Assembly: GCA_031292625.1 (NCBI GenBank)
Contig: JARLGU010000009.1
Location: 1 to 64,000, forward strand
DNA length: 64,000 bases
Origin: Capsulimonadaceae bacterium
GTDB lineage: Bacteria; Armatimonadota; Armatimonadia; Armatimonadales; Capsulimonadaceae
Direction of reading: 5' to 3'
Positions 1 to 64,000 of this stretch are shown piece by piece (the first letter of the stretch is position 1; every line of letters begins with the position of its first letter). A model generated the notes under the pieces. It was not told the origin of the DNA, made no database searches, and saw nothing but the letters and a program-made list of their open reading frames with translations. A program made the translations under genes and the position numbers.

Positions 1-99
1 GAGAAGGAGGTGCAACACGACGGCTCAAAAGACCATGTAATGTAACTTACACAAGCAAATTTTTCAACGGCGACTCGCAAAACTTTTAGTGGTCTACAT

Positions 100-879
100 A
101 TGCCGATTCCGACTGGTCTACATGAGGCGATTCTTGACACGTCTCCGTCGATTGCGGTCTTCTCGCATGTCGATACGACCGGCTTTACCCTGGGATACGA
201 GGGGGTTTTGATCCCGATCGGTTCTCCTGCCTTCGAGGCTGGCGACGCCGTTAGGTCGGTCGGCACGAGCGGCAGAGGGATGCAGGTCCGTTGGATGAAG
301 GAGCACGGCGTTCTAAAAGACGGCGACGATCGGCCGGGAAGCCGGTTTGTTTACGCGGCAAAGCCGTCCCTCGATGGCCTTATGCTTACCGCGCCTTATC
401 TTGACAACCGCGCGGGTCTTTGGGCGGCCCTGGAGACTCTGCGCCGGTGTCCTAATGTCGTCGTTGCGTTCACGTCCGGCGAAGAGACGTCAGGGCGCGG
501 CGCTCGCGTTTGCGCCCGATACCTGCATGACGAGATGAATATCCGGTCCGCATTGATCGCGGATATTACCTGGGACACCAAACACGTGCATTGCGGCGAA
601 GGTCCAGCGATATCGTTGCGCGATGCGTGCGTGCCGAATCGCAGGTTCGTCGACAAAGTCGCCGGGTTGGCGGCTGAAAGTGGGATCCCGCGCCAATTGG
701 AGATCGAAAGTGATGGCGGTTCCGACGGCATGCACATCGAGCGCGGCAGCCATCCGATCGATTGGACATTCGTCGGCGCGCCCGAAAAGTTCGCGCACTC
801 GTCCCATGAATGCCTTTCTCTTACCGATCTTTCGAACATGGCGAACTTGCTCGAGTATCTGGTCAATCACCTCGACTAA
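100..879 (+). CDS. M42-family metallo-aminopeptidase, short at the N-terminus
   Basis: The 259-residue product carries the metal-site motifs of the M42 aminopeptidase/endoglucanase family in the expected order: HVD at residues 23-25, LDNRAG with the bridging Asp near 102, the Glu-Glu pair near 128, IADITWD near 153-158 and a late His in KFAHSSHE near 233. M42 enzymes are usually around 340-360 residues and have some 50-60 residues before the first metal His, so this copy lacks most of the N-terminal part. The upstream frame is closed by TAA at 43-45 and offers no earlier ATG, GTG or TTG start; no clear ribosome-binding site precedes the ATG. It is either a truncated gene or a gene whose N-terminus lies in another frame because of an indel. 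It is predicted to be cytosolic. Confidence 0.75.
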   Translation: MPIPTGLHEAILDTSPSIAVFSHVDTTGFTLGYEGVLIPIGSPAFEAGDAVRSVGTSGRGMQVRWMKEHGVLKDGDDRPGSRFVYAAKPSLDGLMLTAPYLDNRAGLWAALETLRRCPNVVVAFTSGEETSGRGARVCARYLHDEMNIRSALIADITWDTKHVHCGEGPAISLRDACVPNRRFVDKVAGLAAESGIPRQLEIESDGGSDGMHIERGSHPIDWTFVGAPEKFAHSSHECLSLTDLSNMANLLEYLVNHLD

Positions 880-1050
880 AGCTTACCTACCTCTGAAATC
901 CTTGCCTTGGTTTCATACCGCCGCGCGCGATATAGATCTTCGCGATGCTTTGCTTGCGCGCCTTCGCCAGGGAAAGAGTCGCGAATCGGTAACCTTCCGC
1001 CGTCCTTCATAAAGTGGATCGTAAGGTCGTCTCAGACGTTGGATGAGCGC

Positions 1051-1794
1051 TCAGGCGGCCTCTTCGGCCGCTGCTTTGTCGAGAAGCCAGACAAGACGCC
1101 CTGAAGTTGGGGCGACCAGGGCGACGGGAAGCGGCCGGGTTGGAGTTGATGAAGGCTGCAAGACCTGGCGGATCCTGGCCGCTTTGTTTGCTCCGGCGGC
1201 GGCAATTAGGACGCACTGCGCGGCGTTAATCAGCGGCAAGGTGAATGTCAACCGATCCACCCACGGGGAAAGACCGGCATGAACGGCTCGTACAAGGTTT
1301 GGAGGGCTGCTTGCACCGAGTGTACGGTTGCCAGGAAAGAGCGAAGCCGTGTGGCCGTCCGGACCCATTCCAAGTTGAATCATGTCGAAGACTGGAATGC
1401 CATTGGGGCCAATGCCGAGGACATTTTTGAGGGTTTCCGAGTACTGTCTCGCGCCGTCGCGAGGCGTCCGCGCACCGACGGGCATCGGATGAATGTTGCG
1501 ATCGGGGATGGGGACCCGGTCGAGCAGCGCCTCGCGTCCGAGGCGAAAATTGCTGTATGGGTTGTCAAGAGCGACGAACCGCTCATCGCCCCAGAAAACT
1601 ATTACGTTTGTCCAGTCAATCCCGGGCTCGGACGAGAGCCGGGCATAGATCGGCGCGACGGTCGATCCTCCGGACAGCGCGATCGAGAACCGTCCGCTGC
1701 GGGAAATCGCGCTACGCGCCGCGTCCGCGATCAAGCGCGACGCTTGCCCCGCGAAGTCTTCCGCCGATGCCGCAACAATGATTTCGCGCCCCAT
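1051..1794 (-). CDS. pgl: 6-phosphogluconolactonase
   Basis: This 247-residue protein matches the Pgl/DevB family, which hydrolyses 6-phosphogluconolactone to 6-phosphogluconate in the oxidative pentose phosphate pathway. Visible family blocks are SGGSTVAPIY near residue 42, FWGDERFV near 68, the HPMP segment near 102 and LGMGPDGHTASLFPG near 142. The length is typical. A strong AGGAGG ribosome-binding site lies 6-7 nt before the ATG. No other pentose phosphate gene is adjacent; the upstream side holds a small mobile element. Confidence 0.93.
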   Translation of the reverse strand: MGREIIVAASAEDFAGQASRLIADAARSAISRSGRFSIALSGGSTVAPIYARLSSEPGIDWTNVIVFWGDERFVALDNPYSNFRLGREALLDRVPIPDRNIHPMPVGARTPRDGARQYSETLKNVLGIGPNGIPVFDMIQLGMGPDGHTASLFPGNRTLGASSPPNLVRAVHAGLSPWVDRLTFTLPLINAAQCVLIAAAGANKAARIRQVLQPSSTPTRPLPVALVAPTSGRLVWLLDKAAAEEAA

Positions 1795-1898
1795 TATTAG
1801 CCTCCTATACCGTCCGTAACAAGAGTTTCTAACAAAACCACTCTACCCCAGGATGGGGGACCGCTTCTTAGTGGAAACGTGGGTTCGGAACAGATTTT

Positions 1899-2259
1899 GT
1901 TAGGGTGTGCGTAATAATCGGGCGTATTGCGAGAAAGATTCAGGACGGCTCGTGCCGTCGGGGCATTTTTTTGCCCGCGCCTCGTTTACAACGGTGATTG
2001 ACGATGCCTCGTCAACACGCGTACAGCCTTTTGCCGCCATCGTCCGCCGGTCACGGACCGGTCTTGCCCGCGCCTCGTTCACTGCGGTGATTTACGATGC
2101 CTCGTCAACACGCGTACGGCCTTTTGCCGCCATTGGCCAATTCCAGCGCACGTCGTTAAGCAGTGAAAGCGCTGTGACGGCCCTTTTTCAAAAACGGCCA
2201 CGGCGGCCGCGAAGCCATCTTACAAGACCTTTCGATTTTCTACGCACGCTTTTAGAGAC
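1899..2259. mobile_element. Non-coding MITE-like element, copy A (with a 93-bp internal duplication)
   Basis: About 361 bp closely match 28896-29163. The left end reads TTAGGGTGTGCGTAA and the right end is an imperfect inverted copy (TACGCACGCTTTTAGAGAC). No open reading frame spans it. Shared internal blocks include GATTCAGGACGGCTCGTGCC near the left end and CCCTTTTTCAAAAACGGCCA near the right end. Copy A is longer than copy B by one 93-bp tandem duplication: a unit beginning TTGCCCGCGCCTCG at 1971 recurs at 2064. The mobilising transposase is not in the window. The termini share GGGTGTG with the neighbouring ISKra4-type element, but this is too short to prove a relation. Confidence 0.7.
1971..2133. 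repeat. Two tandem units, period 93 bp, inside MITE copy A
   Basis: The segment 1971-2040 recurs with a few substitutions at 2064-2133. Both units contain GCCTCGTCAACACGCGTAC and end in TTTTGCCGCCAT. The other copy of the element has only one such unit, and the period of 93 bp accounts for the size difference between the copies. Confidence 0.8.
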
Positions 2260-2300
2260 ACCAAGCTGTCGGCTACGGTTCGGCGATCAAGTCTCGTTCT

Positions 2301-2309
2301 CCTCCACGA
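2301..2309. repeat. Target-site duplication, left copy (CCTCCACGA)
   Basis: The 9-bp sequence CCTCCACGA abuts the left end of the insertion sequence and recurs exactly at 3750-3758 against the right end. Confidence 0.85.
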
Positions 2310-3749
2310 GGGTGTGAATTCGGATTGTGGCGTCCTGCCTCTAAATTGCGTATGGGATGAAGTTCTCGAAGCCTTTGCTATGCCTGGCTGCGCATAGGTG
2401 AAGCATGACCTGGGCTCCTTTGAAGGACCATCTCATTCCGGCGCCCTTCATCCTGGCCTGAACGACGGTTTTGTTAGCCGCCTCGATAACGCCGCTTCCT
2501 ATTTGGTATCCAGCTTCCTTTATACTCTTGTAGCGGATCCGTTTTTTGTGCTCAAGCATATAGGCGATCAGTTTACGCCGCTCCTCGATTTTTTCGGGCT
2601 TGCGCGGCCGCCATGATTGAACGCTCGCTAGTACGCTCTCCGCCTTATCCTCCATCAGGTAGGCTTCTTGTTGCTCAATCCACTCGCTGGCTGCAGCGGA
2701 GCCTTCGCCAAAGCGAAGTTTGGCAACTTTCCACAGGTGTTCGCCCAAATGACGAAAATCAAGAGACTGAACGCTTCGAGGCCAATATTTGCCGCTTTCT
2801 ATCCAGATCCAATCTGCCCCGTCGCCCACCACGCCCAGCTTACAGCAATGATCAGAGCCCGCCTGGTGGGCCAAAACTTGCATCCGCTTTCCGAAGATCG
2901 ACGAGCGCTCAAGAGTTGCATAATAGCGTGCCTGCTTGGTTTGCGCTTCCGCGTCCGCATTCAGAGGATAGGCGGCGCCGACCTTGGCTTCACGCCAATC
3001 ATTGTCTACAAAAATCATCACGCCATCCATGCTCATCTGCAGCTTGTCAGGATATTCGCAACTCGGCCGCACTTTACGCTCCGAGGCGAGATGCGTTTGA
3101 CGTGCCCATTCCCGTTCCACCTGCTCTCCAATCACCTTAGCGTACCCTTGGAGCGCCGTCGCACTCAGCTCAACGCCACAAACCTCCGAAAGCTCTTGAG
3201 CCGCCAATCTGTAAGGCAGGTAGCTGCTAAATCGAGCGCTTAGGGCTCGAACACGACGAGTCGCCTCCGACGATATCGGAAGATCGAGATCTCTATCCAA
3301 CGGGCACCAACCCCGATGGCAAAGCCCGCAGTAATAATACGAACGCTCAATCCGGTGAAACCCACTCAAGCTGATCACATGGCGCGCACGCCGACCCCGA
3401 TAACGGCCAATAGCCTGGCATCCAGGGCATGTAACCCGTGTCCCCTCGTAGCCGCAACCCTGAGATTGAATGCTTTCGTCTTCTATTGAACGCTTCGTGT
3501 CCTCGCCGATCTTTTGAGCCATCTCTTCGATATCATCGTACGTGACGCCGCTTATCCGAAGCTCCTTTTCCAGGGCCTTCCGATACTTTGCTGTCAAACG
3601 ATCGATTACAGCCTTGCGGTGAGACGCTTCCTCTTCGTTTGGGCTGATGCACATAGATAACCCCTCCTTGTCCGTGCATCAGAATTCGAGACACAGAAGC
3701 AAATTACTGCCTAATATTAGCCTGCCTGCCACTAATCTATTTCACACCC
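2310..3749 (-). mobile_element. Complete ISKra4-type insertion sequence, 1440 bp
   Basis: The element is bounded by inverted ends, GGGTGTGAA at 2310-2318 and its reverse complement at 3741-3749, with partial matching beyond. It is flanked by an exact 9-bp duplication of CCTCCACGA. It holds a single intact transposase gene that fills nearly all of it. Intact ends, an intact gene and a perfect target duplication indicate a recent insertion. It landed about 40 bp from the end of the small non-coding element. Confidence 0.85.
2341..3654 (-). CDS. ISKra4 family transposase
   Basis: The 437-residue protein resembles ISKra4-family transposases. It has an N-terminal helical part, a Cys-rich zinc-binding region (TCPGCQ near 75 and YYCGLCHRGW near 106) and a catalytic core with SMDGVMI near 208, VVGDGADWIW near 276 and a C-terminal IGSGVIEAANK block near 385. 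These positions fit the DD-E catalytic triad plan of the family. The gene is full length with no internal stop. It transposes the element that carries it. Confidence 0.88.
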   Translation of the reverse strand: MCISPNEEEASHRKAVIDRLTAKYRKALEKELRISGVTYDDIEEMAQKIGEDTKRSIEDESIQSQGCGYEGTRVTCPGCQAIGRYRGRRARHVISLSGFHRIERSYYYCGLCHRGWCPLDRDLDLPISSEATRRVRALSARFSSYLPYRLAAQELSEVCGVELSATALQGYAKVIGEQVEREWARQTHLASERKVRPSCEYPDKLQMSMDGVMIFVDNDWREAKVGAAYPLNADAEAQTKQARYYATLERSSIFGKRMQVLAHQAGSDHCCKLGVVGDGADWIWIESGKYWPRSVQSLDFRHLGEHLWKVAKLRFGEGSAAASEWIEQQEAYLMEDKAESVLASVQSWRPRKPEKIEERRKLIAYMLEHKKRIRYKSIKEAGYQIGSGVIEAANKTVVQARMKGAGMRWSFKGAQVMLHLCAARHSKGFENFIPYAI

Positions 3750-3758
3750 CCTCCACGA
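3750..3758. repeat. Target-site duplication, right copy (CCTCCACGA)
   Basis: Exact partner of 2301-2309, touching the right inverted end of the insertion sequence. Confidence 0.85.
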
Positions 3759-3882
3759 CGCGCCAACCCCGCACAATTCCTTGTTTATGCATAAACCGGC
3801 AATGTCGACAGAAAATAGGGAACAAGCGGGCAAGCTGCTTTGTTATCGCCGTACGCCGTAACCACGACGATGAGGTAGGCAA

Positions 3883-4755
3883 ATGATGACGAAGTTGGTC
3901 ACTAACGATGTTTCGATTGGCCCGGTTAACTTGACCGTTTCCGATCTTAGTCGTGCCTCCGCGTTCTACCGGGATACCGTCGGCCTGCGACATTTCGCAC
4001 ACGACGAGGGTAGCGAGACGCTGACTGCCAACGGCCAAACTCCTCTCTTGCGGCTTACTGAGGATGCCCGCGCGTCCCAACGCGGTGCATCGGATCCGCG
4101 CATGCGTCATTTCGCGCTCCTCGTTCCCGAGCGTCTAGACCTTGCACGCTCAGTGAGACATATGTTAAATATGGGACGGCCTATCGTTCGCGCATCCGAT
4201 CACTATGTTTGCGAGTCTGTCTATTTTAAGGATCCGGACTGCAACGAAATCGAAATATCGGCCGACCGTCCACGGTCACTCTGGTTTTATAGCGACGATC
4301 AATTACGTCTTGGCTCCTGTCCACTCGGAATTAGCGCGCTTGTTTCCGAGGCAGGTTTGCGCGACGATACTTGGAACGGTATGCCCGTTGATACGAAGAT
4401 TGGGCATGTCGATCTTCAGGTAATGTCACTGAGTTCTTCCACTCACTTCTACTGCGATCTTATTGGGTTTGACTTGTCAGTTGAAATGCCGGGCGCGGTG
4501 TATGTTGCAAACGGCGGTTACCATCATCATTTTGGGCTCTGCACGTGGACGAGCCCGGGTGCAGAACCGGTCGATGTCGATGCGATTGGATTGCGATCGG
4601 CGACGATCGAGTTCGCGACGGACAAGATCCTGCGGCAGGTCGTCGAAAATCTCCGAAGCGAGCTTTATCCGGTCGTCGAGGGAAGCGCCTCTCTTGCGAC
4701 TGTCGACCCTTCGGGGCACAAAATCAACTTGGCGGTACGGCAAGGACTGTCATGA
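3883..4755 (+). CDS. VOC family protein, CatE-like two-domain extradiol dioxygenase
   Basis: The 290-residue protein has two vicinal-oxygen-chelate modules. The first starts with GPVNLTVSDLSRASAFYRD near residue 13 and includes FKDPDCNEIE near 115. The second starts with GHVDLQVMSLSSSTHFYCD near 175 and includes a His-rich stretch (GGYHHHFG) near 210. Two-domain proteins of this layout resemble the CatE catechol-2,3-dioxygenase group, where the second module binds iron or manganese. The His near the start of the second module and the His cluster could be metal ligands. The substrate cannot be read from sequence. GAGG lies upstream of the ATG-ATG start. Confidence 0.75.
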   Translation: MMTKLVTNDVSIGPVNLTVSDLSRASAFYRDTVGLRHFAHDEGSETLTANGQTPLLRLTEDARASQRGASDPRMRHFALLVPERLDLARSVRHMLNMGRPIVRASDHYVCESVYFKDPDCNEIEISADRPRSLWFYSDDQLRLGSCPLGISALVSEAGLRDDTWNGMPVDTKIGHVDLQVMSLSSSTHFYCDLIGFDLSVEMPGAVYVANGGYHHHFGLCTWTSPGAEPVDVDAIGLRSATIEFATDKILRQVVENLRSELYPVVEGSASLATVDPSGHKINLAVRQGLS

Positions 4756-4780
4756 ATGACAGCTAACACGCTAAGAGGTG

Positions 4781-6139
4781 CTACGCTCTCGCCTCGGCTT
4801 CGCTAACATCGCGGAATCGCTTGGGGCGCGACGGTGCATCGACGATGCGGGCCGCCGGTTCGCCTGCCTGTGCGAGCCGACGCGCCAGCCGTTCGCGCAT
4901 TACCGACGTGACCGTCTTGTGGGAGGCGCAACCGACCAGATTGTCGAGTTCATAAGGATCGGCCTCAAGGTCGTAGAGGTACGTCTCAACATACGTCGAC
5001 GAGGCGCTGTCGGAAACCGGGTTTTTGTCCGGCGCGGTAACGCAATACTTCCAGCGTCGCGTTCGCACCGCGCGCCCAAGTTCCGCTTCGCTTATCTGTA
5101 CGAACATATCGTCGGGCCATTCCGTGGTTTCCCGTCGAAGAACAGGCATGAGCGAGCGACCTTGCATTGCAGCAGGCACGGCTATTCCGGCAGCGTCTAA
5201 GATCGTTGGGGGGAGATCGACAAGGCTGACAAGCTGACGCAAGCGTCCGCCGCCCTCGAACCCTGGTCCGTGAATGGCAGCTGGGATGCGAATCGAGCTT
5301 TCGTGACAGGAGCGCTTGTATTCGCCGTTGCGCGTCTTGAAGTGGTTACCGTGATCCGACGTGAACAACAGGATTGTGTCGTCCCATTGACCGAGGCTGA
5401 TTAACGCATCCTGAAGACGCCCAAGCGCCTCGTCAAGGCGTTTGACCATGCCATAGTAGCCCGGCAGGTGGCGGGCGGACGATCCTCCGAGCGCCGCCAA
5501 ATCAGGAGGCGTCCACCGGCCCGTGTAACGTTCCGCGTAGCCAATTGGCGCGGGATAGCTGTCGATGTGATTTTGATAATGAGGTTCGAGAAACGAGAGG
5601 AATAGGAACAGCGGCTGATCGCGGTCTCGGTCCAGCATGCGGATCGCGGCGTCGGTCAACGCGTCAACCCGGTATCCGGGCAAGTCGACTGCCTTGCAAT
5701 CATCGTCGAACATGCGAGTTTGGTATGAATCGGAGGTGAACTCGAGGACGTTCGACGCGAGCCAGTTCTGGTATCCGCCGCGCTGTTCACGCTGCACGGG
5801 ATCCTTGCTTGCAAGGTGCCACTTGCCGATATAGGCGGTCTCGTACCCGGCGTCGTTGAAATAGTGCGCGAGCGTCCTGTGCTCGGGCTGCAGCGGTATG
5901 CCGTTCACGAAGCAGCCGGACGTCGTCGGATAGAGGCCAGTCTGAAGGCAGGACCGCGCCGGGCCGCAGACCGGCTGGCACGTGAAGCACGTGTCGATAT
6001 GCGTGCCATACGACGCGATGCGGTCAAAGTTGGGCGTAAGATCCAGCGGGTTTCCGTGAACGCCGGTTGTATCCCATCGCTGCTGGTCGGTAAAGAAGAC
6101 GATGACATTAGGCTGATGCTTTGTTGTCGAGGTTGTCAT
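4781..6139 (-). CDS. Sulfatase (arylsulfatase type)
   Basis: This 452-residue protein is a type I sulfatase. NVIVFFTDQQRWD near residue 12 supplies N-terminal calcium ligands, CGPAR near 65 is the C-x-P-x-R motif whose Cys becomes formylglycine, and LLFTSDHGNHF supplies the late metal-binding Asp and His. Such enzymes hydrolyse sulfate esters. The frame stays open upstream to 6430, but that would overlap the divergent exporter gene, and family homology begins here, so I placed the start at the ATG at 6139. No signal peptide is evident. A TauE/SafE-type exporter is transcribed divergently. Confidence 0.85.
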   Translation of the reverse strand: MTTSTTKHQPNVIVFFTDQQRWDTTGVHGNPLDLTPNFDRIASYGTHIDTCFTCQPVCGPARSCLQTGLYPTTSGCFVNGIPLQPEHRTLAHYFNDAGYETAYIGKWHLASKDPVQREQRGGYQNWLASNVLEFTSDSYQTRMFDDDCKAVDLPGYRVDALTDAAIRMLDRDRDQPLFLFLSFLEPHYQNHIDSYPAPIGYAERYTGRWTPPDLAALGGSSARHLPGYYGMVKRLDEALGRLQDALISLGQWDDTILLFTSDHGNHFKTRNGEYKRSCHESSIRIPAAIHGPGFEGGGRLRQLVSLVDLPPTILDAAGIAVPAAMQGRSLMPVLRRETTEWPDDMFVQISEAELGRAVRTRRWKYCVTAPDKNPVSDSASSTYVETYLYDLEADPYELDNLVGCASHKTVTSVMRERLARRLAQAGEPAARIVDAPSRPKRFRDVSEAEARA

Positions 6140-6240
6140 ACGACACAATTCGATTGTTGCCGCGATCTCACCTGCTCGAATTGTTGAGGCGTCATTTTGT
6201 GCAGGAATACGATTGCCTAGCGGTGAACCGCAAGCCTTGA

Positions 6241-7038
6241 ATGTTGCACTTAACGTCACTTGATTGGTTTCTCGCGTTTGCCGGGGCTTATCTGATCGGA
6301 TTGTCAAAGACCGGCATTGCGGGAATCGGTATCCTCGCCGTCGTAATTTTTGCGCTCGCGTTTCCAGGCAAGCAGTCTCCAGGGATCGTTTTGCCGATCC
6401 TGATTTGCGCAGACGTGATCGCTGTGTCATCCTATTGGCGTCACGTCGTCTGGCCGCAACTTTTGAGGCTGTTTCCGTGGACGGCAGTGGGCGTCGTCGT
6501 TGGCTACGAGGCTATGAAGTTCGTCAACGATCATGATGTTTCGCGAATGATCGGCTTCATCGCCTTCGGCTTGACCCTGTTGCAGATCTGGCGCAAGGCG
6601 CGTATCGCGAAGGATCCCTCCCGTGCGGACGAGGTGCCCCACAAAGTCTGGTTCGCGCTTTCGATGGGGATATTGGCGGGCTTTGCAACGATGGTCGCAA
6701 ACGGCGCTGGGCCGATCATGGTGCTTTACCTGTTGGCGACGGGCCTACCGAAGATGGAGTTCATGGGCACATCGGCCATTTTCTTCTTCACCGTGAACTG
6801 CTTCAAAGTGCCGTTTCAGGTCGCGCTGGGGCAGATAAGCCTGCATACGCTGCCGATGGATGCGCTGTTGGCTCCGCTTGCAATTCTAGGAGCCGTCAGC
6901 GGACGACTGCTGTTGCCGCACATCAACCAGAAGACGTTCGAGAATATCGCGATCGTGTTGACGATCGTCGCCGGTCTAAAGCTGATTTTCGACGACGCAC
7001 TTGTCGCGCAGATCCTGCGCGCTGTCCATCCTCACTAA
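6241..7038 (+). CDS. TauE/SafE family sulfite/anion exporter
   Basis: The 265-residue integral membrane protein has about eight hydrophobic segments and the glycine-rich repeats of the TauE/SafE (DUF81) family: YLIGLSKTGIAGIG near residues 17-30 and MGILAGFATMVANGAGP near 142-158. Family members export sulfite, sulfoacetate or related anions. It diverges from the sulfatase gene, which suggests a link to sulfur released from sulfate esters, but the substrate is inferred only from family and position. The start ATG has no clear ribosome-binding site. Confidence 0.82.
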   Translation: MLHLTSLDWFLAFAGAYLIGLSKTGIAGIGILAVVIFALAFPGKQSPGIVLPILICADVIAVSSYWRHVVWPQLLRLFPWTAVGVVVGYEAMKFVNDHDVSRMIGFIAFGLTLLQIWRKARIAKDPSRADEVPHKVWFALSMGILAGFATMVANGAGPIMVLYLLATGLPKMEFMGTSAIFFFTVNCFKVPFQVALGQISLHTLPMDALLAPLAILGAVSGRLLLPHINQKTFENIAIVLTIVAGLKLIFDDALVAQILRAVHPH

Positions 7039-7062
7039 GCCGCGCACGCTCATGCGCGCACC

Positions 7063-7740
7063 TCAGCCGGCCGTTTGCAGCCAGTCGATCGCTGGTTCGC
7101 CGGCATCTCTGAGCGCCTGATTGGCTTGAGAGAACGGACGGCTTCCCAGGAAGCCTCGGGCGGCGGAAAGCGGCGACGGATGGGCGGATTCGATAACGCG
7201 ATGCCGCGATGTATCGATGAGCGCTGCTTTGGAACGCGCAGGATTGCCCCACAGAAGAAACACGACTGGTTCGGGGCGCGCGGAAATCGCGCGAATGACG
7301 CCATCCGTGAAGAGCTCCCAGCCTTTTCCCTTGTGCGAGTTGGCTTCGTGTGCGCGAACGGTCATGACCGTGTTCAGCAGCAGCACGCCTTGCCTTGCCC
7401 AACCCGTCAACGAACCCGTTGCGGGTCTTGCGCCGCCGATATCAGCTTGCAGCTCTTTGAAGATATTCAGCAGAGAGCGCGGCGGCGCCACTTCGGGGCG
7501 CACCGAGAATGCGAGTCCGTGAGCCTGCCCTTCGTCGTGGTACGGATCTTGTCCGAGGATCACGACGCGAGTACTAGCGTAAGGCGAGAACTTAAGCGCG
7601 TTGAAGACATCGGTCTCTGCCGGGAACACGGTATGAGCCGCGCGCTCGTTATCCACGAAACGCGCAAGGCCGCGAAACGATTCGCTGGACGTCTCCGCGG
7701 AAAGCGTCGCGGCCCAGTCGAACGGAATGTCGGTGATCAT
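7063..7740 (-). CDS. ung: Uracil-DNA glycosylase
   Basis: Family 1 uracil-DNA glycosylase of 225 residues, which removes uracil from DNA at the first step of base-excision repair. The water-activating motif GQDPYH is at residues 63-68 (catalytic Asp65) and the DNA-intercalating HPSPLSAARG loop starts with His187. Length and order are typical. The start codon lacks a Shine-Dalgarno sequence and has TATACT five nt upstream, suggesting a leaderless transcript. Confidence 0.95.
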   Translation of the reverse strand: MITDIPFDWAATLSAETSSESFRGLARFVDNERAAHTVFPAETDVFNALKFSPYASTRVVILGQDPYHDEGQAHGLAFSVRPEVAPPRSLLNIFKELQADIGGARPATGSLTGWARQGVLLLNTVMTVRAHEANSHKGKGWELFTDGVIRAISARPEPVVFLLWGNPARSKAALIDTSRHRVIESAHPSPLSAARGFLGSRPFSQANQALRDAGEPAIDWLQTAG

Positions 7741-7745
7741 GGCAA

Positions 7746-7751
7746 AGTATA
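7746..7751 (-). promoter_or_regulatory. -10 box TATACT immediately before ung
   Basis: TATACT on the minus strand lies 5 nt before the ung ATG, leaving no room for a leader or ribosome-binding site. No good -35 hexamer is visible at the usual distance. Confidence 0.45.
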
Positions 7752-7780
7752 GCCCGCGGAAGAGCGCTTTCTTGTTAATC

Positions 7781-7816
7781 GGCGCGGTTAGCTATTTTAG
7801 ATTTGCCAACCGCGCC
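7781..7816 (-). terminator. Hairpin after the GH127 gene
   Basis: GGCGCGGTT at 7781-7789 pairs with AACCGCGCC at 7808-7816 around an 18-nt loop. It lies between the end of the GH127 gene and the ung start. There is no T-run, so termination is only a guess. Confidence 0.4.
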
Positions 7817-7904
7817 GTCTGTTGCGCCATCCCGTCCCACGGGCTAAGGACGTCGCGTCGATTTGTCGCTTCCGTTTCGCTGCCTTAAGCGTCGCCGGTA
7901 CGTG

Positions 7905-9782
7905 CTATGCGGACGGGATCCAGACTCTCATCGGACCGGCAGCGCGGTTCGCCCACGCGTAGTAGGGAATCGCGGTCAGGTTGACCGGCGCGAGCGATTG
8001 CGTTTCGATTGTCCGGTACAGCTCGCCGTCCCAGTCCGGCGCGCGATGGGCAAGTCCTTCGCCCGTGACCACTTCAACGCCGCCGAGCAGGTCATCGCGC
8101 CATGTCGATGCGAGCGGCGAGTTGGACGGCAGACAGAGCAACCGGATGTCGGCGTCCGCGTAGTCGGCTTGTTCGATCGCGTAGACAAGCGGTCCGCGAG
8201 CGAGCGCGACGCGACCGGCTGTTGGGTCGATCGCGGGATTGGCCTCGATCCGCCGCACCGGCATCGGGAGCGTCAAGGTAATCTTGTCTCCCGTTCGCCA
8301 GACCTGAGTGAGCTCGGCATATTGGCCTGCCGCGCATGGCCACGTCGAGCCGGCATCTCCCGCGACCGTCGCTCCAGTCGCCCACGCCGGAATACGCAGG
8401 TTAAGCGAGACGGGAGTCGCTGGGGCATCGGTAACGGTGATCTCTACGCGGCCGTCCCATGGGTAGCGCGTGGCGATGTCAAGTCCGATTCGTTCTCCGC
8501 CAGGGATCGCGGCATCGATGTGTCCGGCCGCCCAGAGGTGCAGCCAGACGCCGCCGTCGGAGACGGAAGCGAAGTATCCCGTGAGCGAGGCCAGCATGCG
8601 GGAGATGTTGGGGGGGCAACATGCGCAGCCGAACCAGGCCTGGCGGCGATGAGCGCCGTTGTCCGCTAGTGGGTTCTGGTAATAGTATTGCTGGCCGTCG
8701 AGCGAAAGGCCCGAGAGGATGCCATTGTACAGGGCGAGTTCGATGATTTCCGCAAATCGAGCCTCGCCCGTGATTTGCAGCATGCGCCAGTTCCACATCA
8801 GGCTACCGATCGCCGCGCAGCTCTCGGCGTAGGCCGTATCGTTCGGCAACTCGTAGTCGTTTCCGAACACCTCGCCCGCCCATCGAGATCCTACGCCGCC
8901 GGTGACGTACATTCTGCGCCGCATCGCGCTGTTCCAATGCACATCGATCGCCTCTCGCAACGCCGTTTCCCCGGTCTCGGCATAGAGGTCGGCCGCCGCG
9001 CATTCCAGATACATTGCCCGGACGGCGTGACCGGCGACGTTTTTCGTCTCGCGGTAAGGAATGTTGTCCTGAAAGACCTCGCCGTGCCGGGTCATATTGC
9101 GGCCTCGCGCGTTTATGAAATACGCCGCCTGGTCCAGGTACCGCTTCTCGTTCGTCACGCGATACAACTCGACAAGCGCCATTTCGATCTCCTCGTGTCC
9201 GCAGACCCATTCGCGACGGCCGCTCTCCGCGGGACCGAATGTCTTGCAAATGTGGTCCGCGAAGCGGCAAGCGACGTTTAGGAGAGTGTGGGATTGGGTG
9301 ACGCGGAAGTGTGCGACGGCGGCTTGGAACAGGTGTCCGGCGCAATACATTTCGTGCAGATCGTGGTTCGTCCATCGCTCTGCGACGCGGTCAACACTGA
9401 AGAAGGTGTTCAAGTAGCCGTCGTCGCTTTGCGCGGCGGCAACCACTTCGATCGATTCGTCCAGCATCCCGCGCAGTTCGGAATCCGGATCGCCGGCGAG
9501 AACCCATGCGGCGGCCTCCATCCACTTGTACACATCCGAGTCGTTAAAGTAGATGCCCTCAAAAGGGACGTCAATCTTGCCCGCCGCGCGCTGAAAATTG
9601 CGAAGCCGGCCGGTTTCCCAGAGGAGGCGGTACTGCGTCGGTAGCGTGACCGTGCGGTTCGCCGCGATCCTTGGCGACCAGAAGGCATCGTTGAGGCGGA
9701 ACGAATCGACCGAAAGAGCCTGCAGGCGGACGTGCGGGCTGTGCGAGGTGTCGACGACGGGCGCGAAGCTATTTTTTGGCAT
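7905..9782 (-). CDS. GH127 beta-L-arabinofuranosidase-like glycoside hydrolase
   Basis: The 625-residue protein belongs to glycoside hydrolase family 127 (DUF1680), whose founder HypBA1 cleaves terminal beta-L-arabinofuranose. Family features seen are the early FWSPR motif, a central (alpha/alpha) barrel region, YELPNDTAYAESC with the Glu-x-Cys pair that binds zinc, and FGCACCPPN with adjacent cysteines matching the HypBA1 nucleophile and zinc ligand. No signal peptide is visible, so it is probably cytosolic and acts on imported oligosaccharides. I chose the ATG at 9782 because GGAG lies 9 nt before it; an ATG 15 nt further upstream is also possible. The divergent AraC regulator and GH4 enzyme suggest one sugar locus. 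Confidence 0.88.
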   Translation of the reverse strand: MPKNSFAPVVDTSHSPHVRLQALSVDSFRLNDAFWSPRIAANRTVTLPTQYRLLWETGRLRNFQRAAGKIDVPFEGIYFNDSDVYKWMEAAAWVLAGDPDSELRGMLDESIEVVAAAQSDDGYLNTFFSVDRVAERWTNHDLHEMYCAGHLFQAAVAHFRVTQSHTLLNVACRFADHICKTFGPAESGRREWVCGHEEIEMALVELYRVTNEKRYLDQAAYFINARGRNMTRHGEVFQDNIPYRETKNVAGHAVRAMYLECAAADLYAETGETALREAIDVHWNSAMRRRMYVTGGVGSRWAGEVFGNDYELPNDTAYAESCAAIGSLMWNWRMLQITGEARFAEIIELALYNGILSGLSLDGQQYYYQNPLADNGAHRRQAWFGCACCPPNISRMLASLTGYFASVSDGGVWLHLWAAGHIDAAIPGGERIGLDIATRYPWDGRVEITVTDAPATPVSLNLRIPAWATGATVAGDAGSTWPCAAGQYAELTQVWRTGDKITLTLPMPVRRIEANPAIDPTAGRVALARGPLVYAIEQADYADADIRLLCLPSNSPLASTWRDDLLGGVEVVTGEGLAHRAPDWDGELYRTIETQSLAPVNLTAIPYYAWANRAAGPMRVWIPSA

Positions 9783-9924
9783 AAGATGTATCTCCATTGC
9801 GAGAGGATTTCTCTTATAGTAGCATCAATTGTATATGCGTGCAAGGCGATGATCTGTTAGAATAGAAGGACGATTTATCTGTCCGTGGCTAGGCCATGCA
9901 TGTTGGGAGGCAACAGAGCGCGTT

Positions 9925-10755
9925 ATGACGGATGCAACATTTATGATCGCGCCGGATCTGGCTGTCCGGGTGCAGAACGCGGGACTGTTCGTGTCGCGCG
10001 GGGTGGGGATACACCCCGACCGGCGCATCGACTCTCACGAATTGATCTTCGTTCGCGAGGGCGTCCTTGGGATCGCCGAGGAGGAGCGCCGGTTTGAGGT
10101 GCGCGCGGGAGAGGCCCTCATATTGTGGCCGGGACGGCGCCATTATGGCACGATCCCATACGCTCCGGAGCTTTCCTTTTACTGGATACACTTCGTGGTC
10201 GATAATGCCGCCGGCGGGCGCGGCGACGCGATCCGCGTCGCGCAGAACGTCCGCGTTGCTCGCCCTGACCATCTGACGTGGCTTTTGCGTCGTTTTCTTG
10301 AGGACCAGCAGTCCGGCGATCTTGACCGCGTTTCCGCGAGCTTGCTGTTGCTCCAAATGCTTCGTGAGGCGTCGCTTCCTGAGCGCGCCGGCGAACACGA
10401 CGGCGGCGGAGGCGCGCTGTCGCTGGCATCGAAGGCTGACGGTTATATCCGGACTCACTTCGAACTCCCTCTGAGCGCATCGCTCATTGCAAGCGAGTTG
10501 AATTGCAATGCGAACTATCTGAACGTCGCGTACCGGCGTTGCTACGGCATCACGGTGACCGAGGCGATTCACGGGCATCGCATGCGTCACGCTCGCCGGT
10601 TGCTTACGGACGGAGATGGAAACATCGATGAAGTTGCGCGGGCGTGCGGATTTACGGATACAGGCTACTTCCGGCGCTTGTTTCATCGCTCCGAGGGGAT
10701 GAGCCCGAAGGCATTCCGGCGTCTTTATGCGCGTGTCCACCTGAACACGATGTGA
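9925..10755 (+). CDS. AraC family transcriptional regulator
   Basis: The 276-residue protein has an N-terminal cupin-like sensor domain (residues about 10-150, with the HPDRRIDSHELIFV strand block) and a C-terminal double helix-turn-helix of the AraC type (about 175-270, including the signature near DEVARACGFTDTGYFRRLFHR). It lies between, and is divergent or collinear with, two glycoside hydrolase genes, so it probably activates GH127 and GH4 in response to an arabinose- or galactose-containing sugar. A GGAGG sequence precedes the start at a long spacing. Confidence 0.88.
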   Translation: MTDATFMIAPDLAVRVQNAGLFVSRGVGIHPDRRIDSHELIFVREGVLGIAEEERRFEVRAGEALILWPGRRHYGTIPYAPELSFYWIHFVVDNAAGGRGDAIRVAQNVRVARPDHLTWLLRRFLEDQQSGDLDRVSASLLLLQMLREASLPERAGEHDGGGGALSLASKADGYIRTHFELPLSASLIASELNCNANYLNVAYRRCYGITVTEAIHGHRMRHARRLLTDGDGNIDEVARACGFTDTGYFRRLFHRSEGMSPKAFRRLYARVHLNTM

Positions 10756-10875
10756 GAACCGCGTACGAAAAATTGTAATTGTTGCAATCCGCCAAGGAGA
10801 TCGTTGCAAGTACGGCGAAACCTGCCTTGCGGCGGATGGCCGTCGCTCATTCGTTACGTTCAGGAGTGAGCTAGC

Positions 10876-12189
10876 ATGAAGATAGTCTTTATCGGGGCGG
10901 GCAGCGGATTTGGCGCGAAGTCGTTCGCGGACATTCTGTCGTTCCCCGAGCTCAGAGATAGCGAAGTGGTTCTCGTTGATGTCAATCCAGACCACCTCGA
11001 ACCGGTTTCGGCATACTGCCGGAAGATCGCGGCGCATTACGACGCGCCCACGAAGATCACGACTGCGCTCGATTGGCGCGACGGCGTGCTTGACGGGGCG
11101 CAGTTCGTTATGACGTCGTTCGCACAGGGCGGTCCCGCGTATACGGGCAAGCCGTTCTATTACGACATCACCATCCCGCAGGAATACGGGATCTACCAGA
11201 ACGTTGCGGACACGGCCGGTATCGGCGGCGTGTTTCGCACGATGCGCACAGCTCCCGAGCTTCTCGCAATTGGACATGATATGGAAGCGCGTTGCCCCGG
11301 AGCGACATTGCTCAACTATGTCAATCCGATGTCCATGCTCACGCGAACTCTCTCGTTGGCTTGCCCGAAGATCCATGTCATCGGGTTGTGTCACAACATT
11401 CAATATGGCATCCGGGACATCTCCCGGTGGATTGGGGTGTCGCACAAGGAACTCGTGTACGAAGCCGCCGGAGTGAACCATATGGACTGGTTCTTGCGGC
11501 TCGAGTATAAGGATGGGCGCAACGCTTATCCGGATCTTCTCAAGGCCGGCGAAAACCCGGATGTTTACAAGCAGCGCACGGTTCAATTCGAGTTGCTCAA
11601 GCACTTTGGCTATTTCACGACGGAGTCTCAACAGCATTGCATCGAATATGTCCCGTACTTTGCGCCGCGAGCGGAAGATCGCGCCGCGATGGAGATCAAG
11701 GACGCATCGCCAAGCCCCAATCCGATCCATGTGGCGGCTCGGTGGAACCCCGAGAGCGGTTTGCAGCGCCAGCTGCGCGGCGAGATCCCGTTGGACCTCG
11801 AGCGGTCTTTCGAGTACGGCATGCACATCATGCACGCAAGCGTCACGGACAACGCTTACCGCATGAACGTGAACGTGATCAACAACGGCCTGATCGACAA
11901 TTTGCCCGATGGCTACTGCGTCGAGGTTCCGTGTATTGCGGATCGGTCTGGTTTGCATCCGATGAAGGTAGGCAAGCTGCCGATTCACTTGGCGGCGCTT
12001 TGCGGCGGCATGGCCGATATGCAGACGATGGCGAGCGATGCGGTTCTCGAACGCGATTTGTACAAGGCTTACCTCGCCTGTGCGATTGATCCGCTTACGT
12101 CCGCCTGTGCGACGCCAGCTCGGATCAGGACGTGTTTCGATGCCCTTGTCGAGGCGGAGAAGCCGTGGCTGCGGGAGTATTGGTTCTAG
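10876..12189 (+). CDS. GH4 alpha-galactosidase (MelA-like)
   Basis: The 437-residue protein is a glycoside hydrolase family 4 enzyme, which uses NAD and a divalent metal in a redox mechanism. The Rossmann motif IGAGSGFGAK begins at residue 6, NYVNPMSML is near 148, GLCHN near 173 supplies the metal-binding Cys and His, and AGVNHMDW near 198 supplies a further His. The GLCHN and NHMDW motifs are closest to MelA alpha-galactosidases; alpha-glucuronidase is an alternative within GH4. GGAG lies before the ATG. The protein is cytosolic and follows the AraC gene by 120 bp. Confidence 0.85.
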   Translation: MKIVFIGAGSGFGAKSFADILSFPELRDSEVVLVDVNPDHLEPVSAYCRKIAAHYDAPTKITTALDWRDGVLDGAQFVMTSFAQGGPAYTGKPFYYDITIPQEYGIYQNVADTAGIGGVFRTMRTAPELLAIGHDMEARCPGATLLNYVNPMSMLTRTLSLACPKIHVIGLCHNIQYGIRDISRWIGVSHKELVYEAAGVNHMDWFLRLEYKDGRNAYPDLLKAGENPDVYKQRTVQFELLKHFGYFTTESQQHCIEYVPYFAPRAEDRAAMEIKDASPSPNPIHVAARWNPESGLQRQLRGEIPLDLERSFEYGMHIMHASVTDNAYRMNVNVINNGLIDNLPDGYCVEVPCIADRSGLHPMKVGKLPIHLAALCGGMADMQTMASDAVLERDLYKAYLACAIDPLTSACATPARIRTCFDALVEAEKPWLREYWF

Positions 12190-12208
12190 AGAAGGTGCGA
12201 CGGAGTAC

Positions 12209-12242
12209 GGGGCGTCCATTGAATTTCACGCAAGGACGCCCC
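12209..12242 (+). terminator. GC-rich hairpin after the GH4 gene
   Basis: GGGGCGTCC at 12209-12217 pairs perfectly with GGACGCCCC at 12234-12242 around a 16-nt loop, 20 bp after the GH4 stop. A T-run is nearly absent (GTGGCTTT). Confidence 0.6.
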
Positions 12243-12581
12243 GTGGCTTTCCGCTTGCTGTTCAGGCGTACGCGGAAAGCGTTGGAAATGGGGAGCATCG
12301 AGAAGGAGGATGAGATATTTCAAAATCGGTCTATTTGACTAAGCTAAACGCGTTAGGCCACTTCCCCGAGCGTGCTGACTAACCGCATTTCGATCCAATT
12401 ATCTGCACTAATCGAATAGGAATCGCTTTATTTGAAAGCGTGAATGTTGAATTTGATCTGTGATTGCCAGCCTTTTGCACCGATGATTTTCCTATGTAGG
12501 CGCGGCGGCTGAATGCCGGGCTTACGTCTTGTAGGGTACAAGACTTACTCGTGGCACACACTGTAAGGGGCAAGACAACAG
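12243..12581. other. Intergenic region before the FIST operon
   Basis: Relatively AT-rich gap without a supportable gene. It holds a small hairpin at 12424-12440 (CGCTTT/AAAGCG) and an operator-like palindrome at 12526-12544. A tiny frame starting at 12311 encodes only ten residues and I do not call it. Confidence 0.5.
12526..12544. promoter_or_regulatory. Perfect palindrome GTCTTGTA-GGG-TACAAGAC
   Basis: An 8-bp perfect inverted repeat with a 3-nt spacer lies 37 bp before the first gene of the FIST pair. It could be an operator or an RNA hairpin; no regulator is identified. Confidence 0.5.
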
Positions 12582-12791
12582 ATGGGAAAAGCCAAAAGGA
12601 TCTTAGACGCAATAATTGTTCAAAGGGCCGGCAGAAACGAAGTGATCGCCCGATCGATTGCGGCGAGGTTAATGATTAAGGGAATCAACGTAAAGGCCAT
12701 TACAATGAGCACCCCCGATGATCCGGCGATGATAAAACGACTGCTTGGCATTGCCCGGGACATGGACGTCAAGCTTCCAATACTTGAGTGA
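12582..12791 (+). CDS. Small hypothetical protein upstream of FIST
   Basis: A 69-residue basic protein that I do not recognise. It has a predicted alpha-helical N-terminal half (KAKRILDAIIVQRAGRNEVI) and no Cys, signal or membrane segment. The stop is 9 bp before the FIST gene, so the two are likely co-transcribed. It ends in an acidic tail (MDVKLPILE). Its role may be linked to FIST sensing, but this rests on position only. Confidence 0.6.
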   Translation: MGKAKRILDAIIVQRAGRNEVIARSIAARLMIKGINVKAITMSTPDDPAMIKRLLGIARDMDVKLPILE

Positions 12792-12800
12792 GAGAATACA

Positions 12801-13904
12801 ATGATTTCTATCGCACATTCCACTCGATCCGCCGTCGACGATGCCGTCGACGAGATCGAGTCAGCGTTTGCCGGCATCGATCCGGCTCTTGTTCTCTATT
12901 TTGCCTCGTCTCATTATGCTCCGGAGGTCATCAGTAAAGCCGTTCAATCAAGGTTTCCGGCCAGCCGCACGGTAGGCTGCAGTACGGCCGGTGAAATCGT
13001 CAGCGGTATGATGCTGAAGAATTCGATCGCGGCGATGGCATTCGATAAGGCCAGCATCGGCGATTTCGAGATTGCCGTTGTGCAGAGTCTCAAGTCCGCG
13101 GAAGGCGTGGCAAAGGCATTTCGACGTTTTGAGGACCATTTTGGCAAGCCCATGTTGGATCTCGATCCAGCGAGTTACATTGGGCTCGTGCTGGTCGACG
13201 GCTTGTCGTCCGCGGAGGACAGGCTGATGGAAGCGGTCGGCAATCAGACCAAAGTACTTTTCGTCGGCGGTTCCGCGGGCGACGATCTGAAGTTCCAGGA
13301 GACGTACGTCTACGCGGACGGAGTCTGCTATCCGCATGCCGCGGTGCTCACGCTGGCCAAGCCCGGCGTCCGGTTCGATGTCCTGAAAACTCAAAGCTTT
13401 GCCGTCCTTCCCCTTGAACTCACCGCAACAAAGGTTGACGAGCGGGCTCGAACCGTTGTGGAGTTTAACGGCAAGCCCGCAGCCATCGCGTACGCCGAGG
13501 CGGCGGGATGCAGGGTGGATAACTTGCCGCGCCAATTCATGCGGCATCCGCTTGCGCTTCTCATTGACGAAGAGCCGTTTGTACGAAGTCCTCAAAGGGT
13601 TGAGGGGACGAGCTTGGTCTTCTATTGCAGAATAAAGAAAGGGACGACGCTTTCGCTCTTGGAGTCGCGTAATATCGTCGAGGATACCGCGAAGGCGATC
13701 GCGGCGAAGCGCGCGGAATTTGGCTGCTTCAAGGGTCTTATAAACTTCAACTGTATTTTGCGAACTCAGGATCTTGAAGATCAAGATCTGAGCGTTGCCT
13801 ATGGAAGCATCTTTGCTGAAATACCCACGGTTGGATTCAGCACGTATGGGGAGCAGTATTTGAGCCACGTCAACCAGACGGCAACGATGCTTGTGTTTGG
13901 CTGA
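12801..13904 (+). CDS. FIST domain sensory protein
   Basis: The 367-residue soluble protein has a FIST_N domain (about residues 25-210, with VGCSTAGEI near 54 and the VLFVGGSAGDDL block near 151) followed by a FIST_C domain (about 220-350, ending in GFSTYGEQ). FIST domains are thought to bind small ligands such as amino acids and are often fused or adjacent to kinases or cyclases. Here the protein stands alone with a small partner gene. A hairpin terminator follows the stop. The ligand is unknown. Confidence 0.88.
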   Translation: MISIAHSTRSAVDDAVDEIESAFAGIDPALVLYFASSHYAPEVISKAVQSRFPASRTVGCSTAGEIVSGMMLKNSIAAMAFDKASIGDFEIAVVQSLKSAEGVAKAFRRFEDHFGKPMLDLDPASYIGLVLVDGLSSAEDRLMEAVGNQTKVLFVGGSAGDDLKFQETYVYADGVCYPHAAVLTLAKPGVRFDVLKTQSFAVLPLELTATKVDERARTVVEFNGKPAAIAYAEAAGCRVDNLPRQFMRHPLALLIDEEPFVRSPQRVEGTSLVFYCRIKKGTTLSLLESRNIVEDTAKAIAAKRAEFGCFKGLINFNCILRTQDLEDQDLSVAYGSIFAEIPTVGFSTYGEQYLSHVNQTATMLVFG

Positions 13905-13928
13905 TTTGGGGATGTTCGTGAACTTAAT

Positions 13929-13959
13929 GGGCGTCCGCCGAATTCGTCGGCGGACGCCC
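13929..13959. terminator. Bidirectional hairpin terminator
   Basis: A 13-bp perfect stem (GGGCGTCCGCCGA and its complement) with a 5-nt loop lies between the converging FIST gene and the gene ending at 13986. No T-run follows on either strand. Confidence 0.65.
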
Positions 13960-13985
13960 TGAATGCTTGTATTGGCGGGTGCTTC

Positions 13986-14396
13986 TCAAGCGGCGATTGG
14001 CTCTTCGGCGGACGCATGGCGAATCGCCGTTTCGAGCAGGATGGTCTCCGAACAGTGAAGCTCTCTTTCGAGATCGGACAGGTTGTCGAGGGTGTCTTTG
14101 AAGACGCAGAGGGGTCTTGGCTTAACCGTTCCTCCGCAAAAATGAAGTTCGTTGACCAGGTTCCCGCCGTTCTTCGTGGTATGGGCGCGAAACGCTTCGA
14201 TGGCAATCTGCAGAGCGACGCTCCGCTTGTATTCGTTACTTCCTTCTACGCCATGGTTCAGAGCGATTTGCGATAACTGGTCCAGGGCCTCCTCGTGGAG
14301 TGGAAGCACGACTTCCTGGACGGGGCCGCGGGGTAGGGCGGATTGTCCGAGGCTGGCAAAATGCTCCGAAAAATGGCTTGCTTCATCTTCGACCAT
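13986..14396 (-). CDS. Hypothetical acidic protein
   Basis: A protein of about 136 residues with no family that I can name. It is helical and acidic at its N-terminus, with a central segment EEALDQLSQIALNHGVEG and a later block rich in Leu and Glu (TLDNLSDLERELHC). AGGAG lies before two adjacent ATG codons at 14399 and 14396; the second has the better spacing (6 nt). The frame stays open upstream but without a ribosome-binding site. It points away from the trigger-factor operon. Confidence 0.6.
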   Translation of the reverse strand: MVEDEASHFSEHFASLGQSALPRGPVQEVVLPLHEEALDQLSQIALNHGVEGSNEYKRSVALQIAIEAFRAHTTKNGGNLVNELHFCGGTVKPRPLCVFKDTLDNLSDLERELHCSETILLETAIRHASAEEPIAA

Positions 14397-14399
14397 CAT

Positions 14400-14754
14400 G
14401 GGCTCCTCTCTCGATTGGAACTCGCAGGATGTGCCTGCAGTGGCTTGGCATATCCGACGGGGCTTTACGCCGCGAAGTTGCGGCAAATCCGCCGTCTGGG
14501 TGTAGGGTCATGGGGGAAGTTCGAATTGCCCGATAGACCGGCGCGCCTGCGGGATGCCCAAGGAGGGCGTTCGGCGATCCGCGCTTTTGTTTGAGGTAGC
14601 GAACCGGCAACATGATCGAACTCCGCTATGAAGACTCTTCCGTGCGCTGTAGGCTATTTCCTGCTAGAAAATTTCGTATTTTTGATTTTGATTTTAGGGC
14701 GATGCTCCGCGATGTTCCGGAGGCGGTCGACGAGCATTCGCGGCAGCGCGCACA
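14400..14754. other. Intergenic region between divergent genes
   Basis: No gene is supportable here; the open frames are short and show no family match. It contains an AT-rich stretch around 14670-14695, and the tig promoter lies at its right edge. Confidence 0.5.
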
Positions 14755-14784
14755 TTGACATCGAGTCGGCCGCCATGGTAAACT
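14755..14784 (+). promoter_or_regulatory. Sigma-70-type promoter of the tig-clpP-clpX operon
   Basis: TTGACA at 14755-14760 is followed after 18 bp by TAAACT at 14779-14784, with an extended -10 TGG just before it. It sits 64 bp upstream of the tig start codon. Confidence 0.65.
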
Positions 14785-14848
14785 ACGCCGACATTAGCGG
14801 TGCGAACGAAAGGTTTAGTTCGTTGCCGATCAGGAGTATTACTTAAGA

Positions 14849-16258
14849 ATGCAGGTCGTCAAGGAGACCCTGAGCCCCTGTCAGGTTAGCCTACAGATAT
14901 CCGTTGAGCCCGATAAAGTGGCGCAGGCCGTCGACAAGGCTTATCGTGAATTTTCGAAATTTGTCGCCGTTCCCGGCTTCCGCAAAGGGCACGCGCCGAT
15001 GGCATTCGTAAAGCCTCGCGTGCCTCAGGAGCAGCTTCGGGAACGCACGGCGGAGATCCTGGTCGAGCCCGCGTATAGCGAGGCGATCGAGCAGGAGAAC
15101 GTCGCTCCTTATGCCGCTCCGAAACTTGAGCTGCTGTCATTGGAGACGCACGAACCCGAGTTAAAGTTCGAGTTCAAGGCGATTGTTCCGTTGCCGCCCC
15201 AGGTCGAGCTGGGCGCGTACAGCGGTCTCGCCGTTGATCGCGAGCGCTATGCAATCACCGATGAAACGATCGATGCGCGGCTCAAGCAGATCCAGGATAG
15301 CGCCGCGGAGTATCCGGTCGTCACGGATCGCCCGTCGCAGATTGGCGATATTTTGGTGACGGATCTTACGATCACGCCCGAGGGAGAATCGGAGCCGGGA
15401 GAGCCCAGGCATACGGTGATCAATCTGGGCGATCCCGAGAACGTTCCCGGGCTGGATGAGCAACTGCTTGGCCTGTCGAAGGGTGATGAGAAGGCGTTCC
15501 GCCTCAAGTATCCCGACGATTTCACCAACGCGGAAGTCGCGGGCCAGGAAGCGGGCTTCTTCGTCAAGGTCGAGGAACTGCATAGCAAAGTCGTCCCGGC
15601 GCTCGATGACGAGTTTGCCAGCAAGTTCGGCGGCGTCCCGACGCTCGATGAACTGAAACGCGATATTCGCACGCAGCTAGAGAAGCAGATGACCGATCTG
15701 TCCGAATCGCTGGTGCATACGCGTCTGGTGGACCAGATCATCGAAACCTCGACGGTGAACTTCCCGGATGTGCTGCTCGAACGCGAAGTCGAGTCGCAGG
15801 TGCACGAGCTTCTGCATGATCTCGAACATCGGAAGGTGTCGTTTGAGGATTATCTCGAGCGAGCAGGCAAGACGCAGGAGGCGCTTCTCGATGAGTTCAA
15901 GGAAAGCTCGGACAAGCGGCTGCGCCGCGGCCTGGCGCTTGCCGAGATTGCTCGCAAGGAGAGCATTCAGGTCGTAGACGCCGATATTGAGGCCGAGATT
16001 GCCGACAGGGCAACCCGAAATCGGACGCAGCCCGAGGCGATGCGCGCTTACCTCGATGCAAACAATCAGATGGAAAGCTTGGCGCGTTCCCTGCTGACGA
16101 AAAAGATCCTGGAATTCGTGACCTCGTCTGCCATAATTACAGACAAGGTGCTCGATGCAAACGAGCCCGCCGAGACTGACGCGCCGAAGGCGGCTGAAGC
16201 CGCTCCCGAGGCGCCGGCAGAAAAGCCGAAACGGACTCGGAAGAAAAAAGAAGACTAG
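14849..16258 (+). CDS. tig: Trigger factor
   Basis: The 469-residue ribosome-associated chaperone and peptidyl-prolyl isomerase binds nascent chains at the exit tunnel. The N-terminal ribosome-binding domain shows the signature VPGFRKGHAPM near residue 43. The FKBP-type domain spans about 155-245, and the helical C-terminal chaperone domain follows. The C-terminal tail is rich in Ala, Pro and Lys (PKRTRKKKED). AGGAG precedes the ATG. It heads the classical tig-clpP-clpX operon. Confidence 0.96.
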   Translation: MQVVKETLSPCQVSLQISVEPDKVAQAVDKAYREFSKFVAVPGFRKGHAPMAFVKPRVPQEQLRERTAEILVEPAYSEAIEQENVAPYAAPKLELLSLETHEPELKFEFKAIVPLPPQVELGAYSGLAVDRERYAITDETIDARLKQIQDSAAEYPVVTDRPSQIGDILVTDLTITPEGESEPGEPRHTVINLGDPENVPGLDEQLLGLSKGDEKAFRLKYPDDFTNAEVAGQEAGFFVKVEELHSKVVPALDDEFASKFGGVPTLDELKRDIRTQLEKQMTDLSESLVHTRLVDQIIETSTVNFPDVLLEREVESQVHELLHDLEHRKVSFEDYLERAGKTQEALLDEFKESSDKRLRRGLALAEIARKESIQVVDADIEAEIADRATRNRTQPEAMRAYLDANNQMESLARSLLTKKILEFVTSSAIITDKVLDANEPAETDAPKAAEAAPEAPAEKPKRTRKKKED

Positions 16259-16277
16259 ACCCATCCGGAAAAGGACG

Positions 16278-16311
16278 CCTCGCGAGCGCGCTTAATAAGC
16301 CCCTCGCGAGG
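16278..16311 (+). other. Inverted repeat between tig and clpP
   Basis: CCTCGCGAG at 16278-16286 pairs perfectly with CTCGCGAGG at 16303-16311 around a 16-nt loop. It could be a partial terminator or an RNA processing or stability hairpin that uncouples tig from clpPX levels. Confidence 0.5.
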
Positions 16312-16349
16312 ACGTGAATGGGTCGGCAGCACCAAGGAGTTTCTAAGTA

Positions 16350-16931
16350 ATGCCATTGATTCCGATTGTCGTCGAACAGACACCGCGCGGTACCGAGCAG
16401 TATGACCTTTGGTCTCGCCTGATGAAGGATCGCATCGTCTTCATCGGCGACGCGATCGAGGAGCATATGGCCAATATCGTGATTGCCCAGCTCCTGTTTT
16501 TGGAGAAGGAAGATCCCGATAAAGATATTGATATCTACATCCAGTCGCCAGGCGGTTCAGTGATTGCCGGACTGGCGATCTACGACACGATGAAGCTGGT
16601 GAAGCCGGACATCCGCGTTACGGTCGTCGGTATGGCCGCATCGATGGGCGCCGTCTTGGCGAGTGGTGGTACTAAAGGCAAGCGTGCCGCGTTGCCGAAC
16701 GCCCGAATTATGATCCACCAGGGTAGCGCGGGCTTCTCGGGGACGCCGTCGGATATCGAGATCCAAGCGCGTGAGATCCTACGCTATAAAGAGGTCTTGA
16801 CCAAGATCCTCTCAGACAACACCGGGCAAACCTTTGAAAAGGTGTCGCATGACATCGATCGAGATTTCTGGATGTCTCCTGAAGAAGGAGTCGCTTACGG
16901 AATTATCGACGAGGTTCTGTCTAAGAAGTAG
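16350..16931 (+). CDS. clpP: ATP-dependent Clp protease proteolytic subunit
   Basis: The 193-residue serine peptidase forms the tetradecameric proteolytic chamber that works with ClpX or ClpA. The catalytic triad is visible as Ser98 (GMAASMGAV), His123 (MIHQGSAG) and Asp172 (HDIDRDFWM). The length is typical. AAGGAG lies before the ATG. It sits between tig and clpX in the usual order. Confidence 0.97.
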
Positions 16932-16976
16932 TCGCTTGAGTCTGTCTAACGGTTAACGAGCAAGGATAACTCTTTA

Positions 16977-18245
16977 ATGGCACGATTGATCTCCGATCGA
17001 AACGAGACGCGGTGCCTGCTTTGCGGTAAAAGCCGCGATCAGGTGCGTAAGCTAATTCTCGGCGTGCATGGAGGCGTTTGCCTCGAATGCGTAGCACTTT
17101 GCAACGAGATCATCAAGAACGAGAGCCCGCAGACGATCGAAGAAGATCAGTCGACGCTTACGGCTATTCCCAAGCCGAAAGAAATCTACCGCATCCTGAG
17201 CCAGTACGTCATCGGCCAGGATCGCGCGAAGCAAGTGCTTTCCGTTGCGGTCTATAACCACTTCAAGCGGATCAACTTGCCGATTGACGGGATCGAGCTG
17301 CAGAAGAGTAATATTCTCTTGATCGGGCCGACGGGGTCCGGCAAGACTCTGCTCGCCCAGACGCTCGCGCGTATCCTCAACGTCCCGTTCGCGATCGCCG
17401 ATGCCACCAGCTTGACGGAAGCCGGCTACGTCGGCGAGGATGTCGAGAACATTCTCCTCAAGCTTTTGATGGCTGCCGACAATGGCGATAACATCAATAA
17501 TGTCGTTCGCAACGCGCAGCGGGGCATTGTCTATATCGACGAAATCGACAAAATCGCCCGCAAGTCGGACAGCCCCAGCATCACACGAGACGTCAGCGGC
17601 GAAGGCGTCCAGCAGGCTTTGCTAAAGATCCTCGAAGGAACCGTCGCGAACGTCCCGCCGCAGGGCGGACGCAAGCATCCGCAGCAGGACTACGTCCAGA
17701 TCGATACCACGAATATCCTGTTCATTTGCGGCGGTGCGTTCGAGGGGGTCGAAGAGAGTATCTCCAAGCGCGTCAACCGCCAGTCGCTTGGGTTCAGAAC
17801 GAGCGTCGAAAGCCGGAAGGACAAAACGTCCGGCGCGCTTCTTGGGCAGCTTCTGCCGGAGGACCTGATGCGATTCGGGTTGATACCTGAGTTCATTGGC
17901 CGTCTTCCCGTAGTTACGACGTTGCAGCCGCTAGATCACGAGGCGTTGGTGAAGATCCTTGTTGAGCCCAAGAACGCTCTCGTAAAGCAGTATCAGAAAT
18001 TCTTCGAGATCGACGGCGTTGAACTCGAATTCACGCCGGATGCGCTGCATGCGATTGCCGAGCAGGCGCTTAAGCGCGCTACCGGCGCCCGGGCATTGCG
18101 ATCGATTATCGAAGAAGTCATGATGAACATCATGTACGAGATCCCATCTCAGTCAGAGATCAAGAACGTGCGCATCACCGAGCAAACGGTAAACGAGCAC
18201 ATGGATCCGCTTACTGGGCCAAACGACCTCGCAGCCGCGTCGTAA
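16977..18245 (+). CDS. clpX: ATP-dependent Clp protease ATP-binding subunit ClpX
   Basis: The 422-residue AAA+ unfoldase feeds substrates to ClpP. The N-terminal zinc-binding domain has Cys13, Cys16, Cys35 and Cys38. Walker A (GPTGSGKT) is at 117-124, Walker B (VYIDEIDKI) near 184, and the ClpB_D2-like small domain is C-terminal. AAGGA precedes the ATG. The gene ends 7 bp from the convergent histidine kinase gene, leaving almost no terminator space. Confidence 0.97.
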
Positions 18246-18252
18246 CCAGAGC

Positions 18253-20106
18253 TTAATCGGTGGCCGGCAATTCGATCGTGATGGTCGTTCCCGCCGCAAC
18301 GCGAGATGTTGCGCGTATCGTCCCTCCGTGCGCCTGCACGATCCCGTGGCAAATGGATAACCCCAATCCCGTTCCTTCGCCGATATCTTTGGTTGTAAAG
18401 AACGGGTCGAAGACTCGGGGCAGGACATCGTCCGGAATCCCCCCCCCTGAATCAGCGATTTCAATAACGGCTATTTTCCTCCCGCTCGACTCGCTTTTGA
18501 AGGAGCGAACGCCAATGCGTCGCTCGCCGGTCGGGACGCTCTGAAGTGCATAGTCGGCGTTCGTAAACACGTTAAGGATAACTTGTTCGATCTCGGTTGC
18601 GTTGAACACGATCTTGGGCAGGTTAGGAGATAGGTTGACATCCAGCGCGACGCCATGCCGGTCGAGCCTGTAGCGGCCAAGTTCGATTGCCGCCTCAATG
18701 GCTGCGTTGAGCGAACCTTGCTGCCGTTCCGAATCCTGCCGGCGAGCAAACCTCAAGAGGTTGCGTACGATCTCGGATGCCCGCTTTGTCATGCGAACAA
18801 TCGCGTCCGCATCCTCCTTTACGTCGTCGTCGCCGAGTTGCTGAATCATCTGCGCGTGGCCGGAGATCATGGCGAGCGGGTTGTTGATTTCGTGGGCCAC
18901 GCCGGCGACGAGTTCGCCGAGCGCTGCGAGCTTCTCCGCCTGCACGATCTTCTCTCGTAGCCTTTTGGGCTCCGTAATATCTGACGCTATTCCATCGATA
19001 CTTTGCGGGTTGCCTCTTGTATCCGTCGCAAGCACGGCGCGATCGTAGATCCATCGTATAGAGCCGTCCTTGTGACGGATGCGGAACTGTGCTTCAGACT
19101 TGCCCTCTTCAAGCGCCGTAGCCATCGCTTTAAGAACAATCGGGTGGTCCTCGGGAAGAACGAGATCTTGCCAGCCCAGGTGCTGGGAGTATACTTCGTC
19201 AGGCGTAAGTCCGGTCACCTTGCGAAAGACCGGACTGACGTAGAGGATCTCGCCTGCGCCTGTGAGCGACATCGAATAGACGATATCATTGAGGGAACTC
19301 AGAATGTTGTTCAGTCGCTCCTCGGAGTCGCACAGAGCCTTTTCCATCAACATGCGGTATGTGATGTCGTTCTGGATGCCGACATAATGCGTGACTTTGC
19401 CGTCCGGCGCGACAATCGGCGAAATTTGCAGTTCGTTCCAGAACTCAGCGCCATCTTTGCGCCTGTTTAGAAGCACGACGGACGTGTTGGTTCCTTCCGA
19501 AACGGCCCGCTGCAGCACCTTGAGCGCCGCTTGATCGGGAACGCCATTGAGAAGAAACCGTGGATTTCGGCCCAAGCATTCTTCCACTGAATAACCGGTA
19601 ATTGCTTCAAATGCCGGATTGGCGTAGACGATCGGCATATCGTCCTGGCGGCAATCGAGGATGACGACGCCGTTACTGCTAACCCGTATGGCGTCCTCTC
19701 GCAGCCTGAGGTCTTCTAGGACGCGCATGCGAGCTTCCCGATGAGTCTGTCTCGCCGCAGTCGTCGCGTTACGAATCAAGCAGGCAAGGACCTCGGGGCA
19801 CACTTCGGATATCAGGATCGAGTTCGCGCCAGCGGGCAGGGACAATGCGTCGATATCCCCGATGACGACAAACGGGATCAGCGCTTCTTCGGCGGCGGCC
19901 GCAAGAGATTCGGGCGGCAGCTCCCGCGAAGACGTGATGTACAGGCAGATATCGCCTTCGTTTCGACGGATGCATGCCCCGGCATCCGCAAGGGTCGTCT
20001 CCTGCCGGATGCATGCGAGTTGCCCGATCGCGCTAATTACCTTGCGGACAAGATCCTCCGCGGCGGAAGCGTTGACAAGCAAAAGGGTGGGAATGTTGGT
20101 CGACAT
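18253..20106 (-). CDS. Hybrid-like sensor histidine kinase with receiver-like N-terminus and two PAS domains
   Basis: This 617-residue kinase has a degenerate receiver-like N-terminal domain (about 1-115), a first PAS domain (about 130-255) containing GRNPRFLLNG, a second PAS domain (about 265-380) with its PAC motif, and a C-terminal kinase core. The core has HisKA (GVAHEINNPL, the phospho-acceptor His) and an HATPase domain with the N box (NVFTNADYA) and G boxes (DSGGGIP, GEGTGLGLS). The layout resembles NtrB-type kinases. The first PAS looks like a LOV domain but has Pro where photoactive LOV domains have Cys. No membrane segment is seen, so it is cytosolic. The start at 20106 has AGG six nt upstream; an ATG 36 nt earlier is possible. 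No response regulator gene is adjacent. Confidence 0.85.
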   Translation of the reverse strand: MSTNIPTLLLVNASAAEDLVRKVISAIGQLACIRQETTLADAGACIRRNEGDICLYITSSRELPPESLAAAAEEALIPFVVIGDIDALSLPAGANSILISEVCPEVLACLIRNATTAARQTHREARMRVLEDLRLREDAIRVSSNGVVILDCRQDDMPIVYANPAFEAITGYSVEECLGRNPRFLLNGVPDQAALKVLQRAVSEGTNTSVVLLNRRKDGAEFWNELQISPIVAPDGKVTHYVGIQNDITYRMLMEKALCDSEERLNNILSSLNDIVYSMSLTGAGEILYVSPVFRKVTGLTPDEVYSQHLGWQDLVLPEDHPIVLKAMATALEEGKSEAQFRIRHKDGSIRWIYDRAVLATDTRGNPQSIDGIASDITEPKRLREKIVQAEKLAALGELVAGVAHEINNPLAMISGHAQMIQQLGDDDVKEDADAIVRMTKRASEIVRNLLRFARRQDSERQQGSLNAAIEAAIELGRYRLDRHGVALDVNLSPNLPKIVFNATEIEQVILNVFTNADYALQSVPTGERRIGVRSFKSESSGRKIAVIEIADSGGGIPDDVLPRVFDPFFTTKDIGEGTGLGLSICHGIVQAHGGTIRATSRVAAGTTITIELPATD

Positions 20107-20359
20107 AATGACCTGGCCAATGAAATACTCGGCACAATGCACGCAATCTCGGATAAATCCAGCTGTTGTTGTGCGCCGCCGGCATAGCTCATTATATCAG
20201 ATCATTTGGGACGATGATGCGAGGCAGAGCGGGGGGCGCATTTGAAGCAATTCCGCTGCGCCTATAGCGAGTGGAGCTGCTCCTGCGATGTTCGACGGCA
20301 TCCTGAATCTTCATGGGCAATCCCCGTGGGAAAACGCAACTCGTACCAGCGTGCCCGCA

Positions 20360-21623
20360 TCAATAATTCACCCCTGCCACGAAATCGCCGCGCGCCGATT
20401 CGTCGATCAGCCTATGCGGGTCCGCTCTGCCGTTCGTCGTCAGTGTGATCGGCTTCCCTCCATCGTCAATGCCGTCGGGACCGACGCTGTAGAGTACGTA
20501 CCGCGCTCCTGCTAGACGGTAGCGTAACGGTCCCGCGTCGGCGAATGGATCGTTTGGGACTGCGGGAATGTATCTAGGCGCGAGGGCGGCTAAGGACGCG
20601 GGATAGCGGCCATGGTCCACGAAGTAGGCGCGCAGGGCGAGCTGGGTTTCGAGGAAACGGTTGGAACACGTCGCGGCGGCGAGCTTACCGCCCGCTCCCA
20701 TGAAAACGGGAGAAATGACGCTCCCTATTGGGTCGATTGGAAGCGGTCCCGTGGACGTGTGGACGCGTGTCTGATAGGGCAGCTTCGCAACGGCGATGCA
20801 GCGGTTGTTGTAATGCGTGTAGCTGTCCCACACGGTGTCGAAAGGTTCCATGGCAATCAAGAGGCTTATTGGCGAAGCGACATGATAACCGGCATCGTGA
20901 AGAAACGCCTGCGCGCCGTCGGGTTGTCGGAAGAGTTCCGTGAGGCTTGCTTGAACAAACCATTCCTCCTTTTGCAGCGCGTCAGACAGAGACTCTTGCG
21001 ATCGATCGATTGAGTCCAGTCTCCGTGCGGCGGCTATGGCGCTGGAGGCTCTGAGCCGCCCGATCATCGGTTGAGCGGCACGATTGGCGGTTTCTTCGCA
21101 GGAGATGCCGACGAGAAGCGCGATCAGCGTATTTCCGTGCTGAATAGCGGCTCCGAGCTGTTCGGCATCCAGGCAACTGTCCATGGCGCCGCTCCAGTCG
21201 CTGCTTGCCGCACGAGTGCGCGCATCGAGTACGAGAAGCCGTGCGAGGGCGCGGTCGTGTCCGAAGAAAGGAAACGGGGTGTTGAACGACCGGCAGGGCG
21301 GCTCGCAATAGGCTTGCTTGAGCCCCTTGCGCACCAGTGCGATTGCAGCACGGTTCCGCGCGACAAGCGAAGCCGCCGCTGGCAGACCTGGCTCCGCATG
21401 GGAATTGGGCTGATTGATCTTTTCCGGGTCTTGGTAAACCGCGTAGGCGTCGTTAAACGTGTCGAACGCGTTCGGCGACGGCATGAGAACAGCCGGCATC
21501 ATGACTTTTCGATGGAGGGTATGGATGGTAGCGCCAATAGATGAGGCCGCCGATGACAAGTACGGCCAGTGCGCACGCGATCGCGAGAGGGGACTTGAGG
21601 CGCTTTGAAATTGAGGGTGACAT
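20360..21623 (-). CDS. Membrane-anchored hypothetical protein interrupted by a +1 frameshift
   Basis: Two frames together make a protein of about 420 residues. The N-terminal part starts at 21623 with a short basic region and one hydrophobic anchor (SPLAIACALAVLVIGGLIYW). The frame must then skip one base within the A-run (four T on the + strand, 21506-21509) to continue in the long frame that ends at 20360. The long frame starts with the segment MPSPNAFDTFNDAY and ends with a domain like the C-terminal part of type II secretion pseudopilins (YPASLAALAPRYIPAVP, then YSVGPDGIDDGG). An internal ATG at 21502 would give a soluble 380-residue product without the anchor. Cause: sequencing error, true mutation or recoding. 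Confidence 0.65.
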
Positions 21624-21699
21624 AGTGTGGTGTCGTCTCCACAAGAGAGACGAGGGCACACGCGGTTTTGGTTCAGCTCAAGCAACGGCAATTGTCTCG

Positions 21700-22569
21700 C
21701 TAGTTTCCGTGACAGATTTCCGCTTCGTGGCCAGCGCCCCAGACGACCTGGACATCGAATGCGTCATCGTTTGCCGCTTTGCTGGTCGTGCTTCGAGACG
21801 GCCGTCTTCGGCGCATGCGTCGCCGGGCGTCGACATAGTCGCGAAGGGTGTTCACGTCGTAGGCGAGAACGGGGCTGCAGTGCGGGATCAGGCGGCATTT
21901 GCACTGCGTGACTTGCGATGCGCGCACTTCAATATCGGCGAGGGTGACTCGACCGGAATAGAGGCGGGACGTGAAGCCCATACCGAGAAGGCAAGCCATG
22001 GCAATCGGCGACTTGCGGGCGCTGAAGACTCGGGCGAGAAGGCGGAGGTTGCTCGTGACGATTCGAGAATCGATGATTGCGACTTCGCCCAGGGTAATCG
22101 TGGCATCGCGCAGTTTGATAAAGGACTGCGATGCGCCTGGGAACGAACGCGCATAGTCCCAGTCCGAAATGACGGGTACGGCAATCTCGGCATCGAAAGG
22201 GGCGGAGTGAATCATCTGCCGAATGGCGTTGCAACTCGCAAACGGGAGGTCGCAGGAGCAAACGAGGATGCGCCGGGTGGTGCTCCCAAGGCTTTCAATG
22301 CCAGCTCTGAGGCTTTCGACTGGAGAACCTTCGTCTTTGGTCCACACGTCGGCGAGTGTAGACGCATCGCGAACCTCGCGCGGACCGACGACGCAAACAC
22401 GGTCGATGTCCGGCGCTTCCGTGAGGGCTTGCAAGATCTGGTCGATGACCGGAGCTCCACGGATTGGAACGAGACCCTTAATCTCCGTCTTCGCCGTCGC
22501 GGCATATGGCCCACTGATGCGACCGCCTGCCAGCACGATCGCATCCAAGATGTCGTCAGTTCGGCTCAC
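21700..22569 (-). CDS. Nucleotidyltransferase family protein (MobA-like NTP transferase)
   Basis: The 289-residue protein begins with a GT-A/NTP-transferase fold signature: DAIVLAGGRISG near residue 8, then a conserved Lys (AKTEIKGLVPI) and the acidic CSCDLPFA motif near 103 that coordinates metal. Such enzymes couple NTPs to sugar phosphates or to molybdopterin; the substrate is not clear. The C-terminal third is basic and low in complexity (RRRMRRRRPSR). I chose the GTG at 22569 because a strong AAGGAGG lies 5 nt before it; an ATG at 22593 has none. Confidence 0.75.
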   Translation of the reverse strand: MSRTDDILDAIVLAGGRISGPYAATAKTEIKGLVPIRGAPVIDQILQALTEAPDIDRVCVVGPREVRDASTLADVWTKDEGSPVESLRAGIESLGSTTRRILVCSCDLPFASCNAIRQMIHSAPFDAEIAVPVISDWDYARSFPGASQSFIKLRDATITLGEVAIIDSRIVTSNLRLLARVFSARKSPIAMACLLGMGFTSRLYSGRVTLADIEVRASQVTQCKCRLIPHCSPVLAYDVNTLRDYVDARRRMRRRRPSRSTTSKAANDDAFDVQVVWGAGHEAEICHGN

Positions 22570-22648
22570 GATCGCCTCCTTGGAGCAACCCATTTGTTGG
22601 TTACCCGCTTTGGTTAAATTTGTAACGTGGTCTCAAAGTATTTTTTGC

Positions 22649-22677
22649 TTGACAGATAATACAGGGTTTTATACAAT
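22649..22677 (+). promoter_or_regulatory. Strong sigma-70-type promoter upstream of dtd
   Basis: Consensus TTGACA at 22649-22654 is followed after exactly 17 bp by TACAAT at 22672-22677. Transcription would start near 22684, more than 320 nt before the dtd start codon. Confidence 0.75.
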
Positions 22678-22683
22678 ATTATA

Positions 22684-22858
22684 TGAATAATATCAATATC
22701 CAATGGACTTCGAGGAAAAGCTAGCTCGGAATTTTTCAAACTATCGATCGTTTTTGGCCTGGTTCGTGGAACAATGTAAGTGTCTCATTGCGTTAAATTC
22801 ATAATGACGGACCTCCATCAGTAGGGCGGGCATGATCGTTGTGCTCGTCCGTTTTTTT
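22684..22858 (+). ncRNA. Candidate leader RNA or small RNA ending in an intrinsic terminator
   Basis: The predicted transcript of about 175 nt runs from the promoter to a hairpin with a T7 tail. It contains small hairpins such as CAATG/CATTG near 22772-22794. ACGGAC at 22807-22812 can pair with GTCCGT at 22847-22852, competing with the terminator stem. It does not match a riboswitch class that I know. Either dtd is controlled by attenuation or this is an independent small RNA. Confidence 0.45.
22824..22858 (+). terminator. Intrinsic terminator in the dtd leader
   Basis: GGGCGGGCA (22824-22832) pairs over nine positions, two of them G-U, with TGCTCGTCC (22842-22850), followed by a run of seven T. 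It lies 150 bp upstream of dtd. Confidence 0.75.
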
Positions 22859-23008
22859 GCGTTTACGATTCTCAGGCATCTTCTGCGCGGCGCCCATCGG
22901 AATGGCGGAATTCGAAATGCGCGATCTCGCTCTTCCCGCAGGCGCTTCCGGCGAGCCCGGGAAGGGCGTTCAGGAGACAGTCCGTTAACGCTCACAAGGG
23001 ATCTTATT

Positions 23009-23464
23009 ATGCGTGCGGTGGTTCAAAGAGTCGCGAAAGCTTCGATTTCGGTTAACGGCGGGGCGAGGCAGGAGATTGGCCAGGGGCTGGTGGTCTTGGT
23101 GGCAGTCGGTCCAGACGACGGTCCGGACGACGCACGGTACATGGCGGAGAAGATTGCGGGGCTCCGAATCTTTCAGGACGATGCGGGTAAAATGAATCTG
23201 AGCGTCAGGGACATCGATCACGGCGCCTGCCTCTTGGTAAGCCAGTTCACTCTTTTCGGTGACGCCCGGCGCGGAAAAAGACCCAGCTTTATCTCGGCGG
23301 CCCAGCCTGATTACGCGATTCCCTTGTACAATCAATTTGTGGAATTGATGCGCCGGGTTGACGATCTTAGGGTCGTGACGGGAGAGTTTGGCGCCGATAT
23401 GATGGTAGAGATCCACAATGATGGACCGGTCACTATTCTCGTAGACAGCGCGAAACTGTTCTGA
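23009..23464 (+). CDS. dtd: D-aminoacyl-tRNA deacylase
   Basis: The 151-residue protein recycles tRNAs mischarged with D-amino acids or glycine. It has the family motifs SQFTLFGD at residues 78-85 and the Gly-cisPro-containing NDGPVT near 138-143. The length is exact for the family. AAGGG lies before the ATG at 23009; the frame is open further upstream, but that would cross the terminator and has no homology. The TPR gene follows after 22 bp. Confidence 0.95.
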   Translation: MRAVVQRVAKASISVNGGARQEIGQGLVVLVAVGPDDGPDDARYMAEKIAGLRIFQDDAGKMNLSVRDIDHGACLLVSQFTLFGDARRGKRPSFISAAQPDYAIPLYNQFVELMRRVDDLRVVTGEFGADMMVEIHNDGPVTILVDSAKLF

Positions 23465-23486
23465 GCATGGGGACGGGTAGCAAGTA

Positions 23487-24389
23487 ATGCCGTACGATTT
23501 TGACGAAGATAAGAATCTGGAGGAGCGGGAAGCCGAAGCGAAGAAGAACCCGACGCCTGAAGCGTTCCAGCGATTGGGAGACGCGCATTTGGCGAAGGGG
23601 CGCATCGAAATGGCGCTCGAACGCTACAGGAAGGCTGTCTCGTTCACCAACAATGGGCATGAAGCGTCTGAAGTGCGCTCCACGCTCGGCGACGCCTACG
23701 TCTATGCAGACCAGACCGTCAGCGCGCTGCGCCAATACCGTCGCGCGATCAAGCACAGTCCACGCCGGGCCGCACCCCACTTTTCCCTCGGCGAGCTTTA
23801 CCGCCGTTACGGAAAGCTTCAGGCAGCGCTCCTCGAGTACCGCCGTGCGATCGAGTGCGATCCCAAGAACCCGTACTATCATTACCGCCTCGGCGACTGT
23901 TTGGCGGATGCCGGTTTTGTCGCCGAAGGAATCGGCGAACTCGAAACGGCTGTCGAACTCGCTCCCTCGGATGGTTTTTACCACTTCTGGATTAGCGATC
24001 TCTATCTGATGGCCGGCCAACTCGGCGATGCTATTCGCGAGATGCAGCAGGCCGCGATGTTTTCGCCATACGACGACTACTACAACATGCGCCTCGGCGT
24101 GCTGTATATGCTTTCCGGAAGCGCGGGCGACGCCGCTACAGCCGTGATGCAAGCGATCAAACTAACCCCGCGCAACGCGATTTACCACTGCCTCCTCGCG
24201 GATATCTACACCCATAATCTCGGCGACCACGAGATCGCAAGCCGTCATTATGCCTTTGCGGGAGAACTCGATGACTACGACCGGGAGCACGTCCGCCGCC
24301 TTCGCGAATTGACTGCGCGCGATTGGAACGGGGGGAACGGTCGCAATGGGCACAAGAGGGCGAAACCCGATAGCGATGTGGCGCCGTGA
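23487..24389 (+). CDS. Tetratricopeptide repeat protein
   Basis: The 300-residue soluble protein is built of about six TPR units from residue 20 to 260, recognisable from repeats such as [38 protein letters not shown] and [14 protein letters not shown]. The tail is basic and Gly/Asn-rich. TPR proteins act as protein-binding scaffolds. Its stop codon overlaps the start of the next gene (GTGA), indicating translational coupling with the kelch protein. Confidence 0.85.
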
Positions 24390-25624
24390 GGTCGTGTAGG
24401 GCTGTCGCTTCGCCAGGGATTTTTGCTCTTCGATCGCCGTCTTGCGGCGTTTTTCTGCGCAGAGTAAACCTCGGCCGTTTCCTCGCGTTGATTGTCTTGA
24501 GTTTCGCCCCAGCTGCCTTCTGCGCGCCGTCGTATACCGTTGCGCCAGTGGCTGGCCGGATGCAGAGCGGCCGCTGGTCTCCGGCTGCCGCGGCGCTTCC
24601 CGGCGATCGCGGCGCGGTCATTGCGGGAGGCTACGATTTCCGGCTTGGCGAGTGCATTTCTTCGATTGACCTCTACGATCTTGCAAAAAACCGTTTTGAA
24701 CCGTCTCGGTCGCGCCTGACGTACCCGCGTAACTTCGCGCAGGCTGTCCGGTTACTGGACGGGACCGTTCTAATCGCCGGGGGTTTCAACGATTTTCTCG
24801 GTTCAGTCAGAATGGCGGAGCTGTATGACGCCGCGAGCGACCGCGTTCAGACGACCGGCAGCATGGTTATGCCGCGCGAGCTGTTTCAGGCCACGCTGCT
24901 GCGTGACGGGCGCGTCCTGGCGACGGGGGGCCTTTGCCTGGGCGTCCATGCGACCGTGGCGAGCGCCGAACTCTACAATCCCCCTACCCGCCGGTGGACG
25001 CTCGCGGGCGATATGGCCGGAGACAGGTTCGGTCATGCGGCTTGCCTGCTCGCCGATGGACGGGTGCTGGTCGCCGGGGGGACGAGCGCTTATTTTAGTC
25101 GCAAGCATGGCCGTTCCGCTACGCTTGCGTCTGCTGAGATCTACGACCCCGCGACGGATGTGTTTACTCCCGTTGCCGGTGCGATGATTGCCGCGCGCGA
25201 CCGTCCTACGGCCACGCTTTTGCCCGACGGCCGCGTGCTCATCGCGGGAGGCCAGGGGGCTGATGGCGCGGCAGTGACGTTTGCCGAACTGTTCGATCCG
25301 GCGACAGGGCATTTCGCGCGGATGGAAGGTCCAACGATGACGCCGCGCATGGCCCATGAGGCCGCTGCGCTTCCCGACGGCCGCGTGCTCGTCTGCGGTG
25401 GCTGGGATGCCGAGGCGCACGCTACGACGGCTACGGCGGCCATTCTCGACCCGGCGCTGGGCTCGGTTGAAACGCTGCCGGACCTGCCGTTCGCGTCGCA
25501 CGACCAGGCGCAGGTCGGACTTGCGGGCGGGGTTGTGCTTGTTGCGGGCGGCAAGGTGGTCGCGGCGGACGGCGCTGCGTCCGCCAGCGATAGAGGCGCG
25601 ATCCTGGAACCCGCCGCAAAGTGA
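24386..25624 (+). CDS. Secreted kelch-repeat beta-propeller protein
   Basis: The 412-residue protein has a long basic n-region, a hydrophobic segment ([16 protein letters not shown]) that fits a signal peptide ending near residue 46, and then about six kelch-like blades marked by recurring DGRVLxxGG motifs (for example [11 protein letters not shown] and [11 protein letters not shown]). It forms a beta-propeller, probably outside the cytoplasmic membrane. The GTG start overlaps the TPR stop. No catalytic motif of galactose oxidase is visible, so binding rather than catalysis is more likely. Confidence 0.8.
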
Positions 25625-25645
25625 TCTGCGAGGCGGCGACTGGCG

Positions 25646-25667
25646 TGCGATCTTGCGTATTAATCGC
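25646..25667. repeat. 22-bp direct repeat, copy 1
   Basis: The 22-bp unit begins TGCGATCTTGCG and ends TTAATCGC; it recurs exactly at 25879-25900. It has outer dyad symmetry, GCGAT and ATCGC separated by 11 bp, as in many operators. This copy is 22 bp after the kelch stop. Confidence 0.75.
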
Positions 25668-25681
25668 AGGGCAATTGCATC

Positions 25682-25701
25682 AAATCGTATCAACGATTTT
25701 T
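25682..25701 (+). terminator. Probable intrinsic terminator of the TPR-kelch pair
   Basis: AAATCGT (25682-25688) pairs with ACGATTT (25693-25699) around a 4-nt loop and runs into T residues. Confidence 0.55.
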
Positions 25702-25878
25702 ACCGATAATGGCGCGGTTTCCGGCCGTGAACGACCGGCCTGAGATGTCAATCCCCATCAATCGGGCTGCCTGCTTACGACAATGCTGGCCGTCTACCGA
25801 TTAGGCCCGTTTACGGGCTTTCTCAACACAGGCCGGCCCTTTCAGGACCGGACTCGCGCCGATGTTAACAGTTATAGA
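25702..25878. other. Intergenic region between the two 22-bp repeats
   Basis: No gene is supportable. It contains a small hairpin GCCCG/CGGGC at 25805-25818 followed by TTTCT. The region as a whole (25625-25971) looks like a regulatory region for the SGNH hydrolase. Confidence 0.5.
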
Positions 25879-25900
25879 TGCGATCTTGCGTATTAATCGC
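25879..25900. repeat. 22-bp direct repeat, copy 2, next to a promoter
   Basis: Exact copy of 25646-25667. It ends 8 bp before the -35 box of the SGNH promoter, a position typical of activator or repressor sites. Confidence 0.75.
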
Positions 25901-25908
25901 CGCATCCA

Positions 25909-25937
25909 TTGACATTGATCATCTAAGTAGATAGAAT
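25909..25937 (+). promoter_or_regulatory. Sigma-70-type promoter of the SGNH hydrolase
   Basis: TTGACA at 25909-25914 and TAGAAT at 25932-25937 are 17 bp apart. The upstream ATG at 25936 overlaps the -10 box, which supports the later start codon at 25972. Confidence 0.75.
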
Positions 25938-25971
25938 GTCGGTATTGCTCCAACGGAGGACACACCTTTCC

Positions 25972-27264
25972 ATGCATAGTCTGCAACTATTGACGATCGG
26001 GCTCGCCGCAGTCCCGCTTTTCGCCACGCTTGCCGCATCCGCGGATGTCCCGGCCGCCGCCCCGGTTCCCGCCGTGCTCTGCCAGCCGCGTCTTGGGCTT
26101 GGTAACTTCTTCGCAAAGGTGAAGAAAGGCGAGCCAGTGACCGTCGCCTACTTTGGCGGCAGCATTACCGCGGCTAACGGATGGCGTCCGAAGACGATGG
26201 CTTGGTTCCGGCAGAAGTATCCGGATGTGAAGTTTACGGAGGTCGCCGCCGCAATCGGCGGCACCGGCTCCTACCTTGGCGCTTATCGTTTCCACAACGA
26301 TGTTCTCGTGCATAATCCTGATCTAATCTTCGTTGAGTTCGCTGTGAACGACGGCGGCGACAAACCTGAGGCGATCTGGCGGCAAATGGAAGGCATCGTG
26401 CGACAAGCCCGGAGGGCCAATCCTAAGGTCGATATTTGTTACATCTATACGTTTCGCGTCGGCTATGAAGCGCAGCTTTCGCAAGGCGTTAATCCGCCAG
26501 CGGCGTCAGCCGATGAAAAGCTTGCCGACTACTATGGAATTCCATCGATTAACGTCGCTCTTGAGACGGTGCATCGCCAACAGGCGGGGAAAATCGTTTA
26601 CATCGCGCAAAAGGACGCGACCGGGCACGCGCTGCCTGTGGCGGACGGTGTAACTCTCTGGTCGAATGACGGCGTTCACCCGCTGGACGCTGGACACGAG
26701 ATCTACACCCAGGTTATCGCGGATGCCTTCGAGAAGATGGAGTCGATTCCGCCCGTGGGAGCCTATCCAACAAAGGCGCCGTTCGTTGCCGACAACTGGG
26801 AGAACGCGAAGCAAGCTCCGATCTTGCCGTCCATGCTAAGCGCCGGATGGACGAAGCTGAGCGCCGTGGACGGGATCGGGAAGCAGTTCCACTCGCTGAT
26901 GCCGGAGATTTGGCAGGCCACGCAACCGGGCGAGACCCTTACGTTCAAATTTAAGGGAACCGCGGTGAATCTGTATGACATTCTTGGTCCTGACGGCGGC
27001 GAGGCAATCGTCACGCTCGACGGCAAGGAAGTCGGTACGACCCCGCTCTTCGATCATTATTGCACCTATCACCGCCTGAACACGCTCGCGATCGGTTCCG
27101 GCCTCGCCGATGCCGTGCATACCGTCAAGGTGGAGTTGTCTTCGCATCAGCCGGACCGAACGCCCGCGAGCAAGCAAGAGACGGGGGCGTTCGATCCGAA
27201 GAAGTACGAAGGCGTCGCGCTGCGGTTTGGTTCGATCATGCTGATCGGCGATGTGGTGAACTAG
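25972..27264 (+). CDS. Secreted SGNH/GDSL hydrolase with C-terminal accessory domain
   Basis: This 430-residue protein has a signal peptide (hydrophobic LLTIGLAAVPLFATLAASA, cleavage near residue 25), an SGNH hydrolase domain (about 50-270) and a C-terminal beta-rich domain (about 290-430). The four SGNH blocks are visible: GGSIT with the catalytic Ser near 65, a conserved Gly in GGTGS, Asn in EFAVND and the Asp/His pair in NDGVHP. SGNH enzymes of this kind are often carbohydrate esterases. The ATG at 25972 has GGAGG upstream and lies after the promoter. The substrate is unknown. Confidence 0.85.
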   Translation: MHSLQLLTIGLAAVPLFATLAASADVPAAAPVPAVLCQPRLGLGNFFAKVKKGEPVTVAYFGGSITAANGWRPKTMAWFRQKYPDVKFTEVAAAIGGTGSYLGAYRFHNDVLVHNPDLIFVEFAVNDGGDKPEAIWRQMEGIVRQARRANPKVDICYIYTFRVGYEAQLSQGVNPPAASADEKLADYYGIPSINVALETVHRQQAGKIVYIAQKDATGHALPVADGVTLWSNDGVHPLDAGHEIYTQVIADAFEKMESIPPVGAYPTKAPFVADNWENAKQAPILPSMLSAGWTKLSAVDGIGKQFHSLMPEIWQATQPGETLTFKFKGTAVNLYDILGPDGGEAIVTLDGKEVGTTPLFDHYCTYHRLNTLAIGSGLADAVHTVKVELSSHQPDRTPASKQETGAFDPKKYEGVALRFGSIMLIGDVVN

Positions 27265-28591
27265 GCGGCTCGAACCTTGTGTTGCGGGAGAGCCAGGGCC
27301 GGTGTTCTAGCGCGTGGTCGGATTTGCCGCCGCAAACGGTGATCAGCGGCGCTGGCTCTTTCTGGACGCCGGGCGTGGTGTATGGGCATTCGCAATCGAT
27401 AGATGGCTGTTGGCGTCCGATCGACGCGATGGTGACCTGATTGCGACCATTTTCCTTGGATATGTACAAGGCACGGTCGGCCATGCCAATCAGATCGGCA
27501 GGCGTTGTGTCGCGGCGCGGCGCTGACGCAACGCCGATGCTTACGGTCGCCTGGTGGCCTTGCCGCGTGTCGGTCTCGACCCGTGCGCGGAGGCGTTCGG
27601 CGATCTCGTAGGCGTCGCTTGCTTCTGTTGCCGGAAGTAGGATGGCGAACTCCTCGCCTCCGTAGCGGGCCACGACATCCGACCCTCTTCCGGCTTCGTC
27701 GAGGATCCGCGCAAGGCGCGCTAAGATCGTATCGCCTGCCTGGTGCCCAAAGGTGTCGTTGTAGGCCTTGAAGTGGTCGACATCGATCATCATCAGCGAG
27801 ATAGGCTCCATTCGCCGTTCCGTTGGGCTAAACTCCGCGGCGAGGCGCTCCTGGAACGTGCGGTGGTTGATAAGGCCAGTTAATCCGTCGCGCTTTGCCA
27901 GTTCCGCCAATTCCTGGTTGGCTCGTCTCAGGTGACGCGTCTCTTCCTCCACAATTTGTCGAGTCCGCCTGTTGCCCTGGATGTAGTACCGGCGAGCCAT
28001 CGCGATCATAAGCGCGAGATTGATAACGACAAGCGCGATGTCCGTTGCGAACAGAATGCGCGAATCGTTGGAATTGGTTGCAACGGCCTGTGTCCGTTCT
28101 GCTAGCGCGTTCCCAATTTCGGCGTGTGCAGTCTCGATCAGACCTCTTGCGATCCTCTCGCTTCGCACGGGGTAAGTCCACGTTTGACGACCCGGACTGG
28201 ACGCCCGCGCGACGGCGTCGCTGACGTCGCGCATGTGCCGGGCGACTGCCTTTGCGATCGCGTGAAAACTGCGCGCGAGGGCCGGATTGTCGGTGGAGAG
28301 CGCCTTCGACTGGGCAAGCATCGCCCGCACGCGTACGTTCGTCGTATGGATCCGCGAGCGCTCCTGGCCGAATCGGCCCTGCTGCAATCCAAGGTCAGCG
28401 CTCGACATGGCGCTGTCAAGGTTCGCGAGGGTTTGCTGCGCGGCGTAGGTTCGGTCGACTGCCGCGCTTTCGTTTTCCAGACGCTCCGTAATGCAGAAGG
28501 TTGCAGCCGTTAAAAGCGAAAGTAGGATGAGCGTCGCAAACGCAAGGGCGCTGACGAGTGCGAAACGGACTCCATTGCTTGATCGGTTCAC
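27236..28591 (-). CDS. Membrane diguanylate cyclase (GGDEF)
   Basis: The 451-residue protein makes cyclic di-GMP. It has an N-terminal membrane segment, a periplasmic helical sensor of about 160 residues resembling CHASE3, a second membrane segment (TDIALVVINLALMIAMA), a short coiled linker and a GGDEF domain with active-site GGEEF. The inhibitory I-site RGSD lies five residues before it. I chose the GTG at 28591 (GAGGA upstream), which aligns with its paralogue. The 3' end overlaps the convergent SGNH gene by 29 bp. The tail after the GGDEF domain is long and of low complexity. Confidence 0.85.
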   Translation of the reverse strand: MNRSSNGVRFALVSALAFATLILLSLLTAATFCITERLENESAAVDRTYAAQQTLANLDSAMSSADLGLQQGRFGQERSRIHTTNVRVRAMLAQSKALSTDNPALARSFHAIAKAVARHMRDVSDAVARASSPGRQTWTYPVRSERIARGLIETAHAEIGNALAERTQAVATNSNDSRILFATDIALVVINLALMIAMARRYYIQGNRRTRQIVEEETRHLRRANQELAELAKRDGLTGLINHRTFQERLAAEFSPTERRMEPISLMMIDVDHFKAYNDTFGHQAGDTILARLARILDEAGRGSDVVARYGGEEFAILLPATEASDAYEIAERLRARVETDTRQGHQATVSIGVASAPRRDTTPADLIGMADRALYISKENGRNQVTIASIGRQQPSIDCECPYTTPGVQKEPAPLITVCGGKSDHALEHRPWLSRNTRFEPPSSPHRRSA

Positions 28592-28895
28592 GGCTGCATT
28601 CCTCACGACTTTCAAATAGCAAGTATTCGCTTTGCCCGGGTGGTTCCGGACTACCCGTTGGGCGGCCCGGACGAGGACCATGAAATGTTGCCTCAATACC
28701 TATGATCCCGTAAGACGTAGTAACTTTCAAATGATGATTTGTTTTCGCGAACAATCAGGTATTTTTGCGGGTAAAGATCTTCGTTGCGTTGAATTTCTCA
28801 TGTAAGCGAGGCGATTGATACGTTAAAGAGCAAAGACGCATGATTCTGAGCGCGCGGCGTTCGAGATCAGAGGGCGAAGCCCGAAATGGGCGTCG
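28592..28895. other. Upstream region of the first diguanylate cyclase
   Basis: No gene is supportable. The region is less GC-rich than the flanking genes, and it ends at the left boundary of the second MITE copy. Confidence 0.4.
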
Positions 28896-29163
28896 CTTAG
28901 AGTGTGTGTAAATAAACTGGCGTGTTGCAAAAAAGATTCAGGACGGCTCGTGCCGCCGGGGCAATTTTTCGCTCGCGCCTCGTTCACGGCGGTGATTTAC
29001 GATGTTGCGTCAACACGCGTACGGCGTTTGTAGCTAACGTCCGATAGCGGCACGCATCGCGAAGTCACGAAAGCGCTGCGTCGGCCCTTTTTCAAAAACG
29101 GCCACGGCGGCCGGGGAGCCGTCCTACAAGACCTTTCGATCTTTTACACACGCTCTTAGAGAC
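28896..29163. mobile_element. Non-coding MITE-like element, copy B
   Basis: A 268-bp element with terminal inverted repeats that match at about 18 of 22 positions (core GTGTGTAAA, left end CTTAGAGTGTGTGTAAA, right end TTTACACACGCTCTTAGAG). It matches the ends and the shared interior of 1899-2259, with a single copy of the 93-bp unit. The heptamer CTTAGAG occurs at both edges and may reflect a target duplication. It lies between two paralogous diguanylate cyclase genes and stops 22 bp after the second gene's end. The GTGTGTAAA ends recall IS256-type elements, but no transposase is present. Confidence 0.7.
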
Positions 29164-29185
29164 GATGGGATGGCGATTGGAAGGC

Positions 29186-30436
29186 TTAGAAGTGCGCTGC
29201 GGCGCGCGTGCTCGACGGCGGAGTTTGGGCGCCGTCGCCTTCAGAGTCCGGACTGGCGATTGTGACCTGGTTGCGTCCAAGCGCCTTGGATCGGTAGAGG
29301 GCGCGGTCCGCCATGGCAAGCAGCTCGGTTGGATTGGTGGCATCGCGGGTCGAAGATGACACGCCGATGCTGATGGTTACGGAGGCGTTTTGCCAGGTGT
29401 CGGCTTCAACTCGGCGGCGAAGACGTTCGGCCAACTCATGTGCACCGTGGGGGCCGGTTGTCGGCAGGAGGATTGCGAACTCCTCGCCTCCGTAGCGCGC
29501 GACGACATCCGATGCGCGGCCGGCGTCGTCCAGTATTTGGGCAATGCGGGCGAGTATTGCATCGCCCGCCTGGTGTCCGAATGTGTCGTTATAGGCTTTA
29601 AAGTGATCGACGTCTATCATGAGAAGGGATATCGGCTCCGAATGGCGGGCAAGGAGGACGAATTCCGTCGCGAGCCGCTCGTGGAACGTTCGATGATTGA
29701 TCAAACCGGTCAGACCGTCGCGTTTCGCTAACTCGGCAAGCTCTCGATTGGCGTGCTCCAGGTTGCGTTTCTGTTCTTCCACAATCTGGACATAGTGATT
29801 CACCTGCGCTGAATGGTCGTGACGAACGATTAAGATCATCAGGCCAAGGACGACGACGACAAGCGCGACATCGGCAGTGACCAGAACCTGCGTCTCGTCC
29901 GACCGCTTTGTGACGTCTTCCATTTGTCGCGCGAGGACAATCTCGAGCCCTGCGCGAGTTTCCGCTATCTGCGTGCGGGCTGCTTGTGCGAGACGCGCCT
30001 GTAATCGTGACGGGACCTCGGGCGATCCGTCGTTTTCGCTCGAAGTCGTACGTGCGGAACGCAGTCGAACGGACACGGTCTGAGTGATTGCGCGCATGCG
30101 GCGTCGCAACGCCGGATCGTCTTTGGCGCAAGACTTCGCGCGCGTCAGGGCGGCGTAGATGTGCTTCTTTGCGGTATCGATAGACGCTACGTACGTGTCG
30201 TCCTGGGTGAGTAGGTATCCTTGCTCGCTTGCGTCGAGCGACGACAGGTCTGCCGCGAGATCGCTGAGAATTTGCTGAGCGTCGTACGTCCGATCGACCG
30301 CTGCGTTGTAGAGCTCAAGCCGGTTTGTCGCATAGAAGGTTAGCGGCGTAAGGAGAGAGAGGAGAATGATCGAGGCAAACGCGAGGGCCGATGCCAGGGA
30401 TACATGCACCTTGTGACTGTAGCTGCTCCTTACCAT
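29186..30436 (-). CDS. Membrane diguanylate cyclase (GGDEF), paralogue of the neighbour
   Basis: The 416-residue protein has the same layout as the cyclase at 27236: an N-terminal anchor, a periplasmic CHASE3-like helical region (YDAQQILSDLAADLSSLDAS), a second anchor (VALVVVVLGLMILIV), and a GGDEF domain with GGEEF and the I-site RASD five residues before it. The two share long blocks in the linker and cyclase domain (RELAELAKRDGLTGLINHR), so they arose by duplication, but their sensor regions differ. I chose the ATG at 30436, with GGAG 9 nt upstream. Confidence 0.87.
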   Translation of the reverse strand: MVRSSYSHKVHVSLASALAFASIILLSLLTPLTFYATNRLELYNAAVDRTYDAQQILSDLAADLSSLDASEQGYLLTQDDTYVASIDTAKKHIYAALTRAKSCAKDDPALRRRMRAITQTVSVRLRSARTTSSENDGSPEVPSRLQARLAQAARTQIAETRAGLEIVLARQMEDVTKRSDETQVLVTADVALVVVVLGLMILIVRHDHSAQVNHYVQIVEEQKRNLEHANRELAELAKRDGLTGLINHRTFHERLATEFVLLARHSEPISLLMIDVDHFKAYNDTFGHQAGDAILARIAQILDDAGRASDVVARYGGEEFAILLPTTGPHGAHELAERLRRRVEADTWQNASVTISIGVSSSTRDATNPTELLAMADRALYRSKALGRNQVTIASPDSEGDGAQTPPSSTRAAAHF

Positions 30437-30631
30437 ACCATCTTGCTCCATGCACACGTTAAGGGTCGTCGCGGATCCATTGTCGGACCGTGGTCCTATG
30501 ACAAACCTTGCATAACCGGCGCGACCGAGTATCCTATAGTAATGATCCCCCAAACGAACCGTAACTTGCAATACAGGTTTTCTGGCAGGAAAAATCAGTA
30601 ATTGGGCCTGAGTTCGAGCGTTGCCTCATGG

Positions 30632-30637
30632 TATAAT
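30632..30637 (+). promoter_or_regulatory. Extended -10 promoter (TGGTATAAT) of the riboswitch leader
   Basis: TATAAT at 30632-30637 is preceded by TGG, an extended -10 element; no clear -35 is visible. Transcription would begin near 30644. Confidence 0.65.
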
Positions 30638-30643
30638 ATTGGC

Positions 30644-30770
30644 AGAACGTAGCATAAGGAGAGGTTCCATTTTTTGGGAACCCAGCAACCGGGTTGGAGA
30701 ACCATCGGTGCTAGAGACATTGAGTCTCAATGCGCGGGAATTATCCCGAACAACATCTCCAAGTAACCGG
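30644..30770 (+). ncRNA. Candidate SAM-I/SAM-IV-clan riboswitch aptamer
   Basis: Conserved SAM-clan blocks occur in order: GAGAGG (30659-30664), CCCAGCAACC (30681-30690) and CGGTGCTA (30706-30713). A consistent fold exists. P1: CGT-A-GCAT (30648-30655) with ATGCGCG (30730-30736). P2: GGTTCC/GGAACC (30663-30682). P3 around a GGAG loop (30689-30708). P4: GAGAC/GTCTC (30714-30728). A hairpin GGGA/TCCC follows (30736-30747). The P3 loop segment TTGGAG (30694-30699) is complementary to CTCCAA (30757-30762), the tertiary contact expected of SAM-IV-like members. P2 lacks the kink-turn of SAM-I. The next gene has no obvious methionine function. Confidence 0.6.
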
Positions 30771-30781
30771 CAATCATCCTG

Positions 30782-30821
30782 AACCACTGCTACATTGGGT
30801 AGAAGTGGTTTTTTTGCGTTG
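30782..30821 (+). terminator. Intrinsic terminator downstream of the candidate riboswitch
   Basis: AACCACT-G-CTAC, loop ATTGG, GTAG-A-AGTGGTT form a long hairpin followed by a T-run. It lies between the aptamer and the next start codon, as in a transcription-terminating riboswitch. Confidence 0.8.
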
Positions 30822-30855
30822 GACAGTTCGCATTGAGGCGAAGGACGGTATCCAA

Positions 30856-31365
30856 ATGGATGAATTTACGAACGGCGTCCTGCCGGCAACCACGAAATCA
30901 AATTGGAACGAGGGCCGTTGCCAAGAAACGGTCTGTGAGGCTACCTGCCCGTACTGTGGATGGGTTTACGACCAACCAGAGTGGTGTATTCCCGCGCATG
31001 CTCGGTGCGCGCACCTTATTGCGACCGCTCAGTGGTCAGAGCGCCCCGGCTTGGCCGAGATTGCGACGTTGCGCGACGATCGCGGCGTCTGGCGTGCGTG
31101 GGCGCACGGTGAGTGCGAGGGTGGACGGAAATCGCTTGAAGCCGCGCTGCGCAACATCCTGGTAAAAGTCGTGTCCTCTACGGCGAGAACCGGCTCCACT
31201 GGCGGCGAGACGGTGTACAACTGCCGGTATTACTTTGCACGAAGGGCGGCGGCCGCTGTGGAGGATCTCAGGCGAACGGCGCATGGCGCGGTTGGGCAGG
31301 TGCTCATTCCAGGGCTAAGCCAGGTATCCTGTTGCCGGCCAAACTGTAGATCCGTGCACGCGTAG
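30856..31365 (+). CDS. Cys/His-rich protein of unknown function behind the riboswitch
   Basis: The 169-residue protein has no family that I recognise. The N-terminal half has a zinc-ribbon-like CPYC pair near residue 31 and further Cys and His (CIPAHARCAH, HGECEGG). The C-terminal half has a basic helical stretch and a CC-x3-C cluster near the end. It has no signal or membrane segment. The ATG follows AAGGACGG. The open frame extends upstream into the terminator and aptamer, so the earlier ATG at 30730 is unlikely to be used. Control by SAM would be predicted if the leader is a real SAM aptamer. Confidence 0.55.
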   Translation: MDEFTNGVLPATTKSNWNEGRCQETVCEATCPYCGWVYDQPEWCIPAHARCAHLIATAQWSERPGLAEIATLRDDRGVWRAWAHGECEGGRKSLEAALRNILVKVVSSTARTGSTGGETVYNCRYYFARRAAAAVEDLRRTAHGAVGQVLIPGLSQVSCCRPNCRSVHA

Positions 31366-31397
31366 CAGATTCGTTCGGTTCCATTCCTGTCTTGCCA

Positions 31398-31862
31398 ATG
31401 TCTGATCAACTCTTCAAAACCGTCATCGGCGTAATCGTCGCGTTCGCGCTTCTCATTGGAGGGCTAGCTCTGTGGCATAGCAAACAGGCAAGCCATGTTT
31501 CGACTCTCTCGTCGCCCATGAAGGCAGCGCAAGAGCCAAATCCAGCGCCTCGTAAGCCCACACAGCCGCTTGCGACATTATCCGTCGGAGTCGGACGTTC
31601 CGGCATTCTCCGTAACGGCAACGACCAGGTGGATGTTGCCGTAAACCAGGGGGCTCTTATCGAACTCGCCAATGCCGCCCGCGTTCAGAGCACGAAACGC
31701 TATTACGCCGTGTTCGACAAGGGCCGCGCCTTTCGCGTGGGCGATGGAACCGCAATCCGGGTGATTGGCGAGGGCATCTACAGCGGCCACGTTCGCATTC
31801 TGAGCGGCGCATCGGCCGGAAAGACCGGTTATGTTCCTCAGGAGTGGGTTTGCGAGCGGTAG
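31398..31862 (+). CDS. Small membrane-anchored protein with SH3-like C-terminus
   Basis: The 154-residue protein has a single N-terminal membrane segment (VIGVIVAFALLIGGLALW), a Pro/Ala-rich linker to about residue 60 and a beta-rich C-terminal domain ending GKTGYVPQEWVCER, reminiscent of bacterial SH3 folds. The ATG at 31398 is preferred over a TTG two codons earlier. It follows the unknown Cys-rich gene by 32 bp and may be co-transcribed with it. No enzymatic motif is visible. Confidence 0.6.
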   Translation: MSDQLFKTVIGVIVAFALLIGGLALWHSKQASHVSTLSSPMKAAQEPNPAPRKPTQPLATLSVGVGRSGILRNGNDQVDVAVNQGALIELANAARVQSTKRYYAVFDKGRAFRVGDGTAIRVIGEGIYSGHVRILSGASAGKTGYVPQEWVCER

Positions 31863-31883
31863 ACGCGTCGTTCGGCCGCGCTT

Positions 31884-32960
31884 CTAGATGACCTCAAGCT
31901 CATTTGCCGTCCCGATCGCCGGAAATGGAGCATGGGGTTCTGCCTGGTACCAGAACGTTGTGCTTGCAATGTCGTCCTGGAGCGGCAGGAAGCGGTAGTT
32001 GGAGCGCCAACCGAGGGCCTGGATTGTGACGCGCAGATCCTGAGCGAAGCGAACCGGATCCGGGATGTGCCATCGGTACATCCCGAATCGCATATTGGAC
32101 TTAAATGCGCCATCGGGCTTGAGTATCTGGTGAAACCCAAGGAATGGGGTCGAATACGGAACGTATTGCCCCTCGACCTCGAAGCACCACGCTCCGCCAA
32201 AATAGTCCTCGGTTCCCGTTCCGCAGATCGTCGGGTTTTCTTCATCGCCGTCGATATAGAACTTAATCTCCCCCTCGCCCCACCAGCCGTCGTTGTTGGA
32301 TTGCCAGGCGACATACGTCCCGACATAATGTCCGTGGCCGGTAATGCCATCGACCAGCGTGTGGATATCGCCGTACGGCACCGGGTTGCTGCGACGCCAT
32401 TGGGCATGCAGGTAGGCCGCGTCGTCTGGGATGTCTGTCAGGGTGTAGTCGACCTGATAGAACAGGCCCGTGTGAGGCTCATGCCAGAGGTTCTCAACGG
32501 TGATACGAGCCTTTTGGCGAAACGGCATTTCCCAGTAGCTGTTAAACCCTCCGCGCGGGTTGACGGCGATCGGAAGCGAGTTGACCGCGACAGGCTTGCA
32601 CCAGCCGTTGCAGAACAGATCGCCAATCGGCGCTTCTATGGATGGGGTTAGCTCGTCGTCCCAATAGAACCGGATGATAAGGCGTCGCCAGAAATCGGAC
32701 TTGCACGTCAGCCAGATATGCTCGATCGCGCCGGGACCGTCGATTTCCGCGATCGTCAGGACTTGACCGGGTTCGACGGTGACGCAGGGGCGAACCTTCC
32801 ATCCTACGCCAAGCTCGCGAGCCGGGTGGTTGCCCTCCGGGGCGGCAAGCGCGCCTCGGCCTTTTGCGCCGTTGGGATTCTCCGCGCTGATCGACCGCGA
32901 CTGCGCCGTCGACAGCCGCGAGATGTTGTGCAGCCCGGTTCCGATGCCTGGATGTTGCAA
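31884..32960 (-). CDS. GH172 (DUF2961) glycoside hydrolase
   Basis: The 358-residue protein matches DUF2961, now glycoside hydrolase family 172, whose members cleave fructofuranosides or D-arabinofuranosides. Diagnostic segments are GPGAIEHIWLT near residue 76, GEGEIKFYIDGD near 229 and GTGTEDYFGGAWCFE near 247, where the acidic catalytic residues lie. There is no signal peptide. The start is TTG, with AGGAG nine nt upstream. The gene is convergent with the small anchored-protein gene, 21 bp away. Confidence 0.85.
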   Translation of the reverse strand: MQHPGIGTGLHNISRLSTAQSRSISAENPNGAKGRGALAAPEGNHPARELGVGWKVRPCVTVEPGQVLTIAEIDGPGAIEHIWLTCKSDFWRRLIIRFYWDDELTPSIEAPIGDLFCNGWCKPVAVNSLPIAVNPRGGFNSYWEMPFRQKARITVENLWHEPHTGLFYQVDYTLTDIPDDAAYLHAQWRRSNPVPYGDIHTLVDGITGHGHYVGTYVAWQSNNDGWWGEGEIKFYIDGDEENPTICGTGTEDYFGGAWCFEVEGQYVPYSTPFLGFHQILKPDGAFKSNMRFGMYRWHIPDPVRFAQDLRVTIQALGWRSNYRFLPLQDDIASTTFWYQAEPHAPFPAIGTANELEVI

Positions 32961-33063
32961 GATGATTGTCTCCTGGAAGCTTAGAAGTTAGTTCGACGGC
33001 GAGCTTAATTTCCCTGCGCGATCAATCGGCTGCAGGCGCTTCTTTGCCGTGGCGTTTTGTCGT

Positions 33064-34062
33064 CTAGGAGCCCGCCGGCACGATCGCAATCGCCGTGGGC
33101 ATGGCGACCGATGTTGCGAGCGGGGTGAGCGTTTGGCCGCCGGACTTGTAGCTGAGCTGGGACGACGAACCGCCGTCGACGCACATGGCGCGGGCTGGCT
33201 TTGTGCCGTGCGCCCGGGCATAATAGCGAATGAGCGCTTGCGCCAGATCCTTGTACGTCGCGGCGTTTGCAACGCCGATCACGAAATGCCGGGGATGGCC
33301 CTGGATTGTGTCGTATGCGACGAATGTTCGGGCGGTGCGAAGGTCGTCGACGAGGCGTTCCTGGTGGTCGGTGACGACCGGGCGACCCGCCCGGACGAGC
33401 ATCGGACCGCAACCGATCGCGTCCTGGATGTTCCAGCGCCGTCCGCCGTGAGGATCGTTGGGCGTGACATACGCGTAAACACCCTCGCCGCCGTGCGAGG
33501 GCGTCGAGGCCCACGCAATCTGAGGATTGCCTTCGCGAGTGATCCCGAATGCGCTTCGTACATACAAGCCAGCGCCGACGAAAGCGCCGCCCTGTCCGCG
33601 AATGGGCGGCGCGGGGCGCAGTATACGGCCGTTCTTGACGAAAAGGCCAATGATCTCTTTCCTGTCCTGTTTGCCCCGTCCAAAGTACCCGCCGTTTACG
33701 ACGGCCAGCGCCTGACGTCGCGCAAGCCAAGCAGATGGCGAGTAAGCGTCGCCAGCCAGGCCGAGGCGGCTCAGAGAGACGTTCTCCGCCAGGATAGCGG
33801 GACGGTAATTTGACGCTGCGAGGTCGACATCGATAAGATCGATGCCGGTGGACAAGCTAAGCGGAATCGCCGCATGCATGACGCCTGTTGCGATCGTGTC
33901 CGATCCGATTGGCGCAAGCAGATGAGACAGGCGAGGGATGTGACCGCGGACCGCGCAGACAAGCCCGATGCAAACGGCTGACGCGACAATGACCGCAAAC
34001 AACGCTGCGCCGCGCGCGGGCCGCCGTCTCGCTTGAATTGGTCGCGGTCGCTGCGAACTCAT
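33064..34062 (-). CDS. Phosphodiester glycosidase (NAGPA/DUF2233) family protein
   Basis: This 332-residue protein has an N-terminal membrane anchor (LFAVIVASAVCIGLVCAV) and an extracytoplasmic NAGPA domain. Family motifs are AVVNGGYFG near residue 118, the IGCGPMLVRAG block near 215 and CVDGGSSSQL near 303 towards the C-terminus. Relatives remove GlcNAc from phosphodiesters or take part in exopolysaccharide and spore-wall metabolism. Its start overlaps the glcD stop by 4 bp (ATGA), implying translational coupling, although the functions are not obviously linked. Confidence 0.82.
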   Translation of the reverse strand: MSSQRPRPIQARRRPARGAALFAVIVASAVCIGLVCAVRGHIPRLSHLLAPIGSDTIATGVMHAAIPLSLSTGIDLIDVDLAASNYRPAILAENVSLSRLGLAGDAYSPSAWLARRQALAVVNGGYFGRGKQDRKEIIGLFVKNGRILRPAPPIRGQGGAFVGAGLYVRSAFGITREGNPQIAWASTPSHGGEGVYAYVTPNDPHGGRRWNIQDAIGCGPMLVRAGRPVVTDHQERLVDDLRTARTFVAYDTIQGHPRHFVIGVANAATYKDLAQALIRYYARAHGTKPARAMCVDGGSSSQLSYKSGGQTLTPLATSVAMPTAIAIVPAGS

Positions 34063-35483
34063 ACCGCAATAGCCCCCTTATGGGCCGGGATCTCGTACGA
34101 GCAACCATGCGACGATGGCAAAACTTTGTCAGGGTTGCAAAGGCCGTTCGGGTTGAATACATTGCGCAGACGGACCATTGCATCCAGAGACTCCTGCGGG
34201 AAAACGAGCGGCATATAATCGCGCTTTTCGACGCCGATTCCGTGCTCGCCGGAGAGGGTGCCTCCGACGCGCAGGCACGTTTCGATGATTTCCCGGTTTG
34301 CGGCAATTACGCGCTGAACCTCTTCGCGGTTTCGGCCATCGAAAAGGACGATAGGATGCAGATTCCCGTCGCCCGCGTGAAAAACATTCGCGATCCGGAT
34401 GCCGTGGCGCGCGCTGATTTCGCCGATTTCACGCAGCACTTCCGGGAGCTTGGAGCGCGGAATGACGCCGTCCTGAATGACGCACGACGGGGCCAGACGG
34501 CCGACGGTGCCGACAGCCTTCTTGCGCGCGGCCCAGAGCTTGGCGCGATCGGCGGCGTCGCGGGCGAGCTTTACTTCGCGCGCTCCCATTTGGGCGCACA
34601 GGTTGCGCACTTGTTGCGCGGAACGGTCCAGACTCGCTTCGTAGCCGTCCAACTCGACGATCAGGACAGCGCCCGCATCGAGTGGAAGTCCGTACTTATA
34701 GGCGGCCTCGACGGATTGGATAATCAAGTTATCCATCATTTCGAGCGCGGCCGGCGTGATTCCCGCGGCGATGATCGCGGAAACGGATTGCGTGGCTTCG
34801 TCCACGGTGTTGAACACGGCTAGCAGCGTGCGGACGCCTTCGGGAACCGGCGTTAAACGAACCGTTGCCTGCGTAATAATGCCCATCGTTCCTTCGGAAC
34901 CGCAGATGACGCCAGTCAGGTCGTAGCCGGGGGCATCCTCTGTCTTGTCGCCTGTGACAACAATTTCGCCAGAGGGAAGCACCAGTTCGACGGCAAGCAG
35001 GTGGTTCGCGGTCACGCCGTATTTCAGCGTGTGCGGTCCGCCTGCGTTGTTGCCGATGTTGCCGCCGAGAGTCGCCGCGCCTTGGGACGACGGATCCGGA
35101 GCGTAATGAAGACCGCGCATCTCGACCGCCCGCGTCAGCATGATGTTAACTGCTCCGGCCTGTGCCGTCAGCCTGCGGTTGCGGATATCGACTTCCAGGA
35201 TGCGGTTCATGCGCGCGAGGCCAATCAATACGCCGCCTGGGACGAGAACGGCGCCCGCCAGGCCTGTTCCAGCGCCGCGCGGGGCATAGGCGATCTGATA
35301 TTCGTTGCACAGCTTGACGATCTGCGCAACCTGCGCGGTTGTTTCGGGAAGCACGGTGCATAGCGGGGCGGCGTGCTCCAGCGGATACGCGTCGTTCTGG
35401 TAAGTGAGCCGCTCGGCAGGCGATGAGAGGACGGCCTCCTTGCCAACAACTGTGTGAAGTTTGCGAATCAGTTCGTCAGACAT
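34059..35483 (-). CDS. glcD: FAD-linked glycolate/D-lactate oxidase subunit GlcD
   Basis: The 474-residue flavoprotein has an N-terminal PCMH-type FAD-binding domain (APRGAGTGLAGAVLVPGG near residue 69 and the GNNAGGPHTLKYG segment near 147) and a C-terminal FAD-oxidase domain with HAGDGNLHPI near 365 and SGEHGIGVEK near 409. It oxidises 2-hydroxy acids such as glycolate or D-lactate. GlcE and GlcF genes are absent from the window, so the substrate is uncertain. A weak CACAAT lies 6 nt before the ATG and no Shine-Dalgarno is seen. Confidence 0.9.
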   Translation of the reverse strand: MSDELIRKLHTVVGKEAVLSSPAERLTYQNDAYPLEHAAPLCTVLPETTAQVAQIVKLCNEYQIAYAPRGAGTGLAGAVLVPGGVLIGLARMNRILEVDIRNRRLTAQAGAVNIMLTRAVEMRGLHYAPDPSSQGAATLGGNIGNNAGGPHTLKYGVTANHLLAVELVLPSGEIVVTGDKTEDAPGYDLTGVICGSEGTMGIITQATVRLTPVPEGVRTLLAVFNTVDEATQSVSAIIAAGITPAALEMMDNLIIQSVEAAYKYGLPLDAGAVLIVELDGYEASLDRSAQQVRNLCAQMGAREVKLARDAADRAKLWAARKKAVGTVGRLAPSCVIQDGVIPRSKLPEVLREIGEISARHGIRIANVFHAGDGNLHPIVLFDGRNREEVQRVIAANREIIETCLRVGGTLSGEHGIGVEKRDYMPLVFPQESLDAMVRLRNVFNPNGLCNPDKVLPSSHGCSYEIPAHKGAIAV

Positions 35484-35578
35484 GCATCTATTGTGACACG
35501 AATTTTGAGGCGCGATGCATGTGATTTGAGGCTGGCGAGGGCAGCAGATTCAAGATGCCCTCCAATGCCGGGCGTCCG

Positions 35579-37249
35579 CTAATTACCGGTTGAGGCGAAT
35601 GCCGGCCAGGTGAAGAGATTGCCTGAGTATTGCGCGTCTACGCGCATCCCCGAAGCTGTTTGATCTTGCTGCGCTGGTATAGCGACCCGCCAGCGTCCGT
35701 CGCGGTCGGTGTTGACTAGAGCTAGCTGCAGGGTGGGGGCGTCGAAAGGGATCGTCGCGCGGCCGAGTTCCTTGGAATCCGCCAGAAAGACGAGCGCAAA
35801 GTAGCCGCTGCCCGCGGCACTCGATGGAACTGCCGCCATCACTTCGAATGTGTAGGGCTGACCGGGATTTATGGAGACCGGTTGAGAATTTAGCAGCAGC
35901 GATTGAGCGGGGCCAGCGGCGATGTGCAGCAAACCGTCTTGCACGCTTGCGTAGTCAACAGCGTGGGGTAAACCGGTCCATAAGGCGAGATTCGCTTGGG
36001 ACGCGAAGCCCCTCTGGACTGCGCTTGCGCCGGCCTGTTGAACCCGCATTGTTGAGACGACCAAGTTGGCCTCGCCCACGCCGCTTTCCGCGTTGACTCG
36101 GATAGCCAGGATCGCGCTCGTGGCCGTCGCTGGAGCAATTCCGTGCATGGTGTAAGTTGAAAGATCCGCCGTGCGCGTGCGATAGCGAATCGTTGCCTGA
36201 ATTGGGGCGGAGGCTATTGGGGAGTTATTCGCAGAGGTTAAACGTCCCGTGACTTCGTGACGGCTTGCAGATACGGCGAGCCGGGTTCGCGTACCGAAAT
36301 AGCGGCCAATAATCGATGTCATGGCGCTCGGGTCGATTTCGGGGAGCAGCTTCTTTGGATTTGAGTTCCACGACTGGAATATGACATCGGCAGGCTGTCC
36401 TAATGCGAACTCGATCGTAGCCATGTGCCGTGCGGTCGCATCGATCCAGGCCAGATCGGTAGTGTCCGCGTTTGAGCCATTGTAAATGATCCCGAATGGA
36501 ATGGTCGCTGCGAGGACCTTCTTACGAATAGTCGTCACGTCTTTTAGATAGTCGTCGCTCCTCCAATCGACGTCCGCATGGAAGAAAGCAAGCGGACGTC
36601 CTAGGCTTGCGCGAAATGCTTTGATCCCATCGATGTAGCGATCTGCAAGCTCGTCGTCCTTCATGCTCTTCACGCCGACAATGGGCTCGATATCGCCGAC
36701 TTGCACATCAGGGAATTCACGCCAAAGCGCCTTGATGTTGCTTGTAGCATTGGCGACTGTCTCAATTACGCTTGCATGGCATGCATTCGGTCCGCTGTAG
36801 ACAGTACTAAAGAAAATTGGCTCGTCCATCGCGATGTAGCGAAGGTGACCGCCATTGGCTTGGATCCGTCTTGCACATGCGAGCAGGACGCCTTTATCCT
36901 TAAAGCCTTCTACGCCTTGTCCGCCCACATCGGATGGGGTAAGCACTCCGGCTTCGACAGCCAGCGACATATTGTGCTGCTTCAGAAAATCGAAGAGCGT
37001 GCGAAGGTCGGAATTCGAAACGTTAAGGGTCCAACCCAGGCCGACCTTAAACACACTGACCTTTGTCGCTGCAGTTTTCCATGGCGCCCCTGGTTGGAAT
37101 AACTCCATGTAATCCGGCGTTTCTATGTATCCCGTGTGTTTTACGATTGTCCCTAGAGGCGGCGCGAACCAGATTGCCGGAGTGCTTGCGCTGGCCGCGA
37201 AGGTCGCGGTCAGTCCAATTATCGATAACAGGATAGTGAGGTGTCGCAT
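35579..37249 (-). CDS. Secreted glycosidase-like protein of unknown family
   Basis: This 556-residue protein has a signal peptide (hydrophobic LTILLSIIGLTATFAASAS) and a large N-terminal domain (about 25-320) whose alternation of strands and helices, with KVGLGWT, YIAMDEPIFF, FFHADVDW and FQSWNS segments, suggests a TIM barrel. Two beta-rich C-terminal parts follow (about 330-550), the last resembling a carbohydrate-binding module. The MDEP Glu and HADVDW acidic residues could be catalytic, but I cannot assign a family. It is the last gene of a regulator-prepilin-secreted protein cluster. Confidence 0.7.
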   Translation of the reverse strand: MRHLTILLSIIGLTATFAASASTPAIWFAPPLGTIVKHTGYIETPDYMELFQPGAPWKTAATKVSVFKVGLGWTLNVSNSDLRTLFDFLKQHNMSLAVEAGVLTPSDVGGQGVEGFKDKGVLLACARRIQANGGHLRYIAMDEPIFFSTVYSGPNACHASVIETVANATSNIKALWREFPDVQVGDIEPIVGVKSMKDDELADRYIDGIKAFRASLGRPLAFFHADVDWRSDDYLKDVTTIRKKVLAATIPFGIIYNGSNADTTDLAWIDATARHMATIEFALGQPADVIFQSWNSNPKKLLPEIDPSAMTSIIGRYFGTRTRLAVSASRHEVTGRLTSANNSPIASAPIQATIRYRTRTADLSTYTMHGIAPATATSAILAIRVNAESGVGEANLVVSTMRVQQAGASAVQRGFASQANLALWTGLPHAVDYASVQDGLLHIAAGPAQSLLLNSQPVSINPGQPYTFEVMAAVPSSAAGSGYFALVFLADSKELGRATIPFDAPTLQLALVNTDRDGRWRVAIPAQQDQTASGMRVDAQYSGNLFTWPAFASTGN

Positions 37250-37281
37250 ATGCTTGTCCTTTGAGATCGGATGGTTGCCGG

Positions 37282-38232
37282 CTAGGTGCCGCTAAACGTC
37301 GCGGCGGGCTTCGCGGTTCCCGCGGCGTTGAAGTTGCCCGCCGTTCCCGCTGCGGAATTACTGTTCGTTTTGCCCTGGTAGTCCGTTGCGAGCAATGCAT
37401 TGCGTCCGGGAGAAACAAGGGTGGGAAGAAGAAATTTCGCGTGGCCGTCCGCCAGAATGTAATTTGCGCCGTTGAGGTGGCGGCCCACTGAGCTTGAGCT
37501 GTTGCTGTTTGGGTACATGGGGACGACCATGCACGCCGTAACGTTCGTGTAAGCGCCGCCAAGATAGCCGGTTGCGTACCACTGGCATGTGTCAGACCCC
37601 GCTCGCGTCGACGTGTTTGGCGTGCAAGGAAGATCCCAGCCATTGTATTGGAAGTCGGGGCAGCCGTCTCCGACGGGCGTTGCATCCGTATTTTGGCTTG
37701 CGGGATCGAAGCCCTCCAGCGGATCCGTCACCGGCGCGCTAAAGCCCATGACCTCGAAGAGCAGGACGGTCACCGAGGGCGCGCTCATTTGCTGAAGGTG
37801 CCCCATGATCGATATTGCGCTGCCCGTGCCGACATAGGTGCCAAGGACATCGTAGTTCGCGGCGTATGAAACGATGCTGTCATGGGGCAGGGCGCCCGAG
37901 TATTGCTGCGTTCCGGTATACAGCTGGGTGGTGTCGCTTGGGCATTGATAGACGCCGGCGCTCTTGACGTAAGGGTAGATCTGCCCTCCCCATCCGACGC
38001 CTCCGGTTCCGTGGACGCCAACCGGAAAGGTCTCGTCGTAGTCCGTCGCGTATTGCACCATGGCAATTCCAAGCTGTTTGCAGTTGCTCAGACATGCCGA
38101 TTCTCGCGCCTTTTCGCGCGCCGTCGCAAATACTGGGAAAAGGATTGCTGCCAGTATGGCAATTATCGCGATCACAATCAGTAACTCAATAAGAGTAAAG
38201 CCGGTGAACGTGCGTTTTGCGAATCGATCCAT
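37282..38232 (-). CDS. DUF1559-type prepilin with H-X9-DG tail
   Basis: The 316-residue protein has the prepilin peptidase site and N-terminal helix [19 protein letters not shown] near residue 11. The body is a pseudopilin-like domain containing [18 protein letters not shown]. The C-terminal part has the H-x9-DG motif (His then nine residues then Asp-Gly in LADGH). These proteins are expanded in Planctomycetota and Armatimonadota and are exported by type II secretion or pilus-like machinery. GGAGG precedes the ATG. The tail is low in complexity, rich in Ala, Gly, Ser and Asn. Confidence 0.9.
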
Positions 38233-38248
38233 CGTTTCGGTCTCCTTC

Positions 38249-39367
38249 CTATCGATCTATTACAGGCGCGGGAAGGACGTGAATACGTCCTTCGACCTCG
38301 AAGCCTTCGTACGGCCGTGTGGCGAGGCGAGCCGCAAGGCGGCCCGCGCTGCGGAAATCCGGCCCGGTCGTGGGAAATGCCAGAGCAAACTCGGACGAAG
38401 CTGGGGCGTTGTCGAAGCCCGCAATTGTAAAATCTTCGGGAACGCGCAAGCCCATTCGCCAGGCGAGGCCGATCATTGTCATCGCCCAGGGGTCGTGCAG
38501 CGCAATTGCGGCGGTGGGTCTCGCCGGATCGGACAGCGAGTTGCGCATGAGCGACTCTATATGAGCCCTGCTGACCTCGTCCGTTGCGTTCTTGTCGACG
38601 TTCCAATAGAGCGGCTCCAGCGCTGCTCCAGCTATTGCGTCCCGGTAGCCCCTCGCACGTTCGTCTGTCGAGTAGTATAGGAGCTGATCGTCCTTTGGCG
38701 TCCACCGAACAAATGCGATCCTCTTGTGTCCTCGCTCGATGAGCAGTTGCGTCATATCCACACCGGACTGGTAATTATCGAAGACGACCTGCGTTCGATT
38801 TTGGGTGGGTAGCGCCATATCGACGAGTATTATGGGAAAGTCTAAGTGCTTCCGATTCAAATAGTCGTTTTCGATATCCGATTGCGTCCGCGGACGAGGA
38901 ATTACGATCACGCCTCGGCAGCCTGATGCCACCAAGCGGTCGACTTCGCGCTCTTCCTCAACAATGTTGACGGCTCGCGAAAGCACGACGTGCCAACCGT
39001 TCAGACGAGCGACATCGGCGAGCCCGTTGTAGACTCCGAGCGCGACGTAGTTCCATGTTAACGTATTGTTGGCGATCAGGCCAATGAGGCCCGTCTTGGC
39101 GACGGCGATTGCCTCATTGGGCGACGTCACAAACGTGCCGACTCCCCTGCGCCGCTCGACGCGCCCTTCTTGCTCCAGGAGGCTGAGCGCATGGACGATT
39201 GCGACCCGCGAATAGCCGTAACGGTTCTCGAGTTCGCTGAGGCTAGGGAGACGATCGCCCAAGCTTAAGTCGCCAGTGTCGAGTAGATCGGATCTAAGCC
39301 TCTCGGCGACAACGGATGAGACGGATCGTAGCTTATATCGACTAGTAATACTTGCTGTGGTTGTCAT
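38249..39367 (-). CDS. GntR/LacI chimeric transcriptional regulator
   Basis: The 372-residue repressor-like protein joins an N-terminal GntR winged helix (about residues 12-82, with [19 protein letters not shown] and GVGTFV) to a LacI/periplasmic-binding-protein-like sugar-binding domain (about 90-370, with [13 protein letters not shown] and a late [10 protein letters not shown] motif). The architecture is that of AraR-type regulators. It is 16 bp upstream of the prepilin and probably controls it and the following secreted protein. The promoter and perfect inverted repeats around its start suggest autoregulation. Confidence 0.9.
39341..39354. promoter_or_regulatory. Operator-like site 1 (ACTAGTAATACTTG)
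   Basis: The 14-bp site lies inside the first codons of the chimeric regulator. It is an exact inverted copy of 39416-39429 and contains the local dyad AGTA-A-TACT. Confidence 0.7.
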
Positions 39368-39378
39368 GGCGTTACGCG

Positions 39379-39407
39379 ATTATATCACGGGCGATTATGG
39401 GTGTCAA
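39379..39407 (-). promoter_or_regulatory. Consensus promoter of the chimeric regulator
   Basis: On the minus strand TTGACA (39402-39407) and TATAAT (39379-39384) are separated by exactly 17 bp. The start codon follows 11 nt after the -10 box, giving a leader of only a few nt. Confidence 0.85.
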
Positions 39408-39415
39408 GTGCCCAA

Positions 39416-39429
39416 CAAGTATTACTAGT
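39416..39429. promoter_or_regulatory. Operator-like site 2 (CAAGTATTACTAGT)
   Basis: Exact inverted partner of 39341-39354, located just upstream of the -35 box. The two sites bracket the promoter with 61 bp between them, suitable for cooperative binding or a small DNA loop. Confidence 0.7.
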
Positions 39430-39444
39430 GAAGGGTAAGACGGA

Positions 39445-39473
39445 CGCCAGGTTCCACAATAAGGAACCTGGCG
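39445..39473 (-). terminator. Hairpin terminator after the LCP gene
   Basis: CGCCAGGTTCC (39445-39455) pairs perfectly over 11 bp with 39463-39473 around a 7-nt loop, 9 bp after the LCP stop. There is no strong T-run. Confidence 0.6.
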
Positions 39474-39481
39474 CTTGTGTC

Positions 39482-40867
39482 TTACTGACCGCTGGATGTG
39501 GAGGCTGTTTGCCCGGTCGCCGACGATGAGCTTGTTGCCGGAGGATGCGCCGTGGCGTAATCAGTGCCGAGGACGATGGTGATTGCCGGCGGCGGCGTCC
39601 AGCCGAACTTGTTCGGCTTTGGCTTTTCGGTCAGTATTGCCGCCGGAGAGATGCCGAGGAAGCCGGAAATCTCTCTCGCCGCCACGCGGTTGGAAACGCC
39701 GGAGTCGATCACCGCCGTCGTCGCAACGACGCCTGGCTTCGTGTATTGGCCGACGTGTACATCGGTGTAGCCGCATGCCTTCAGCGTCTCGCCCGCGCTC
39801 ATTGCCAGTCCGGTTACCTTGGTCCCGTTACGCACGACCACGGGCGTAACGGCGCGGCCCGATGTTTCGTTTCCGCGAAGAAGCCAGTCGACGAGCAGGT
39901 TCATTTTATCTTCGTCGAGCTTCATCAGGTACATGCCGCCGGATCCTTTTTCATCGGTTCCCGGGATCTGGGCCGTCTCAATGTCGTCCTGATTGACGCC
40001 GTGGAACAGCGCGCCAAGATCGAAGAGTTGGGTTCGCGTCATGTCCGTTTGGATACAGGACATGGCCGTATCGATGAGCTCGTTAGGCTTGATGACGTTT
40101 GCGATGTTCTTGAAGCGATCGAGCATTGCGCGGACGAGGACATGCTGGCGGTAAATGCGTCGCTCGTCGCCGTCTTCCGGCGTTACGCCGTGATTGCCAT
40201 GACGATAGCGCGCGAAGCCGACAGCCTGGTCGCCCGTAAGGTGCTGATGGCCTGGCAACAGGTGAACATGAAGGTGGCCCCAGCTGTCGTCGTAATCGAG
40301 AGAGTGTTCGACATCGACGTCAACGCCGCCAAGCGCATCCACCATCTTTTTCGTGCCGTCGATCTTGATGACGATGTAATAATCCGGCGTAACGCCAATT
40401 AAGTTAGCGACGGTCGCTTCCGCGCGTCTTGGACCGCCCGTCGCATAGGCGGCGTTAACTTTGTTGTGCCGCTGGATCCCTGTAATTTCGGCATCGGCGT
40501 CGCGCGGGATGGAAAGAATAGACGCCTTCTTATTGTCCATGTCGAGACTGAGCATAAAGAGGGTGTCCGTGCGCGCGCCCTTCGTGTAGACGACATCTGA
40601 GTTCGTCCAGTTGTCGTCAATGCCCATACATAGAATATTAATGCGGCTCTTGCCTTGGAAACCGGAACGCGGGTTAAGGGCTACTTGCCCTAAATCGCTC
40701 ATCGCGGACACCCACGAGTCGGAGCCGTCGCCAGTCTGCTCGCCGTGTTGACGGTGAAAGGCGCGTACGCCAACGACGATCGCGGCGACAAGCGCGACCG
40801 CGGCGACGAAAAGGACGGTCAGGCCGATCGTGCGCCAGACGGAGCGATGGTTGGTTGTAGATTTCAT
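39482..40867 (-). CDS. LytR-CpsA-Psr (LCP) family cell-envelope protein
   Basis: The 461-residue protein has an N-terminal membrane anchor (TIGLTVLFVAAVALVAAIVVG), an extracytoplasmic LCP domain (about 75-310) and a C-terminal LytR_C domain (about 340-430). LCP motifs visible are GARTDTLFMLSLD and SIPRDADAEI, with the conserved Arg and Asp residues that bind the polyprenyl pyrophosphate, and DGDERRIYRQ. LCP enzymes transfer glycopolymers from lipid carriers to peptidoglycan. It is downstream of miaB on the same strand, 20 bp after its stop. Confidence 0.9.
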   Translation of the reverse strand: MKSTTNHRSVWRTIGLTVLFVAAVALVAAIVVGVRAFHRQHGEQTGDGSDSWVSAMSDLGQVALNPRSGFQGKSRINILCMGIDDNWTNSDVVYTKGARTDTLFMLSLDMDNKKASILSIPRDADAEITGIQRHNKVNAAYATGGPRRAEATVANLIGVTPDYYIVIKIDGTKKMVDALGGVDVDVEHSLDYDDSWGHLHVHLLPGHQHLTGDQAVGFARYRHGNHGVTPEDGDERRIYRQHVLVRAMLDRFKNIANVIKPNELIDTAMSCIQTDMTRTQLFDLGALFHGVNQDDIETAQIPGTDEKGSGGMYLMKLDEDKMNLLVDWLLRGNETSGRAVTPVVVRNGTKVTGLAMSAGETLKACGYTDVHVGQYTKPGVVATTAVIDSGVSNRVAAREISGFLGISPAAILTEKPKPNKFGWTPPPAITIVLGTDYATAHPPATSSSSATGQTASTSSGQ

Positions 40868-40887
40868 CTGCTAGTTTGGAGCGGCTC

Positions 40888-42276
40888 TCAGGCTGGCAGT
40901 AGCGTGAGTTTGATGCCGCGTTCTTCCTTGGCGGGTATTTGTTCGCCAGTGTAGCCCCAAAGGTGCGCCGAGGTTGCGCGTACGAGGACCGTCTTTCCTA
41001 TCAAGTCGCCGTCGCCTGGGAAGTTCATTGTCTTGCCCTGTGGCGTCAGGCCCGTCCATTTGCCGGCATCCTTGGGGCTCTGACCTTCGACAAGAACAGG
41101 GTAGACGCGACCAATCTCGGACTCGTTGATTTCCAGGGTGATTTGATTTTGTAAGGCGATCAGTGCTTCAAGACGCCTGATCTTCACGGTATGGGGCACC
41201 TGGTCGCCCATTTCCGTGGCTTTCGTTCCCTCTCGAGGCGAGTAAGCAAACATGAATGCGGAGTCGTAGCGCATCTCGCGCACAAATGCCATCGTATTCT
41301 CAAACTGCTCGTCGGTTTCGCCGGGAAAGCCGAGCATAATGTCGGTCGTAAGCGCCACATCGGGGACGGCGCTGCGCAGATCGGCGACGATCTTCCGGTA
41401 TTGGTCGATCGAGTAGCCTCGGTGCATGCGCTCAAGCAGCGTGTCGTCGCCAACTTGTACGGGCATATGAACTTGCGGCATGACTTTCGGCAGGGTTGCG
41501 ATAGCCGCGATGACGTCGCTATTGAAATCCTTGGGGTAAGGCGACGTGTAGCGGATACGTTCGATCCCCTCGATATCGTTTAAACGCGCCAGCAGGTTAG
41601 CGAAGGAACAGGGCGCGTCCAGAAACTTGCCGTACGAGTTCACCGTTTGTCCGAGCAGGGTAACCTGACGCGTCCCTTGCGAGGCAAGGCGTTCGACTTC
41701 GATGACGATTTCGTCAGCCGGACGGCTCCTTTCTTTGCCGCGCGTGATCGGCACGATGCAGAACGTACAAAACTTGTCACAGCCGTAGGAGATCGATACG
41801 AAGGACTTGAGCTTCGGCGCGGTTCCTTCGACGATGCGGGAGGGCGTGTACTTTTCGGATCGCACTTTGCGGTTCGGGAGGTCGGTCGCGACGATCGGTA
41901 CTCTCTCTCTGCGAATGCGCTCAATCAGCGCGGGCAGCCGGTCAATTTGCCCGGTACCGATCACCATATCCACATGCGGCGCGCGCCTTCGTATTTCGGG
42001 AGCTTCCTTCTGCGCCATGCATCCGCAGACCCCGATGATGGTTCCTGGCCTGGTTAGTTTGAGCTCCCGGAGTTGGCCGAGCTTGGAATAGGCCTTCTGC
42101 TCGGGCTTCGCGCGCACGGAGCAAGTATTGAGCAAGACGACATCGGCTTCGTCGACCGGCGCGAGCTCGTAGCCCTCGCCCTCGAGCATCGCCGCCATTT
42201 GCGCCGAATCATCGTCGTTCATCTGACAACCCCACGTCAGAATGGCGTATCCACCGATGCGATTGGACTGGGACAT
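40888..42276 (-). CDS. miaB: tRNA (N6-isopentenyl adenosine(37)-C2)-methylthiotransferase MiaB
   Basis: The 462-residue radical-SAM enzyme methylthiolates A37 of tRNAs reading UNN codons. The N-terminal MTTase domain has Cys17, Cys52 and Cys86 as likely ligands of the second cluster. The radical-SAM motif CDKFCTFC has Cys166, Cys170 and Cys173. A TRAM domain is at the C-terminus. TATAAT lies 7 nt before the ATG and there is no Shine-Dalgarno, fitting a leaderless transcript. Confidence 0.95.
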   Translation of the reverse strand: MSQSNRIGGYAILTWGCQMNDDDSAQMAAMLEGEGYELAPVDEADVVLLNTCSVRAKPEQKAYSKLGQLRELKLTRPGTIIGVCGCMAQKEAPEIRRRAPHVDMVIGTGQIDRLPALIERIRRERVPIVATDLPNRKVRSEKYTPSRIVEGTAPKLKSFVSISYGCDKFCTFCIVPITRGKERSRPADEIVIEVERLASQGTRQVTLLGQTVNSYGKFLDAPCSFANLLARLNDIEGIERIRYTSPYPKDFNSDVIAAIATLPKVMPQVHMPVQVGDDTLLERMHRGYSIDQYRKIVADLRSAVPDVALTTDIMLGFPGETDEQFENTMAFVREMRYDSAFMFAYSPREGTKATEMGDQVPHTVKIRRLEALIALQNQITLEINESEIGRVYPVLVEGQSPKDAGKWTGLTPQGKTMNFPGDGDLIGKTVLVRATSAHLWGYTGEQIPAKEERGIKLTLLPA

Positions 42277-42283
42277 GTGATCT

Positions 42284-42312
42284 ATTATATTCTAAACGCT
42301 GGGGCAATTCAA
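42284..42312 (-). promoter_or_regulatory. Leaderless-type promoter of miaB
   Basis: TATAAT (42284-42289, minus strand) is 7 nt before the ATG, and TTGAAT (42307-42312) is at a 17-bp spacing as the -35 box. Transcription would start at or next to the A of the start codon. Confidence 0.7.
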
Positions 42313-42425
42313 CAGCCTGGATTGCCGGCCATTTTTAAGCGTGGCGGTAAATGCGTTTTTCGCTCGCCCGGGGGCAAGCCGGCGCTCTGCGCGGCTATAA
42401 CGGACGGCTCATCGGTCACCGCTGG

Positions 42426-42692
42426 TTACTCGTCCTCGGAGTAATGGCAGTTGTCGTTGATGCACACCCAGCTGATCTCGCCGTCGTCGTCTTCGACCGG
42501 CGCCATCGTCGAGCCGCACGAGCAGATCGGCGGCCGCTCGTCATCCTCGCTCAGGCCGGCGTGACCTTCTTCCATGAGTTCCTGGCAATCGTCGCAGACG
42601 TTCTCCATCGGCTCGCCGTCAGCGTCGTAGAGCCTGGGATACCAGGGCTCAAAACAAGCATCGCAAAAATCAGTTTTTTTTCCCCGCGTCAT
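42426..42692 (-). CDS. Small zinc-ribbon protein
   Basis: The 88-residue acidic protein has three Cys pairs: CDAC near residue 10, CDDC near 33 and a C-S-C plus C-x4-C set near 58-80 (ICSCGS, WVCINDNC). The pairs suggest two zinc-ribbon sites. It resembles small zinc-finger proteins of unknown function with a tail rich in Asp and Glu. The ATG at 42692 has GAGG six nt upstream. No partner is implied by the neighbours. Confidence 0.75.
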   Translation of the reverse strand: MTRGKKTDFCDACFEPWYPRLYDADGEPMENVCDDCQELMEEGHAGLSEDDERPPICSCGSTMAPVEDDDGEISWVCINDNCHYSEDE

Positions 42693-42766
42693 CGTCTTCC
42701 TCACCGCAATTTGAGCCTGAAAAGTCAGGCGTCCCTCTTGCTCCTTCTTCTATACCGCCAATGTCC

Positions 42767-43510
42767 CTAATTTCCGCACACATTCCCGATTCCGCCGGTG
42801 GCGGGCTGAAACGCGATAAGTCTCGAGTATGACTGCCACTTCACGTGGCTGTCAACGTACAGAATGTTCGACCCGGCTGTGTGCCGGCCTGAATACGCGG
42901 TGCAATCGTAGCCGTTGACCGTTGTATTGGTTGCTGACCAGTTCGAGTTGTACATATTAAATAGCGCGTCATTGGTCGATTGAGCCGACGATGGGCTGCC
43001 TTCCTCCGCAAGGATCATCGTGCTGGATACGTCGTTGATCGCGGCCGTCGATTTACCCGGCCACAGCGCCTGGCTGCTTGATGGGGTCGTTAAACAGGAA
43101 TTGTAGGCGTAAGACTCGCCGTTCACCTGGCCAATCGAGTCGTCGGGGCAAACAAAGACCTGCGTCGACTGAACGTAAGGATAGATGCAGCTTTTCGTTA
43201 CTTGAAACCGCCCGGGATCGAGAGCCGTTCCGCTATCGTCGTACGAGGCGTAATACATCCACGCGTATTGGTTTTCGCCGGCGGCGCCTCCGGCGGCGGC
43301 GTTGGGAAAGCGCTCGTCGGAGTCCTGGACGTATTCGGTGAACGCGCAGCCGAGTTGGCGCATGTTGGATGCGCACGCGATCTTGCGCGCCTGTTCGCGC
43401 GCGGTCACGAGCGACGGGAGGAGCACCGCGGTCAGTATTGAAATAATCGCGATCACAACGAGAAGCTCGATTAATGTAAAGGCACTTCGTTCAGCGCAAG
43501 GGGGGCTCAT
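42767..43510 (-). CDS. DUF1559-type prepilin with degenerate H-X9-D tail
   Basis: The 247-residue protein has the prepilin cleavage and helix motif [19 protein letters not shown] near residue 10, then the [22 protein letters not shown] block. The C-terminal motif is His, nine residues, then Asp-Ser in place of Asp-Gly (YVDSHVKW). The residue before FTLIEL is Ala, not the usual Gly of the peptidase site, which may weaken processing. GGAG lies 6 nt before the ATG at 43510; an upstream ATG at 43573 has no ribosome-binding site. Confidence 0.85.
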
Positions 43511-43782
43511 GTCTATCTCCTCATTCAGCTTCTGGCCTTGGCTCTGCAACCACATTGAGTACGACGCGATCACCGGCGCGATTGGTTCGTCCGGGCGTCA
43601 AAACGTAAATGCAGCGGGTTGCGCGCGCGAGATTCGACAGCTGCCTCAATCGAGTTCGTATTGCATCGATGGCACTCTTTCCGCCGGGATTTGCACGTGC
43701 ATTGACGGCTTGCAGTCGCGTGGCCGGTACAATCCCCCGTCCTGCGGATGTAACAAGAGTGGGCATCGCCTAGACTAATGCC

Positions 43783-46700
43783 ATGGAAAACGTACCCCGA
43801 TCCATGGTGACTGTTGACGGCAACGAAGCAGCCGCTTATGTTGCCTACAAGACCAATGAAGTCGTATCTATTTATCCGATCACACCCTCCACGCCAATGG
43901 CGGAGCTGTCCGATGCCTGGGCAGCCAAGGGAGAGCGCAACCTGTGGGGCAGCATCCCTCTCGTGCAAGAGATGCAGTCCGAAGGCGGCGCGGCCGGCGC
44001 GTGTCATGGAGCTCTTCAAACGGGCGCTCTTACGACCACGTTTACCGCGAGCCAGGGTTTGCTCTTGATGATCCCAAACATGTACAAGATCGCCGGCGAA
44101 TTGACGCCGGCGGTTTTTCATATTACTGCCCGCTCGCTTGCGGCTCAGGCGCTCTCGATTTTCGGCGATCATGCCGATGTCATGGCGTGCCGCGCGACCG
44201 GTTGGGCGATGCTCTTTTCGGGCTCCGTTCAGGAAGTAACGGACTTTGCGCTAGTTGCTCAGGCGAGCACGCTGCGCAGCCGCATCCCGTTCATCCACGC
44301 TTTTGACGGCTTCCGGACGTCGCACGAAGTCGTCAAGATCGAGCAGATCCCGGTCGCGGTGATCCGCAAGATGATCGATGACGATCTCGTTCGCGCTCAC
44401 CGTCAGCGCGCCCTTTCGCCGGATCATCCCGTAATTCGCGGGACCGCGCAGAACCCTGATGTTTACTTCCAGGGCCGCGAAGCATCGAACCCGTTCTACC
44501 TGGCAACTCCCAATATCGTCCAGGAAGAGTTCGATAAGTTCGCCGCACTGACGGGCCGTCAGTATCACCTGTTCGATTACGTTGGCGCGCCCGACGCCGA
44601 GCAGGTCATCGTTGCGATGGCGTCCGGAACCGAGGCGATCGAAGAGACAGTCGAATATCTCGTCCAGAAAGGGGCGAAGGTTGGTCTCGTAAAGGTCCGC
44701 TTGTTCCGCCCGCTCGACACCGCGCGTCTTATAGCCGCGCTGCCTTCCACTGTAAAGACGGTTACCGTTCTGGATCGAACAAAGGAACCGGGTTCTGTTG
44801 GCGAGCCGCTTTACCAGGACGTGATCACCGCTGTCGAAGAGGCCTACGCTGCCGGAAAGGTTCATTTTGCGGCCAGACCGCGCATCATCGGCGGCCGTTA
44901 CGGTCTTTCGTCAAAGGAGTTCACTCCCGCGATGATTAAGGCGATCTATGAAGAGAGCGCCAAGGCTAATCCGAAGAACCACTTTACGGTCGGAATTGAC
45001 GACGACGTTACTCACGCGAGCCTGCCGTACGATGCATCATTCGACATCGAGTCGGACGATACGATCCGGGCGTTGTTCTTTGGTCTGGGTTCGGACGGGA
45101 CCGTCGGGGCCAACAAGAACTCGATTAAGATCATCGGCGAAGAGACCGACAACTACGCGCAAGGCTACTTCGTGTACGACTCGAAGAAGTCCGGCTCGAT
45201 CACGATCTCCCACCTTCGGTTTGGACCGCGCCCGATCAAGAGCACATACCTGATTAAGAGCGCCAACTTCGTTGCCATTCACCAGTTCGAGTTCCTCGAA
45301 ACATATCCGGTGCTCGATGGCGCAAAGCCGGGCGCGACGGTGCTGCTTAACAGCCTGTATGGTCCCGATGAAGTCTGGCAGCATCTGCCGGCCAAAATCC
45401 GCAAGACCATCATCGACAAGAAGCTCAAGCTCTGGGTCCTCGACGGCCTTGAGGTCGCTAAGAAAACCGGAATGGGCGTGCGCATCAACACGATCATGCA
45501 GACGGCATTCTTTGCGATCAGCGGCGTGCTTCCCAAGGACGAGGCTATCGCTCAGATCAAGAAGGCGATCAAGAAGACCTACGGACGGCGCGGCGAGGCT
45601 GTTGTACAGAAGAACTTTAACGCTGTCGACCAGTCGCTCGCACATCTCTCACAGGTTGCGGTCCCTGCCGTCGATCCGCTCGCGGGTAAGGAAGACCACG
45701 TCCGCGATGTCTACAACGGCGCTCCTGATTTCGTTCGCGAGTTTACGGCCGAGCTTATCGCCGGTCGCGGCGACGATGTGCCGGTGAGCAAGATGCCGGT
45801 CGATGGAACCTTCCCTGTTGGCACCACCAAGTGGGAAAAGCGCAACATCGCCAACGAAGTGCCGGTTTGGAACGAGGATCTCTGCATCCAGTGCGGTAAG
45901 TGCGTGCTTGTCTGCCCGCATGCCGTCGTTCGCGCCAAGGTCTGGGATCCGGCGACCGCTCCGGCGGCAGCCAGCGAGCTGAAGTCTGTTCCCGCCAAGT
46001 TCCGCGAGTTCCCTGGCAAGAACTTCACGATCCAGGTCGGCGTTGAAGATTGCACGGGCTGCGCGCTCTGCATCGACGTCTGCCCGGCCAAGGATAAGAG
46101 CAACGTCAGCCGCAAGGCGCTCGAAATGGCTCCGCAGATTCCTCTTCGCGAGACAGAGCCCAAGAAGTGGGAAACGTTCCTTGCGCTTCCGGAAGCTCCT
46201 CGCGACGGCGTGGTCAAGTACAACAACGTCAAGAACGTTCAGCTGCTCCAGCCGCTGTTCGAGTTCTCCGGCGCCTGTACCGGTTGCGGCGAGACGGCGT
46301 ACGTTAAGCTGCTCAGCCAGCTGTTCGGCGATCGCGCGGTTATCGCCAACGCGACGGGCTGTTCGAGCATCTACGGCGGCAATCTGCCGACCACTCCGTA
46401 CACCACGAACCCGCAGGGGCGCGGACCGGCGTGGGCCAACTCGCTGTTCGAAGACAACGCCGAGTTCGGCATGGGCATGCGAATGACGTTCGATCAGCAG
46501 AAGGGCTACGCCCGCCGCCTCGTGCAGGATCTGCGCGAGACGATCGGCGCGGATCTCGCTGATGGCATTCTGAACGCCGTCCAGACGGGCGATGAGGGTC
46601 TCGCCGGTCAATGGGCGCGCGTTACTCAGCTAAAGAACGAACTGAGCAAGCATATCGTGAACAACGGGGCGAACCCTGTGTTCGCCGATCTGCTGGCGAT

Positions 46701-47358
46701 TGCAGACTCCTTGGTTGACCGGAGCGTTTGGATCCTGGGCGGCGACGGTTGGGCCTATGACATTGGCTACGGCGGTCTTGACCATGTGATCGCATCCGGG
46801 CCAAACGTCAATATCCTGGTGCTCGACACCGAGGTTTACTCGAACACGGGTGGCCAGGCGTCGAAATCCACTGCTCGCGGCGCGGTGGCCAAGTTTACCG
46901 CCAGCGGCAAACGAAACGCCAAGAAGGACCTGGCGCGGCTCGCGATGAGCTACGGCAACGTCTACGTCGGGGCGGTCTCGCTAGGCGCCAAGGACCAGCA
47001 TACGGTCAAGACGTTCCTGGAAGCCGAGTCGTACGACGGACCGAGTTTGGTCATCGCATACGCCCATTGCATCGCTCATGGTATCGACATGCTCAAGGGC
47101 TTGCATCAGCAGAAGCTGGCCGTTGAGACCGGTTACTGGCCGCTCTTCCGGTTCGACCCGCGCAGGGCGGATGCCGGTGAGAATCCGTTCCAGCTCGACA
47201 GCAGCGATCCCAGCTTGCCCGTGTCTGACTTCATCAACACGGAAGGCCGCTATCGTGTTCTTCAGCAGGCGGATCCCGAAGGCGCCAAGCTTCTTGCCAA
47301 GCAGGCGCAGGAGGACGTGGATCGGCGCTGGAAGATCTATCAGGCGATGGCCGGCTAA
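43783..47358 (+). CDS. nifJ: Pyruvate:ferredoxin (flavodoxin) oxidoreductase
   Basis: The 1191-residue single-chain PFOR decarboxylates pyruvate to acetyl-CoA and reduces ferredoxin or flavodoxin. The N-terminal pyruvate-binding part (YPITPSTPMAE near residue 31) is followed by the gamma-type domain, then a ferredoxin domain with two CxxCxxCxxxC motifs (CIQCGKCVLVCP near 702, CTGCALCIDVCP near 759). The TPP domain follows, with CTGCGE near 832 and GDGWAYDIGYGG near 987. All domains are intact. TAGACT lies 6 nt before the ATG. A DHOD-like gene follows. Confidence 0.96.
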   Translation: MENVPRSMVTVDGNEAAAYVAYKTNEVVSIYPITPSTPMAELSDAWAAKGERNLWGSIPLVQEMQSEGGAAGACHGALQTGALTTTFTASQGLLLMIPNMYKIAGELTPAVFHITARSLAAQALSIFGDHADVMACRATGWAMLFSGSVQEVTDFALVAQASTLRSRIPFIHAFDGFRTSHEVVKIEQIPVAVIRKMIDDDLVRAHRQRALSPDHPVIRGTAQNPDVYFQGREASNPFYLATPNIVQEEFDKFAALTGRQYHLFDYVGAPDAEQVIVAMASGTEAIEETVEYLVQKGAKVGLVKVRLFRPLDTARLIAALPSTVKTVTVLDRTKEPGSVGEPLYQDVITAVEEAYAAGKVHFAARPRIIGGRYGLSSKEFTPAMIKAIYEESAKANPKNHFTVGIDDDVTHASLPYDASFDIESDDTIRALFFGLGSDGTVGANKNSIKIIGEETDNYAQGYFVYDSKKSGSITISHLRFGPRPIKSTYLIKSANFVAIHQFEFLETYPVLDGAKPGATVLLNSLYGPDEVWQHLPAKIRKTIIDKKLKLWVLDGLEVAKKTGMGVRINTIMQTAFFAISGVLPKDEAIAQIKKAIKKTYGRRGEAVVQKNFNAVDQSLAHLSQVAVPAVDPLAGKEDHVRDVYNGAPDFVREFTAELIAGRGDDVPVSKMPVDGTFPVGTTKWEKRNIANEVPVWNEDLCIQCGKCVLVCPHAVVRAKVWDPATAPAAASELKSVPAKFREFPGKNFTIQVGVEDCTGCALCIDVCPAKDKSNVSRKALEMAPQIPLRETEPKKWETFLALPEAPRDGVVKYNNVKNVQLLQPLFEFSGACTGCGETAYVKLLSQLFGDRAVIANATGCSSIYGGNLPTTPYTTNPQGRGPAWANSLFEDNAEFGMGMRMTFDQQKGYARRLVQDLRETIGADLADGILNAVQTGDEGLAGQWARVTQLKNELSKHIVNNGANPVFADLLAIADSLVDRSVWILGGDGWAYDIGYGGLDHVIASGPNVNILVLDTEVYSNTGGQASKSTARGAVAKFTASGKRNAKKDLARLAMSYGNVYVGAVSLGAKDQHTVKTFLEAESYDGPSLVIAYAHCIAHGIDMLKGLHQQKLAVETGYWPLFRFDPRRADAGENPFQLDSSDPSLPVSDFINTEGRYRVLQQADPEGAKLLAKQAQEDVDRRWKIYQAMAG

Positions 47359-47439
47359 ATGCCGCCGAATTGTCAATGCGCGGCGCATTCTGTTCAGCAG
47401 GGGCGCCGCGCACATTTGGCCGGGGAATTGATTAAAGCT

Positions 47440-48432
47440 ATGAACCTAGAAACAACCTATCTTGGACTGAAGCTGAAGAATCCGATCGTTGCCGCGGCGT
47501 CGCCGCTTTCGGCGTCGGTCGATGGCGTGAAGAGGCTCGAAGACGCCGGCGCATCCGCCGTCGTGCTTCCGTCGCTCTTTGAGGAGCAGATTCAAGCGGA
47601 GAGCCAGGAGCTCGATTATTATCTGAGCTATGGGACGGAGAGCAACGCCGAAGCGCTCGACTTCTTTCCGGAAGCCGCCGAGTACCGAGTTGGCCCGACG
47701 GATTATCTGAACCTGATTCGCGGCGCTAAGGAAAGCGTTGAGATCCCCGTGATCGCCAGCATGAACGGCGTTTCGCGCGGCGGTTGGATGCGGTATGCGA
47801 AGCTCATGGAGCAGGCCGGGGCGGATGCGCTGGAGCTTAATGTATACTTCGTTGCGACCGACCCGACGCTTTCTGGCGCGGAAGTCGAGATGATGTACCA
47901 GGAGTCGGTTCGCGCGGTCCGCGAGAGCGTCTCAATCCCGTTGTCGGTGAAGATCGGTCCGTTTTTCAGCAGCCTGCCGTATGTAGCGCGCAGCCTGTCG
48001 AAAGCGGGAGCGGACGGCCTTGTGCTATTCAACCGCTTCTACCAGCCGGATCTTGATCTCGACAAGCTCGAGGTAATTCCGAACCTACAGCTCAGCACTC
48101 CGTCCGACCTCCGATTGCCGCTTCGCTGGATCGCCATCCTTTACGGTCGCCTAGCCGTCGATTTGGCTCTGTCCGGCGGCGTACACAGCCATCTCGATGT
48201 GCTGAAGGGGTTGATGTCCGGCGCGAGCGTCACGCAGATCGCATCCGAGCTGCTCGCGAACGGTCCTGGCCGTATTGGCGAGATACTGACCAGCCTCAAC
48301 GCGTGGCTGGACGAGTTCGAATACGAATCGATTATCCAGTTGCGCGGCAGCATGAGCCAGCGCAACGTTGCCGAGACCGCCGCTTACGAGCGCGCCAATT
48401 ACATGAAGGTGCTTAACTCTTACAAGCTGTAG
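47440..48432 (+). CDS. Dihydroorotate dehydrogenase-like FMN protein
   Basis: The 330-residue TIM-barrel protein resembles class 1 dihydroorotate dehydrogenases and often lies next to nifJ in bacteria. Visible motifs are [14 protein letters not shown] near residue 14, [11 protein letters not shown] near 104 and LELNVYF near 130, plus a glycine-rich FMN-phosphate segment (LALSGGVHS) near 245. The usual catalytic Cys or Ser of DHOD is not clear, so the reaction is uncertain. The ATG at 47440 is the best start; the frame is open to the nifJ stop. It is likely co-transcribed with nifJ. Confidence 0.78.
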
Positions 48433-48460
48433 TCTTGTCGATACGACGACTGAATGTCGA

Positions 48461-48494
48461 TGGCCGGGCGCTCCAGGCAAGGAGCGCCCGGCCA
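48461..48494. terminator. Bidirectional hairpin terminator
   Basis: A perfect 14-bp stem (TGGCCGGGCGCTCC and its complement) with a 6-nt loop lies between converging genes ending at 48432 and 48511. No T-run follows on either strand. Confidence 0.65.
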
Positions 48495-48510
48495 TCGGCG
48501 TTTACGACTG

Positions 48511-49677
48511 TCACTTGATTTCGTAGATCGTATAGGTGGCGTTCGTGTAGACGGCCCTCAGGACTGCGGCGTCGCGAGGAAGCGTCTTGCCGAGCACGTT
48601 AGGCCACACCAGGAAGTGCGCGCCCGTGCCGGCTAGAAACTCTCGCGAATTGAGGACTTTGCCCTCGCTTAGCAAAATACAGGCCTTTGCTTTCTCGACG
48701 AAATTTGGCGTTTCGCCCCAATGGCCGCACCAAACGTCTCGATCACAGTAGGCGGGCACGAAAAGCATCAAAGATGGATCGCCGATAAGCGAGTCCGACG
48801 GGCGGGTATTGCGTGAAATCCAGTTGAATAGACGTTGGTCGTCGGCCGTCAGAAACGATCTGCATAGTTTCTGGCTGTTCATATCGCGTATGAGGTTGGC
48901 AATATTGGTTAGCGAAACAGGTACGCTCAGGGCTACAACGAATAAGGGCACGAGGAAGGCTGGGATGCGCTTCAATCTGATCGCACAAGCCTGACCGGCG
49001 TATGCGGTCGCCGAGCCGCCAAGCAGGCAGAGCGGAATGTGGATCCCCATAATCATCTTGCGTTGAAAAGAGCAAGGCGCGTAAATGAGAACAAACGTCG
49101 CAATAACCCAGCATGAGAGCATCAGAAAAGTGCTTTCATTACGCCAGATCCGGCGGAATCCCTGACAACCGAGGAAGAGAGCAAGGGCGAGCACGGCGAA
49201 TAGCAAGGTTGGACCGTACCCCAAAACGTACGCCGCAAAGGAGGGAGAGAGTGTCATTACTCCGACTCGCGCATGGAATACGGGATCGGTTCTGAAAAGA
49301 TAAAGCTGGTAGGCGGCGGCTGGCGAACAGATCGCACCCGCCATGGCGGCGCGTCCCCATGCACTCCAATCGACTCGGCGCTCGGCAAGTGAGCGCGCAA
49401 CAAGATAGGTCCCCCACGCAGAAGCGATGTGCAGAATATCGTACGTGTGTATATTGGCTAGGAGCAGAGCGCATAGGCCGGCGAAAACTGCGTCCCGGCT
49501 ACTCTTTCTTTCGTCGGCCCGCAGTAAGAGAAATATGACGGCCACGATGAGCAAAGTGCTCGCGCAGAAGAGCGCCGAAGTCAAAATGTTAAAGAACGTA
49601 AAGGCCTCTGGCTGCCATGCGTCGATAGAGGTCCACCCTGCGTTCTTGAGAGTCGGCGCGTCACAAAGCCACCCCAA
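48511..49677 (-). CDS. Polytopic membrane protein, C-terminal part of a frameshifted gene
   Basis: This 388-residue frame starts only with a TTG and lacks an initiation region. It has about seven hydrophobic segments (for example FCASTLLIVAVIFLLL and TLLFAVLALALFLGC) and then a soluble C-terminal domain of about 120 residues beginning near TADDQRLFNWI. It continues in sequence sense from the upstream frame 49661-50137 if one base is skipped near 49700. The combined protein of about 540 residues resembles GT-C type polytopic glycosyltransferase-like proteins. It is broken as sequenced. Confidence 0.6.
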   Translation of the reverse strand: MGWLCDAPTLKNAGWTSIDAWQPEAFTFFNILTSALFCASTLLIVAVIFLLLRADERKSSRDAVFAGLCALLLANIHTYDILHIASAWGTYLVARSLAERRVDWSAWGRAAMAGAICSPAAAYQLYLFRTDPVFHARVGVMTLSPSFAAYVLGYGPTLLFAVLALALFLGCQGFRRIWRNESTFLMLSCWVIATFVLIYAPCSFQRKMIMGIHIPLCLLGGSATAYAGQACAIRLKRIPAFLVPLFVVALSVPVSLTNIANLIRDMNSQKLCRSFLTADDQRLFNWISRNTRPSDSLIGDPSLMLFVPAYCDRDVWCGHWGETPNFVEKAKACILLSEGKVLNSREFLAGTGAHFLVWPNVLGKTLPRDAAVLRAVYTNATYTIYEIK

Positions 49678-50137
49678 TCCCGCTCCGAGCGAGAGCAGGC
49701 GCGAACGAAGTCATCCGTGCCGGAAACGAGCCCGGAATCGCCCATAGGGTAAATCGGTGCAACAGCCAAAGAAGCGCAATTCCGAAGCCGGCCCGGGCGA
49801 CCAGAAACGCGAGCGGGATCGGTATATGCGAGATGCGGCTTACACAGCCGATTAAGACGGTAAACAGGTTGAACTGGCATCCAGGCTGGGGAGTGTTCGT
49901 GAATGGATTGTGCGTAAGCAGGCGTCCGTCGATTACCTGTTGCGCCCACGCCATGTAGACGGAGCTGTCCGCCACATTGTAGGAAAAGCCGACGTACCGC
50001 CGTCCCGGGCTCGAGTGAGCCCATCCGTACATATCCGGGACAACGCTCAACAGAATCGTAATGGCGATAAGCGACCAAACGAAGGTTCGTTCATGCTTGG
50101 AAGAAGCGGTACGTGATGGCAACTGTTCAGTTTGCAT
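49661..50137 (-). CDS. Polytopic membrane protein, N-terminal part of the frameshifted gene
   Basis: This 158-residue frame has an N-terminal anchor (VWSLIAITILLSVVPDMYG) and the DSSVYMAWAQQVIDGRLL loop that is typical of GT-C glycosyltransferase-like proteins, then two more membrane segments. It ends prematurely after LARSGIGVAL. The downstream frame carries the expected continuation (LLSLGAGLGWLCDAP), so a single extra base near 49695-49715 breaks the gene. It follows the 740-residue membrane protein on the same strand, and the two may form an operon. Confidence 0.6.
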   Translation of the reverse strand: MQTEQLPSRTASSKHERTFVWSLIAITILLSVVPDMYGWAHSSPGRRYVGFSYNVADSSVYMAWAQQVIDGRLLTHNPFTNTPQPGCQFNLFTVLIGCVSRISHIPIPLAFLVARAGFGIALLWLLHRFTLWAIPGSFPARMTSFAPALARSGIGVAL

Positions 50138-50174
50138 GTTATGTCGGGCGCCGTCCAAACGATTACCGTTCGAA

Positions 50175-52397
50175 CTAGCGTCGCCGCTCGTACTGGAAGT
50201 AGGTCAGGCGAAGATCCTGGAAGACGTAAGACCGCGTTGGTTGGCAATATTGCAAAACGGTGCTGTAGACGAACATGTCGGAAAGATGGATGCCTTCCGC
50301 CGGCTCTATGAGCCAGCCGCCTGATTTGTGTCGCTCAAGGTACCGGCGGACGTAAACTTCTACGCGATCCTCGGGAAGCGGCATTACTAGCGCGTACGGC
50401 GACATAGGCAGCCATGCCGGATTTGTTCCCTGCAGATGCAATGGGTTATCGAAATGGCGCACCGGTATCGCATTGAGGGCCAAAAGCACTATCGGCTCAT
50501 ATGGACCAACGTGCGCTCCGTAAAGGAATTCCTCCATGTCCGGCGCCATATCGGGAAGCGTTGCGTCGATATTGGTCGATGGGCGGACGAACGTTGTCGC
50601 CAGCCAGTTCTGGATTGCGACATGTTGGCCAATCGTGAGCGACGGCGTCATGATAAACACGGGGGCCAGGCAGGCAACGAGGAAGTTTCTTGCTGTTGTG
50701 CGCATTCCAATCTTCCTGCTGACATGCACGGCGATCATGATTACCATGACATAGAGTACTGTTTGGCCCTGCATGACATTCGGGTGAGGGTTGCTGAAAA
50801 AGTAACTAGTGGTCGTCCACAGGAATGTCCAGGCAGCCGACAGCACACTTACAGCGCGGCCATGGAGGCCAGGTTTGAGCGCGTGCCATGTGACTATCGC
50901 CAGCCCCGCAGCGATGGAAATGGGAAGCCAAATGCAGCCGAGCGGAGAGAAGGGCTGCTGGACGTAGCCGCCCTGAAATGAGAGCGCATAGTCGACGAAC
51001 GCCCGCCAGTCGGGCGGGCGCCCAAGACGGCTTACGTAGAACGCGTCGATAAGACCGAGCGCCGCGATAAGGAGCGCAAAGGGCAAGGCGAACCACGCTG
51101 CCCTGCCAGCGAGCGCGAAGCTGTTCGTCACTGCGCGACGCGCTACCGAGTGGCGGTATAGCATGAGCGCCATTGCGGGAAGCCAGATCGTCGAACAGTA
51201 AAGTGCGCTCTCGCAAGCCCATAATGACCCGACGAGCCAGAGGAGCGAACCGGCTACATAGACCGCGGGCGCCCACTTGAGCGGATCCGCCAGCCGGTAC
51301 TCCGCGTAAACCAGCGCAAGCAACGCTTCCGCCCAGAAGAAACGGTACGCTCCGGCGCTTGGCCAGCATTGAGAACCCACCAGGGACGCTTCGTAGCCTT
51401 GCATCATGAACACCGTGGCAATGGTGACAATCAGGGCGAAGAACGCGCTCACGATGCCCGGTCTCAGCGTGCGGACGAGTATGTAGACGAGAAGCCCCGA
51501 AAGCGTCAAAAGGAGCGCATTGGCAGCGTAGAGCGACATCCACACGGATTTGAAGGGGAGAAACGCCAGCGTGAGTTCGCTTAAGAAGCCGTACTGCGAC
51601 GGCACATCCCACAGCAGGTAGCCTCCGTTGCGCACCATCTGGGCCGGGCCGACATATACCCCCCAGTGATGAAAGCCTCCATGGATGTTGAAATAGATGT
51701 TGTCGATTACAAAGGGCTTTAGGCTGATCCAGCCAAGGATAAACGTTACGGCGATCAGTTCCAAGACGTACAGGCTGGTCGCCAGACGGCCCGTAATGGC
51801 GAACTTGCCCGGCCGGTAGAAGTGATACGCCCATAGAATTGCGGCGACGGCGGCGACGCCGTACGTGTAGGGGGTGTAGTCACCGGTAGCGGCCTTTGGC
51901 CATGTCTGCCACCAAGGTATATTTGCCGCCGCGATCCAGCAGCAGAGCGTAAGCAGGCCGGCTACGGCGACATGCGCGGCGAGATTAAGCTTCCGCCGCT
52001 TCTCGTGGTCGTCGCTGGTCCAAATTGACGCGACCGCGAACTGTACGGCAATGATTACGAGCAACGTGACTGACGCGTACTTGATCGCGTACCTCGCCGC
52101 GGCGACCAGCAATACGGCAATCAAAGCGTACTGCCCGTACTTTGCCCATTCGTTCAACGCGGAATTGCGTCGTGCTAAGAGCGAGCAGGCAATCAGCAGA
52201 GCAGGCGTCAGCAGGCCAACGGCTGCGTATGCCGCATATTGCGGCTGCCTTACCGGCAGCTGACGCGCAAGCCCGTAGGAGGCGAGCGCGCATGTGACGA
52301 CGAGAGCGATCGGCCAGAGGAGACTGCGCAGATCGTCTGCCCTTCGTGAGACAAAGGCGCGCCGCGCCGCGGCCGTTGACGATTGTGTTAGGGGCAT
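50175..52397 (-). CDS. Large polytopic membrane protein (GT-C-like)
   Basis: The 740-residue protein has about 14 hydrophobic segments from residue 20 to 630, followed by a soluble C-terminal tail of about 110 residues. No conserved enzyme motif is certain. An extracytoplasmic loop near residues 245-285 contains NIYFNIHGGFHHWGVYVGPAQM, a polar loop that may hold an active site. It is followed by another polytopic protein, so a role in envelope polysaccharide or lipid-linked sugar transfer is an inference. The start at 52397 has no good ribosome-binding site. Confidence 0.65.
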   Translation of the reverse strand: MPLTQSSTAAARRAFVSRRADDLRSLLWPIALVVTCALASYGLARQLPVRQPQYAAYAAVGLLTPALLIACSLLARRNSALNEWAKYGQYALIAVLLVAAARYAIKYASVTLLVIIAVQFAVASIWTSDDHEKRRKLNLAAHVAVAGLLTLCCWIAAANIPWWQTWPKAATGDYTPYTYGVAAVAAILWAYHFYRPGKFAITGRLATSLYVLELIAVTFILGWISLKPFVIDNIYFNIHGGFHHWGVYVGPAQMVRNGGYLLWDVPSQYGFLSELTLAFLPFKSVWMSLYAANALLLTLSGLLVYILVRTLRPGIVSAFFALIVTIATVFMMQGYEASLVGSQCWPSAGAYRFFWAEALLALVYAEYRLADPLKWAPAVYVAGSLLWLVGSLWACESALYCSTIWLPAMALMLYRHSVARRAVTNSFALAGRAAWFALPFALLIAALGLIDAFYVSRLGRPPDWRAFVDYALSFQGGYVQQPFSPLGCIWLPISIAAGLAIVTWHALKPGLHGRAVSVLSAAWTFLWTTTSYFFSNPHPNVMQGQTVLYVMVIMIAVHVSRKIGMRTTARNFLVACLAPVFIMTPSLTIGQHVAIQNWLATTFVRPSTNIDATLPDMAPDMEEFLYGAHVGPYEPIVLLALNAIPVRHFDNPLHLQGTNPAWLPMSPYALVMPLPEDRVEVYVRRYLERHKSGGWLIEPAEGIHLSDMFVYSTVLQYCQPTRSYVFQDLRLTYFQYERRR

Positions 52398-52891
52398 CGA
52401 TCTGAGAGTCCGTGTCCTGTAGAGTTTGGCGGGCGCTAGGCGATAGCCGCGTGCGTGTTTCTCAAAATAAGAGAACCTTAATTGACGGTATGCCGCGCCG
52501 CATGGAATCATTCTAGCATAGCGGCCATGGATAGAGCGTGATGGGTGGGTGGGTTTGTTGGTTGGCGCGAGCGCGCTATGATTCGCGAACATTCGACAAA
52601 GGCCTGCGTTGGTCTGATTCAGTGATGACCGGAGGCCGGTTTACATTAAGGCTGTTTGCAAGGAATTCGGCTCAAAGGGAACGAACGATCGCTTTCAATC
52701 GTTTAACGAATTAGAACGCGGTTCTGGTGGAATTACCAGTTTTCTGGCCAGGACTGGCGAATTCTAAGGGAGAGATCGATATTCAGCCAAATTAAGCCTA
52801 CAGAAATACCTGTAGACGGCTGAAAATACGAATCGGATGTGACGACGCGGGGAGCGTCTTCCAGCCGACTTTGTAAGAGATAGGAGACAAG
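52398..52891. other. Intergenic region between divergent genes
   Basis: About 490 bp with no supportable gene on either strand. It includes short inverted segments such as ACCGGAGGCCGGT near 52627-52639 and an AT-richer stretch before the gene at 52892. No promoter of clear consensus is seen. Confidence 0.45.
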
Positions 52892-53122
52892 ATGGATATT
52901 AATCGCCATGAAGACGTCGATCGCTTGCGAGCTATATGGCAGGCGTCCGTACAGGAGATGAGGCGGTACGAAGAGTTTTACGCGGGTCATGAAGCCCAGC
53001 TTGAGTCCAACGTCTACTATCGTAACTCGAAGGCGCGGGCTGAAGCTTGCTATTCACGGATTGCTGAACTCGGCGGGTTGCTTGAGCCGGATGAATTCGA
53101 ACCGGCGGTAGCGTATAACTGA
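52892..53122 (+). CDS. Small hypothetical protein
   Basis: The 76-residue protein is highly charged and predicted to be all-helical (EEFYAGHEAQLESN, RAEACYSRIAELGGLLEPDEF). It has no membrane segment and I recognise no family. A good GGAG ribosome-binding site lies before the ATG. The next gene is convergent. Confidence 0.6.
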   Translation: MDINRHEDVDRLRAIWQASVQEMRRYEEFYAGHEAQLESNVYYRNSKARAEACYSRIAELGGLLEPDEFEPAVAYN

Positions 53123-53134
53123 GTAGAGTGTGGG

Positions 53135-54166
53135 CTACCGCGCGGGTTCCGCGATTCGCGGAACCTGTCCGGCCGGTGCGTTGCGAGCCTCCCGTGAATG
53201 GCTAGAAATGCCTTCGCCGGAGGCCGTTCGCATCTTTGAGCGCGGTATTCGAGGCCTGAGCGTGCGATCGAAAAAACGGGCGCATAACGCGAGTACGGGC
53301 GTCGATTCAAAAAGTGGATCGCAGTGTCCGGCATTTGGTAGAACGACGAGTTGAACCGGCAGCCCAACTCGAGTTAAGGCGCGTTCGAGAAGCTCGCTCT
53401 GTCCGAGCGGCACGACGCAGTCATTCGTTCCGTGTACGATCAAAAATGGCGCGTCATCGCGGGTTACCCAATGGCACGGGTTGGCGTCCTGGACTGCTTG
53501 CCGGTGATGCTCAAAACCGCCTGAACCAAAAAGAAGCGCGGGGGCCGAGTAGGGATCCGACGCCTGCAGGTCGCTCCCCATCTCGTCAAGCCGCGATAAA
53601 TCGGTCGGACCATACCAATCGCAAACGGCTTGAACGCGGCTGGATCGATCGCCGTTGCCGCCGTCGCCCTCAAGAGATGCGACGCCTCCCGTCGTTCCCA
53701 TTAGCGCGGCGAGATGCCCGCCCGCGGACTCTCCCCAAACGCCGATATGGTTGGCGTCGATGCCCCAGGTGGCCGCGCGCGCCCTTAGCGCTCTTACGGC
53801 GGACTTGCAATCGTGAAGCTGTGCCGGCCAGACAGCTTCCTGGCTAGGTCGATAATCGATGCTTGCCGTAAAAAATCCTCGCTTCGCCAAATAGTCGCAT
53901 TCCACTTGGCCTGAGTACCGGTTGCCCGTATGCCATCCGCCGCCGTGAATCCAAACGACGGCTGGCATGGGTGTCTTGGGGCGAAAGCGCGGGCGTATGA
54001 CATTCATGTACAGCGGTACGCCATCGCCGTATCCGTACAGAATGTCATCCTGCTCGATTGTTGCAGGCCCTGCCTGTATCCCGGAGAGAGTCAGTGCGGC
54101 GATTATTATAAGAAGAATAGCTCGAAATACCCCAAGCCGCAGTGTCGGCACGTTATTGTCCGTCAT
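53135..54166 (-). CDS. Secreted or anchored alpha/beta hydrolase (BD-FAE-like esterase)
   Basis: The 343-residue protein has an N-terminal hydrophobic segment (FRAILLIIIAALTLSGIQA) and an alpha/beta hydrolase domain. It shows the oxyanion-hole HGGGWH motif near residue 78, the nucleophile in GESAGGH near 151, an acid in VHGTND near 251 and the final His in NAGHCD near 281. The family includes feruloyl and acetyl esterases. Its ATG overlaps the ald stop codon (ATGA), so translation is coupled to ald. The tail after residue 300 is basic. Confidence 0.82.
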   Translation of the reverse strand: MTDNNVPTLRLGVFRAILLIIIAALTLSGIQAGPATIEQDDILYGYGDGVPLYMNVIRPRFRPKTPMPAVVWIHGGGWHTGNRYSGQVECDYLAKRGFFTASIDYRPSQEAVWPAQLHDCKSAVRALRARAATWGIDANHIGVWGESAGGHLAALMGTTGGVASLEGDGGNGDRSSRVQAVCDWYGPTDLSRLDEMGSDLQASDPYSAPALLFGSGGFEHHRQAVQDANPCHWVTRDDAPFLIVHGTNDCVVPLGQSELLERALTRVGLPVQLVVLPNAGHCDPLFESTPVLALCARFFDRTLRPRIPRSKMRTASGEGISSHSREARNAPAGQVPRIAEPAR

Positions 54167-55284
54167 GGCGCAGTCCAGAAAGCCGCCGCGGGGGCCTGCG
54201 GCAACCCGAGGATCTGCGCGATTTCGGGACGGTAGCATTGACCGGCGGCGATGCCGAGGCCGCGAGCGAGACCGTGATCCGACGCAAGGGCAGGGCGGAC
54301 GCCGCGATCCGCAAGCGAGAGAACGTACGGGAACGTTGCGTTCGTAAGCGCGTATGTCGACGTTGCGGGAACAGCGCCCGGAATGTTGGCGACGCCGTAG
54401 TGAACGACGTCATCGACCGTGAAAATCGGGATCGCGTGCGTCGTGGGATGCATGGTTTCGACGCAGCCGCCCTGGTCGACGGCGACGTCGATAATCACCG
54501 AACCCGGCTTCATCCGGCTCAGATCCGTTTCTCGAACAAGAATCGGAGTGCGCGCGCCAGGAATGAGCACCGCGCCGATCACGACATCCGCGGTAGGTAA
54601 AATGTCGCGAATGTGTGCGGGGTTCGAGAAGTATGTCGTAACGTTTGCGGGCAGGACATCGTCGAGGTAGCGCAGGCGGTCGAGGTCGATGTCAAATATT
54701 GTGACGTTCGCGCCCATTCCGGAAGCGATTTTCGCGGCATTGATTCCGACTACGCCGCCGCCGAGGATGACGACGTGCGCGGGGAGCACGCCCGGGACTC
54801 CGCCGAGCAGGATGCCGCGGCCTCCTTGTGGCCGTTCAAGGTATTTGGCGGCTTCCTGCACCGCCATCTTGCCGGCGATTTCAGACATTGGCGTGAGCAG
54901 CGGCAAGGACCGTCCGGCAAGGTCCTCGACCGTCTCGTACGCAATGCATGTCGCGCCGCTCGCGAGCATGGCGCGCGTAAGCGCTTCCGACGCCGCGAAA
55001 TGGAAATAGGTGAAGAGTGTCTGTCCAGGCCTGATCGACGGCCATTCTACGGAAATCGGTTCCTTCACCTTGACGATAATTTCCGCCTGCCCCCAGACGG
55101 CGGATACGCTTGCAATCCGGGCTCCCGCCGCCTCGAACTCGGCGTCGGTGATCCCGGTGCCCAGACCCGCGCCGCTCTCGACGACAACGAGATGCCCCTT
55201 GGAGGACAGGATCTCGGCTCCGGAAGGCGCTAAGGCGACACGGTTCTCGTTGTCCTTGATTTCCTTTGGAACTCCAACTATCAT
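54163..55284 (-). CDS. ald: Alanine dehydrogenase
   Basis: The 373-residue NAD-dependent enzyme interconverts L-alanine and pyruvate plus ammonia. It has the N-terminal signature VGVPKEIKDNENRVAL at residues 3-18, the catalytic His in FTYFHFAAS near 95 and the Rossmann motif GGGVVGINAAK near 175. The length is typical of the family. TATAAC is 6 nt before the ATG with no Shine-Dalgarno, suggesting a leaderless message. The downstream esterase overlaps its stop. Confidence 0.96.
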   Translation of the reverse strand: MIVGVPKEIKDNENRVALAPSGAEILSSKGHLVVVESGAGLGTGITDAEFEAAGARIASVSAVWGQAEIIVKVKEPISVEWPSIRPGQTLFTYFHFAASEALTRAMLASGATCIAYETVEDLAGRSLPLLTPMSEIAGKMAVQEAAKYLERPQGGRGILLGGVPGVLPAHVVILGGGVVGINAAKIASGMGANVTIFDIDLDRLRYLDDVLPANVTTYFSNPAHIRDILPTADVVIGAVLIPGARTPILVRETDLSRMKPGSVIIDVAVDQGGCVETMHPTTHAIPIFTVDDVVHYGVANIPGAVPATSTYALTNATFPYVLSLADRGVRPALASDHGLARGLGIAAGQCYRPEIAQILGLPQAPAAAFWTAP

Positions 55285-55290
55285 GATCAG

Positions 55291-55296
55291 GTTATA
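55291..55296 (-). promoter_or_regulatory. -10 box TATAAC immediately before ald
   Basis: TATAAC on the minus strand lies 6 nt before the ald ATG, consistent with a leaderless transcript. The -35 region is weak. Confidence 0.45.
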
Positions 55297-55353
55297 TCCT
55301 CAAGAATCGACCAGGAAAAGGCGGCGGACGCCTCGGAAATCGGAGTGATCGCA

Positions 55354-56556
55354 ATGGGAATGGTAGAGCGCACGGAGGGACACGTGGAGCGCTCGGCGCA
55401 GGGGGCCGTCGCGCGGAACTCCCATCCTCTGTCGCCTCTCACATACTGCCGCCGGAATATCAGGCGTTTGCTTCCCATGGCCGTGGTAATCGTACTGTCG
55501 GTGTTCCTCGTGGCGTCCGTCGTGACGATCGTCGATAGCGTCGATCTGACCGTAACGACCGTTTACAATTATACCCGCGTGCTGACGGTCGTGATTCCGC
55601 AGAGGAGCTCGTTGGCGATCGATCCCGACGATCGCAACCGCATAGCGGGTATCCCGGGCGTCGATCGAATTATCGACGGCTCGGGGTTCTTTATGAGCTT
55701 GAACACAGTTTTTGGAGCCACTCCTTTTCTGGTGATGGCGGTTACGGACAGTTCGCGCAATTACATCTTGCAGAGAGCCAACGACCATCTTTCGGCTGGC
55801 CGAATGCCAGTTCCGGGGGCTGCGGAAGCGGTGCTGTCCGATGGCATCGTGCGAAACAAACGGCTTAGAATTGGTGATGTCGTCGCGGGGCCCGACGACC
55901 AGGGCGGTCTGGCTGGCTGTCCTTTGCCGGTGAGGTTGGTGGGAATTGTCACGGGCCCAACGTGGATCGCGTTCACGACGCCTGAGTTTGCCAACGCCGC
56001 GATGCCGCTTTTCCCGCGCCATCTGATCGTGACGGCAAAGGATCAAGACGCTCTTCCGGCAATATCCTCGAGAATGCTAGCGGTGGTCAACCGTTCCAAG
56101 GTTCAGGTGTTATCGTACAGAACGCTCGTCGAGCAGATCCGGACGACCCTCGATTCGATGTATCTGATCATGAGCCTCGTTAATGCAATGGTCATTCTCG
56201 TTGTGGCGCTCATGAGCGGCATGCTCTCCAATATCTATTTCACGCAGCGGTTAACGGAGTTTGCGCTGTTATCCGCGATCGGAATCCGTCGAAGCACGCT
56301 CCTCTGGCACGCGGTATCCGAAACGGCGGTGGTAACGTCCATTGGCTGGCTGGCCGGGATGATCGTGACATGGATTCTGATGGCGCTGATGAAGGAGAGC
56401 GTGTTTGAACGACGGGGGATGCTGATCAATCCGCACGACGTGATGGCGCTGGCCTACACGGTCCCAATTCCATTCATCATCACCGCGTTCGCGATGGCAA
56501 CAATTTTCATACGGCTCGCAAAACTCGATCCGGTGACTATTATCGAAAGGCGCTAG
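55354..56556 (+). CDS. ABC transporter permease, FtsX/MacB type
   Basis: The 400-residue permease has a first membrane segment after a basic N-terminus (LPMAVVIVLSVFLVASVVTIV), a large extracytoplasmic domain (about 55-260) and three further segments in the C-terminal FtsX domain (about 270-400, ending in a short KLDPVTIIERR tail). The ATG at 55354 has GGAG eight nt upstream; an earlier GTG overlaps that site. The ATPase gene follows after 4 bp, so they form one transporter. The substrate is unknown; such systems export lipoproteins, peptides or envelope signals. Confidence 0.85.
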   Translation: MGMVERTEGHVERSAQGAVARNSHPLSPLTYCRRNIRRLLPMAVVIVLSVFLVASVVTIVDSVDLTVTTVYNYTRVLTVVIPQRSSLAIDPDDRNRIAGIPGVDRIIDGSGFFMSLNTVFGATPFLVMAVTDSSRNYILQRANDHLSAGRMPVPGAAEAVLSDGIVRNKRLRIGDVVAGPDDQGGLAGCPLPVRLVGIVTGPTWIAFTTPEFANAAMPLFPRHLIVTAKDQDALPAISSRMLAVVNRSKVQVLSYRTLVEQIRTTLDSMYLIMSLVNAMVILVVALMSGMLSNIYFTQRLTEFALLSAIGIRRSTLLWHAVSETAVVTSIGWLAGMIVTWILMALMKESVFERRGMLINPHDVMALAYTVPIPFIITAFAMATIFIRLAKLDPVTIIERR

Positions 56557-56560
56557 CGTA

Positions 56561-57298
56561 ATGAGCGTAGGCAGCGAGACGGACGCATCTGAAAGAATTA
56601 CGGACGATCTTAGCGCCGCCGGAGTGGGGCTCGCGTATCACGACGGCGATACGCGCACTGACGCATTGATCGACGTCAACGTGACGCTCCCCTCGACTGG
56701 CTTTATCGGTGTAATGGGGCCTTCGGGGTCTGGCAAGTCGTCGTTGCTCTATGTGCTTTCTGGACTGAAGCGGCCTACGACAGGCGACGTTCGGTATCGC
56801 GGCGAAAACCTGGCGCGGGCGTCCTCCTCGCGCCTGACTGCCCTTCGCCGCGCGCACTTTGGGTTCGTTTTTCAGCAGCCATGGCTGCTGGGCTGGCAAA
56901 CGGCCTGGGAGAATGTTCTTGACGGCGCCCCTGACGTCGATGAGCGAGCGTGCGAGCGCGCCGCAAGAGTGATGAAGGATCTTGGCATCGCCGCGTTCGC
57001 ACGCAAAATGCCGTCGCAACTGTCCGGCGGCGAAAAGCAACGCGTCTGTGTCGCCCGGGCAATGTTGAACCGCCCCAAGGTCATTTTCGCCGATGAACCG
57101 ACCGCGTCGCTGGATCATCACAATGGACACCTGGTCGTCGACATGCTGGCACGCTACCGGCAGGAAGGCCTGGTCATCGTGGTAACACACGATGCTGAAA
57201 TGTTGCAGGATGCCGACCGCATCCTCGTGATGCGCGACGGCCGCGCGCTGGGGTGGTCGACGCCGTCTCAGACTGCGGGAGTTGCGCTGGGCGGGTAG
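56561..57298 (+). CDS. ABC transporter ATP-binding protein (LolD/MacB type)
   Basis: The 245-residue ATPase has Walker A GPSGSGKS at 53-60, a Q-loop (GFVFQQPWLLGW), the signature LSGGEKQRV near 153, Walker B VIFADEPTAS near 173 and the H-loop TH near 210. It energises the FtsX-type permease encoded just upstream. The start lies 4 bp after the permease stop. Confidence 0.93.
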   Translation: MSVGSETDASERITDDLSAAGVGLAYHDGDTRTDALIDVNVTLPSTGFIGVMGPSGSGKSSLLYVLSGLKRPTTGDVRYRGENLARASSSRLTALRRAHFGFVFQQPWLLGWQTAWENVLDGAPDVDERACERAARVMKDLGIAAFARKMPSQLSGGEKQRVCVARAMLNRPKVIFADEPTASLDHHNGHLVVDMLARYRQEGLVIVVTHDAEMLQDADRILVMRDGRALGWSTPSQTAGVALGG

Positions 57299-57330
57299 GG
57301 GCGGCATGTTGGGGTACACTTATCACCGTC

Positions 57331-58233
57331 ATGGATTTTGATCGATATTGGCGGGACGTTCGCGAAGAGGTTGCTGCGGCGGATCAGGATTGGGACCGGC
57401 AGGCGCGTGATGAGGTTGTTGAAGCAAATGGAGGCCGCTGGCGAATCGATTGGGTGCGATTTTCATCGGTTCGAGACTCGCTTGTTTGGGGCTGGCATGC
57501 CGTGCCCTTGTCTCCCTCGCCGAATGGCGCGTGCATGCTGTGGCTGCCCGGATACTCGTACGGAACTCCGCCTCCCGATCCGACTTGCTTGATCCCGGGC
57601 GCGTCGACGCTGTGTATCAATGTGCATGGTTTACGTCCTGATGAACCCTATATAAATCCGGCGGGCAAAAACGACTATATTCTGCAGGATATCGACAATC
57701 CTGTCACGTATATAATGCGAAGCGTAGTGCAGCATTGTCTGCGGGCTCTCCATGTTGCTGCTGCTTTGCCGGAAGTGAACGCGGCGCGAATCGTCGTCGG
57801 CGGCATGAGCCAGGGCGGCGCCTTGGCGATCATGAGCGCCGCGAACAGCGTCGTGCCAAAGGCGTGTTTCGCGGACATGCCGTTCCTATCGGATATCGAG
57901 ACGGCTGTCCGCTCGTCCAGCAGCCCGGTTTACAAGGCGATTCGCCACCGGATGCGCGTTGCCCCGGCGGCAGCGGACGGCATTCTTGCGACCTTGTCGC
58001 TCTTCGATCCCGTTAGGCACGCGCCGCGGGTGGTCGTCCCGACGTGCTTAAGCGCGGGCGGACGCGATCCATCCGTTAAACCTGCTGGAGTCGAAATGGT
58101 GTTTTGCGCACTCGGTACGGAAATCAAGCACTACGAGTTTTATCCTAACGCGGGCCATGTGTTCCTACCTGAAATGAATCGGACGCATACCGAGTGGGTT
58201 GCGAGGCATGTCCTCGAAGAAAAGGAGATTTAG
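57331..58233 (+). CDS. CE7-like acetyl xylan esterase / alpha/beta hydrolase
   Basis: The 300-residue protein resembles carbohydrate esterase family 7 (acetyl xylan esterase/cephalosporin deacetylase). The nucleophile Ser is in GGMSQGGAL near residue 150, an Asp is in SAGGRDPSVKPAG near 240 and the His is in NAGHVFLPE near 275. The ATG at 57331 starts the homologous region (MDFDRYWRDV); an earlier ATG lies inside the ATPase gene. No signal peptide is seen, so it probably deacetylates imported oligosaccharides. Confidence 0.78.
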   Translation: MDFDRYWRDVREEVAAADQDWDRQARDEVVEANGGRWRIDWVRFSSVRDSLVWGWHAVPLSPSPNGACMLWLPGYSYGTPPPDPTCLIPGASTLCINVHGLRPDEPYINPAGKNDYILQDIDNPVTYIMRSVVQHCLRALHVAAALPEVNAARIVVGGMSQGGALAIMSAANSVVPKACFADMPFLSDIETAVRSSSSPVYKAIRHRMRVAPAAADGILATLSLFDPVRHAPRVVVPTCLSAGGRDPSVKPAGVEMVFCALGTEIKHYEFYPNAGHVFLPEMNRTHTEWVARHVLEEKEI

Positions 58234-58287
58234 GCACTGGAACAGATAATACAGGAACAGGAACTGCTCGATGCGGCGGACCGTTTG

Positions 58288-58461
58288 ATGGAACATTTCG
58301 GCCGGAGCGGCTCAGGACGCGGGTCCGCGCTTCGTCTGCTCGGAGCGTATTTTATCTACAAGGAGCGCGGGGCCGCCGGACTGCGCGCGGCTGGCTTTTC
58401 CCGAAACAGCGTCGTTCATTACATTGAGAAGCTGCACGAAGTGGGGCTGCTCAGCAAGTAG
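58288..58461 (+). CDS. Small helix-turn-helix-like protein after the esterase
   Basis: The frame after the esterase stop encodes a basic, helical protein; from the ATG at 58288 it has 57 residues ending HYIEKLHEVGLLSK. The residues RAAGFSRNSVVHYIEKLHEVGLL look like the recognition part of a winged or simple helix-turn-helix. Sense coding continues upstream to a CTG at 58237 with AAGGAG nine nt before it, which would give 74 residues and a rare start codon. It may be co-transcribed with the esterase. Confidence 0.5.
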   Translation: MEHFGRSGSGRGSALRLLGAYFIYKERGAAGLRAAGFSRNSVVHYIEKLHEVGLLSK

Positions 58462-58471
58462 CGGCGATCGG

Positions 58472-59524
58472 TCAGGAATGGTGCAGCGCCCCCGGGGCAG
58501 CGGCTGCTTGTGCCGGCGTGATATGATCGCCGCAGTAGAGCGGATCGTCAGGCGATGCGCTGACGCAAGACCCAACGCGCTCGGTCTGAATGGTCGCATG
58601 CGAAATGCCAAATTGCTCGTCGAGCAGCGTGTTTATGGCGAACAACATGCCGTCAATTTCGTCCATGGTGCGCGCGTTGTCGACTTCGACGTGGCAGCTC
58701 ATGAAGTTCATGCCGTCCGAAACCGACCAGACGTGAATATCGTGAACATTGACCACGTGTTCGACGGCGCGAAGCCTGCTAATGAGTGCGTCGAGGTCGA
58801 GATTTCTCGGTGCGCCCTCAAGAAGGACGTCGGTTGCCTCCCGAACGATCCCCCAGCTGGACCAGAGAATAAACGCGCCGATCAGTACGGAGACGGCAGC
58901 ATCGATCTGCATCCAATGCATGTAGCGCGAGAGAATCGCGGCCGCAAGCACGGAGAGAGCGGAAAGCGCATCGCCTGCCATGTGTATATAGGCGGCGCGG
59001 ACATTGAGATTGTCGTGGGAATGCCCATGCAGGAGGCTAGCGATCACTGTGTTCATGAGCACCGCGACGATCGATACGACAATCATAACGCTGGTGTTAA
59101 TCTGCGTCGGGTGTTGAAAGCGAACCACTGCTTCGGCAAGGATCCCAATGGCGATCGCCATCAACGTTGCTGCGTTGAAGAGTGCCGTTAGAATTGCGAC
59201 CCTGTGATAGCCGTAGGTCTTGCGAGCGTCAGCTGGCCGCCGGGCGATCCAGATGGCGTAGGCGGCGAGCCCGAGCGCGAGAGCATCGCTGAAGTTGTGT
59301 CCGGCGTCGGCGAGAAGCGCCAGACTGTGCGCGTACCAGCCTCCAGCCGATTCGAAGACGACGAACAGCGTGGTGACGATCAGGGACACCCATAGGATCG
59401 GACCCTGAGCAGAATGATTATGATGATGGTGCCCGCCATGGTCCGCGCATGCATGGTCAAGAATAGGGAGACTGCTTGCTTCGTGAACGTGTTTGCCGCC
59501 TAAATGCTCGTTATTTGCGCTCAT
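58472..59524 (-). CDS. Cation diffusion facilitator (CzcD-like) metal exporter
   Basis: The 350-residue exporter has six membrane segments (about residues 40-220). A His-rich N-terminus (HACADHGGHHHHNHSAQG) is followed by the first segment and the metal-site motif LLADAGHNFSDAL near 70. A second half-site, YIHMAGDALSAL, lies near 180, and a cytoplasmic C-terminal domain (about 230-330) follows. It exports Zn2+, Co2+ or Cd2+ in exchange for protons. TATAAT is 7 nt before the ATG, without a Shine-Dalgarno. Confidence 0.92.
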   Translation of the reverse strand: MSANNEHLGGKHVHEASSLPILDHACADHGGHHHHNHSAQGPILWVSLIVTTLFVVFESAGGWYAHSLALLADAGHNFSDALALGLAAYAIWIARRPADARKTYGYHRVAILTALFNAATLMAIAIGILAEAVVRFQHPTQINTSVMIVVSIVAVLMNTVIASLLHGHSHDNLNVRAAYIHMAGDALSALSVLAAAILSRYMHWMQIDAAVSVLIGAFILWSSWGIVREATDVLLEGAPRNLDLDALISRLRAVEHVVNVHDIHVWSVSDGMNFMSCHVEVDNARTMDEIDGMLFAINTLLDEQFGISHATIQTERVGSCVSASPDDPLYCGDHITPAQAAAAPGALHHS

Positions 59525-59531
59525 ATTACGA

Positions 59532-59537
59532 ATTATA
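59532..59537 (-). promoter_or_regulatory. -10 box TATAAT immediately before the CDF exporter
   Basis: The perfect TATAAT lies 7 nt from the start codon on the minus strand, consistent with a leaderless transcript; no good -35 is visible. Confidence 0.5.
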
Positions 59538-59724
59538 CCCTGCGTGGGTCGGAGACTCCTTTAAGGATCGTCTGGTACAATTTCACGGCGCAAAGATGCA
59601 ATTTACGTTTGTGTTTGACTGATAAACGGCAGATCCCGGTCTCGAAATGCATGGTTTAGGGCTGCTTTTGGAAGCATCGATTGGCAGATTGGCGCAAGGT
59701 CGTTGAGTTTCCCGTCCGGCGCGC
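59538..59724. other. Intergenic region before the sigma-factor operon
   Basis: No gene is supportable in this stretch. The full gap runs from 59525 to 59843; its right part holds the promoter and a hairpin listed separately. Confidence 0.45.
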
Positions 59725-59753
59725 TTGCATACGGTAGCCTTGCCGGGTATACT
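59725..59753 (+). promoter_or_regulatory. Sigma-70-type promoter before the sigma-factor operon
   Basis: TTGCAT (59725-59730) and TATACT (59748-59753) are separated by 17 bp. A hairpin GTGGTTG/CAACCAC at 59809-59831 lies in the predicted 5' leader, just before the GTG start of the next gene. Confidence 0.6.
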
Positions 59754-59843
59754 TCGGAGACAAGCGCGTGGTTATGACGGTCGTTACGCGAATCATGGGC
59801 AACGCGTTGTGGTTGCACTTTCAGCAACCACCCTCGAACAAGA

Positions 59844-60140
59844 GTGACGCATCTATTTGAAGAGCTTCCATGGTGGCTGGGCGGCGTCGCCGCCATCATC
59901 GTCGGCGGTGTGAGTGCGGCTGGCGGTTGCGACGTCTGGGACTGCTTGATGCGCTCGGGGTTGGCTTACGCCATCTTTTGGGTGATCGGCATTCCGCTAG
60001 GCAAGTTTTTTCGGGAGACGGCAGTCAGCCCAAAGCCCGAGAGTAAGGCGAGCGACGCCGAAGAATTGCCTCCCTCCGAGGATTCGTTTGACGAAGAGGA
60101 TCCTGGAGAGGCGCACATTTCCGGTGACATCGAGGAATAA
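59844..60140 (+). CDS. Small membrane protein preceding the sigma factor
   Basis: The 98-residue protein starts with GTG. It has two hydrophobic stretches (WWLGGVAAIIVGGVSAAGG and LAYAIFWVIGIPLGKF) and a highly acidic C-terminal tail (EELPPSEDSFDEEDPGEAH). I do not recognise a family. It ends 9 bp before the sigma-factor gene, so it is probably translated from the same mRNA and might act as a partner or regulator. Confidence 0.6.
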   Translation: MTHLFEELPWWLGGVAAIIVGGVSAAGGCDVWDCLMRSGLAYAIFWVIGIPLGKFFRETAVSPKPESKASDAEELPPSEDSFDEEDPGEAHISGDIEE

Positions 60141-60149
60141 TAGCGTCAT

Positions 60150-60938
60150 ATGTCATTATCGGCACTCGAGGTGAATGCGCTCTGGCGCAGGTTCCGCATA
60201 GCAAAGGACTCAAAGACACGAGATGCTTTGATCAATCACTATGCCTATCTGGTCAAGATCACGTCGGGCCGCGTGGTTACGAGCTTGCCCCCCAACCTTG
60301 AACGCGAGGACTTAATCAGCGTTGGCGTTGTTGGGCTCATCAAAGCGATCGACCAGTTTGATCCCGGTCGCCAGGTGAAGTTCGAGACCTACGCGATTGC
60401 CCTGATTCGCGGCGCGATTTTGGAAATGCTGCGAGAAGAAGACTGGGTCCCGCGCAGTATCCGCGATAACGTCAAAAACCTCGAGCGCGTCTATCATCGC
60501 CTCGAAGTGAAGTTCGGCCGGCCCGCCACGGAAGAGGAAGTTGCGGACGAGCTTGGCATAACCGTCGACGACTTACAGCAACTGCTTGTTAACACGAGCA
60601 GAGCGTCCGTGCTCTCGCTGGATGACGTTTTGATGGGCAGCGGCGGCGACAGCGGCGAGAACCTCCACCTTGCCGATGTGCTTGCCGACGAGACATCCAA
60701 CATTTCCCACCAGGTCGAGCGCGTTGAGCGGAAACGCATCCTCGCACTGGGGATCGACCGGCTTCCGGATCGTGAGCGTCTTGTGATCGCTCTGTACTAC
60801 TATGAAGGACTAACCTTCAAGGAAATCGGCAAAGTCCTCGGGGTTTCCGAATCCCGGGTCTACCAGTTGCATACGCAAGCCGTCCTGCGAATTCGCGGTT
60901 ACCTCCAGCGGGATACCGCGTTGTTCCAGAGCACCTGA
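60150..60938 (+). CDS. FliA/WhiG family RNA polymerase sigma factor
   Basis: The 262-residue alternative sigma factor has regions 2 (DLISVGVVGLIKAIDQFDPGRQVKFETYA near residue 52), 3 (RPATEEEVADELGITVDDLQQ) and 4 (LPDRERLVIALYYYEGLTFKEIGKVLGVSESRVYQLH). The order and length match FliA and WhiG, which direct flagellar or sporulation-type genes. No flagellar gene is in the window, so a role in development or stress rather than motility is possible. Confidence 0.92.
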   Translation: MSLSALEVNALWRRFRIAKDSKTRDALINHYAYLVKITSGRVVTSLPPNLEREDLISVGVVGLIKAIDQFDPGRQVKFETYAIALIRGAILEMLREEDWVPRSIRDNVKNLERVYHRLEVKFGRPATEEEVADELGITVDDLQQLLVNTSRASVLSLDDVLMGSGGDSGENLHLADVLADETSNISHQVERVERKRILALGIDRLPDRERLVIALYYYEGLTFKEIGKVLGVSESRVYQLHTQAVLRIRGYLQRDTALFQST

Positions 60939-60942
60939 TGTC

Positions 60943-61392
60943 TTGACAGCACCTTCGCCTCACGATCTTTTCATTCGCATCGCCGAGCCGGGACCCGATC
61001 GGGACGCGTGCTTCGCGATTCGTCGCGAAGTCTTTGTCGTCGAACAAAATGTTCCTCAAGCGATCGAATACGATGCGTTTGACCGGGCCGCCGTTCACCT
61101 GCTGGCGCGCCGGTCGGGCATGCCAGTCGGGTGCGCGCGCTGGATACGTCATGGGGACGTCGCAAGAATTGGCCGGGTGGCAGTCGTTCGATTCGCGCGC
61201 GGGCAAGGCATCGGAGCCGCGCTGATGCATCGCGCCCTGGAAACCGTCGCAGAGGCGGGCTTTCGCAATGCCATTCTCCACGCCCAGGTCGCAACGCGCT
61301 CGTTTTACGCCGCGTTGGGATTTGTTGCCGAAGGCCCCGAGTTCGTTGAAGCCGGGATTCCCCATGTTCTGATGCGCAAGGAGCTGCCATGA
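60943..61392 (+). CDS. GNAT family N-acetyltransferase
   Basis: The 149-residue protein has the GNAT fold. An N-terminal REVFVVEQNVPQAIEYD segment near residue 28 recalls the ElaA-like branch. The acetyl-CoA-binding loop is in VVRFARGQGIGAALM near 85, and a Phe-Tyr-Leu-Gly-F motif (FYAALGFV) is near 122. The start is a TTG 4 bp after the sigma-factor stop, without a clear ribosome-binding site. The substrate is unknown. Confidence 0.8.
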   Translation: MTAPSPHDLFIRIAEPGPDRDACFAIRREVFVVEQNVPQAIEYDAFDRAAVHLLARRSGMPVGCARWIRHGDVARIGRVAVVRFARGQGIGAALMHRALETVAEAGFRNAILHAQVATRSFYAALGFVAEGPEFVEAGIPHVLMRKELP

Positions 61393-61450
61393 ACGCTCGC
61401 GTTCCCTCTTCTGGCGCTCGCTGCTGGGCCGCCGCCGCGGAGACGCTCCG

Positions 61451-62404
61451 ATGCTGCTAGATGGCACCGTGTTTCGCGGAGAAAGCGGCAACTACTCCGT
61501 CCGTGTCCGCGGAGGCACGCAGGTCTATGTCGTGCGCTTGCGCGGCAACCTGAAGAAGGATCTCGAATACTCCACCAGCGGCAGCCGCCCAAGGCGCGTT
61601 ATGCGTACGCGGAAGCGCTGCACGACGGATCCCGTGGCCGTTGGCGACACGGTGACATTCGACCCTAACACGAAGACGATTGAGCGTGTCGCGGCCCGGC
61701 GATCTGAACTCGCACGCACGTCGCCCAGCGGCCATGAGCAGCATGTGCTCGTCGCGAACCTGGACAATGTTTTTGTGACTTGCTCGGCCGCCAATCCACA
61801 GCCCGATTTTTGGCTTCTCGACCGGTTTCTGGTCGCATCGGAAGCGGCCGACCTGGTCGCGCAGATCATCGTCAACAAGATGGATCTCGCGGTCGATGCC
61901 GATGAAACGCGCCGCGAGTTCGAGGTCTATGAGCGTGTCGGTTATCGCGTCCATTTTGTCTCCGCGAAGGCCGGGGAAGGAATCGACGGCTTGACGCGCG
62001 AGTTGATGGGCCGTATCTCCGCGTTTGCCGGGCCAAGCGGCGTCGGTAAATCGAGCCTGCTCAATACGATTCAACCAGGCCTCAAGTTAAAGACAGGCGT
62101 CGTCGGCGAGATAACGCACAAAGGACGGCATACGACGACGACGGCGGAATTGATTCCGATTGCATTCGATGCCGATACCTGGGTGGCCGATACGCCGGGA
62201 CTTCGCCAGATGCACTTCTGGGAAGTCGACAAGGCAGAGATCGAATATTGCTTCCCCGAGTTCGACTTGCTGATCGGCCAGTGTCAGTTTGGCAACTGTA
62301 CGCATCAGACGGAGCCTGGCTGCGGAGTACGAGACGCCGTTCGCCAGGGCGCGATCAACCAGCGGCGCTACGAGAGCTACGTGCAGATCGTCAACGGCGT
62401 CTGA
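61451..62404 (+). CDS. rsgA: Ribosome small subunit-dependent GTPase A
   Basis: The 317-residue circularly permuted GTPase acts in 30S subunit maturation. Motifs appear in the permuted order: an OB-fold N-terminus, G4 NKMD near residue 138, G1 GPSGVGKSS near 196 and G3 DTPG near 245. A C-terminal zinc site follows, with Cys and His in CQFGNCTHQTEPGC. The length is typical. Confidence 0.94.
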   Translation: MLLDGTVFRGESGNYSVRVRGGTQVYVVRLRGNLKKDLEYSTSGSRPRRVMRTRKRCTTDPVAVGDTVTFDPNTKTIERVAARRSELARTSPSGHEQHVLVANLDNVFVTCSAANPQPDFWLLDRFLVASEAADLVAQIIVNKMDLAVDADETRREFEVYERVGYRVHFVSAKAGEGIDGLTRELMGRISAFAGPSGVGKSSLLNTIQPGLKLKTGVVGEITHKGRHTTTTAELIPIAFDADTWVADTPGLRQMHFWEVDKAEIEYCFPEFDLLIGQCQFGNCTHQTEPGCGVRDAVRQGAINQRRYESYVQIVNGV

Positions 62405-62589
62405 CGCGGCGGCGACTTGCATTCCCCGTGCAAGGCTCCGAACTCTGAACGAGAATCTTTCTTCCCTAATATTTCAAGGCAGGAAACTACCTGGCAAGCG
62501 CCGAATCTGCGGTACATTAGCTCTACGCGTGGATCAATCCGTCACTTTGCGGATGACTAATCCTAAACGGCGCGTATATAGGAGTTGCC

Positions 62590-64000
62590 ATGCCCGCGCA
62601 GACTCAACCGGCTCAGGCCATCGAAGCTCTACTTACGGAAGTCAGATCGTTTCCACCGAACCCGTCGTTTGCCGCAAGCGCGAACATCCAGGATCCGGGC
62701 GTCTACGAAGCTGCCGCCGCGGACCCTGAAGCATTTTGGGCGTCGCTTGCGCGTGAACTCCACTGGTTTAAGCCCTTCGACAATATCCTTTCGTGGACGC
62801 CGCCGCATGCTCGTTGGTTCGAGGGCGGGACGCTCAATGTCGCGTATAACTGTCTCGACCGGCATCTGAGCGGAGCGCGTCGCAACAAGGCGGCGATCAT
62901 TTTCGAGGGGGAACCGGGCGATACCCGCGTTCTTACGTACTGGGATCTCCATCGAGAAGTCTGCAAGTTCTCCAACGTACTCAAACAGCGGGGAGTTCAG
63001 AAGGGCGACCGGGTCACGATCTACCTGCCAATGATCCCGGAGGCGGCTATCGCCATGCTTGCGTGTGCGCGGATTGGCGCGGCGCATTCGGTGGTTTTCG
63101 GAGGCTTTTCCGCCGACAGTCTTCGCGAACGCATTCACGACAGCCAGAGTACGTTGCTGATTACGGCGGACGGCGGCTGGCGGCGCGGCAATATCGTTCG
63201 CCTGAAAGCCGCCGCGGACGAGGCGCTTGAGGGTAATACGTCCATCAAGCAGGTTATCGTCGTCAATCGCACCGATGACCCGACCCGCGTATCGATGCAC
63301 GAGGGGCGCGATCATTGGTGGCACCGCCTGATGGAAGACGCGCCCACTCATTGCGCGGCCGAACCGATGGAGTCCGAGGATTTGCTGTATATCCTTTATA
63401 CGTCGGGCAGCACCGGAAAGCCGAAGGGAATCGCGCACACGACGGGCGGCTATCTGACCGGGGTATACGCGACCACGAAGTGGATTTTCGATATGAAGGA
63501 CAGCGATGTCTATTGGTGCACCGCCGACGTGGGTTGGGTGACCGGTCACTCGTACGTGGTCTACGGACCGCTTGCGAACGGCGCAACGGTGCTGATGTAC
63601 GAAGGCGCTCCTGATTGGCCTAAGCGTGATCGGTTCTGGTCGATTATCGAGAAATTTGGCGTTACGATTCTCTACACCGCGCCGACCGCGATCCGTGCGT
63701 TCATGAAGTGGGGCACGGAATGGCCCGGCAAGCACGACTTGAGCACGTTACGGTTGCTCGGTAGCGTCGGCGAGCCAATCAATCCCGAAGCGTGGATCTG
63801 GTACCACAAGTTCATCGGCGGAGAACGTTGTCCGATCGTCGACACGTGGTGGCAAACGGAGACGGGCTCAATTCTGATTACGCCGCTTCCGGCGTTGAGT
63901 ACGACGAAGCCGGGGTCCGCCTCGCGTCCGTTTCCCGGGATCTCCGCCGACATCGTCAACGAGCATGGCGAGAGCGTGGGCACTGGGAACGGAGGATTCC
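62590..64000 (+). CDS. acs: Acetyl-CoA synthetase, 5' part (runs off the window)
   Basis: At least 470 residues of an AMP-forming acetyl-CoA synthetase are encoded from the ATG at 62590, with GGAG five nt upstream. The AMP-binding P-loop [11 protein letters not shown] lies near residue 270, the adenylate motif [10 protein letters not shown] near 417, and the N-terminal ACAS domain ([11 protein letters not shown]) near 50. Full-length Acs has about 650 residues, so the CoA-binding C-terminal part lies beyond the window. It activates acetate for the TCA cycle. Confidence 0.94.

Follow-up and report, generated by a model that had tools for sequence, protein, structure and literature searches.

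A SAM-I/IV riboswitch ahead of an orphan cysteine-rich gene in the phylum Armatimonadota

The DNA analysed in this study (hereafter the window) is a stretch of 64,000 nucleotides, within which a SAM-I/IV riboswitch aptamer (positions 30647–30764, + strand) precedes two small genes of the same orientation. The first of these (30856–31365, +) is an open frame beginning with the ATG at 30856 and encoding a protein of 169 amino acids with 11 cysteines and a CPYC motif near the N terminus. It is preceded by a likely Shine-Dalgarno sequence, GAAGGAC (30840–30846, +). The second gene (31398–31862, +; approximately 154 amino acids) follows after a gap of 32 bases and is probably co-transcribed with the first. 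In its product one membrane helix was predicted by eye, and the SH3-like C terminus gave a weak match to the Pfam family SH3_2 (E 0.1, below the cut-off). No relative of this second gene was found in 40 related genomes; relatives of downstream genes exist in related genomes.

Signals for both the start and the premature end of transcription flank the aptamer. Upstream of it, an exact match to TGnTATAAT, TGGTATAAT (30629–30637, +), constitutes an extended -10 element, and from its position transcription is expected to start near 30644. Exact TGNTATAAT sites occur three times in the window, versus 0.48 expected by chance. The promoter scan found no consensus -35 ahead of the extended -10, which fits this type of promoter. 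Between the aptamer and the first gene there is an intrinsic terminator, ACCACTGCTAC-ATTGG-GTAGAAGTGGT-TTTTTT (30783–30815, +), in which the stem (30783–30809) is followed by the T run. The stem is more stable than its dinucleotide shuffles (z = -4.3; equally stable shuffles 0/200), and the terminator alone, which is unique within the window, amounts to -11.6 kcal/mol. A simple terminator scan of the window missed it, and a G.A mismatch within the stem is the probable reason. A preliminary description of this DNA had pointed to an extended -10 promoter, to a strong terminator ahead of the start codon and to an uncharacterised Cys-rich gene (not a methionine gene) as the controlled one, and all three were recovered here, the last without any family match or relative.

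When all 4227 Rfam families were searched for throughout the window, a single match exceeded any gathering score, i.e. that of RF01725 (SAM-I/IV) at the aptamer, with 49.4 bits versus a gathering score of 41.1. In a scan restricted to 601 bases (30400–31000) this match had an E-value of 4.5e-7, and no other Rfam family, neither RF00162 (SAM-I) nor RF00634 (SAM-IV) among them, was matched within that segment even at the permissive threshold of E ≤ 10. Genome-wide, RF01725 was matched only once in the source genome, at this very aptamer. The computed fold of the aptamer is more stable than its dinucleotide shuffles (z = -5.0; equally stable shuffles 0/200), and the conserved blocks GAGAGG, CCCAGCAACC and CGGTGCTA follow one another in this order.

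Helix P1 (30652–30733, +), delineated with the Rfam and R1 alignments and pair counts, is formed by GCAU (30652–30655) and AUGC (30730–30733), and thus comprises 4 bp only. P2 (30661–30683, +) is, according to the Rfam alignment and the fold, a single helix with neither an internal loop nor a kink-turn, while P3 (30684–30712, +; Rfam alignment) holds the conserved core GCAACC and GGUGC, the columns of which are invariant across 24 sequences. P4, evident from the sequence and the fold, is a hairpin of 5 bp (GAGAC-AUUGA-GUCUC, 30714–30728, +) and constitutes an insertion relative to the Rfam RF01725 consensus. P5 (CGGGA-AUUA-UCCCG, 30735–30748, +; Rfam alignment and fold) is a further hairpin, located 3' of P1. 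In the loop of P3, UUGGAGA (30694–30700, +) is the 5' strand of the pseudoknot PK-2; it is complementary over 7 bp to the 3' strand UCUCCAA (30756–30762, +). In the ligand-free computed fold, UCUCC of the latter strand pairs instead with GGAGA of J1/2 (30658–30662), possibly forming another contact of the off-state.

It was reported that P2 of SAM-I/IV aptamers has no internal loop (PMC2864571), that these aptamers lack PK-1 and possess P4, and that SAM-IV aptamers possess P2a/P2b, PK-1, PK-2 and P5 and lack P4 (PMC6890682). The window RNA has a single P2 helix without PK-1, together with P4, P5 and a 7-bp pseudoknot linking the P3 loop to the 3' tail, and is therefore placed in the class SAM-I/IV. 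It is a real riboswitch of this class, and belongs neither to SAM-I nor to SAM-IV. The preliminary description had named it SAM-I/SAM-IV-like, with the three conserved blocks in order, a foldable P1–P4 core plus one further hairpin, and a P3 loop complementary to a downstream CTCCAA. Membership of the SAM clan (through RF01725, not through RF00162 or RF00634), the order of the blocks and the complementarity (TTGGAGA to TCTCCAA) agree with our results, whereas the class had to be narrowed to SAM-I/IV, apart from SAM-I and SAM-IV proper, and the elements, foldable as stated, had to be renumbered as P1–P5, with P4 and P5 being the two hairpins located above.

Related aptamers were collected by an RF01725 scan of 291 genomes of the same phylum (Armatimonadota), which yielded 24 aptamers in 18 genomes. 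One of the 24, the below-threshold sequence of G055, was rejected as a SAM-I/IV member and is better described as SAM-I. In an unguided MAFFT alignment of the 24 aptamers, 74.4% of the pair cells were standard pairs, versus 31–43% when the partners were slid by 1–3 columns. Changes on both sides were found in 21 of the 34 pairs, and the covariation score was 0.245 versus 0.135 in shuffles. In P2, 95.8% of the cells were paired across the 24 sequences and all six pairs changed on both sides. The pseudoknot co-varies as well, although more weakly: when tails were swapped among all leaders, the complementarity observed, which is kept with changed letters in, e.g., G030 (GAAGAAC/GUUCUUC) and G191a (GAACC/GGUUC), was reached in 18 of 5000 swaps. 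Covariation among homologous leaders, the lack of which the preliminary description had listed among the signs against its proposal, was thus detected in the stems, and the loop-tail pairing proved to be coordinated too, if less strongly.

Comparison with SAM-I revealed, by alignment, that all positions equivalent to residues within 5 Å of SAM are kept but one. The exception is position 8 (SAM-I numbering), where A replaces C and another A lies opposite (A30656.A30729), which leaves the inner closing position of P1 mismatched, where the consensus is a C-G pair (present in 22 of the 24 related aptamers). SAM is, judging from the residues retained, the likely ligand; because P1 has A.A and not C-G next to this site, its binding is to be regarded as likely rather than proven.

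The 3' strand of P1 has a competing partner. Together with its flanks (30726–30737, +) it can pair over 11 bp with positions 30787–30799 (+), which overlap the 5' arm and the loop of the terminator. This antiterminator duplex amounts to -12.6 kcal/mol (shuffle p = 0.035 for a shorter version of it), and P1 (30652–30655/30730–30733) and the duplex (30726–30737/30787–30799) are mutually exclusive. SAM OFF switches are usually built on such exclusivity of P1 and an antiterminator, and by analogy the window riboswitch is likely to work in the same direction. When SAM is plentiful, its binding between P1 and P3 would, together with the pseudoknot, stabilise P1; with P1 stable, the terminator (30783–30815) would form and RNA polymerase would halt before reaching the gene. 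Under SAM shortage, P1 would leave its 3' strand free for the 11-bp pairing with the 5' part of the terminator, which would then fail, and the genes would be made. In this scheme, SAM would shut off a small operon composed of the 169-amino-acid Cys-rich orphan and the SH3-like protein with its putative membrane anchor.

We consider it very probable that this SAM-I/IV riboswitch turns off transcription of the small operon (the orphan and the SH3-like gene) when SAM is plentiful. The RF01725 score, the covariation, the pseudoknot, the agreement with the published architecture, the terminator and the competing 11-bp duplex all count for it. Also counted is the fact that the source genome has a separate SAM-I riboswitch (74.4 bits; G000:C38:45560–45709, - strand, locus L009) ahead of its canonical metK, and therefore control by SAM-responsive riboswitches is in use in this genome. 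Against it stand the 4-bp P1 with its A.A mismatch, the modest significance of the antiterminator taken by itself (p = 0.035), equilibrium folding, which always favours the terminator over the antiterminator, and the weak coding score of the target and its lack of homologues.

Some of these points could be read in another way. The A.A beside the ligand may have ended the binding of SAM or switched the aptamer to a different ligand (e.g. SAH), which would make it a decaying or altered SAM-I/IV aptamer exerting no SAM-responsive regulation. The conservation of the C-G pair in the other aptamers, the shortness of P1 and the weak coding score of the orphan gene below agree with such a fate, but every other core position is intact, the RF01725 score exceeds the gathering score, and both the terminator and the competing pairing are still present; moreover, the aptamer of G182b, which has also lost the inner P1 pair (C.A), retains the remaining architecture. 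We regard loss or change of the ligand as very unlikely. A different question is whether translation is controlled besides, or instead of, termination. Past the terminator, a segment adjoining the ribosome-binding site (30828–30839, +) is complementary over 11 bp to the 3' strand of P1, and the duplex of 30725–30735 with 30829–30839 amounts to -18.3 kcal/mol (shuffle p = 0.01). Inspection by eye revealed a hairpin at the ribosome-binding site past the terminator in several related leaders as well. However, GAAGGA itself stays free in the duplex, the strong terminator comes earlier, and a comparable post-terminator duplex with P1 is absent from most related leaders, for which reason this pairing was rejected as a conserved element. 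Control at the level of translation is thus considered improbable.

It may also be asked whether the 169-amino-acid frame is a gene at all. Its product has no Pfam, NCBIfam or PDB match, and no relative was found in one-per-species genome contigs, in viral contigs or in the 291 genomes of the phylum. Weak tblastn matches in G087 and G218 were rejected as relatives, as both contain internal stop codons, and that of G218 is also antisense to a threonine-aldolase-like frame. All-against-all comparison with 31 proteins encoded downstream of other SAM-I/IV leaders revealed nothing significant, and single-sequence structure prediction was uninformative (mean pLDDT 37). The coding score is 0.028 bits per codon, versus 0.2–0.36 for the neighbouring genes. 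This weak score, the lack of homologues and the elevated GC content at codon position 2 (0.57) would suit a frame that arose by chance, the true product then being the terminated leader RNA or the second gene (31398–31862). On the other hand, approximately 210 open codons are improbable at this GC content (5 in 10,000 per start point, as a rough estimate), the frame has the best coding score of all six, its Shine-Dalgarno sequence is suitably spaced, and it encodes the CPYC motif, which is typical of zinc ribbons. A chance frame is therefore, in our opinion, unlikely. Taken as a genuine gene under a SAM OFF switch, the orphan would encode something that the cell requires when SAM or methionine is limiting, perhaps a small zinc-binding protein.

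Many SAM-I/IV leaders of the phylum (those of G164, G191a, G145, G193a, G012, G020 and others) are followed by short genes that belong to no Pfam family, and an orphan target is therefore not unusual here. The arrangement of the leaders varies. In three loci, L042 (2033–2295), L043 (5141–4880) and L047 (2056–2318), a SAM-I/IV aptamer and its terminator are directly followed by a SAM-I aptamer. In L042, where this was tested, the tandem stands ahead of a YbjN-domain gene, and in L043 a further SAM-I aptamer (4146–4040) lies near a gene for an SNF2-type helicase. A tandem pair of SAM-I/IV aptamers precedes small unknown genes in L012 (1771–2021, - strand). In L044 (genome G115), 1133 bases past the aptamer, DUF3293 is fused to the C-terminal domain of MetK alone, the two remaining MetK domains being absent, and a DUF3293 gene is found behind the SAM-I/IV aptamer of G114. 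In L037, L048 and L049, ORFs of 24–33 codons, noticed by eye, separate the leader from the first large gene, those of the latter two loci being alike (PEL.G.DLYLACLA.F).

Other SAM-I/IV leaders of the phylum head an operon whose first gene encodes a MoxR-type AAA ATPase, followed by genes for a DUF2201 metallopeptidase/VWA-like protein (weak matches) and a divergent MetK paralogue. A search with the ATPase revealed 75 loci in many phyla, with a VWA gene nearby in 66 and a MetK paralogue in 57; the operon recurs in L065, L067, L072, L083, L087, L091, L097, L122, L124 and others of L064–L138. In 35 of 74 loci newly scanned with model R1, the genes have a SAM-clan aptamer upstream of them in the same orientation; where metK comes first in the operon, the aptamer stands ahead of metK. 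According to Rfam, these aptamers are of the SAM-I/IV or the SAM-I class (L087, with two aptamers). In L074, L077 and L101, all three missed by model R1, a SAM-II-type aptamer (SAM_alpha) was found upstream of the ATPase gene. The presence of structurally unrelated SAM riboswitch classes before one ATPase family suggests that SAM control was recruited independently. A virus origin of the module was considered and rejected, as only one relative was present in 2.9 million viral contigs. No paper linking SAM riboswitches with MoxR was found in the part of the literature that was covered. The source genome has no close MoxR relative, only weak generic MoxR matches, and the orphan is therefore not part of a MoxR operon. 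The MoxR ATPase-VWA-MetK-paralogue operon behind SAM-I, SAM-I/IV or SAM-II aptamers is the most interesting by-product of this analysis.

The switch per se is an ordinary member of a known riboswitch class; it is its target and the wider regulon that are unexplained. One could speculate, albeit with considerable doubt, that SAM-I/IV riboswitches mark a non-methionine SAM-starvation regulon consisting of small orphans and the widely transferred MoxR ATPase-VWA/metallopeptidase-like-MetK-paralogue module, in which the window orphan would be a stand-alone effector. The targets enumerated above suggest that, in this phylum, the genes under SAM-I/IV riboswitches often lie outside methionine metabolism, those of the MoxR-VWA-MetK-paralogue operon among them, and such leader targets provide testable handles on proteins without an assigned function. 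If SAM binding were confirmed, regulation would be the first functional clue to the orphan protein, i.e. that it is made when SAM is short.

Among the known systems, the window RNA is closest in its architecture to SAM-I/IV (RF01725), with which it shares the core, the uninterrupted P2, P3, P4, P5 and the pseudoknot joining the P3 loop to the 3' tail, but it differs from it in the innermost pair of P1, where A.A replaces C-G, and in its target, an orphan Cys-rich gene in place of a methionine or SAM gene. With SAM-I (S-box, RF00162) it has the SAM-binding core in common, whereas P2 of SAM-I is interrupted by a kink-turn, and both P5 and the P3-loop/3'-tail pseudoknot, present in the window RNA, are missing from SAM-I. 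With SAM-IV (RF00634) it shares P5 and the pseudoknot PK-2; however, SAM-IV has P2a/P2b and PK-1 and is devoid of P4, which the window RNA possesses.
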